NCBI GenBank assembly: GCA_023511585.1
Contig: JAIMBF010000031.1
Coordinates: 1-32,108 of the forward strand
Length of the DNA: 32,108 bases
Reading direction: 5' to 3'
Source: Terriglobia bacterium
GTDB lineage: Bacteria > Pseudomonadota > Alphaproteobacteria > Acetobacterales > Acetobacteraceae
Shown: positions 1 to 32,108 of the stretch, piece by piece
Layout of the letters: each line of letters starts with the position of its first letter
How positions within the stretch are numbered: position 1 is the first letter of the stretch
Program-made: the position numbers and the translations under genes
The notes under the pieces: generated by a model
Databases searched by the model: none
The model's input: the letters and a program-made list of their open reading frames with translations, nothing else
Told to the model about the DNA's origin: nothing

Positions 1-112
1 GCGACCACCGGAAGCCTCCTTTCTTCCTTGCGATCGCAAACGATCGAACAGCTTGGGCAAGGAAGCAAGAGAAAGTCGAAGCACGGCGGCTACCGGCTTC
101 TTCCCCACACTG

Positions 113-757
113 CTATTGGCTGGCCCAGATAATACGATGCATGAAGGCAATCTCGGAGAGATCAAACGTGTAATCCGGGTGCGAGGGGTTAAGACTTTTC
201 AGCTCCACCCTTTTCGCGGAACGGCGAATAAGCTCCTTGGCCATAACCCCGCCGGCGCGGGTGCGCACCACCACACGATCGTTGCGCCGAATGGGGGCGG
301 CCGGGGAGACAATGACAATATCACCTTCCCGAAATACCGGTTCCATCGAATCGCCGTTGATCTTTAAGGCATAGGCGTTGGGATCGCCGACTTCCGGCAG
401 AGCGATCTCGTCCCAACCCCCGCCGATCGGATAGCCGCCGTCGTCGAAATACCCGTTGCTGCCGGCCTGGGCAAAACCGATCAGCGGAATGCGGCGCGCA
501 CCGCTGCGGCCGTTATTGGGCAAAGCACGAGCGCCGGAAACAAGCGCGCTGAATTCGGCCAACGTGATACCGGTGGCGGCCAAAACTTTCGCCACACTTT
601 CCGTGCTAGGCCAGCGCTGGCGCCCGTCCAGCATCCGGCGCTTGGAAGGGTTGAACGTGGTCGGATCAAGCCCGGCAAGACGTGCGAGACCCGAGGGAGA
701 AAGCCCGCGCTCGGCGGCCAGAGTGTCGAGCGCGCACCAGATATCGTCATGCTTCAT
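113..757 (-). CDS. S24-family (LexA/UmuD-like) self-cleaving transcriptional repressor
   Basis: Predicted DNA-binding repressor of 214 residues. Residues about 15-40 resemble an XRE-type helix-turn-helix (GLSPSGLARLAGLDPTTF), and residues about 90-210 form an S24 peptidase domain. The catalytic serine is in GDSMEP (S137) and the lysine in VMAKEL (K174). Their 37-residue spacing equals that of E. coli LexA S119/K156. An Ala-Gly pair at 98-99 (FAQAG) is at a suitable place for RecA-stimulated self-cleavage. The N-terminus is not the classic LexA winged helix, so this is an S24 regulator rather than housekeeping LexA. It starts at ATG 757 with only a weak upstream ribosome site. It is divergent from the 132-residue gene at 962, and the gap contains a GTTC-N7-GTTC box, which suggests control of that gene and of itself. 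A phage-type repressor is possible, but no phage genes are nearby. The family call is firm; the regulon is inferred. Confidence 0.88.
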   Translation of the reverse strand: MKHDDIWCALDTLAAERGLSPSGLARLAGLDPTTFNPSKRRMLDGRQRWPSTESVAKVLAATGITLAEFSALVSGARALPNNGRSGARRIPLIGFAQAGSNGYFDDGGYPIGGGWDEIALPEVGDPNAYALKINGDSMEPVFREGDIVIVSPAAPIRRNDRVVVRTRAGGVMAKELIRRSAKRVELKSLNPSHPDYTFDLSEIAFMHRIIWASQ

Positions 758-924
758 GCATTACGCTCAGGCGCCGTTTGAACGACAGGTAAGGCAGCAG
801 ATGCGCCGGGCGAACAGCGGTAAGTCCCGGTGCAAGGCCTAGTTTGATCGAATTTGCCGCTTTTGGGAATAGGAAAATTGACCTCTTTTTCGCTTGCCAG
901 GCGAATAAATTCATGGTTGTTCTA

Positions 925-939
925 GTTCTGGTTTTGTTC
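925..939 (+). promoter_or_regulatory. SOS-type box, GTTC-N7-GTTC
   Basis: The sequence GTTCTGGTTTTGTTC fits exactly the direct-repeat LexA box known from alphaproteobacteria (GTTC-N7-GTTC). A further GTTC lies at 919-922. The box is 22 bases before the ATG at 962. A TTGACC hexamer at 878-883 and the A/T-rich 904-910 lie upstream of it, so a bound repressor would cover the likely start of transcription. It sits in the gap between an S24 repressor gene and the 132-residue gene. LexA itself or the neighbouring S24 protein could be the binder; the sequence cannot decide. Confidence 0.6.
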
Positions 940-961
940 TCATGCACAACCGGAGGAACAC

Positions 962-1360
962 ATGCAAACAGCCAAAGTTGGCCAAACCTGCATCATGGAA
1001 ACCCGCAACGCCGTCTCTTCCTTTCGCGCCTTGGGCACCGGGGTGCCGTTCCGTTCCGCTGAAGAAGCGTGGTTTTGGACGATGGCCGCGCTGGTGGCGC
1101 GCCGCGAAGGGGCCCGTTACGCCGCCAATCGTGGCCTCCACCCCAGGCCTTGCGAGCCGGATGACGTGGTGAAATGCCTCGATCAACTCTATCGCCGCCG
1201 TCGGGTGGATTTGGTGCACGCCCGTATTCTGCGGATTTGGGGCGAGCGTGGCATAGCGCCTGATCCGGCGCGCCCGTCCGAGCGGTGTGATTGGCGGCTT
1301 TGGCGTGAGGCCATGGAGCGTTTGGAGTGGCCGCTTCGTGTAAAGGGGATCGTTGTCTGA
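962..1360 (+). CDS. Conserved-looking hypothetical protein, 132 residues, probably SOS-controlled
   Basis: I do not recognise a named family. The start is well supported: GGAGG at 952-956 lies five bases before ATG 962. The protein is soluble, Arg- and Trp-rich (six Trp: 37, 39, 93, 111, 114, 123), with no signal peptide or membrane segment. It contains probable helices (EEAWFWTMAALVARREG, DDVVKCLDQLYRRRRVDLVHARILRIWG) and a C-terminal CDWRLWREAMERLEWPL stretch. Three cysteines (10, 64, 72) and a fourth at 109 do not form an obvious metal motif. I recall similar proteins in Acetobacteraceae genomes, without a function. The GTTC-N7-GTTC box just upstream and the divergent S24 repressor suggest induction by DNA damage. 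No start-proximal overlap with another gene is seen. Confidence 0.72.
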   Translation: MQTAKVGQTCIMETRNAVSSFRALGTGVPFRSAEEAWFWTMAALVARREGARYAANRGLHPRPCEPDDVVKCLDQLYRRRRVDLVHARILRIWGERGIAPDPARPSERCDWRLWREAMERLEWPLRVKGIVV

Positions 1361-1454
1361 GCCGCGTTGTCCGAACTGGGTTCGGATAACGCCTGCTTGC
1401 ATACCGGTTGCACGATTCTGTGCGTGACATGAACCCAAATTTAGGAAAAAAGTC

Positions 1455-1483
1455 TTGACAAACGCCGGGGCGCTCTTTAAGTA
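1455..1483 (+). promoter_or_regulatory. Candidate sigma70-type promoter for the structured RNA / 77-residue gene
   Basis: A perfect -35 hexamer TTGACA (1455-1460) is followed after 17 bases by TAAGTA (1478-1483), a weak -10 match. Transcription would start near 1489-1491, directly at the first hairpin of the structured RNA. The -10 is poor, so the assignment rests mainly on the -35 and on the position. Confidence 0.45.
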
Positions 1484-1488
1484 AAGGC

Positions 1489-1577
1489 TTACCAACGGGG
1501 GACGTGTCTCCGTTGGATCCTCCTTCTTCCCAACCCTTGGGGCCGCGTTCCATCTCCCGGAGCGCGGCCCTTTTTTT
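1489..1577 (+). ncRNA. Candidate small RNA or attenuating leader with two hairpins and an anti-SD-like linker
   Basis: About 89 nucleotides. Hairpin 1 (1492-1516) can form ten consecutive pairs including two G-U, around the loop ACGTG; its outer arms are CCAACGG and CCGTTGG. The linker 1517-1531 reads ATCCTCCTTCTTCCC and is complementary to Shine-Dalgarno sequences. Hairpin 2 (1540-1570) has the perfect arms GGGCCGCG and CGCGGCCC and is followed by seven T. GTTGG (1512-1516) could alternatively pair with CCAAC (1530-1534), breaking hairpin 1. The RNA could be a free trans-acting sRNA; alphaproteobacterial CCUCC-motif sRNAs are known. It could also be a leader that terminates 17 bases before the ATG at 1595. 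No Rfam family is recognised with certainty. Confidence 0.5.
1540..1577 (+). terminator. Intrinsic terminator
   Basis: Perfect eight-base arms GGGCCGCG (1540-1547) and CGCGGCCC (1563-1570) are followed by T7 (1571-1577). The stem can be extended inward by TCC/GGA. It lies only 17 bases before the start codon at 1595, so it either ends a separate RNA or attenuates that gene. Confidence 0.8.
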
Positions 1578-1594
1578 GTGCAAAGGACCCCGCC

Positions 1595-1828
1595 ATGGCC
1601 TTCGCCATTCGTAATCTTTCCGTGCTTGCCTACGCCCAGGGCTTCACGCTCTGGCATTACAAGGCCGGTGATCACCGCTTGGCCGAAGTTTCCGCCCCTG
1701 GCTTCGTAAAGCCGGCCAAAGATCTTCTGGCGGTCGGAGACATGGTCATGATCTCCGCTGCAGACGGGGGCAGCATTGCCTATGTGGCCGAAAAGGCAGG
1801 CGAGCCCGTGCTCAAGCCCCTTTCATAA
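1595..1828 (+). CDS. Small hypothetical protein, 77 residues
   Basis: A 77-residue soluble protein starting at ATG 1595, with AAAGGA at 1582-1587 as ribosome site, eight bases upstream. The sequence begins MAFAIRNLSVLAYAQGFTLWHY and continues with alternating hydrophobic and Gly/Asp-rich stretches that suggest a small beta-rich fold (VGDMVMISAADGG near 48-60). I recall short proteins of this kind in alphaproteobacteria, but no function. The strong terminator directly upstream means that transcription must either read through it or start within the short stretch after 1577. Its stop overlaps the end of the convergent 81-residue gene by six bases. Codon use matches the neighbours. Confidence 0.7.
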   Translation: MAFAIRNLSVLAYAQGFTLWHYKAGDHRLAEVSAPGFVKPAKDLLAVGDMVMISAADGGSIAYVAEKAGEPVLKPLS

Positions 1829-2068
1829 AGCTCCGTGTTTGGTGTCGGATCGTTTGAGCACCTCGGTGGCATGCCGGGCAAGCCCGGCCTCGGTAATTTC
1901 AAACCGTCCTTCGGGGCGCAAGGCGGCGAGACCCATCGCCGCCAAGCGCTGCAAACAAGGGCCGTCTTTCATCCCTGGCGGCCTGCCGAGGCTCCCCGCC
2001 AGAACCAAGCGATGCAGCGCAGAGCGGCAACACGTTTCCAAATACGGCTCGTTCCACATATCCGTCAC
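1823..2068 (-). CDS. Small hypothetical protein, 81 residues, winged-helix-like
   Basis: The longest frame starts at GTG 2068; an ATG three codons in (2059) is an equally good start, and neither has a strong ribosome site. The protein has an N-terminal helix (ALHRLVLAGSLGRPPG), then GPCLQRLAAMGLAALRPEGRFEITEAGLARHATEVL. The helix, a short beta wing with RFEIT, and a last helix resemble the second half of a winged-helix domain. I recall such short proteins in acetic acid bacteria, but no function is known to me. It is divergent from pyrD and convergent with the 77-residue gene, overlapping it by six bases. The pattern of conserved-looking residues makes it more likely real than a shadow, but evidence from a search is missing. 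Confidence 0.62.
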   Translation of the reverse strand: MTDMWNEPYLETCCRSALHRLVLAGSLGRPPGMKDGPCLQRLAAMGLAALRPEGRFEITEAGLARHATEVLKRSDTKHGAL

Positions 2069-2154
2069 TGTTTGCCAAGATGTTCCCGAAAGGGTCGTCT
2101 ATACGGCGAAAGCGCTTCCCAAGCAGCTCGCACTTGGGCAGGAAGGAACGCAAG

Positions 2155-3240
2155 ATGCTTTCTGCGCTCGCCTCCGCCCTGATGCCGCTGCTGCAACGCC
2201 TTGAGCCCGAACGCGCCCATGCGCTCGCACTCTTGGCGCTGCGTGCTGGGCTTGCCGGCCGAGCAAAAGGCGAAGATGACCCAATCCTCGGCCAGACTCT
2301 TTGCGGCCTCCGCTTTCCGAACCCAATTGGGCTTGCCGCCGGTTTCGACAAGAATGCCGTTGCCGTTTTTGAGCTGATGCGGCTTGGGTTTGGGTTTATC
2401 GAAGCCGGCACGGTGACGCTGCATCCGCAGCCCGGCAACCCTCGTCCGCGCCTCTTTCGCCTGGTGGAAGACCAAGCGATCATCAACCGTATGGGGTTTA
2501 ACGGTGCGGGTCTTGCCGAGGTTCTCAAGCGGCTTGCACCTCTTGGACCGCACCCGGTGCCGCTTGGGGCCAATCTCGGTTTGAACAAAGAAAGCAAGAG
2601 CCCCGCGCAAGATTATGCCGCTCTGGCCGCGGGACTTGCGCCTTATGTCGACTACCTGACCGTTAATGTCTCTTCCCCCAACACCCCGGGACTACGCGCC
2701 TTGCAAGCTCCCGGTTCCCTTGCCGAACTGCTCAGTAGCATCGTTCAGGCCTTACCAATTCCTCGGCCGATTTTCGTAAAAATTGCCCCGGATCTCGATG
2801 AAGAAACGCTTGAAGGCGTGGTAGAAACAGCGGTGGCGGGCAAAGCAGCGGGCCTAATTGTGGCCAATACAACCTTGGCCCGCCCGCCGGGTTTGCGGTC
2901 CCCCTTTGCGCAAGAAGCAGGCGGGCTTTCCGGCGCGCCGTTGTTTGCCCTCTCCACGGCTGTGCTGGCGCGTGCCTCTGCCTTGGCGCGCGGACGGCTG
3001 GTGCTGATCGGCTGCGGCGGTGTCGCCACCGGGCGACAAGCTTTGGCCAAAATCCGCGCGGGAGCGCATCTTGTGCAGCTCTACACGGCCTTTGCTTACG
3101 CAGGGCCTGCTCTTATTCCGCGGATAAAACGGCAACTTGCCGAAGCGCTGCGCCAAGAGGGCTTCACCAGTATTTCCGAAGCGGTTGGCGCGGACAGCCA
3201 CAAGCCTGCCGATGCCTTCCTGAAAAATTTCCCGGAATAA
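2155..3240 (+). CDS. pyrD: Dihydroorotate dehydrogenase (quinone), class 2
   Basis: Oxidises dihydroorotate to orotate in pyrimidine synthesis, passing electrons to the membrane quinone. The 361-residue length fits class 2. Visible motifs are GLAAGFDKNA (59-68, FMN/substrate), NRMGFNG (111-117), NLGLNK (140-145), NVSSPNTPGLR (171-181, catalytic Ser174, the class 2 replacement of Cys), VKIAPDL, and the FMN phosphate-binding IGCGGVATG near the C-terminus. The N-terminal helices (LSALASALMPLLQRL and following) are the membrane-associating part of class 2. The start was chosen at ATG 2155, which is preceded by AGGAAGGA; an in-frame extension to 2080 lacks such a site. The HAD gene follows after 22 bases, probably in the same operon. 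Confidence 0.97.
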   Translation: MLSALASALMPLLQRLEPERAHALALLALRAGLAGRAKGEDDPILGQTLCGLRFPNPIGLAAGFDKNAVAVFELMRLGFGFIEAGTVTLHPQPGNPRPRLFRLVEDQAIINRMGFNGAGLAEVLKRLAPLGPHPVPLGANLGLNKESKSPAQDYAALAAGLAPYVDYLTVNVSSPNTPGLRALQAPGSLAELLSSIVQALPIPRPIFVKIAPDLDEETLEGVVETAVAGKAAGLIVANTTLARPPGLRSPFAQEAGGLSGAPLFALSTAVLARASALARGRLVLIGCGGVATGRQALAKIRAGAHLVQLYTAFAYAGPALIPRIKRQLAEALRQEGFTSISEAVGADSHKPADAFLKNFPE

Positions 3241-3262
3241 CGGCGTTATAAGGACGGTCTCG

Positions 3263-4117
3263 ATGCAGCACCTTTCCGGCTTTGCTCCTCTCGCCCAGAG
3301 ATACGACGGGTTCATTGTCGATCTTTGGGGCGTGCTGCATGACGGGGTCAGCACCTATCCCGGAGCGGTGGATTGCCTGGCGCGCCTGAAAGCGATGGGA
3401 AAGCCCGCGGTCTTGCTTTCCAACGCCCCGCGACGGAGTTATGTGGCGCAAAAGCCGTTGCGGGCCATGGGGATCACGGATGATCTTTACACGGGGCTTC
3501 TGACCAGCGGCGAGGTGACCTGGCGCGCGTTGCGCGACCGGACGGATCCGTTCGTCGCGCAACTGGGCCGTCGGCTGTATCACCTGGGCGAGAAGGCCGA
3601 CCGCAACGTCTTCGAGTGCCTCTGCGCATCCTATGAGGAAGTCGATCGGCTTGAAGATGCGGACTTCATCGTCAATACCGGGCCAAGCGCCGAGCGCGGC
3701 CTGACCGAGGTTGCGCCTTATATGCCCACGCTCGAGCGGGCGCTTGCGCTCGGCTTGCCGATGGTCTGCGCGAATCCGGATCTCGAAGTCATCCGCGGCG
3801 GCATTCACGCTATCTGCGCCGGCCGCCTCGCCCAAGTTTACGAAACGATGGGCGGAAGGGTGCGCCGGTTCGGCAAGCCGGATCCGGCGGTCTATGCGCC
3901 GGTCTTGGAAATGCTCGCACTGCCGCGGGAGCGCGTTCTCGCCTTGGGAGATGGTTTGCGAACCGATATCGCCGGCGCAGCCGCGGCGGGGGTGGATTCT
4001 TGCTGGGTGCTGAACGGCATCGCCCGGGAGCTGAGAGATAACCTCCCGGCGGCGGAGGCTGAAGCGAAAGCGGCCGGGCTTCATCCCGTGGCAACGATCC
4101 CGGAGCTTGTTTGGTAG
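3263..4117 (+). CDS. HAD-superfamily class IIA hydrolase (TIGR01459-type)
   Basis: A 284-residue cytoplasmic protein of the HAD phosphatase superfamily. Motif I is DLWGVLHDG (nucleophile D20), motif II LLSNAPR (S53), motif III lysine in GKPDPAVY, and motif IV ALGDGLRTDIAGA. The middle section, about 90-190, is the class IIA cap. The residue two after the nucleophile is Trp where most HAD phosphatases have Asp; I believe this is typical of the TIGR01459 subfamily (DxWGVLHDG), whose substrate is unknown. AAGGACGG lies before ATG 3263. It follows pyrD closely, which suggests co-transcription and perhaps a nucleotide or sugar-phosphate substrate, but this is inference only. Confidence 0.88.
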   Translation: MQHLSGFAPLAQRYDGFIVDLWGVLHDGVSTYPGAVDCLARLKAMGKPAVLLSNAPRRSYVAQKPLRAMGITDDLYTGLLTSGEVTWRALRDRTDPFVAQLGRRLYHLGEKADRNVFECLCASYEEVDRLEDADFIVNTGPSAERGLTEVAPYMPTLERALALGLPMVCANPDLEVIRGGIHAICAGRLAQVYETMGGRVRRFGKPDPAVYAPVLEMLALPRERVLALGDGLRTDIAGAAAAGVDSCWVLNGIARELRDNLPAAEAEAKAAGLHPVATIPELVW

Positions 4118-4125
4118 GCGAGCGC

Positions 4126-4377
4126 CTAAGGCCGCGCTTTCTCCTGCTCTTCTTGTTTGCGGCACAGCGGAAAATTTTGCCATTGCCGGCACCCTTCCGG
4201 GTGCGTAATCACGCGCGTGGCATCAGGGTTGCCGTATTGGTAAGTTGCTACGCCTGGGTTTGGCCCCCCGAATTGCAAGGTCGTATCGAACGGCGTATTG
4301 CTCGTCCCCACCTGGCCGCCCACCGGCCCCGCCACAAGCACCCACCCCACCATCGCGATTTTCGCAGTCAGCAGCAT
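4126..4377 (-). CDS. Small putative exported protein, 83 residues
   Basis: I recognise no family. Support for a real gene comes from a strong ribosome site: GGAAGGAG lies nine bases before ATG 4377 on the minus strand. The first 20 or so residues (MLLTAKIAMVGWVLVAGPVGG) look like a signal peptide, with one Lys followed by a hydrophobic core. The remainder is hydrophilic and Gly/Pro/Asn-rich (FGGPNPGVATYQYGNPD), with two cysteines (about 63 and 72, GCRQWQNFPLC) that could form a disulfide after export. It ends with a charged tail. It is convergent with the HAD gene, eight bases from its stop. Nothing in its context suggests a role. Confidence 0.58.
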   Translation of the reverse strand: MLLTAKIAMVGWVLVAGPVGGQVGTSNTPFDTTLQFGGPNPGVATYQYGNPDATRVITHPEGCRQWQNFPLCRKQEEQEKARP

Positions 4378-4518
4378 GCCGGCTAGCTCCTTCCCGTCGC
4401 TGGACCTCAGCCCCTGTTCGCATTTCCTGAAAGAGTCTGGCCCCAGACCCCGGAGATTACCCCAACGTGGTCAATGCCATCACGCGCTCCGCTGCATGGC
4501 CGGTTCTCCGGATCGCAC

Positions 4519-4539
4519 CTTGAAAGTTCTTGTTTCAAG
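4519..4539. promoter_or_regulatory. Operator-like dyad CTTGAAA-N7-TTTCAAG
   Basis: A perfect seven-base inverted repeat with a seven-base centre (GTTCTTG), directly upstream of the TTGACC element at 4544-4549 that may drive the Rieske and quinoprotein genes. The size and the position (just before the -35) fit a dimeric activator or repressor site. It has no T tract and is not a terminator. No regulator gene lies next to it. Confidence 0.4.
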
Positions 4540-4543
4540 CCGC

Positions 4544-4572
4544 TTGACCGTTTCGCGTAGTAGACATAGCGT
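4544..4572 (+). promoter_or_regulatory. Weak candidate promoter for the Rieske gene
   Basis: TTGACC (4544-4549) and, after 17 bases, TAGCGT (4567-4572). The -35 matches five of six, the -10 only three of six, which fits a promoter that needs an activator, perhaps bound at the dyad just upstream. The 5' leader to ATG 4606 would be about 27 bases and contains a GGAGG ribosome site (4590-4594). Confidence 0.35.
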
Positions 4573-4605
4573 CTCCCCCCAGCGAATCGGAGGAAACGGA
4601 CCAAT

Positions 4606-5187
4606 ATGGAAGAAGAACGGGGCAGCTCGTTTGGTTGCAAACTTGCGCGTCGCAGCATGCTGGGTGCATGCCTTGGCATGGTTCCCTGGCTTGCTCACGC
4701 CGATGAGACAAGTGGCCCCGCGGCTTCCCCCCCGCAGGTTGGCGATCGGCTGGTGTTCCTCACGGGTGAGAAAAAGGGGCAAGTCGTCAGGGTTGACGAT
4801 CTGCCCCTGGGTGGCCCGCAAGTGCAAGCCTACCCCCAAGATCCAAAAACCGGTGTCGTCCGCGACGGCTCGCGTCTCAATCTCATTATTCTCGCCCGCT
4901 TCGCGCCTGAAGACTTAAGCGAAGAAACACGTGCACGATCCGCGCACGGGGTGGTCGCCTATTCGGGCGTCTGCACGCATCAAGGCTGCCCGGTAAATAT
5001 GTGGTCAAATGAATTGCACGTGCTATTTTGTTCGTGCCATGGTTCTATGTATGATCCCAAGAATGGGGCGCAGGTGGTGGGAGGTCCTGCGCCGCGGCCT
5101 TTGCCCAGCCTTCCGCTAAAGGCAAACAGCGACATACCGGTGGTCGCTGCCGGGTTTACCGCCCGTGTCGGACCGGAACGATACTAA
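4606..5187 (+). CDS. Exported Rieske [2Fe-2S] protein, putative electron partner of the quinoprotein
   Basis: A 193-residue Rieske protein. Box I CTHQGC (123-128) and box II CSCHGS (142-147) carry all six conserved residues: C123, H125, C142 and H145 as cluster ligands, C128 and C144 as the disulfide. A twin-arginine-type leader (KLARRSMLG, RR at 15-16, hydrophobic core to AHA about 30-32) predicts folded export by Tat and either release into the periplasm or anchoring. It resembles the small Rieske subunits of the arsenite-oxidase/bc1 type. It is not next to cytochrome b or c1 genes, which argues against a bc1 subunit. The ribosome site is GGAGG before ATG 4606. The PQQ dehydrogenase starts 64 bases downstream on the same strand, so an electron-transfer partnership is likely but inferred. 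No molybdenum oxidase is seen. Confidence 0.9.
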   Translation: MEEERGSSFGCKLARRSMLGACLGMVPWLAHADETSGPAASPPQVGDRLVFLTGEKKGQVVRVDDLPLGGPQVQAYPQDPKTGVVRDGSRLNLIILARFAPEDLSEETRARSAHGVVAYSGVCTHQGCPVNMWSNELHVLFCSCHGSMYDPKNGAQVVGGPAPRPLPSLPLKANSDIPVVAAGFTARVGPERY

Positions 5188-5196
5188 ACACAAATG

Positions 5197-5213
5197 CGGC
5201 TCCTTGAGAGCCG
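5197..5213 (+). other. Intercistronic hairpin between Rieske and quinoprotein genes
   Basis: CGGCTC (5197-5202) and GAGCCG (5208-5213) form a six-pair stem around CTTGA, extendable by a G-U pair. No T tract follows (TAATAGTG), so termination is unlikely. A role in mRNA processing or stability, to raise expression of the downstream dehydrogenase, is possible. Confidence 0.4.
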
Positions 5214-5251
5214 TAATAGTGTTGAAAAATAACCAACTAGGGAGGTCAAAT

Positions 5252-6976
5252 ATGACAAAACTCTTCGCCCCCATGAGTCTCGCAGCCCTGCTGCTGGCAG
5301 GTACTGCCGCTGCAGCCTATGCAGCCTCGGATTATGCGCCGGTGACTGACGCTCGACTGGCCAATCCCGAGCCGCAGAATTGGCTGATGACCCGCGGGAG
5401 CTACAAGGGTTGGAGCTACAGCCCGCTGGATCAGATCAACACCAGCAACGTGAAGAATCTTGTCCCGGTGTGGACGTTCTCCACGGGTGTCGACTCCGGC
5501 CATGAATCACCGCCGATTGTAAACAACGGCATGATGTTCGTCTCCACCCCTTATAATCAGGTGATCGCGCTGAATGCCGCAACCGGTGAGCTGATCTGGC
5601 GTTACAAGCGGCCTCTCCCCGAAGGGTTTAGCGCGCTTCACAATACCAATCGCGGCGTTGCCCTATATGGAGACAAGGTCTATTTCGCTGCATTGGATGC
5701 CGTCCTGGTGGCACTGGATGCAAAGACCGGAAAACCCGCATGGGAAACCAAGGTCGCGGACTGGCACACCGGCTACTACATGACGATGGCTCCGCTCGTC
5801 GAGAAGGGCAAAGTACTCGTCGGCGTGTCGGGAGGCGAGTTCGGTGTCCGTGGCTCCGTTCAGGCTTTCGATGCAGAAAACGGCAAGCTCGTCTGGCAGA
5901 CCTACAGTGTTCCGGCACCGGGTGAACCCGGAAGTAATACGTGGGAAAAGCCCGATACCTGGAAGCGTGGCGGCGCCTCTACCTGGATGACCGGTAACTA
6001 CGATCCGAGCACCAATACTGTGTATTGGGGCACCGGGAATGGTTCGCCTTGGTTCGGCGATCAGCGGCCCGGCGATAACCTCTATACCGCTTCCACGCTC
6101 GCGCTTGATGGCGACACCGGCAAAATCAAAGGATATTTCCAGTATCACCAGAATGAATCCTGGGACTGGGATGCTATGAATGCGCCGATGCTCGTAGACT
6201 TCCAGAAGAACGGGTCCACCATCCATGGGCTGCTGAGTCCCCAACGCAACGGTTATCTCTATTGGCTGGAGCGCAAGTCAGACGGCAGCATCGGCTTTAT
6301 GAATGCCATGCGATACGTGAAACAGAACGTATTCAAGAGCATCGATCCGGAGACCGGCCGCCCGGTGGTGGATATGGATCACAAGCCGGGAACGGGCAAA
6401 GAGGCAAGCTTCTGCCCAAGCCTCTGGGGCGGCAAGGACTGGCCCTATGAAGCCTATAATCCGCAGACCGGCATGGTCTACGTCCCCTCCAACGATAACC
6501 ACTGCGGCCATATGAAGGGGACGGTGCAGGAATACGTTCCCGGGCAGTGGTGGACCGGTGTTGCTATCCCCGACATCGGCTTCACCGTCGATAAGAACGC
6601 CGCGTTCTATGGAGAAATCCAGGCTTTTGACGCAAATTCCGGCAAGCGCGCATGGCGCGTGCTCTATCCGAGCTCGATGATGTGGGGCTCGCTCTTGACC
6701 ACGGCCGGCAACCTCGTCTTCGGTGGCGGCACCAACGACCGAGAGTTCCGTGCCTACGATGCGCGCACCGGGGATCAACTCTGGCACTTCAAAACCAACT
6801 CCGCGATTATTGCTCCGCCTGCGACTTACGCGGTCGACGGCGTCCAGTACGTGGCCGTGCAGTCCGGATACGGCGTCGATCCAGCGTATCAGGAAGGACT
6901 GCTCTCCAACTTGCTGGGATGGCAAAAGGATATTCCGCAAGGCGGCGTGATTTGGGTGTTTACCCTCGGTCACTAA
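5252..6976 (+). CDS. Periplasmic PQQ-dependent alcohol dehydrogenase, lanthanide-type signature
   Basis: A 574-residue quinoprotein of the methanol/ethanol dehydrogenase family that oxidises alcohols (or aldehydes) in the periplasm with PQQ. The start is ATG 5252, preceded by AGGGAGGT; a signal peptide ends near AYAA (residues 22-25). Tryptophan-docking-type repeats of an eight-bladed propeller are visible (for example ALDAKTGKPAWE, AFDAENGKLVWQ, AYDARTGDQLWH). Active-site counterparts are E196 (GGEFGVRG), N263 (WGTGN) and D305 in SWDWD. D307, two residues after the catalytic Asp, is the residue that marks lanthanide-dependent enzymes (Ala, Ser or Thr in calcium types). The vicinal Cys-Cys of methanol dehydrogenase is absent: residues 128-131 read ALHN. 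C388 and C418 could form the other known disulfide. There is no cytochrome c domain, so an external acceptor is needed; the upstream Rieske protein is the candidate. Substrate unknown. Confidence 0.95.
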   Translation: MTKLFAPMSLAALLLAGTAAAAYAASDYAPVTDARLANPEPQNWLMTRGSYKGWSYSPLDQINTSNVKNLVPVWTFSTGVDSGHESPPIVNNGMMFVSTPYNQVIALNAATGELIWRYKRPLPEGFSALHNTNRGVALYGDKVYFAALDAVLVALDAKTGKPAWETKVADWHTGYYMTMAPLVEKGKVLVGVSGGEFGVRGSVQAFDAENGKLVWQTYSVPAPGEPGSNTWEKPDTWKRGGASTWMTGNYDPSTNTVYWGTGNGSPWFGDQRPGDNLYTASTLALDGDTGKIKGYFQYHQNESWDWDAMNAPMLVDFQKNGSTIHGLLSPQRNGYLYWLERKSDGSIGFMNAMRYVKQNVFKSIDPETGRPVVDMDHKPGTGKEASFCPSLWGGKDWPYEAYNPQTGMVYVPSNDNHCGHMKGTVQEYVPGQWWTGVAIPDIGFTVDKNAAFYGEIQAFDANSGKRAWRVLYPSSMMWGSLLTTAGNLVFGGGTNDREFRAYDARTGDQLWHFKTNSAIIAPPATYAVDGVQYVAVQSGYGVDPAYQEGLLSNLLGWQKDIPQGGVIWVFTLGH

Positions 6977-7014
6977 GACGAGCGTGTCGAAATCTCCTGG
7001 CACACATTCCAGGG

Positions 7015-7047
7015 CCGGCCGCCCCCAAGGCGGCCGGTTTCTGCTTT
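7015..7047 (+). terminator. Intrinsic terminator after the quinoprotein gene
   Basis: Perfect nine-base arms CCGGCCGCC (7015-7023) and GGCGGCCGG (7029-7037) around a five-base loop, followed by TTTCTGCTTT. It ends 30 bases before the next start codon and probably closes the Rieske/quinoprotein unit. Confidence 0.85.
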
Positions 7048-7076
7048 GCTCACGTTTGATTCATTCGGAACCGAAG

Positions 7077-7529
7077 ATGATGCGATTCGCTTGCATGGGA
7101 CTGCTCGTAACGGCTTTCGCTTTTAGTGAAAGCATCGTTCTTCATGCCGCAGACCACCCCCCGGAGACCTGTGTGAATGCTCCCCAAAGCTGCCCATACG
7201 TGGTGGAAGCGAACGATGTGACCGCACATGTCGGTGAACATGCAGTCATGCTCGTCCGGCTACGACCGCGCGACGGGTATCGCGTTTTGGAAGCTTACAC
7301 CAATCGGCTGAGTCGATTCTCCTCGCTGGACGGCGCCGTCGCCTTTGATCGAAAGATGGTCGACGGGAAAGCCGAGGATGGGGCACTCGTCTTCGCCGTT
7401 GGTCTTACCCCCACAGCGCCGGGCCGGCACCCGATCAATGGTGTCTTCCGAGTTGGCTACATCCGGGATCCGGGAGAAATGTGGATGATTTCGGTCCCCT
7501 TGATCGCCAACGTCATCGGCGAGAAGTAA
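7077..7529 (+). CDS. Small exported protein, 150 residues, unknown function
   Basis: No family recognised. The start at ATG 7077 (or the next codon, 7080) is chosen because the following residues form a signal peptide (MMRFACMGLLVTAFAFSES, cleavage near VLHA-AD, residue 24); GGA lies seven bases before ATG. The mature protein starts with a cysteine pair (TCVNAPQSCPYVVE, C32 and C39) likely to form a disulfide, then a beta-rich region with HVGEHAVMLVRLRPRDGYRVLEAY and a final GVFRVGYIRDPGEMWMISVP. It looks like a small periplasmic beta-sandwich. It follows the quinoprotein behind a strong terminator and precedes the efflux operon by 76 bases. It could serve either neighbour or neither. The longer in-frame start at 6984 would overlap the terminator and is rejected. 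Confidence 0.75.
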   Translation: MMRFACMGLLVTAFAFSESIVLHAADHPPETCVNAPQSCPYVVEANDVTAHVGEHAVMLVRLRPRDGYRVLEAYTNRLSRFSSLDGAVAFDRKMVDGKAEDGALVFAVGLTPTAPGRHPINGVFRVGYIRDPGEMWMISVPLIANVIGEK

Positions 7530-7605
7530 ATACGGCAACGGGCCTCCGGCTCGGCTATGCTTGTTGGTTGCCACCCTTTCCCCGCCTCACGGGGGCCGAT
7601 CTCGG

Positions 7606-9075
7606 ATGTCTTTCTTGCGTGTTGTCGTTGCTTTCGGTTTCGGTGCCGCGCTCCTGGCAGGTTGCGCAAGCTACACGCCTGCGCCGCTGTCTCCGCAAGA
7701 GACCGCCGCGGCCATCCAAGCCCGTTCCCTCGATGATCCGAGACTTCGCAAGTTCGTCGCGGTCGCGTTGGCAGGGGAGAGCAAGCCCGCGCCTTGGGGT
7801 GAAACTGGCGAGCCATTCCCGTGGAACCTTACCACGCTCACATTAGCGGCGGTCTATTATCATCCGAGTCTTGATATCGCGCGGTCTAAGCTCGCCGAAG
7901 CGCGCGCCGCCGTGATGACCGCAAGGCAAATCCCCAACCCCTCGCTTTCTTTTGAAGAACTGAGCTACGCCCCCGGCCTTCCTGCGGGATCGGCCTGGAC
8001 CGTTGTTCCCCTGATTAACTTTCTTATCGAAACGGCCGGCAAACGCGGCTACCGCACGAAAGCGGCGAACGCTTTGGTCGAAGCGGCACGTGCCGATCTT
8101 GCAACGGCTTCGTGGCAGGTGCGCGGCGGCGTGCGCAAGGCTCTGCTGGATTTATGGGCGGCGCAGAACCGGCTTGCTTTGCTGCGGAAACGGCTTGATC
8201 TTCAAAACGAGCTGGTCGGGCTCTTGGAACATCGTCTGGCTGCCGGCGAGGTTTCGGCGTTGGATGTTGCCGTGGAGCGAAACAGCCGCAATCAGAGCGC
8301 ACTTCAGCTGCAAGACCTCACCCGTCAAGCCGTGGAGGCGGAAAGCGAGCTCGCAAGCGCTCTAGGAATCCCGCTGAAAGCGTTGGACGGCGTTCGCCTT
8401 TCTTTCGATGCCTTTGAAAAGCCGGAAGAACCAAGCCTCGAAGCTGCGCCCGGAAACCTGAGAGACGAGGCACTGCTCCATCGCAGCGATGTGCAAGCGC
8501 TCCTGGCCGAATATGCCGCGGCGGAATCACGGCTTGCGCTTCAGGTTGCCAATCAGTACCCCAATATCACCTTAAGTCCGGGATACGCTTATGTTGCGGG
8601 TCAGCATCAGTACTGGCTGCTTCCGGCCGCCGAGCTCCCGGTCTTTAACCAGAATCAAGGGCCGATTGCGGAAGCCAAAGCCCGCCGTGACGAAGCGGCG
8701 GCGCGCTTTATTGCTTTACAAACGCAAGTGATCGGGCAAATTGATGCCGGATGGGCCCGCTATCGCGCGGTTCATCACGCACGCAAAGCTGCCGAGGCGT
8801 TGCTTGCCGATGCGCGAGAGCGCGAGCACCGGATATTGCGGTCGTTTCAAGCCGGCGAGGTGGATCGCCCAAGCTTGCTTGTTGCCGAGATCGAACGCTT
8901 GAACGCCGAGCAGTCCCGCCTTGATACCATCGTACAAAACCATGAGGCGCTTGGCGCTTTGGAAGACGCCCTCCAACATCCTTTTTTTGGACCAGCGTTG
9001 CCGATAAACTCTGAAATCAATCCACGCCTTGCCGGAAATGACGGTGTGCACGAAAAGAGCCTTGCACTGCAATGA
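7606..9075 (+). CDS. RND efflux outer-membrane lipoprotein (TolC/CzcC-like)
   Basis: A 489-residue outer-membrane channel subunit of a tripartite efflux pump. A lipobox LAGC with C20 ends a short signal peptide, so the mature protein is predicted to be lipid-anchored. Two long helical repeats typical of the OEP family follow: LDIARSKLAEARAAVMTARQIPNPSLSF near 85-115 and QYPNITLSPGYAY near 320. The alpha-barrel helices are rich in Ala, Leu and Glu. ATG 7606 is chosen over the in-frame TTG 7561 because it begins the signal peptide; its ribosome site is weak and a CCCCG/CGGGG hairpin (7580-7594) lies just before it. The stop overlaps the adaptor start by four bases (ATGA), so the three genes are translationally coupled. 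Confidence 0.9.
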   Translation: MSFLRVVVAFGFGAALLAGCASYTPAPLSPQETAAAIQARSLDDPRLRKFVAVALAGESKPAPWGETGEPFPWNLTTLTLAAVYYHPSLDIARSKLAEARAAVMTARQIPNPSLSFEELSYAPGLPAGSAWTVVPLINFLIETAGKRGYRTKAANALVEAARADLATASWQVRGGVRKALLDLWAAQNRLALLRKRLDLQNELVGLLEHRLAAGEVSALDVAVERNSRNQSALQLQDLTRQAVEAESELASALGIPLKALDGVRLSFDAFEKPEEPSLEAAPGNLRDEALLHRSDVQALLAEYAAAESRLALQVANQYPNITLSPGYAYVAGQHQYWLLPAAELPVFNQNQGPIAEAKARRDEAAARFIALQTQVIGQIDAGWARYRAVHHARKAAEALLADAREREHRILRSFQAGEVDRPSLLVAEIERLNAEQSRLDTIVQNHEALGALEDALQHPFFGPALPINSEINPRLAGNDGVHEKSLALQ

Positions 9076-10130
9076 AGCGGAGCCGTTTGACAGTTCTTCT
9101 CACGCTTGTTGCTGCGCTCGGAATCGGCGGAATTGCGGTCTGGGGATTTCTGCAAGGCCGAAGCGAAGCCGCACGTGAGGCGCTCCGGGAACACCCAAGC
9201 AGGAAATTGCCTCGCGTCGCCATCGAGCAGGGCCAGCCGGTGATTGTTCTCGATCCTCTCTCGCAGAAAGAAAGCGGGATCGAGACGGCTCTTCCGCCCC
9301 CGGTACCCTACCAACAGCAAATTCGCGCCTATGCGCGCGTGTTAGACCTTACACGGTTGACCGAGCTTGCCAACGGTTACGCTGATGCACAGGCGCAACT
9401 TCAGGCGGCTCAGGCACGTCTTGCTTCGTCCGAGAAAGCGGTTGAACGTTCGCGGCTTCTTTATAAGGATCGCCAAAACGTTTCGCTTGCTCAGCTCCAG
9501 GCGAGCGAAGCCACGTTTCGCGTGGATCAAGCAGCACTCGCTGCTGCTCAGTCACGAACGCGCACGCTTGCCGCAACGGTCAAACTGGAATGGGGCCCGG
9601 TCCTTGCAAAATCTTTAGTGGAAGGATCGGAACTTCTCAACCGGCTTATGAACGGCCAAGCCATTCTCTTGCAAGTCACGCTGCCGCCCGGTGTTGTTCT
9701 TTCTTCGCCTCCGCTTAAGGCCACCATTGAGACCGGCAAAAATACTCTGGCTCCGATCCTCTTTGTGTCTTCCGCCCCACGAACCGACCCCAAAATTCAG
9801 GGCGTAAGTTTTTTCTACACTGCTTCGACGGAGAGTAATTTGCCTGCGGGTATGAACGTTCTTGCGTTTTTGCCATCCGGTCCGCAGGCAACGGGGGTAA
9901 AAATCCCGGATTCGGCGATTGTCTGGTGGCAAGATCGGGCATGGGTCTATCGCCGCATCCGCACAAACACTTTTGCGCGGATGGAAATCCCAACCGATCG
10001 GCCGACATCGGATGGCGGCTTTGTTATCAAGAGCGTGCCGGCGGAGATGGAAATCGTTACGCACGGTGCCCAATTGCTGCTTTCGGAAGAGTTTCGCGCA
10101 CAGATCCAGATGGGCGAAGAGGACGAATGA
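9072..10130 (+). CDS. RND efflux periplasmic adaptor (membrane fusion protein)
   Basis: A 352-residue adaptor linking the inner-membrane pump to the outer-membrane channel. An N-terminal membrane segment (residues about 7-28) acts as anchor or uncleaved signal. Residues about 101-165 form the alpha-helical hairpin (YADAQAQLQAAQARLASSEKAVERSRLLY and QLQASEATFRVDQAALAAAQ). Beta-barrel and membrane-proximal domains follow. The protein has no Met- or His-rich metal-binding N-terminus as seen in CusB or CzcB, so the cargo is uncertain. Its start overlaps the preceding stop (ATGA), and its own stop overlaps the pump start by four bases. No separate ribosome site is visible, which fits translational coupling. 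Confidence 0.88.
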   Translation: MKRSRLTVLLTLVAALGIGGIAVWGFLQGRSEAAREALREHPSRKLPRVAIEQGQPVIVLDPLSQKESGIETALPPPVPYQQQIRAYARVLDLTRLTELANGYADAQAQLQAAQARLASSEKAVERSRLLYKDRQNVSLAQLQASEATFRVDQAALAAAQSRTRTLAATVKLEWGPVLAKSLVEGSELLNRLMNGQAILLQVTLPPGVVLSSPPLKATIETGKNTLAPILFVSSAPRTDPKIQGVSFFYTASTESNLPAGMNVLAFLPSGPQATGVKIPDSAIVWWQDRAWVYRRIRTNTFARMEIPTDRPTSDGGFVIKSVPAEMEIVTHGAQLLLSEEFRAQIQMGEEDE

Positions 10131-13100
10131 CAGCCTCCGTCCTGCGCCACGGCCCTCAGGCTGCCCTTATTCACTTTTCCCTTCGCTTCCGCGGCATTGT
10201 GATCGCGCTTGCAAGCCTCCTCTTAGCCCACGGTCTCTATGCGTTGGGCCATGCCAAATATGATGCGTTTCCGGAATTTGCACCGCCGGAGGTCGTGATC
10301 CAGACGGAGGCCCAGGGGCTTTCCCCCGAACAGGTGGAGATCCTCGTCACGCGCCCCATCGAAAGTGCCTTGAATGGTATCTCCGGCGTGCAGAGCTTGC
10401 GCTCAACCTCCACTCAAGGTCTTTCCGTCATCACGGTTCTGTTCGGCCCCGGGAGCGATATCTATCGCAACCGCCAAGTCGTTGCCGAGCGCCTCGCCGG
10501 CATTCTCTCTCAACTGCCGGAGGGCGTAAATGAGCCGTCGATTACGCCGCTCACCACCTCATCGGCCCTGGTGCTGGTGGCCGGGCTTACATCGGAAACG
10601 CGCTCGCTCATGGATCTGCGTGCAGCGGTTGACTGGACCATCCGGCCGCGGTTGCTGGCGGTTCCGGGTGTGGCCGATATCGGCATTTTCGGCGGCGATG
10701 TGCGTTCCATCCAAATCGCCGTGCAGCCGGACCAACTGATCCGCTACGATCTCGGTTTTTCCGATGTGCTGGCAGCGGCCAAGCGCGCAACCGGCGTGCG
10801 CGGCGCGGGTTTCATAGAAACGAAAAATCAGCGAATCGTTCTCCAAACCGAAGGACAATCCCCAGGACCCACCGAGATCGCGCGCACCGTAGTCCGAAGC
10901 GATGCGACAGGAAGCATCACGCTCGGCAACGTTGCCGATGTTTACGAGGCACCGGAGCCGGCCATCGGCGGCGCGACCATCGATGGAAAGCCGGGCGTCG
11001 TTTTTAATGTATCCGAACAGTATGGCGCAAATACCATCGAAGTCACCGAAGCGGTGGAAGCAGCATTGCAAGAGCTGAAAGACGCACTTCAAGCCGAAGG
11101 CATTACCCTTCATTCCGGTCTGTTACGACCGGCGAATTTTATCATCAGCGCAACCCGCAATGTGGAAGCCTCGCTCGTGCTCGGCGGGATCCTCGTTATG
11201 GTGGTGCTTTTCCTCTTTCTCTTTGATCTGCGAATTGCGGCAATCTCCTGCATTGCGATTCCGCTTTCTCTGCTTGCTGCCACCATCGTGCTCGCAGCGA
11301 TGGGGGAGACGCTCAACACCATGACCCTCGGCGGCCTTGCGATCGCCATCGGGGTGGTGGTCGATGATGCCGTCATAGACGTAGAAAACATCGTCAGAAG
11401 ATTGCGCGAAAATCAGCGGCTTCCCGAGCCTCGCCCGGCCGCGCGCGTGGCGCTTGATGCCGCGCTGGAAGTGCGAAGCGGCGTTACCTATGCTACCTTT
11501 GCCATCATCCTGGTCGTGCTTCCGGTCATGGCTCTGCCGGGCGTTGCCGGGCGTTTGTTTCGGCCTCTCGGGCTTGCCTACACATTCGCCGTCTTGGCAT
11601 CGCTGCTTGTGGCGTTAACGGTAACGCCCGCGCTTTCGGTGGCTTTCCTTGCCGGGAAAAAACTTTCCCTCACGGATCCCCCTTTAATGCGGTGGCTCAA
11701 AGCCGGGTATGTGCGCGTGCTCGCAAGCGTCACGCAACGGACGGGCGTGCTGATCGCAGCCACCGGCTTGCTCACCATCGCGGGCTGCGCCGCGCTGCCG
11801 TTTTTCGGCGGCAGTTTCATACCCGAGCTAAAAGAAGGGCACTACGTCGTGCACGTGGCGGAAGTGCCCGGTACCTCCATGGCTGAATCGCTTCGCATCG
11901 GCACCCTCATCTCCAGCGCGCTCAAAGAATTGCCCTTTGTGCAATCGGTCGCGCAGCGCATCGGGCGTGCGGAATTGGCAGCCGATACTTGGGGGCCGAA
12001 TTACAGTGAGTTCGAGGTCGAACTCAAACCGGGGTTGTCGGGAGATGAAACGGAAGCCGCACAAGCCCAGATCCGAAAAATACTCGCGCGTTTCGTCGGA
12101 GTGAATTTCACCCTCAGAACGTTTCTGACCGAACGCGTGGAAGAAACCCTTTCGGGCTATTCCGCTCCCGTCGTCATAAAAATCTTCGGCAGCAATCTCG
12201 ATATTCTCAATCAGAAGGCGCTCGAGATCGCGCGCGTGCTGAACGAAGTGCCGGGCGCCACCGAGGTGCAGATTGAAGCGCCACCCGGCGTGCCTCAGCT
12301 CACCATTCATTTGCGTAAGCCCGATCTCGAGCGTTGGGGCCTGGATGCAACGGAAGTCCTCGACACCATTCGGATCGCCTATCAGGGGGAAACAGTCGGT
12401 CAGATCTACCGAGACGACCAAGTCTACAAGATCATTACCATCCTCGATCGCTCGCGCCGCGATCATATCGCGGAAGTCGGGGAACTGCCCTTGCGCACGT
12501 CTTTCGGCAGCTATGTTTTGCTTAAGCAAGTCGCCGATATTTACGAGGCTCCCGGCCGCTACCAAGTGGTCCACGAAGGCGCAAGGCGTGTGCAGACGGT
12601 CACCGCCAATGTTGCGGGCACCGACATCACCTCATTCGTGCAAGCCGCGAAAGCAGCCATTGCAGCCAAGGTTCAGCTCCCGCTCGGCACGTATATCCAG
12701 TTCGCCGGTGCCGCGGAAGCACGGGCAGCCGCTGAGCGTGATTTGATTCGGAACTCGCTGCTTGCGGTCTTCGGCATCGTTCTGCTGCTTTCGATCGTCA
12801 CCCGCAACTGGCGTAATCTTTTGCTGGTTTTGACAAACTTACCGTTTGCACTGGTTGGCGGCGTAGTGGCGATATTTGCGACCGGCGGCATCGTATCTTT
12901 AGGCGATATGGTCGGGTTTGTGACGCTTTTTGGCATCACCTTGCGCAATTCCATCCTGATGATCGCCCGTTACCAACACATGGTCGAAGTGGAAAGGGAA
13001 TCTTGGGGGTTCGATACAGCGATTCGCGGCGCTGCGGATCGGCTGACACCGATTCTCGTCACCTCCATCGTCACCGGCCTTGGAGTCTTGCCGCTTGCAA

Positions 13101-13267
13101 TCGGCGCCGGGGATCCCGGGCGTGAAATCGAAGGCCCCATGGCCATTGTCATTCTCGGCGGTCTGGTAACCTCCACAACGCTCAATCTTCTGGTGTTGCC
13201 CGGTCTGGCACTGCGATACGGCCGATTTGAAGCCAAAACGTCCGAAGACGAGGCTTGGGAGCTCTAA
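10127..13267 (+). CDS. RND efflux pump, CusA/CzcA-like (heavy-metal efflux family)
   Basis: A 1046-residue inner-membrane proton-driven transporter. The N-terminal helix (about 15-35) is followed by the first periplasmic loop beginning DAFPEFAPPEVVIQTEAQG, typical of the CusA/CzcA branch. Helices 2-6 span about 345-530, with GGLAIAIGVVVDDAVIDVEN (about 402-421) in TM4 containing the acidic residues of the proton path. A second loop and helices 8-12 follow (TMs about 860-1035). ATG 10127 was chosen because it overlaps the adaptor stop (ATGA); the open frame extends upstream inside the adaptor. The HME family exports Cu, Ag, Zn, Co or Ni, but some members of this subgroup have unknown cargo. 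The gene is complete and ends two bases from the convergent FAH-family gene. Confidence 0.92.
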   Translation: MTASVLRHGPQAALIHFSLRFRGIVIALASLLLAHGLYALGHAKYDAFPEFAPPEVVIQTEAQGLSPEQVEILVTRPIESALNGISGVQSLRSTSTQGLSVITVLFGPGSDIYRNRQVVAERLAGILSQLPEGVNEPSITPLTTSSALVLVAGLTSETRSLMDLRAAVDWTIRPRLLAVPGVADIGIFGGDVRSIQIAVQPDQLIRYDLGFSDVLAAAKRATGVRGAGFIETKNQRIVLQTEGQSPGPTEIARTVVRSDATGSITLGNVADVYEAPEPAIGGATIDGKPGVVFNVSEQYGANTIEVTEAVEAALQELKDALQAEGITLHSGLLRPANFIISATRNVEASLVLGGILVMVVLFLFLFDLRIAAISCIAIPLSLLAATIVLAAMGETLNTMTLGGLAIAIGVVVDDAVIDVENIVRRLRENQRLPEPRPAARVALDAALEVRSGVTYATFAIILVVLPVMALPGVAGRLFRPLGLAYTFAVLASLLVALTVTPALSVAFLAGKKLSLTDPPLMRWLKAGYVRVLASVTQRTGVLIAATGLLTIAGCAALPFFGGSFIPELKEGHYVVHVAEVPGTSMAESLRIGTLISSALKELPFVQSVAQRIGRAELAADTWGPNYSEFEVELKPGLSGDETEAAQAQIRKILARFVGVNFTLRTFLTERVEETLSGYSAPVVIKIFGSNLDILNQKALEIARVLNEVPGATEVQIEAPPGVPQLTIHLRKPDLERWGLDATEVLDTIRIAYQGETVGQIYRDDQVYKIITILDRSRRDHIAEVGELPLRTSFGSYVLLKQVADIYEAPGRYQVVHEGARRVQTVTANVAGTDITSFVQAAKAAIAAKVQLPLGTYIQFAGAAEARAAAERDLIRNSLLAVFGIVLLLSIVTRNWRNLLLVLTNLPFALVGGVVAIFATGGIVSLGDMVGFVTLFGITLRNSILMIARYQHMVEVERESWGFDTAIRGAADRLTPILVTSIVTGLGVLPLAIGAGDPGREIEGPMAIVILGGLVTSTTLNLLVLPGLALRYGRFEAKTSEDEAWEL

Positions 13268-13269
13268 AC

Positions 13270-14454
13270 TCAAGCGAGCAAACCGCGTTTTGCGAGGTTG
13301 GCAAAGAGCGCGCGGATGCCGAAGGTCCAAGGCGCCACGACGTCGGAGGTCGATACGCGGTTGACCAAAGTGCCGAGTTTGGCCCCATGAATGGCGACAA
13401 CATCGCCGATTTTGTGGGTAAAACCCAAGCCGCCTTCCTCTCGCGGCTCTGTGGGGGCAAACATGGTGCCGAGAAACAAGACAAAACCATCCGGATATTG
13501 ATGCGTCGCCCCGATGGTTTGACGCACAAGGTCTTCCGGATCCCGGCTGATCTCCCGCATGGAGCTTCTGCCGCTCAGCGTAAAACCGTCTTCGCCTTCG
13601 ATCTTCAGCAAAATCTCGGCGTTCCGCACGTCATCAAGCGAAAAACTGGAGTCAAACAAACGTAAGAACGGACCGATGGCGGTCGAGGCATTGTTGTCTT
13701 TCGCTTTGGAAAGCAAGAGCGCGCTGCGCCCTTCAAAATCGCGCAGGTTGACGTCGTTGCCGAGCGTCGCACCGACAATGCGCCCGCTGCTGGAAACAAC
13801 GAGCACGATCTCCGGCTCGGGATTGTTCCATCGGGATTTGGGATGGATGCCGATCTCGGCCCCGAAACCGACGGCCGAAAGCGGCTGGGCCTTGGTAAAA
13901 ATCTCGGCATCCGGACCAAGCCCCACTTCAAGGTATTGCGACCAGAGGCCGCGCCGGGTGAGCACCGCGCGCAGCTGTTCGGCCTCGGTCGAGCCGGGTT
14001 TTATCTGGGAAAGATCAACCCCGATCTCGGCAACCAATGCCGCACGCACCGATGCCGCCGCCGTCGGATCTCCTTTCGCGTGCTCCTCCACCACACGCTC
14101 AAGCAGGCTTGCGGCGAAGGTCACTCCAGCCGCCTTGATCGCCTGCAAATCAACGGGAGCGAGCAGCCAAGGGGCGTTGGGGTCACGACGGGCCGGATCG
14201 CTATTGGCCAAGAGCTCGGAGACATCGCCCAAGCGGTCTCCCAGCGGGATGGCGTGCAGAAAATCGACCGGGTCATCAAGTTCCAGCAAATCCGCGACGG
14301 TCGCCACTTGGGCTGTGATATCAAAGACGCCGTCGCGACGAACAAGGACCACGGCGGGTCCGGCAATCGGCGCCGGAACCCATGCCCGGCCGACAAAAGT
14401 GCCAACGTAGCCATCTTCAGGCGGCACGTAATAATGATGCAAAGGCTGCGGCAT
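13270..14454 (-). CDS. Fumarylacetoacetate hydrolase (FAH)-family protein, possibly a 2-keto-3-deoxy-sugar-acid dehydratase
   Basis: A 394-residue cytoplasmic protein. The FAH-type C-terminal fold begins near residue 175. Metal-binding acids are in NPEPEIVLVV (E213, E215) and GNDVNLRDFEG (D234); KDNNASTAIGPF follows. The first 170 residues are an N-terminal extension. This length and the NDVNLRDFEGRS / AIGPFLRLFD motif recall XylX, the FAH-family 2-keto-3-deoxy-D-xylonate dehydratase of the Weimberg route; other acylpyruvate hydrolase activities are possible. No xylose or arabinose dehydrogenase gene is nearby to support it. GAGGGGG lies eight bases before ATG 14454. It is divergent from the amidase with 283 bases between and convergent with the RND pump. 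Confidence 0.85.
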   Translation of the reverse strand: MPQPLHHYYVPPEDGYVGTFVGRAWVPAPIAGPAVVLVRRDGVFDITAQVATVADLLELDDPVDFLHAIPLGDRLGDVSELLANSDPARRDPNAPWLLAPVDLQAIKAAGVTFAASLLERVVEEHAKGDPTAAASVRAALVAEIGVDLSQIKPGSTEAEQLRAVLTRRGLWSQYLEVGLGPDAEIFTKAQPLSAVGFGAEIGIHPKSRWNNPEPEIVLVVSSSGRIVGATLGNDVNLRDFEGRSALLLSKAKDNNASTAIGPFLRLFDSSFSLDDVRNAEILLKIEGEDGFTLSGRSSMREISRDPEDLVRQTIGATHQYPDGFVLFLGTMFAPTEPREEGGLGFTHKIGDVVAIHGAKLGTLVNRVSTSDVVAPWTFGIRALFANLAKRGLLA

Positions 14455-14737
14455 GGACGGACCCCCTCACCTATGATGGAACAACTTTTATCGCGTGATG
14501 GTCCCCTATGCTACCGTCCGGTTACGCTGGCCAGCGGCCAAGCCCAATCGTTGATAAGCACTCGAGGCAGTTTGGCCGGAAGATGCAGGCCACCGCATTG
14601 CCTCAGCGTGCCTTTGGTGGGGCAAACCCTGACAGCCTGCCCGACGGTTGCAGTCTCCGATCGGCAGGCGCATCGTTTTCTCGCAAAATGTGATGGCCGC
14701 GTTGGCGCGCAGAAAATGCTCTATGGAGAAGGATGTT

Positions 14738-16156
14738 ATGACCAATCTTGCCGATCTCACCGCAGTTGCGCTTGTGGCAGCGTATCGGAAAAAAGAGCTC
14801 TCGGCGGTGCAGGTGACGGAGGCAGTCCTGACACGCATCACTGCTTTCGAGCCGCACTTGCATGCGCTCTATGCCCTCGATCCCGAGGCAGCGCGCGCGG
14901 CTTCGCGCGCATCGGAAGCACGCTGGCTGCGCGGAGAGCCGGCAGGCCCGCTCGATGGCGTGCCCATCACAATCAAAGAGAACATCGCTACACAAGGAAC
15001 GCCTGTTCCTCTGGGTACGGCTGCAACGGAATTGCGCAACGCGCCCGCCGACGCCCCTCCGGCGGCACGGGTGCGCGAATCCGGCGCCGTCATCCTCGCA
15101 AAGACCACGATGCCCGATTATGGAATGCTTTCCTCGGGCCTCTCGAGCTTTCATCCGTTGACGCGAAATCCGTGGAACCTTTCCCGTAACCCGGGCGGCT
15201 CCTCGGCAGGCGCAGCGGCCGCCGCGGCTTCAGGCTATGGCCCCTTGCATCTCGGCACCGATATTGGCGGCTCGATCCGTTTACCTGCCGGATGGTGCGG
15301 CGTGGTTGGGATCAAACCGAGCTTTGGGCGCGTGCCGATCGACCCTCCCTATCTCGGTCGTGTTGCCGGGCCGATCACGCGCACCGTCGCAGACACCGCT
15401 CTGCTCATGGCGGTGATTTCCAAGCCCGATCAGCGAGATTACATGAGCCTGCCGCCGAGCGAGATCCCCTGGCAGCAGCTTGATCGGGACCTCAAAGGTA
15501 TTCGCCTCGGCCTGCTTCTGGATATCGGCGTCGGCCTGCCCGTGGAAGCGGAAGTGAGAGCCGCTGTAACGGAAGCCGCCCGGGCATTTGAAAAGGCCGG
15601 CGCGATCGTGGAGCCGATGCAGCCCTTTCTCACGCGCACGATGTTGGATGGGCTTGACCGTTTTTGGCGGATGCGCGCCTTTTCCGATCTTTCGCAACTG
15701 CCCGTGTCACGCCGCGAACGCGTTCTGCCCTTTATCCGCGCCTGGGCCGAAGCCGGTTCTCAGTGCTCGGGCCTCGAACTTTTTCAGGCTTTCAGCCAGA
15801 CATTCGAGATCGCGAAGGCAGCGATCGCTGCGTCGCAAGGGTTTGACTTTATACTTTCGCCAACCGCCCCCCTTCCGGCCTTCGCCGCCGAGCTTCCCTC
15901 TCCGACGAACGACCCCGACCGCCCCTTCGAACACATCGCTTTCACCGTTCCGTTCAACATGTCCGGGCAGCCGGCGATTTCCCTGAATTGCGGCTATACG
16001 GCCGAGGGTCTGCCGATCGGTTTGCAAATCGTCGGCCGTCGGTTTGATGATCTCGGCGTCTTGCAGATGGCGCGAGCCTACGAGCAGCTTCGCCCGGCGC
16101 AACGCCCCTGGCCGGTACCGGGAAGCTTGCCCGAGCACGCGCCCCGGGTGGGATAA
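14738..16156 (+). CDS. Amidase, amidase-signature family
   Basis: A 472-residue amidase-signature enzyme that hydrolyses a C-N amide bond; the substrate cannot be told. The catalytic triad is visible: K80 in PITIKEN, cis-Ser155 in NPGGSSAG and nucleophile S179 in GTDIGGSIR. The Gly/Ser-rich signature spans 151-200. The C-terminal part contains PFNMSGQPAISLNCG and GLPIGLQIVGRRFDD, typical of the family. ATG 14738 is preceded by GGAGAAGGA (14726-14734). A further in-frame ATG at 14723 sits within that site and is less likely. It is divergent from the FAH-family gene. It has no signal peptide and no GatB/GatC neighbours, so it is not GatA. A role with the nearby ABC importer is conceivable but unproven. 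Confidence 0.93.
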   Translation: MTNLADLTAVALVAAYRKKELSAVQVTEAVLTRITAFEPHLHALYALDPEAARAASRASEARWLRGEPAGPLDGVPITIKENIATQGTPVPLGTAATELRNAPADAPPAARVRESGAVILAKTTMPDYGMLSSGLSSFHPLTRNPWNLSRNPGGSSAGAAAAAASGYGPLHLGTDIGGSIRLPAGWCGVVGIKPSFGRVPIDPPYLGRVAGPITRTVADTALLMAVISKPDQRDYMSLPPSEIPWQQLDRDLKGIRLGLLLDIGVGLPVEAEVRAAVTEAARAFEKAGAIVEPMQPFLTRTMLDGLDRFWRMRAFSDLSQLPVSRRERVLPFIRAWAEAGSQCSGLELFQAFSQTFEIAKAAIAASQGFDFILSPTAPLPAFAAELPSPTNDPDRPFEHIAFTVPFNMSGQPAISLNCGYTAEGLPIGLQIVGRRFDDLGVLQMARAYEQLRPAQRPWPVPGSLPEHAPRVG

Positions 16157-16245
16157 GCGCTCACGCACCGCCAAGCCTCCGCCCGCGATTCCAACAAGAA
16201 TTCGGGCGAAAGCGTGTTCGCACGGCGTCCGGCGCCTAATCCCGC

Positions 16246-16686
16246 TTACTTGCCCGCAAGGTCGCCCTTCACAACTTGGCCGCGAATTTCCCCCGGCTTA
16301 TGGGCATTCGTGTGAATATTCACGTACCACTTGCCCGCCATAAGATCGGAGATCTGCGCATCCGTCAGCTTGGCTTTGTTCTCGACAGGGCTCTTCTGCG
16401 GAGACGGGATCGGCACCACAATCGGCGCGTTTTGCGAGGGATCTGCCGGACCATGAAAATGCGCAGCAATCGGCGGGCCGGAGAGATTCTGATACGTCAA
16501 GGTGTAAGAAAGAACCTTAGTCTCGGTATCCAGCACCGCCGTCAGCGTGCCGATACCGGGGCTATCGGTCGGCGGCACCTCGTGCGCTCCATCCAGATTC
16601 GCGTGAAAGCGAACCATCTCGGCACGCGCCGCAACGGGAAGCAGCGCAGCCGCCGCAACCGCGACAAACAAGCTTCGACGTAGCAT
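16246..16686 (-). CDS. Exported CHRD-domain protein
   Basis: A 145-residue secreted protein of the CHRD (chordin) family. ATG 16686 follows GAGGGAGGA, and a signal peptide ends at ARA (residues about 1-22). The mature part carries the CHRD hallmarks: FHANLDGAHEVPPTDSPGIG, LTAVLDTETKVLSYTLTYQNL, AAHFHGPADPSQNAPIVVPI, and WYVNIHTNAHKPGEIRGQV at the end. The function of bacterial CHRD proteins is not known; histidines (HFHG, IHTNAH) could bind metal. It lies alone on the minus strand between the amidase and the RraA-family gene. A dyad-rich stretch CGCCCG...CGGGCG at about 16180-16208 lies between it and the amidase, without a T tract. Confidence 0.93.
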   Translation of the reverse strand: MLRRSLFVAVAAAALLPVAARAEMVRFHANLDGAHEVPPTDSPGIGTLTAVLDTETKVLSYTLTYQNLSGPPIAAHFHGPADPSQNAPIVVPIPSPQKSPVENKAKLTDAQISDLMAGKWYVNIHTNAHKPGEIRGQVVKGDLAGK

Positions 16687-16856
16687 CGGATTTCCTCCCT
16701 CATGGTAAGATGCCAACACTTCTCAAGTAGATGCGCGAAAGGCCGATTTCAGCAAGCGTAAATCTTCTCCTTCACGGCAAATTGCGAGGTTGCGCTCTAT
16801 GGAAGGCGAGTTATGCTGCACCTCTCCTCATACGAAAAATCGCAAAGGGAAGCGCC

Positions 16857-17552
16857 ATGTTGGAAGAGCCTCCGATCCTGCAGATTCGCCGCCGTTTTCC
16901 ACGCCCTGCCCGGGAGCTCGTCGCGCATTTTGAAGGCGTTCCAACGGGTTTTCTGGTGGACTGCATGGACGGCCGCGGCGCGCTGGATGCCGCTTTCAAA
17001 CCCGTCGATCCGGGCTGCGCCGTCTTTGCCGGCATTGCGGTCACCTGCCTTTGCGGTCCGGGCGATAATTTGGCCATTCTCGGCGCTTTGGAAGTGATCC
17101 AACCGGGGGATGTGATCGTTGCGGCAGCGGATGGGTTTTCGGGCTTGGCCGTCACCGGCGATCGGGTCGCCGGCATGGCGCGTAACCAAGGGGCGGTCGC
17201 TTTGGTGATTGACGGCACGGTGCGTGACACGCCCGGCATCCGGGCGGCCGGCTTGCCGGTGTTTTGTCGCGGCGTCACCCCGAATTCCTGCGCCGCTTCC
17301 GGCCCCGGCACGGTGGGCGAGCCCGTCGTGGTAGGAGGAGTTGCCGTCGCCCCCGGTGACGTGGTGGTTGGGGATCTCGACGGCGTCGTCATCGTGCCGC
17401 GTGCCAAGATCGAGGCAGTGCTGCGCAAACTCAATCAAGTGCGCGAAGCGGAAGCGGCGATGGATGCGAAGGTTGCAGCCGGTCTCGGCCGTTCCTCGCG
17501 TATTGCGGAACTGATTGAGGCCGGCAAGGTCCGCTTTATCGACGAAGAATGA
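16857..17552 (+). CDS. RraA/HMG-aldolase-family protein
   Basis: A 231-residue protein of the RraA-like superfamily, which includes 4-hydroxy-4-methyl-2-oxoglutarate/4-carboxy-4-hydroxy-2-oxoadipate aldolases with oxaloacetate decarboxylase activity. The pyruvate- and metal-binding pair is R123-D124 in VIDGTVRD, and D102 is present in GDRVAG; these match the residue numbers that I recall for the Pseudomonas HMG aldolase. GPGDNLAI (68-75) and QPGDVIVAA (82-90) are further family motifs. ATG 16857 follows AAGGGA; the upstream in-frame ATG 16731 would begin a poor extension. The length is near the aldolase type rather than E. coli RraA (161), so an aldolase or decarboxylase is more likely than an RNase E regulator. 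It is convergent with livM. Confidence 0.88.
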   Translation: MLEEPPILQIRRRFPRPARELVAHFEGVPTGFLVDCMDGRGALDAAFKPVDPGCAVFAGIAVTCLCGPGDNLAILGALEVIQPGDVIVAAADGFSGLAVTGDRVAGMARNQGAVALVIDGTVRDTPGIRAAGLPVFCRGVTPNSCAASGPGTVGEPVVVGGVAVAPGDVVVGDLDGVVIVPRAKIEAVLRKLNQVREAEAAMDAKVAAGLGRSSRIAELIEAGKVRFIDEE

Positions 17553-17568
17553 TGCGGCAGGCCTGCGC

Positions 17569-18558
17569 TCAGAGCGCAAGCTTTAACTTCGCGCCCAATT
17601 CGCCGATTACACCCCGGCGGAACGTCAGCACGCAAATCACGAAGACGGCCCCCTGGGTGACAGTCACCCAGGCGCCGAACTGCGCGAGGTAATTTTCCAT
17701 CGCGGTGACGATCAGCGCCCCCATGACCGGGCCGAAAATCGTCCCGAGCCCTCCGAGCAAGGTCATCAGCACCACTTCGCCCGACATGGACCAGTGCACA
17801 TCGGTCAGGGTCGCGATGCCGAAGACCAGCGCCTTCGTGCCGCCCGCGATCCCCGAAATAAACGTGGAGAGAATGAAGGCGATCAGCTTGTAATCATCAG
17901 GCCGATAACCGAGCGATGTGGCGCGCGCCGTGTTTTCCCGGATCGCTTTCAGAACCTGCCCGAACGGCGAGTGTACAACGCGGTGGACAAACAGGAAAAA
18001 GAAGAGAAAAAGCCCGGCGACCAGCCAATAGATGGACATATCCGGCGCCAGAGAAATGACCCCGAACAACTTGGCACGCGGCACCTGTTGAATACCGTCT
18101 TCCCCGCCGGTGAAAGGCGCTTCCACGCAAAAGAAATAGACCATCTGCGCCAGCGCCAATGTGATCATGGCGAAATAAATCCCGGAACGGCGTATCGCGA
18201 GCCAACCAAACACCGCGCCAAGCGCAGCGCCGGTAAGCCCACCAAGCAGAATGGCGACTTCTGCCGAAAGCCCCCAATATTTGGCGGTCCACGCCGTTAC
18301 ATAACTGCCCATGCCGAAGAACGCGGCATGGCCGAATGAGAGCAATCCCACATAGCCGATCAGCAAATTGAAGGCGCTTGCAAACATGGCAAAGCACAGC
18401 ACCTTCATCAAAAATACCGGGTAGAGCACCGTCGGCGAAAGCACCACCAGCGCTACCAGGATTGCAAGCGCAATGGCCTGGGTAGAGGTATACCCGAACA
18501 AGACCGGCTTGGCACTCGGCAGTCCAATACCGACCTGCGTGGTTGCTTCCATAGTCAT
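17569..18558 (-). CDS. livM: Branched-chain-type ABC transporter permease LivM-like
   Basis: A 329-residue inner-membrane permease of the LivHM family. It is strongly hydrophobic with about 9-10 predicted membrane segments. LLSFGHAAFFGMGSYVTAW (about 72-90) and FGQVLKAIRENTARATSLGY (the cytoplasmic EAA-type loop contacting the ATPases) are diagnostic. It is the last gene of the importer operon; its ATG 18558 overlaps the last base of the livH stop (TGATG), with AAGGA seven bases upstream. A second ATG at 18552 is a less likely start. The stop is followed by a GCGCT/AGCGC hairpin region shared with the convergent RraA-family gene, without a clear T tract. The ligand is set by the binding proteins and is not known. 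Confidence 0.93.
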   Translation of the reverse strand: MTMEATTQVGIGLPSAKPVLFGYTSTQAIALAILVALVVLSPTVLYPVFLMKVLCFAMFASAFNLLIGYVGLLSFGHAAFFGMGSYVTAWTAKYWGLSAEVAILLGGLTGAALGAVFGWLAIRRSGIYFAMITLALAQMVYFFCVEAPFTGGEDGIQQVPRAKLFGVISLAPDMSIYWLVAGLFLFFFLFVHRVVHSPFGQVLKAIRENTARATSLGYRPDDYKLIAFILSTFISGIAGGTKALVFGIATLTDVHWSMSGEVVLMTLLGGLGTIFGPVMGALIVTAMENYLAQFGAWVTVTQGAVFVICVLTFRRGVIGELGAKLKLAL

Positions 18559-19445
18559 CAGGCTGTCCTTCCAAATAGTCCGGCCGGCCGTGCAAGAAGT
18601 ACAATGGCCATGACAACGAAAATTACCGTCTCGGATGCCTGCGGGTAAAATACTTTGGTAAGACCTTCGATAACTCCGAGGCTAAAGCCGGTAACGATCG
18701 AACCCATGATGGATCCCATACCGCCGATTACGACAACGGCAAACACAGTATTGATAAAGTTAGAACCCATGTTCGGGTTCACCGAATAGATCGGCGCCGC
18801 CAGCACCCCGGCGAACGCGGCAAGCGCCACCCCTCCTGCATAAGTCAGCGTCACTAGGCGCGGCACATTCACACCAAACGCTTGCACAAGGGGAGCATTC
18901 TCGGTTGCCGCGCGCAGGAGGGCGCCGAGCTTCGTTTTTTCAATCAAAAGCCAGGTCCCAAGACAGGCTATGAGCGCCGCAAAGACAACCCAGCCGCGAT
19001 AATTCGGCAAAAACATAAAACCGAGATTCGTGGCCCCTTCCAGTTCGGGCGGAATCTGATATGGCATTCCCGAGCTGCCGTATTTGTTGCGGAACAGGCC
19101 CTCGATGACCAACGCCAGTCCAAAAGTAAGCAAAAGCCCGTAAAGGTGATCGAGCTTGTAAAGATGCTTGATCAACGTTCGCTCTAATATCAAACCGAAG
19201 ATCCCGACAATGAGAGGCGAAAGAACAAGCGCCCACCAATAACCAAGCCCAAGGTAATTCAGAAGCATCCAGGCGACAAATGCTCCCATCATAAAAAGCG
19301 CACCATGCGCGAAATTGATGATGTTCAGCAGACCAAAAATCACGGAAAGCCCAAGTGAAAGCATCGCATAGAAAGCGCCATTGATAAGGCCGAGCAAAAG
19401 TTGGCCGAACAACAGCGGTCCCGGCACCCCCAGAATGGTAATCAT
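18558..19445 (-). CDS. livH: Branched-chain-type ABC transporter permease LivH-like
   Basis: A 295-residue permease of the LivHM family with about eight membrane segments. Typical stretches are LLGLINGAFYAMLSLGLSVIFGLLNIINFAHGALFM (read as motif near 15-50) and LGALLRAATENAPLVQAFGVNV (about 170-190, the ATPase-contact loop). FINTVFAVVVIGGMGSIMGS (about 228-247) is a further family motif. It pairs with LivM to form the channel. ATG 19445 is preceded by GGGAAAGG at a rather long distance. A 103-base gap to the upstream binding-protein gene holds nothing recognised. Confidence 0.93.
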   Translation of the reverse strand: MITILGVPGPLLFGQLLLGLINGAFYAMLSLGLSVIFGLLNIINFAHGALFMMGAFVAWMLLNYLGLGYWWALVLSPLIVGIFGLILERTLIKHLYKLDHLYGLLLTFGLALVIEGLFRNKYGSSGMPYQIPPELEGATNLGFMFLPNYRGWVVFAALIACLGTWLLIEKTKLGALLRAATENAPLVQAFGVNVPRLVTLTYAGGVALAAFAGVLAAPIYSVNPNMGSNFINTVFAVVVIGGMGSIMGSIVTGFSLGVIEGLTKVFYPQASETVIFVVMAIVLLARPAGLFGRTA

Positions 19446-19548
19446 CCCGCCGTTACCTTTCCCAGAATGCGCGCGCAGGCCTCCAGGGACAGCACGCGAT
19501 CCCGTTTATCATCGCAAACGTGCTGAAGCATAAACCCTACCCCCGACG

Positions 19549-20772
19549 TTACGTGCGCACCAAAGGACATGCTTTATCAACGGGCTGCCAGGCTTCATCC
19601 GCAGGCGTTTCCGCTATCAGTTTGTAATAATCCCACGCCCCCGAACTTTCTTGCGGCTTCTTTACCTCGAAAAGATAAACCGGCACCAGAAGTTGCCCGT
19701 CGGCACGGATGCGGCCTTTTCCGAATACGTCATCATCGGTCGGCATCGCCTTCATGCGTGCGACGACTGCTGCACCATCGGCTTTTGCCGTGCTTAGGCC
19801 GATATCGGCGACCGCCTTCAAATAATGCAACGTGCCGGCATAACATCCGGCTTGGATCATATTCGGAACGCGCCCGCCGAGTGCCTGGCGTACCTTCGCG
19901 GTAAACCGCCTTGTGCGGTCATTGAGATTCCAATAAAAGCTCTCGGTAAGAAGCAATCCCTGTGCTTGCTCGAGGCCGACGCCATGCACGTCGATGACTC
20001 CCATCAAAAGGGCCGCAACGCGCATCTTCGGGGTTAACCCGAACTCGTGCGCTTGCTTGATGCAATTAATGGTGTCGTTGCCGGCATTGGCTAACCCGAG
20101 AACTTTGGCTCCGGAAGACTGCGCCGCAAGCAAGAACGAGGAAAAATCCGTGGTGCCGGGGAACGGGTAGACGGAACGGCCGAGAACTTTCCCTTTTGCT
20201 TCGGTAACGAAGCGCGCGGTCATTGACTCAAGTTCGTGCCCGAACACGTAATCCGCAGTTACAAAATACCAGCTATCGCCTCCGGCTTTTACGGTATTCC
20301 CCCCGGTCGAGCGGGCAAGCATATAAGTGTCATAGGTAAAATGCACGGTATTCGGCGTGCACTGCTTGCCGGTCAGCGCCGTGGTTGCCGCTCCCGAATT
20401 TATAAAAACCTTGTTCTTCTCGCGACAAATGCTGTTGACCGCAAGCGCCACAGACGACGTCGGTACATCAATGATCATGTCCACGCCGTCCCGATCGAAC
20501 CATTGGCGCGCAATCGCCGCCCCGACATCGGGCTTATTTTGGTGGTCAGCCGCAAGCACCTCCACTTTAATGGCCTTGCTGGCGCTGAATTCCGCAGCGG
20601 CAACCTCCGTACAAATGCGCGAGCCCACGCCTGTATCATCACGGTAGGGACCGGATTGATCGTTCAGAACACCGATACGAATGACGGCGTCTTGAGCCTC
20701 TGTCCGGCGCGGATACGGCGCCAAAAGTGCTGCCCCCGAAGCAGAAAGAAAAAGGCGGCGAGAAAGATCCAT
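19549..20772 (-). CDS. ABC transporter substrate-binding protein, second of a tandem pair
   Basis: A 407-residue periplasmic binding protein (Leu/Ile/Val-type, type 1 fold). ATG 20772 is chosen because GAGGAG lies eight bases before it; the codon before it is only TTG. A twin-arginine-type leader (DLSRRLFLSASGA, RR at 5-6) precedes a mature start near AQDAVIRIGVLND. IGVLNDQSGPYRD, DHQNKPDVGAAIARQWFD, DVPTSSVALAVNSI, PGTTDFSSFLLAAQ and IKQAHEFGL are shared with the upstream paralogue. The two proteins clearly align along their whole length (roughly half to 60 percent identical by eye). The ligand may not be a branched amino acid; this binding-protein subgroup is often seen with aromatic or other organic-acid uptake, but this is inference. 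Confidence 0.93.
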   Translation of the reverse strand: MDLSRRLFLSASGAALLAPYPRRTEAQDAVIRIGVLNDQSGPYRDDTGVGSRICTEVAAAEFSASKAIKVEVLAADHQNKPDVGAAIARQWFDRDGVDMIIDVPTSSVALAVNSICREKNKVFINSGAATTALTGKQCTPNTVHFTYDTYMLARSTGGNTVKAGGDSWYFVTADYVFGHELESMTARFVTEAKGKVLGRSVYPFPGTTDFSSFLLAAQSSGAKVLGLANAGNDTINCIKQAHEFGLTPKMRVAALLMGVIDVHGVGLEQAQGLLLTESFYWNLNDRTRRFTAKVRQALGGRVPNMIQAGCYAGTLHYLKAVADIGLSTAKADGAAVVARMKAMPTDDDVFGKGRIRADGQLLVPVYLFEVKKPQESSGAWDYYKLIAETPADEAWQPVDKACPLVRT

Positions 20773-20793
20773 CAACCGTTCTCCTCGAATTGG

Positions 20794-22029
20794 TTATGCA
20801 TGAACGAGCGGACAACTTCCTTCATTGATCGGCCGGAATGCTTCGTTCGCAGGGATCTCCGCGAGCACGTTGTAATAATCCCAAGGTTCTTTGCTCTCCT
20901 CGGGCTTTTTCACCTCAAAAAGGTATGCCGGGTGAACGGCGCGGCCATCGGCGCGGATGCTACCTGGGCCGAATACATCATCGTCCATCGGCATCGCCTT
21001 CATGCGTGCAACCGTTTCCGCCCCGCTGCGTTTTGCCTCCACAACCCCCATGGCAGCAACCGTCTTCAGGTAGTGCAGGGTTGCCGCATAGCATCCGGCC
21101 TGCGCCATTCCCGGCCGAACGCCCGGCATCTTCGGCGCCACGCGCTCGCTGAAGGCCCGCGTGCGCGGGTTCAGGTTCCAATAAAACGTTCCACTGAGTA
21201 CCAGCCCCTGCGCGATCTGAAGGCCAAGCGCGTGAATATCGCTGATAAAGACCAAAAGTCCGGCAATCCGAGCCGTTTTGGTTACGCCGAACTCGTGCGC
21301 TTGCTTAATACAATTGATCGTATCGGTACCCGCATTGCATAATCCGATCACTTTGGCCCCTGAAGCCTGGGCCTGCAGCAAATAAGACGAAAAATCGGTG
21401 GTTCCCGGAAACGGCGTGTTCACGCTTCCGAGCACCTTGCCGCCGGCTTGAATAACGAAATTCGAGGTATCGCGCTGTAAGGCATGGCCGAACGCATAAT
21501 CGGCAGTGATAAAGAACCACGTGATGCCGCCGGCTTTAACCATTGCCGCTCCCGTGGCATGCGCAAGCATCCATGTGTCATAAGTCACATGAACGGTGTT
21601 CGGGTTACACAGCTTTCCCGTTAAATCCGAAGTTCCCGCTCCGCTGTCCATAAATACTTTGTCTTTCTGCCGCGCGACGGCAGAAACCGCAAGCGCGACG
21701 GAGGATGTCGGGACATCGACAATCATGTCCACGCCTTGGTCGTACCACTGTCGGGCAATTGCGGCACCGACATCGGGCTTGTTCTGATGATCGCCGAAAA
21801 TAACCTCAACCTCTATCCCTTTGTTAGAAGCCCCGAAATCTTGCAGCGCCTGTTGCGTACAGGCAACCGAGCCCATGCCGGTAATATCCCGGTAGGGGCC
21901 AGACATGTCGTTCAGCACGCCGATTCTGATTTTCGGTTTTGCTTGAGCCCGCGCATAAGTGATAGGAAGCGTCGAAGCAACGCCCGCCGCCGCCATCGAG
22001 CCGATAAGTTCACGCCGAGCTATCGCCAT
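20794..22029 (-). CDS. ABC transporter substrate-binding protein, first of a tandem pair
   Basis: A 411-residue periplasmic binding protein. ATG 22029 follows GAGGAG; the longer frame from 22062 lacks this site. The leader has RR at 5-6 (MAIARRELIGSMAAAG) and ends near YARA, suggesting Tat or Sec export. The mature protein has the type 1 periplasmic-binding fold with IGVLNDMSGPYRDITG, DHQNKPDVGAAIARQWYD and PFPGTTDFSSYLLQAQ. It is a paralogue of the next gene, 21 bases downstream, and follows livF by 41 bases. Having two binding proteins on one set of permeases and ATPases suggests either two related ligands or a recent duplication with diverging specificity. Only the family, not the substrate, can be stated. 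Confidence 0.93.
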   Translation of the reverse strand: MAIARRELIGSMAAAGVASTLPITYARAQAKPKIRIGVLNDMSGPYRDITGMGSVACTQQALQDFGASNKGIEVEVIFGDHQNKPDVGAAIARQWYDQGVDMIVDVPTSSVALAVSAVARQKDKVFMDSGAGTSDLTGKLCNPNTVHVTYDTWMLAHATGAAMVKAGGITWFFITADYAFGHALQRDTSNFVIQAGGKVLGSVNTPFPGTTDFSSYLLQAQASGAKVIGLCNAGTDTINCIKQAHEFGVTKTARIAGLLVFISDIHALGLQIAQGLVLSGTFYWNLNPRTRAFSERVAPKMPGVRPGMAQAGCYAATLHYLKTVAAMGVVEAKRSGAETVARMKAMPMDDDVFGPGSIRADGRAVHPAYLFEVKKPEESKEPWDYYNVLAEIPANEAFRPINEGSCPLVHA

Positions 22030-22070
22030 TTTCTCTCTCCTCAACGTGCCTTGCGCATGCAAGAACCGGA

Positions 22071-22763
22071 TCAGACGCCCAAGTATTCATGCAGTTTTTG
22101 CATATTGGCCGCGATCATAGCATTCGGGATCATGTCTATGATGCGCCCGTTTTCCATGACGTAGTGACGATCCGCCACCCCTGACGCAAAGCGGAAATTT
22201 TGCTCCACGAGCAAAACGGTAAAGCCGCGCTCTTTGATCTCCTGAATCGTTCGCTTGATCTGCTGCACGATAACAGGCGCCAAACCCTCGGTCGGTTCGT
22301 CCAACAACAACAAACGCGCCCCGGTGCGTAGAATCCGAGCAATCGCGAGCATTTGCTGCTCTCCGCCGGAAAGCTTCGTGCCTTGGCTTTTGGCGCGCTC
22401 CTTCAAATTGGGAAACAACGTATAAATGGTTGGAATATCCAAGCCTCCCTGAGCGATAACAGGGGGCAACAAAAGGTTTTCGCTCACCGAAAGAGAAGCA
22501 AAAATGCCGCGCTCCTCCGGGCAAAAGGCAATACCCAATCTGGCGATTTCGTCCGGCCGCAACCCGACTAGCTCATGGCTTTGAAAGCGAATGCTGCCTT
22601 CGCGGCGCGGCACCAATCCCATAATTGCCTTCAAGGTGGTCGTTTTGCCGGCTCCGTTGCGGCCGATCAGTGTCACCACCTCTCCTTCATGGACCTCAAA
22701 ATCTACACCGTGCAAAATATGACTTTCGCCGTACCAGGCATGGAGATTCTTCACTTCAAGCAT
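22071..22763 (-). CDS. livF: ABC transporter ATP-binding protein LivF-like
   Basis: A 230-residue ATPase of the Liv-type importer. Walker A is GRNGAGKTT (34-42), the signature is KLSGGEQQMLAIARIL, Walker B is RLLLLDEPTEGLAP, and the switch histidine is replaced by Gln in LLVEQN, as is usual for LivF. ATG 22763 begins the domain (MLEVKNLHAWYGE) and overlaps the end of livG by eight bases; upstream in-frame codons back to 22817 lie inside livG and are rejected. The two binding proteins follow. Confidence 0.95.
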   Translation of the reverse strand: MLEVKNLHAWYGESHILHGVDFEVHEGEVVTLIGRNGAGKTTTLKAIMGLVPRREGSIRFQSHELVGLRPDEIARLGIAFCPEERGIFASLSVSENLLLPPVIAQGGLDIPTIYTLFPNLKERAKSQGTKLSGGEQQMLAIARILRTGARLLLLDEPTEGLAPVIVQQIKRTIQEIKERGFTVLLVEQNFRFASGVADRHYVMENGRIIDMIPNAMIAANMQKLHEYLGV

Positions 22764-23508
22764 CGGCCGTTCCCAAATATGCAGCCATGACTTCCGGATT
22801 TTTGGAAACCGTCGCATAGTCGCCTTCCGCGAGAACGCGCCCGCGCGTCAGCACGGTGATCGTATCGCAAAGCCCTTCCACGACCGAAAGATTATGCTCC
22901 ACCATCAAAATCGTGCGCCCGGTCCTTATGCGCCGGATCAACGCCACGATACGATCCACATCCTCATGCGCCATACCCGCTGTCGGTTCGTCGAGCAACA
23001 TCATGCGGGGATTCAGCGCCAGCGTTGTAGCAATCTCCAGCGCGCGTTTGCGTCCGTAAGGCAATTCCGCGGCCGGCAAGTCCACATAGTCCGCTAGCCC
23101 CACATCCGCCAAAAGCTCTTTGGCTTCGCCATCAAAACGGCGCAACACCTCTTCGGAACGCCAAAAATCAAAAGAATTACCGCGTTTTCGCTGCAACGCT
23201 ATCCGCACATTCTCCAGCACGCTGAGATGGGGGAAAACCGCCGAGATCTGAAAACTTCGCACCAATCCGAGCCGCGCCACCGAAGCTGGCGCAAACCTGG
23301 TGATGTCACGCCCTTCGTAGTAGATCACCCCGCGTGTCGGTTGTAGAAATTTTGTCAGCAGATTGAAGCAGGTGGTCTTCCCGGCGCCGTTCGGGCCGAT
23401 AAGCGCGTGAATAGTTCCCGCTCGCACTTTCAGGTTAACGTCATCTACCGCGACGAACCCGCGGAACTCTTTGGTAAGCCCCTTGGTTTGCAGGATGATC
23501 TCCGACAC
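22756..23508 (-). CDS. livG: ABC transporter ATP-binding protein LivG-like
   Basis: A 250-residue ATPase and the first importer gene. Walker A is GPNGAGKTT, the signature region is ELPYGRKRALEIATTLA as in other LivG proteins (no LSGGQ), Walker B is MMLLDEPTAGMAHED, and the switch His is in MVEHNLS. The C-terminal extension (GRVLAEGDYATVSKNPEVMAAYLG) is typical. The start is GTG 23508 (protein starting SEIILQTKGLTKEF after Met), preceded by GGGGGAG about eight bases upstream. The open frame runs to 23775 through the GH15 gene end and is not coding there. The GH15 gene ends 73 bases upstream on the same strand; no clear promoter is seen between them, so they may share a transcript. Confidence 0.93.
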   Translation of the reverse strand: MSEIILQTKGLTKEFRGFVAVDDVNLKVRAGTIHALIGPNGAGKTTCFNLLTKFLQPTRGVIYYEGRDITRFAPASVARLGLVRSFQISAVFPHLSVLENVRIALQRKRGNSFDFWRSEEVLRRFDGEAKELLADVGLADYVDLPAAELPYGRKRALEIATTLALNPRMMLLDEPTAGMAHEDVDRIVALIRRIRTGRTILMVEHNLSVVEGLCDTITVLTRGRVLAEGDYATVSKNPEVMAAYLGTADA

Positions 23509-23581
23509 CCGGACGCTCCCCCATTTGCCATGCTGCTCGCCCGCGTGCTTTGCACATCGGAGCCTCGGACGCAAGGCGGTT

Positions 23582-25456
23582 TTAGCGGAAAACATCCGCT
23601 TTTGACGGTGCTTCCGGCGCGCCCGGAACGGGTTTTCGCGTCTCCTCCAACCGAAACGCCGCCCGCACCAGGGCGAGATGGGAAAAACCAAGCGGGAAAT
23701 TGCCGAGTTGCGCCCCGATCGTGGTGTCATACTGTTCGGCAAGCAGGCCGAGATCGTTCGCAAGAGCCAGAACACGGCCGAACAACGCCTCGGCGTCCGC
23801 CACCCGGCCCCGCAGTAGGAGATTCTCCACCAACCAAAAGTTGCAGGGAAGAAACGCGCCTTCTGAATATCCCGCGCCTTCGGCGCTCGCGCGATAGCGG
23901 TGGAGCAACCCGTCCTCCATCAGCGCGCGTTCGATAGCAGCAAGCGTGCCCCGCACGCGGGCATCCTCGGCCGGAAGAAAGCCCACGAGGGGGATCAGCA
24001 AAAGGCTTCCATCCCATGCGGTTGCACCGAAACTCTGCATGAAGCTGTTTTTCCGCGCATCGAAGCCGCGCTCGCAGACAAGCGCGTGAATGCGCGTGCG
24101 CAGCCTTCGCCACGCGGCAGGCGGTGTGGTTCCACACAAGGCCGCCAAGCGCAATGCGCGGTCGAAGGCAAACCACGCCATGACCTTTGAAGAGGTGTAA
24201 TGGCGTAGGCGCCCGCGCAGCTCCCAGATCCCGGAATCCGGCTGATCCCAGACCTCTGCAAGGCGGCCGGCGAGCCCGGAAGCGAGCCGCCAGGCAACCG
24301 GCAGCGGACAGAGCCGGCGGGCCGCAGCCTCGTAGAGCGTTGCTATCACCTCGCCGAACACGTCCAGCTGAACCTGCTCCGAAGCCGCGTTCCCCACGCG
24401 CACCGGCCTCGAACCCCGATAACCCGGGAGCCATGGCAGCTCCCGCTCGGCAAGCCAGCGTTCCCCAGCGATCCCATACATGATCTGCAGCTGGCTTATG
24501 CGCCCGGCCAGGCTCCGTTCCAACCATCGAATCCAGGCCTCCGTCTCTTCCGCATAGCCCGCCTCCATCAAGGCCTGCATCGCGAAAGCGGCATCGCGCA
24601 ACCAACAAAACCGGTAATCCCAGTTTCGCGTTCCCCCGAGCACGATGGGCAAGGAAGTGGTCGGCGCGGCAAGAGCGGCCCCCGTCGGCGCGTAGATCAG
24701 CGCTTTCAGTACCAGCAAGGAGCGCACAACCATATCCCGCCAAGGGCCTTGATAGCGTGCGCGCGCCGCCCACGCGCGCCAAAACCTCTCTGTGCGCGCC
24801 TCCTCGATTGTCGCTTCCAAGGGCGGCGGAGCCGTCAAGTGGGATGCCTGGTAGCTTGCCACAAAGCTCTGTATTTCTCCCGCCGCGACCACGAAATCGG
24901 CCTGCAGGGCTCCTCGCTTTTCGTGCAGGAGAAGCGGGCCGCGCAAGACGATTTGGTCCGGCCCCGCCACGGCTGTCATACCGCTTCCGTCCCCGCATGG
25001 TACCAACCGGGGAATGGTTCGCCCGTAATCGAATCGCGGGGCGAAGAGAAACCGCATACGAACGTGCCCCGATTGCCCCTTCACACGTCGCACCACCGAG
25101 GAAAAACCCTGCCCGATCGGCATAAAGTCAGAAAGGGCAACCGAGCCTGTTGCGGTCTCGAAGATCGTCTCAAGAATCATGGTCTCCGGACGGTAGCGTC
25201 GTTGCACGCGGAGAACGTCTTGCGTCGGCCGAATGCTCCAGCTGCCATGCTCGGGCGTGCCCAGCAAGGCCGCAAAGCAGGCAGGGCTGTCAAAACGCGG
25301 CCAGCAGAGCCAGTCCAGCGAGCCGTCGCGATGCACGAGGCCGGCGCTTAAGCCGTCTCCGATTAGCGCGTAATCCTCTATGCGGCGCGTGCCGGTCCGC
25401 ACCGCCCGTGCAGCGTTCGGCGTCATTCCCGGGGCTGCTGTGCTCTGCATCGTCAT
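23582..25456 (-). CDS. Glycoside hydrolase family 15 protein (glucoamylase/trehalase-like)
   Basis: A 624-residue enzyme of the bacterial GH15 type. Residues about 25-250 form the N-terminal beta-sandwich (IEDYALIGDGLSAGLVHRDGS is the classic start). The (alpha/alpha)6 catalytic barrel follows, with GTRNWDYRFCWLRDAAF (275-291), GIWELRGRLRHYTSSKVMAW (409-428, catalytic acid probably E412), YSEGAFLPCNFWLVENL (530-546) and LAEQYDTTIGAQLGNFPLGFSHLAL (second catalytic Glu probably E574). ATG 25456 follows GAAGGAG, with a possible second Met two codons in. No signal peptide, so the enzyme acts in the cytoplasm, probably on trehalose or malto-oligosaccharides. Trehalase and glucoamylase cannot be separated by eye. 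It is divergent from the helicase gene. Confidence 0.93.
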   Translation of the reverse strand: MTMQSTAAPGMTPNAARAVRTGTRRIEDYALIGDGLSAGLVHRDGSLDWLCWPRFDSPACFAALLGTPEHGSWSIRPTQDVLRVQRRYRPETMILETIFETATGSVALSDFMPIGQGFSSVVRRVKGQSGHVRMRFLFAPRFDYGRTIPRLVPCGDGSGMTAVAGPDQIVLRGPLLLHEKRGALQADFVVAAGEIQSFVASYQASHLTAPPPLEATIEEARTERFWRAWAARARYQGPWRDMVVRSLLVLKALIYAPTGAALAAPTTSLPIVLGGTRNWDYRFCWLRDAAFAMQALMEAGYAEETEAWIRWLERSLAGRISQLQIMYGIAGERWLAERELPWLPGYRGSRPVRVGNAASEQVQLDVFGEVIATLYEAAARRLCPLPVAWRLASGLAGRLAEVWDQPDSGIWELRGRLRHYTSSKVMAWFAFDRALRLAALCGTTPPAAWRRLRTRIHALVCERGFDARKNSFMQSFGATAWDGSLLLIPLVGFLPAEDARVRGTLAAIERALMEDGLLHRYRASAEGAGYSEGAFLPCNFWLVENLLLRGRVADAEALFGRVLALANDLGLLAEQYDTTIGAQLGNFPLGFSHLALVRAAFRLEETRKPVPGAPEAPSKADVFR

Positions 25457-25521
25457 GGCTGCTCCTTCGGCTGCGGCCGCGCTCTTCTCTTTTCGGAAAG
25501 ACAGCCCAGAGCATACGACAC

Positions 25522-25550
25522 TTGACATTCCTCCCTCGCGTTCACATACC
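25522..25550 (+). promoter_or_regulatory. Candidate promoter for the helicase/gcdH unit
   Basis: A perfect TTGACA (25522-25527) with, after 17 bases, CATACC (25545-25550), a weak -10. Transcription would begin near 25557, giving a leader of about 60 bases to GTG 25619. No other promoter-like element was seen in the 162-base divergent gap. Confidence 0.4.
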
Positions 25551-25618
25551 GCATAGCAGTCGCGAGTCACGCGCCTCTGCGGCACAGTTCTGAAAGTGCC
25601 GGCAACTGAAAGTATCCC

Positions 25619-27139
25619 GTGTCTGAAATTTTTGATCTGATCGAATCCTCCACAAACCCCATCGACCCTGCTCCAGCGGCTTTTGCATCCGGCGATGAAG
25701 CGCCGCGCCTCGGCTTCGCGGATTTGGGGCTTTCAGAACCGATCCTGAAAGCCGTCGCAGAAAAGGGCTACCGATCCCCCACCCCGGTCCAAGAGCAGGC
25801 AATCCCCGTGATTCTCCGCGGGCAGGACGTTCTCGGCTGTGCCCAAACCGGCACGGGCAAAACCGCGGGCTTTATCCTGCCGATGTTGGATATTTTGGCT
25901 AACGCGCGCGCCCGTGCGCGCATGCCGCGCGGTTTGATCCTGGAGCCGACGCGTGAGCTCGCCCTGCAAGTTGCCGAAAATTTCGTGAGCTACGGCAAAT
26001 ATCTTCGCCTTTCGCATACGCTAATCATCGGCGGCGAGAGCATGGCCGAACAGCGCGAGGCCTTGGCCCGCGGTGTCGATGTGGTGATTGCCACCCCGGG
26101 GCGGCTTTTGGATATTTTTGAGCGTGGCGGCCTGCTTTTGACCGATGTGCGCATATTGGTCATCGATGAAGCGGACCGCATGCTGGATATGGGGTTCATC
26201 CCGGAAGTGGGGCGCATTGTTGGGCTCTTGCTACGATGGCGGCAAACGCTTCTCTTCAGCGCCACGATGGCGCCGGAAATCCGCAAACTCGCCGATACAT
26301 TCCTGGAAAATCCGAGAGAAATCATCGTTGCGCCGCCCGCTTCCGTCGCAAGCACCATCCACGAAGGTTTGGTGCTGGTGACCGAGCAGGATAAGCGGGA
26401 GGCCTTACGCCGGCTGATCCAATCGGAAGACGTGCAGAACGCACTCATCTTCTGCAATCGCAAGCGCGACGTGGATATTCTCTCCCGCTCCTTGGTCCGG
26501 CACGGCTTTCGCGCCGGCGCGCTGCACGGGGATATGGCGCAATCCGCCCGCTTTGCTACCATGGAAAAGTTCCGATCGGGCGAGATCCAGCTCTTGGTAT
26601 GCAGCGACGTTGCCGCCCGCGGGCTTGATATCACGGGGCTTTCGCACGTCTTCAATTTCGACGTCCCCCACCATGCCGAGGATTACGTGCACCGGATCGG
26701 TCGCACGGGCCGGGCGGGTCGAGAAGGCCGTGCCTTTACACTGGCAACGCCGACCGAGCGGCTTGCGGTGGAAGCCATCGAAGCCCTGATCGGTCATGCC
26801 ATCCCTCGCATTCGTATTCCCGGGCTGGAAGAAGTGACCTGGGCCGAGCCCGCTGCCACCAAACCGAAGCGCGGGCGGGGCGGCACTCGGCAAAGCGCAA
26901 CAGAGAACCGTTCGGCAAGCAAGAAAATGCCACGTGCGGCCGAAACGGCAAAGCCCGAAGCCCGCAAAGCTCCAGACACCGTCAAACCGACGCGGAAAGA
27001 GCAATCCTCCCTGGCCAGAGCCGAAGCTCCGGTGGTCGGCTTCGGCGATAACATCCCTGCTTTTATGCGTATCCCGGCACGTCCCAATCGCGGCATCGGT
27101 GCATTCCCCTCGGATCAACGAAAGGAGAGCCCCCAATGA
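25619..27139 (+). CDS. DEAD-box ATP-dependent RNA helicase (RhlE-like)
   Basis: A 506-residue RNA helicase that unwinds or remodels RNA with ATP, in the ribosome-assembly or RNA-decay pathways. Q motif: [20 protein letters not shown] and the Gln at 58 ([10 protein letters not shown]). Walker A AQTGTGKT (75-82), Ia PTRELALQ, Ib TPGRLLD, DEAD at 183-186, SAT at 215-217, then [21 protein letters not shown] and HRIGRTGR (359-366). The last 100 residues are a basic, low-complexity tail ([12 protein letters not shown] and similar), typical of RhlE proteins. The start is GTG 25619 with no good ribosome site; the Q motif requires a start upstream of residue 32. The stop overlaps the gcdH start (ATGA). 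Confidence 0.95.
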
Positions 27140-28359
27140 GTCTGCCTATCGCATCTGTTTCCAAAACCGCGGATGCGCAGCGAAGCAGAGCCTCTTTTCA
27201 ATGGGATGATCCGTTGTTGCTGGAGCAGCAGCTGAACGAGGAAGAACGCGCGATCCGCGATGCCGCGCGGAGCTATTGCCAGGAGAGACTCTTCCCGCGG
27301 ATTTTGGAAGCCAATCGCCACGAGCGGTTTGATCGGGAAATCTTGAACGAAATGGGCGCCATGGGTTTCCTGGGCGCCACCCTCACCGGTTACGGCTGTG
27401 CCGGCGTCAACCATGTCTCGTACGGGTTGATCGCGCGCGAAATCGAACGCGTCGATTCCGGCTATCGCAGCGCGTTTTCGGTGCAGTCCTCGCTGGTGAT
27501 GTTCCCGATTTACGAATTTGGCTCCGAGGAGCAACGCCAGCGGTATCTTCCCAAACTCCGAAGCGGGGAATTCGTCGGCTGCTTCGGCCTGACCGAACCC
27601 GATGCCGGCTCCGACCCGGGTGCAATGCGCAGCCGCGCACGGCGCACGGACGGCGGTTTTATTCTGAACGGCACAAAAACCTGGATCAGCAACTCGCCGA
27701 TCGCCGATGTCTTTCTGGTTTGGGCCAAGGACGACGAAGGGGAAATCCGCGGTTTTCTGTTGGAGCGCGGCATGGCGGGGCTGTCTGCCCCGAAGATTGA
27801 AGGCAAGTTCGCGCTTCGCGCCAGCATCACCGGCATGATTATGATGGCCGACGTCTTCGTGCCCGATGCCAATGTCTTGCCCGGGGTTAAAGGCCTGAAG
27901 GGTCCGTTCTCCTGCTTAAATAAAGCGCGCTACACCATCGCCTGGGGAGCGCTCGGAGCCGCGGAATACTGCTGGCACGCGGCGCGCAACTACGTGCTCA
28001 CGCGCCGGATGTTCGGTCGGCCCCTGGCGGCCACTCAGCTTATTCAGAAGAAGCTCGCCGATATGCAGACCGAAATCGCCATCGGTTTGCAAGCGGTGCT
28101 GCGGCTGGGGCGGTTGATGGATAGCGGCGAAGCCGCGCCGGAAATGATCTCCATGCTGAAGCGCAATTCCTGCGGGAAGGCCTTGGAGATCGCGCGCATG
28201 GCACGCGACATGCACGGCGGCAACGGCATTGCCGATGAATACCACGTGATCCGCCATGTGATGAACCTGGAAGCGGTGAACACCTACGAAGGCACGCATG
28301 ATGTGCACGCGCTGATCCTCGGCCGCGCGCAGACCGGCATTTCCGCTTTCGGCGGGTGA
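27136..28359 (+). CDS. gcdH: Glutaryl-CoA dehydrogenase
   Basis: A 407-residue acyl-CoA dehydrogenase of the glutaryl-CoA type, which oxidises and decarboxylates glutaryl-CoA to crotonyl-CoA using FAD in lysine/tryptophan or benzoate breakdown. Family features are [19 protein letters not shown], the FAD-binding [30 protein letters not shown], and the catalytic base E385 in [41 protein letters not shown] and [26 protein letters not shown] are further diagnostic. Its ATG overlaps the helicase stop, which is an unusual partner. AAAGGAGAG lies upstream within the helicase end. No CoA-transferase or electron-transfer flavoprotein genes are adjacent, so the electron acceptor is encoded elsewhere. 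Confidence 0.96.
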
Positions 28360-28385
28360 GAGCCGAAACACGGGGAATTGCGGGC

Positions 28386-28856
28386 TTAAAGCTGCGAAAA
28401 CCAAAGCACTCCGCCGAAGAGATTCGGCCAAACCAGGCTCAGAAGCCAAAGCGCAGCGGCAGCAAGCACACCTGCCGCTAAATCATCGCCCATGACACCA
28501 AGCGCGTGCTCGTATCGGTCAAGCCAGGACAGCGGTGGAGGTTTCAGAATATCGAACAGCCGAAACAAAAGAAAAGCGGCGATCAGCGCCGGCCATGCCG
28601 GGCGAGCAAGCGGCAAAAGCGCCACGAACTGGCCGGCAATTTCATCAATCACCACATAGCCGGGATCGCCGATGGGGCCTAACACTCGGAGGGCGGCAAA
28701 TCCCAAACCGATGGCAAGGACAATCCCAACAGGCAGCGCGAAAGGGGAAAGCCAAAGCAAAAAGGCGCCGAGCAAAAGTGCAACCAGGCTTGCCAAGGTG
28801 CCGGGCGCGAAGGGAGCAAAGCCGAGGCCGAATCCGCTCGCCAATAATTTTGCCAT
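28386..28856 (-). CDS. pgpA: Phosphatidylglycerophosphatase A
   Basis: A 156-residue membrane enzyme that removes the phosphate from phosphatidylglycerophosphate. The N-terminal GFGLGFAPFAPGTLASL and the DPGYVVIDEIAGQFVAL motif with its acidic residues are the PgpA hallmarks, with about four membrane segments. The final LDRYEHALGVMGDDLAAGVLAA is also characteristic. ATG 28856 is used; a GTG at 28871 is a possible alternative and neither has a clear ribosome site. It is convergent with gcdH and lies downstream of the transglycosylase on the same strand, about 120 bases away. Confidence 0.92.
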   Translation of the reverse strand: MAKLLASGFGLGFAPFAPGTLASLVALLLGAFLLWLSPFALPVGIVLAIGLGFAALRVLGPIGDPGYVVIDEIAGQFVALLPLARPAWPALIAAFLLFRLFDILKPPPLSWLDRYEHALGVMGDDLAAGVLAAAALWLLSLVWPNLFGGVLWFSQL

Positions 28857-28975
28857 TGCGTTCGCTTGCACAAGAACAAAGGGATCAAAAACCGTTTACG
28901 GCTTATCGGCGCGCGGTTTCCGCAAAGATCAGACACCATCTCAGGGTAGCCGGCTCTCTGCCGCGCCGCGATCCG

Positions 28976-30922
28976 TCACGAAGGCCGCCAGGGCGTGAGC
29001 GGATAAGGCCGCGCCTCGTGCAATTTGGCCCGATAAATGGCGATGTTTTCGATCACGCGCTGGACGTAATTGCGCGTCTCGCCGAACGGGATACGCTCGA
29101 TCCAATCGATCATATCGATTTCCTTCACGCGCGGGTCGCCGTATTGAGAAATCCATCTCCGCACATTCGTGGGGCCGGCATTGTAAGCGGCCAGAGCCAG
29201 CGGCAGCGAATCGTCGAACCGTTCCAGCAATTTCTGCAAATATGCGGTTCCGAGGCGTGTGTTGTATTGGGCATCGGTGGTCAGCGCCACTTCCGAAACG
29301 CGGGCGCCCAACTCGCGTGCCACCCCGGCAGCCGTGCTGGGCAGAAGTTGCATCAAACCCCGTGCCCCGGACGGGCTCAGCGCCCCGGAATCAAAGCTGC
29401 TTTCCTGGCGGATCAGGCCCAAAACCACCGCGCGGGGGGCAGCGCCGTCGGCAACCTCCGCCGCAATCGGCCAGCCGGAGTCCGGCAGTATCACCCCCTC
29501 ACGCCCGGCGAACCGAGCCGCCATCACCGCCTGGTCCGGCAGGCCCAAAGCCAGCGCTAGGTGCGCCACCATGGCGCGCTCGGCATCATCCGTTACCAGC
29601 GTGGCAAGATCAGCCAGGAAGACGCGCGCGCGCCTCGGCTCCCCCCAAGCCACCAAGAGCGCTGCGGCGCGCGCCACCTCATGGGCTGCGAAAGCATAGG
29701 CCTGGGCCGGCTGCCAACCGGGATCATGCAGCGCCAAAATTCGCGCATTCAGCTGCTCCGGCCCTTCCCCCAAAGCCAAGGCCGCAAGCTGGCCGTAAAA
29801 CGTCGTCGGATACGCCGCGGCTTGCGTCAGCTCGCTCCGGGTCGCGGCCGGATCGTGCATGGAAGCCGCCGCGCGCGCCAGCCAATAATGCGCCCGCGCC
29901 TGGGTGATGACGGCACGGGAGCTTCGCGCCAAAGCCAGGAAATGCTCTCTCGCTCGCTTCGGGTCGGAGAGGCGGGAAAGCGCAATGTAGCCGGCCAGAA
30001 AGCTCGCATCGGCCGCCTGCTCGCCGTTTGCCGGATGCGCCCCGGCGGCGAGCGCATAGGCACCCTCGGCTTGCCCGGCATCCAGCAGGCTGCGCGCCAG
30101 GCGCTCGCGCTCCGGCCAGAAAGCCCGGCGCCGAGCGCCTGTCTGCTCTTTGCTCTCGGCCAGCGCGCCGGCGGATTTCCAAAGCGCAAGGGCGGCGTCC
30201 AACTGCCCGGTCCGGCGCAGATAGCGCACGGCATCAAGGAACAGCCCGGGATCGGACTTTTCGTCGGTCGAAAGAGCCGAAAGAGCGCTCGCCGCGGACG
30301 GATCATCGCGGATCAAGGCCAGGCGAATCAGTGCCAGCCGTCGCGCCGCGCCGCTTAAGCGCGCCGCTTGGCGGGCAGCCGCATCCGGGTGGTGCTCGGC
30401 AAGTCGATCGAACCGCTTTTCTTCGTCCGCTTCTCGCAACACGCCGGACCAGCGCTGGAGAAAGGCCGCCTGGTGGCTAGGATCATCGATACCCGCGGCC
30501 CATGCCGCCCGCGCCGCCTCCGCCGCCGCTTGGGCATGCCCCAGATCGGCCAAGGCCTCGGCACAACGTGCGAGAGCCAAAGCCGCCGCCGGTTTGATGT
30601 GCGCGCACAGGTCTGCCGCTTCCGTCTCATCCGGCGTGGCGGCCAGCGCGTCATCCCGCCGTGCCGCCAATTCGGCCTGCTGCGGCCAATCGGGATTGAC
30701 CGCCATGAAATCCGCAATCTCCTTGGCGCTCGCGGCACCGGGCGTCAACAACCGATAATACGTCACCAGCTTGGCTGCTACGGGATCGGCATATTGGCCG
30801 GCAAGTTCCGACGCCAAAGCCCATTGGTTCGCGTGCACCGCGCTCATCACGTCTTGGGCAGACGCCGGAAGAGCGGAAAACAGACTGATCATCGCAACCG
30901 CGAAGGGGTGCCAAAAACGCAT
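28976..30922 (-). CDS. slt: Soluble lytic murein transglycosylase
   Basis: A 648-residue periplasmic enzyme that cleaves peptidoglycan to 1,6-anhydro muropeptides. A signal peptide ends at ALPASA (residues about 17-22). Residues about 25-480 form an Ala-rich superhelical (U-shaped) domain with many paired helices. The catalytic SLT domain follows, with IRQESSFD (catalytic E507), SPSGARGLMQLLPSTA and LALAAYNAGPTNVRRW. Length is like E. coli Slt70. ATG 30922 is preceded by AAAGGGA at a longish distance; the frame upstream to 30961 is not needed. It is divergent from dapA, an arrangement which, with smpB behind, I recall as common in Rhodospirillales. Confidence 0.95.
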   Translation of the reverse strand: MRFWHPFAVAMISLFSALPASAQDVMSAVHANQWALASELAGQYADPVAAKLVTYYRLLTPGAASAKEIADFMAVNPDWPQQAELAARRDDALAATPDETEAADLCAHIKPAAALALARCAEALADLGHAQAAAEAARAAWAAGIDDPSHQAAFLQRWSGVLREADEEKRFDRLAEHHPDAAARQAARLSGAARRLALIRLALIRDDPSAASALSALSTDEKSDPGLFLDAVRYLRRTGQLDAALALWKSAGALAESKEQTGARRRAFWPERERLARSLLDAGQAEGAYALAAGAHPANGEQAADASFLAGYIALSRLSDPKRAREHFLALARSSRAVITQARAHYWLARAAASMHDPAATRSELTQAAAYPTTFYGQLAALALGEGPEQLNARILALHDPGWQPAQAYAFAAHEVARAAALLVAWGEPRRARVFLADLATLVTDDAERAMVAHLALALGLPDQAVMAARFAGREGVILPDSGWPIAAEVADGAAPRAVVLGLIRQESSFDSGALSPSGARGLMQLLPSTAAGVARELGARVSEVALTTDAQYNTRLGTAYLQKLLERFDDSLPLALAAYNAGPTNVRRWISQYGDPRVKEIDMIDWIERIPFGETRNYVQRVIENIAIYRAKLHEARPYPLTPWRPS

Positions 30923-31067
30923 GGGCTCGATCCCTTTCCCAGACGCAGCCGGCTTTAGCATGAAACGGCCTTGCTGTGCATCCCGTTTGCGACGTAAGCT
31001 ATGGTCTTAAAAATCGCGAAGGAAGGCTCACCCTCCTCGCTTGCTCTCACCATTCGAGATAAAGACC

Positions 31068-31946
31068 ATGTTCCAAGGATCGTTCGTCGCCCTCATTACT
31101 CCCTTCGATAAAAACGGCAAGGTGGATGAGGCTGCCTTCGCCCGCTTTGTGGAGTGGCAGATCCGCGAGGGCACGCACGGGCTTGTGCCGACGGGCACCA
31201 CGGGCGAATCCCCCACCTTAAGCCATGCCGAACACAAACGCGTTGTGGAGATTGCGATCGAGGTGGCGCACCGGCGCGTGCCGGTGATCGCCGGCACCGG
31301 CTCCAATTCCACGGAAGAGGCGATCGACCTGACTCGGCACGCGAAGAAAGCGGGCGCCGATGCGGCGCTGATCGTGACCCCCTACTACAACAAACCCACG
31401 CAGGAAGGGCTTTACCTTCATTTCAAAGCCATTGCCGATGCGGTGGACCTCCCCATCATTATTTACAACATCCCTTCGCGCTGTGTCATTGACATGAGCG
31501 TGGAAACCATGGCGCGGCTTGCCAAACACCCGAACATCGTCGGCGTGAAGGATGCCACGGCCAACCTCACCCGGCCCCAGCATGTCCGCCGCGCGTGCGG
31601 GCCAGATTTTTGTCAGCTTTCAGGAGAGGATCACACCGCCCTGACATTCCTCGCCGCCGGCGGCCATGGCTGCATCAGCGTCACCGCCAACGTGGCGCCG
31701 AGGCTCTGCAAAGAGCTTCACGAAGCCTGGCAGCAAGGCCGCGTGAAAGACGCCGTGGCTATTCAAGACCGGTTGCTGCCGCTGCACGATGCGATGTTCG
31801 CAGAAACCAGTCCGGCGCCGGTCAAATACGCCGCGAGCCTTTTGGGGCTCGCTTTGGAAACCTGCCGGCTGCCGCTCGCGCCCCTGAGCGAGGCGACGCG
31901 CAACAAGGTCCGCGCCGCGATGACCGAGGTCGGTTTGTTAAACTAA
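31068..31946 (+). CDS. dapA: 4-hydroxy-tetrahydrodipicolinate synthase
   Basis: A 292-residue class I aldolase-fold enzyme that condenses pyruvate and aspartate semialdehyde in lysine and diaminopimelate synthesis. The key residues fall on the E. coli numbering: T44-T45 in GTTGES, Y107 in PYYNKP, Y133 in IIYNIPSR, R138 and Schiff-base K161 in VGVKDAT. The start is ATG 31068; the in-frame TTG at 31041 is less likely. A GAGA element lies nine bases upstream, a weak ribosome site. smpB starts four bases after the stop codon, so the two genes are probably co-transcribed. No clear promoter was recognised in the 145-base gap to slt. Confidence 0.97.
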
Positions 31947-31950
31947 TCCG

Positions 31951-32108
31951 ATGGCCGATGGGAAAACGGCGCAAAAATCCCGGATCATTGCGCATGGCGT
32001 GGTGGCGCAGAACCGGAAGGCGCGATTTGACTACACGATCAAAGACACGGTCGAAGCCGGCCTTGTCCTCAAAGGACCGGAGGTGAAATCCCTGCGGCTC
32101 GGGCGGGC
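31951..32108 (+). CDS. smpB: SsrA-binding protein SmpB, 5' part only (cut by window end)
   Basis: The first 52 residues of SmpB, the partner of tmRNA in rescue of stalled ribosomes. The frame from ATG 31951 reads [19 protein letters not shown], then [21 protein letters not shown], matching the conserved SmpB start (VAxNRxARxDYxIxxxxEAGxxLxGxEVKSLR). The usual Gly-Thr before EVKSLR is Gly-Pro here. It begins four bases after the dapA stop with no strong ribosome site of its own, which suggests coupling. The rest lies outside the window; it is not a broken gene as far as can be seen. Confidence 0.93.

Follow-up and report, generated by a model that had tools for sequence, protein, structure and literature searches.

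Type I PQQ dehydrogenases are textbook reducers of cytochrome c. How the electrons get out of PQQ, and what the Cys-Cys disulfide contributes to this, has long been a question. The locus described here poses that question again. In a stretch of 32,108 nucleotides from a bacterial contig (JAIMBF010000031.1; the whole stretch is referred to as the window), the sequence reads as a gene for a type I PQQ dehydrogenase directly preceded, in the same orientation, by a gene for a Rieske [2Fe-2S] protein. Which protein takes the electrons from this enzyme? Our best reading of the comparative data is that the Rieske protein would act as the dedicated electron acceptor of one clade of PQQ dehydrogenases.

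The gene pair in the window

An earlier note on the window had placed the Rieske gene immediately upstream of the dehydrogenase gene on the same strand, and both genes lie as it placed them (Table 1). The likely start of the dehydrogenase is the ATG at 5252, behind GGGAGG; a GTG further upstream, at 5165, lies within the Rieske gene. The dehydrogenase scores 579.9 bits against TIGR03075 (cut-off 480.05), and its closest solved structure, by sequence and by fold, is PedH (6zcv; TM-scores 0.85/0.86, 36% identity). PqqE is present in the source genome. The small protein encoded downstream has no Pfam match to E 1 and no NCBIfam match to E 0.001; same-strand homologues were seen at up to 5 kb from the PQQ gene in 13 of the 66 linked loci, a figure that includes duplicates and the window.

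Table 1. Features of the Rieske-PQQ dehydrogenase locus, in window positions
Feature	Position	Strand	Basis
Shine-Dalgarno-like GAGGAAA, Rieske gene	4590..4596	+	read in sequence
Rieske [2Fe-2S] protein, 193 aa, probably soluble periplasmic	4606..5187	+	PF00355, AlphaFold2 model
Tat-type signal: RR at residues 15-16, A-H-A ahead of residue 33	4606..4701	+	pattern reading, no signal-peptide predictor
Rieske motif 1 CTHQGC (ligands C123, H125; disulfide C128)	4972..4989	+	sequence and family alignment
Rieske motif 2 CSCHGS (ligands C142, H145; disulfide C144; H-bond Ser147)	5029..5046	+	sequence and family alignment
Short intergenic GC stem-loop; no T-run after the stem on the + strand	5197..5213		terminator scan: terminator-like on the - strand only
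Shine-Dalgarno GGGAGG, PQQ dehydrogenase gene	5240..5245	+	read in sequence
Type I PQQ dehydrogenase, 574 aa, Sec-type signal by eye	5252..6976	+	TIGR03075
HNTNRG clade signature, at the usual vicinal Cys-Cys place of type I enzymes	5639..5656	+	alignment
WDWD: catalytic Asp and second Asp of the D-x-D lanthanide motif	6161..6172	+	aligns with WDFD of PedH
Small secreted protein, unnamed family; third cluster gene in nearest relatives	7077..7529	+	homologues near PQQ gene

The Rieske protein carries the full C-x-H-x2-C ... C-x-C-H-x-S set, an RR motif and an A-H-A site, in line with the earlier description of a complete protein with a Tat-type signal, in which export itself is pattern-based. 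It scores 37 bits against Pfam PF00355 (cut-off 20.3), and its AlphaFold2 model has a mean pLDDT of 89.1. The top PDB fold match of the model is the Thermus thermophilus Rieske protein 1nyk (TM-score 0.93 on the target, rmsd 1.6, 44% identity), and the Thermus thermophilus type (1nyk, 3fou) is also the closest solved Rieske protein by sequence (E 2e-40). The chain of 3fou, which we take to be from Thermus thermophilus, has a nearly equal score and carries the name of a quinol-cytochrome c reductase subunit. The T. thermophilus protein is 44% identical to the window Rieske protein, and many linked family members are at 40-43%. Because the former is as similar as these and 3fou is named as a reductase subunit, the Rieske sequence alone is no predictor of the partner.

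We take the roles of the cluster ligands (C123, H125, C142 and H145), the disulfide (C128 and C144) and the hydrogen-bonding Ser147 over from bc1 Rieske proteins. The ligand and disulfide set is kept in 73 of 74 family members, the sole miss (L097) being a wrong-frame reading, and ligands, disulfide and hydrogen-bonding Ser/Thr are kept in all 73 sequences in the correct frame, which speaks for a redox function. For the signal, eight of the 74 sequences fall outside the expression used; among the 66 that fit it, [RK]R with a hydrophobic run is found in 65, an A-x-A type site in 63 (by a permissive expression, which is not a cleavage predictor) and both together in 62. The Rieske protein is probably soluble and periplasmic, and its Tat signal would be cleaved.

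The window Rieske protein falls below the cut-offs of the curated models for bc1 Rieske proteins (NF050121, 96.7 vs 275; TIGR01416, 44.6 vs 97.4) and for AioB (TIGR02694, 52.3 vs 95.65). Inspection of the window ORFs by eye revealed neither a cytochrome b nor a cytochrome c1 gene. In the source genome a cytochrome b/c1/Rieske cluster (named by eye) lies apart, on another contig, which makes it unlikely that the window protein is the bc1 subunit of this genome.

Linkage and co-occurrence of the two genes

The absence of linkage in other genomes had been set beforehand as the outcome that would refute the proposed pairing. We find that the linkage is conserved: 70 of 74 distinct Rieske proteins adjoin a PQQ dehydrogenase piece (at least 50% identity, within 1.5 kb, same strand), in a sample that includes loci from the best 80 of 560 confirmed loci. 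Within this sample, 65 of the linked loci are Rieske-first and five are PQQ-first (including L073, in which a short PQQ fragment also follows the Rieske gene), which argues that it is the association that is kept and not one frozen order. The four unlinked Rieske genes consist of two that are cut by contig ends and two second copies (L048 and L113, the latter being one locus with L055). From the best 80 of 560 loci, 47 (L071-L117) were used and 28 (L123-L150) were left out of the counts; the remaining five (L118-L122), which come from haloarchaea and actinobacteria, gave no PQQ match when searched. L060 (genome G022), at about 34-37% identity, was left out of the 74, and no PQQ gene was seen near it. 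Genes in the loci of relatives were called by codon score.

The same pattern is obtained from the side of the dehydrogenases. For all 67 members of the clade, a same-strand Rieske gene lies no more than 1.5 kb away; this holds for two of 43 other PQQ dehydrogenases, both of which adjoin a Rieske-PQQ pair. The co-occurrence that the earlier note proposed to examine is also found, with the Rieske and PQQ clade genes present in the identical 12 of 398 phylum genomes (at most three candidates were scored per genome); eight of these 12 belong to one genus, and the 12 are therefore not independent. Among 150 family genomes, the PQQ clade occurs in 17, all within the 18 that have the Rieske gene. The distances between Rieske proteins and those between their PQQ partners correlate (r = 0.68 for 54 pairs, L097 being left out for its wrong frame; the highest of 2000 permutations was 0.18), but any co-inherited operon gives such a value. 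According to record titles in the best 80 of 560 loci, the pair occurs in Rokubacteria MAGs and in three proteobacterial classes (Alpha-, Beta- and Gammaproteobacteria). The identity of the 12 genomes and the linkage at 70 of 74 loci rule out a pairing by chance or artefact.

Cytochrome c genes near the PQQ dehydrogenases

The statement that no cytochrome gene is present holds for the window, in which a six-frame CxxCH scan (frames of at least 60 aa) gave no credible cytochrome c gene, and with it the possibility that the gene finder had missed one is rejected. Three CxxCH frames were found, with coding scores of -23, -35 and +5, the last being antisense to the PQQ gene. Across the wider sample, a same-strand CxxCH gene lies within 1.5 kb of two of 68 clade members vs 17 of 43 other PQQ dehydrogenases (Fisher p = 9e-7), and flank lengths are alike in the two groups. 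In the source genome, five of the seven other PQQ dehydrogenase loci adjoin such a gene. These counts exclude matches to 2Fe-2S subunits (one each in L056 and L059) and an opposite-strand case (L107). The two clade cases are a neighbour of a paralogue (L089) and the cut start of a 1089-aa frame (L153). An absent haem-motif neighbour is weak evidence when taken alone, since 26 of the 43 other enzymes also have none within this distance.

An altered PQQ pocket in a single clade

The PQQ and metal ligand residues E196, N263, D305, R332 and R134, whose roles we assign from the PedH alignment, are present in all 67 clade members. The alignment places the vicinal Cys-Cys in none of the 67 Rieske-linked enzymes vs 38 of the 43 others, and the motif H-x-T-[NSK]-R-G in 67 of 67 vs none of 43. 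Six residues (H130, T132, Y176, W306, W392 and D543) are fixed in 66-67 of the 67 and found in at most one of the 43. The PQQ pocket itself is altered in the clade, which goes beyond the earlier claim. WDWD is found in 62 clade members, the window included, and WDWA in five; given its D-x-D motif, the window enzyme is probably lanthanide-dependent.

The partnered dehydrogenases form one clade, with the 67 and 43 rows split by one change (SH-aLRT 99). A more careful tree, built after nine long-branch rows had been removed and the clade rows thinned from 67 to 35, separates these from 34 others with support of 100/100. Clade rows were picked by profile score (more than 700 bits to A2, a profile built from linked members). 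L172, a row close to PedH (1154 bits to 6zcv), groups with the 43 others.

Proposed route and its alternatives

We consider it likely, judging from sequence comparison, that the pair forms the core of a periplasmic alcohol-oxidation module leading from the PQQ dehydrogenase to the Rieske protein and on to a general acceptor, with the aldehyde passed to a partner enzyme. The dehydrogenase, probably with a lanthanide, would oxidise an alcohol to an aldehyde, and reduced PQQ would hand its electrons one at a time to the [2Fe-2S] cluster of the soluble, Tat-exported Rieske protein, which would occupy the seat that XoxG, MxaG or ExaB-type cytochromes have with other type I enzymes. From the Rieske protein the electrons would pass to a general periplasmic acceptor (a cytochrome c of the pool, cytochrome c1 or an oxidase), and the aldehyde would be oxidised by a cytoplasmic NAD enzyme of the AldA type or by a Mo/2Fe-2S AldGH-like enzyme. 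The direct transfer from PQQ to the Rieske protein, the substrate class and all steps past the Rieske protein are what we infer. The non-cytochrome route of the earlier note is supported in part: its core, a Rieske pairing in place of a dedicated cytochrome, has strong backing in the conserved linkage, the shared set of genomes, the single clade of partnered enzymes and the few cytochrome c genes beside them.

An alternative to which we leave a small but real chance is that the PQQ dehydrogenase reduces a pool cytochrome c encoded elsewhere, and that the Rieske protein is an accessory for another donor or acts further downstream, for instance as a substitute bc1-type Rieske. This would fit the source genome, which has a cytochrome bc1-like cluster and in which a CxxCH gene adjoins five of the seven other PQQ dehydrogenase loci; it would also fit the cluster motif and best fold match of the Rieske protein, both of the bc1 kind, as well as the 26 other PQQ dehydrogenases that have no nearby haem-motif gene either. 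The near-exclusive same-strand linkage to one dehydrogenase clade argues against it, as do the separate Rieske beside cytochrome b in the source genome and a signal that, by its pattern, resembles that of a cleaved soluble protein and not that of an anchored bc1 subunit. We regard it as improbable that the Rieske protein mainly serves a Mo/2Fe-2S aldehyde dehydrogenase, replacing the cytochrome subunit of AldFGH. The neighbour count (71 loci, 66 of them linked) includes the loci that supplied queries and at least four duplicates (L041/L071, L043/L072, L056/L098 and L070/L104). It places an AldA-type or Mo aldehyde dehydrogenase within 5 kb in 38 of the 66 linked loci, so that the two-protein module of the earlier note stands as a conserved pair but often has more members. 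A Mo subunit is among these neighbours in 21 loci, and the one tested (L045) has as its best PDB match the aldehyde dehydrogenase large subunit of 8gy3 (E 2e-81), presumably AldFGH of acetic acid bacteria. In eight Mo-bearing loci (L044-L046, L049, L051, L054, L056 and L059) no CxxCH frame was seen other than the 2Fe-2S subunits in L056 and L059. On the other side, 45 of the 66 loci have no Mo subunit within 5 kb (some contigs end sooner), 18 have the AldA-type NAD enzyme (one of them together with a Mo subunit) while the PQQ gene is constant, and the Mo pair of the source genome lies on another contig. We therefore reject a carrier for the neighbouring Mo enzyme only; the earlier view that the Rieske lacks bc1 or Mo-oxidase partners is correct for the window and does not extend to the 21 Mo-bearing loci.

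Constant linkage would also fit if the Rieske protein helped to mature or stabilise the dehydrogenase and were not an electron carrier, in a role like that proposed for MxaJ/XoxJ, and inspection of the window ORFs by eye showed no XoxJ-like gene; the intact cluster residues in every correct-frame sequence speak against such a role, which we consider very unlikely. We give least credence, hardly any, to a shared operon by history only, in which the two genes are passed on as a unit and their products have no functional contact. Inheritance can preserve operons and horizontal transfer would move both genes, but this sits poorly with the range of taxa from three proteobacterial classes to Rokubacteria MAGs, the two gene orders and the variable other neighbours.

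The Rieske protein as dedicated acceptor can be extended to a wider reading that we put forward tentatively and, taken as a whole, rather doubt. The clade may represent a haem-free class of type I quinoproteins, in which the remodelling of the PQQ pocket (Cys-Cys lost; His-x-Thr, Tyr176, Trp306 and Trp392 fixed) would have gone together with the replacement of cytochrome c by a soluble Rieske protein as partner. In the Mo clusters one Rieske protein might collect electrons from both oxidation steps, and alcohol would go to carboxylate via iron-sulphur carriers without a dedicated cytochrome. Because the clade holds both lanthanide-type (WDWD) and calcium-type (WDWA) enzymes, the partner switch would be independent of the metal.

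No description of a Rieske-PQQ dehydrogenase pairing was found in the open-access literature, most subscription journals being outside the scope of the search, nor in passages of PMC5023235, PMC11102522, PMC11996626, PMC10715153, PMC4013037, PMC9038741, PMC8963497, PMC12314914, PMC10654088 and PMC11052242. A clade without the disulfide and with a constant Rieske neighbour, found in several proteobacterial classes and Rokubacteria MAGs, provides a natural experiment on the exit of electrons from PQQ. If the Rieske protein is the acceptor, Rieske proteins would gain a new job, lanthanide metabolism a new electron route, and bioelectrocatalysis a simple soluble pair of enzyme and acceptor.

Comparison with known systems

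PedH/ExaF (6zcv) shares with the window enzyme the fold, the metal ligands, the catalytic Asp and the D-x-D motif, but the two are only 36% identical and PedH has Cys-Cys where the clade has His-x-Thr; PedH is not known to have a Rieske partner. The T. thermophilus Rieske protein (1nyk, 3fou) is the nearest solved relative by sequence and by fold, and differs from the present family in the cleavable-type Tat signal (by pattern) of the latter and in that no cytochrome b was noticed by eye in the window. The bc1 Rieske subunit has its [2Fe-2S] ligands and disulfide in common with the window protein, for which the curated bc1 models are below cut-off.

In arsenite oxidase AioAB, a Rieske protein serves a periplasmic oxidoreductase, from which electrons go on to cytochrome c. 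The AioAB complex with cytochrome c552 (8ed4) is among the fold-search matches of the Rieske model; the AioB model itself is below cut-off, and the enzyme partner in AioAB is a molybdenum protein, not a quinoprotein. AldFGH contains a cytochrome c subunit, unlike the eight Mo-bearing clusters, in which none is seen. Azurin and amicyanin are non-haem acceptors for quinohaemoprotein alcohol dehydrogenase and methylamine dehydrogenase, but they are copper proteins, and their enzymes carry a haem domain or TTQ in place of the haem-free type I PQQ fold. In XoxF/XoxG, MxaF/MxaG and ExaA/ExaB, a periplasmic type I PQQ enzyme has a small c-type cytochrome partner encoded nearby, whereas the neighbour in the present clade is a Rieske protein and not a dedicated cytochrome c.

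Conserved linkage and co-occurrence of the two genes

The Rieske and PQQ dehydrogenase genes are separated by 64 bases; the window makes up a single contig of a genome of 3.14 Mb in 201 contigs. The GTG at 5165, chosen as dehydrogenase start in a mechanical ORF list, is unlikely because it overlaps the Rieske gene.

Features of the gene pair and its surroundings
Feature	Position	Product or description	Context
Rieske protein gene	4606-5187	193 residues	good ribosome-binding site
Stem-loop	5197-5213	without T-run on the + strand	between the Rieske and PQQ genes
PQQ dehydrogenase gene	ATG 5252, stop 6976	574 residues	good ribosome-binding site
Small secreted protein gene	7077-7529	about 150 aa, without Pfam match	downstream of the PQQ dehydrogenase gene
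Outer-membrane/RND metal-efflux set	7561-13267	outer-membrane factor, adaptor and CusA/CzcA-type RND pump	downstream of the small secreted protein gene
ABC-transporter substrate-binding protein genes	19549-22062	two, adjacent and related	flanked by permease-like and ATPase-like genes (by eye)

From genomes within the family we fetched 21 loci (L041-L060 and L070), and from a genome-wide scan the best 80 of 560; the 47 nearest of these 80, together with loci from a phylum search, brought the set to 74 distinct Rieske proteins. The linkage that the earlier note described in a single genome is conserved in others: 70 of the 74 Rieske genes lie on the same strand beside a PQQ dehydrogenase gene, which is just 3' of the Rieske gene in 65 and just 5' in 5. 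Four have no PQQ dehydrogenase within 1.5 kb; two of these loci are cut by contig ends (L047 and L112) and two are second copies (L048 and L113) in genomes that also hold a linked copy (G077 and G093). Seen from the enzyme side, a same-strand Rieske gene is present within 1.5 kb in all 67 members of the Rieske-linked dehydrogenase clade, and a Rieske gene is in range of only 2 of the 43 other PQQ dehydrogenases compared, in both cases because a linked pair adjoins them. Among the best 80 of 560 scan loci, hosts of the pair include Acidisphaera, Bradyrhizobium, Azohydromonas, Leptothrix, Zoogloea, Denitromonas, Hydrogenophaga, Glaciimonas, Variovorax, Neptuniibacter, Pseudoalteromonas and Rokubacteria MAGs.

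Co-occurrence, which the earlier note had named as a check on the pairing, bears it out. Phylum-wide, the clade dehydrogenase (at least 56% identity, E up to 5e-214) and the Rieske protein (E up to 2e-51) occur in the same 12 of 398 genomes, 8 of which belong to one genus and are therefore not independent; the next-best matches drop to 43% identity and E 2e-16, respectively. Any PQQ dehydrogenase (E 1e-60 or better) is found in 94 of the 398, and the 82 that lack the clade also lack a strong Rieske match. Within the family (150 genomes), all 17 genomes with the clade dehydrogenase (at least 54% identity) are among the 18 with the Rieske protein (E up to 2e-37), the sole exception being G073, where the Rieske gene lies at a contig end.

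The local arrangement varies. Two Bradyrhizobium loci (L073 and L074) have the order PQQ dehydrogenase, small secreted protein, Rieske, and L073 carries an additional short PQQ dehydrogenase fragment 3' of the Rieske gene. In the nearest relatives, the gene for the small secreted protein seen in the window comes third in the cluster, and 9 of 10 sequences in an alignment of its family share a G-x-H-P core; different small secreted proteins take its place in other sub-clades (L051 and L057). The stem-loop between the two genes might tune their relative expression.

A distinct clade of PQQ dehydrogenases

The dehydrogenase is a type I PQQ enzyme that scores above the curated model cut-off, and its nearest structure is PedH. 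In a tree of 110 PQQ dehydrogenases, a single branch (SH-aLRT 99) parts the 67 Rieske-linked enzymes from the 43 others, with the near-PedH sequence L172 among the latter; rows were put in the clade according to their profile scores, and only then was the presence of a Rieske neighbour verified. A more careful tree of 35 clade and 34 other rows, with nine long-branch rows left out, gave the same split at 100/100. All 67 members keep the metal and PQQ residues that an alignment with PedH identifies. The WDWD motif includes the second Asp found in lanthanide enzymes; WDWA takes its place in five of the 67 (L151, L152, L153, L087 and L103), which are calcium-type by motif. The vicinal Cys-Cys, a disulfide that packs on PQQ, is present in 38 of the 43 others vs none of the 67, and H-x-T-[NSK]-R-G is found in all 67 vs none of the 43; Y176, W306, W392 and D543 are nearly exclusive to the clade. 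The pocket change from Cys-Cys to H-x-T may serve a different electron exit.

A same-strand CxxCH gene (70-300 residues) lies within 1.5 kb of 2 of 68 clade members vs 17 of the 43 others (Fisher p 9e-7, related rows not being independent), with the available flank alike in the two groups (median 3000 vs 2931 bases). Of the two clade cases, the gene in L089 belongs to a paralogue next to the clade member, and the one in L153 is the truncated beginning of a 1089-residue frame. Of 7 further PQQ dehydrogenase loci in this genome, one of which is a fragment at a contig end, 5 have a CxxCH gene next door, and in a relative (L050) Rieske-linked and cytochrome-linked enzymes lie within 10 kb of each other. 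However, 26 of the 43 others also have no CxxCH gene nearby.

The Rieske protein and its role

The cluster motif of the Rieske protein is of the bc1 type and comes with the two cysteines of the disulfide and with a Ser and a Tyr that form hydrogen bonds. The cluster and disulfide set is retained in 73 of 74 family members, and the remaining one was read in a wrong frame. Among the 73, Thr stands in for Ser in 2, and at the Tyr position 27 have Tyr and 46 have Phe. The N-terminus has an RR motif, a short hydrophobic run and A-H-A, and pattern matching, rather than a signal predictor, finds [RK]R in 65 of 66 family sequences, an A-x-A-type site in 63 and both in 62, 8 of the 74 falling outside the expression used. 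This suggests that the signal is cleaved and the protein soluble. The AlphaFold2 model (mean pLDDT 89.1) best matches the Thermus thermophilus Rieske 1nyk (rmsd 1.6, 44% identity), and the protein is under the cut-off of the curated bc1 Rieske, b6f Rieske and AioB models. Another Rieske of the genome sits with cytochrome b and c1 in a separate cluster (L069, named by eye).

A molybdenum aldehyde dehydrogenase subunit lies within 5 kb of the linked dehydrogenase at 21 of 66 loci (duplicates and query loci included), an AldA-type NAD aldehyde dehydrogenase at 18, and either at 38; the absence of Mo-oxidase partners, as the earlier note had it, thus holds in the window and not at these other loci. 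The three AldA-type proteins checked pass NF007497 (713-756 bits, cut-off 500), and the one compared with the PDB matches AldA entries of E. coli (E 5e-191); for the one Mo subunit compared, the closest match is the aldehyde dehydrogenase large subunit 8gy3 (E 2e-81). Combined, these neighbours say that the predicted pathway runs from alcohol to aldehyde to acid. AldA of E. coli is a lactaldehyde/glycolaldehyde enzyme, which makes diols candidate substrates of the PQQ dehydrogenase. PqqE is present in this genome, and so, on another contig, is a Mo pair that shares 71-72% and 82% identity with the pair of L045. A sigma-54 activator akin to that of the cluster in genome G542 is within 5 kb at 14 of the 66 loci, G542's own included.

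The simplest account, supported by the linkage, its exclusivity, the clade identity and the preserved cluster ligands, is that the Rieske protein would be the dedicated acceptor of electrons from the reduced PQQ dehydrogenase. The two proteins co-vary (r 0.68 over 54 pairs), as any co-inherited pair would. That the partner is not dictated by the Rieske sequence alone is evident from the two second copies that stand alone and from the resemblance to the Rieske protein of Thermus. In L048 (7063-10470) the lone copy is near genes for a Bax1-I family membrane protein and cytochrome oxidase subunit I (by eye), a possible hint to the acceptor of the Rieske protein; a pump 66% identical to the RND pump of the window lies about 4 kb from it. 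In the part of the open-access full-text literature that was searched, we found no account of this pairing. What appears to be new is a type I quinoprotein dehydrogenase whose neighbour is a Rieske protein and not a cytochrome.
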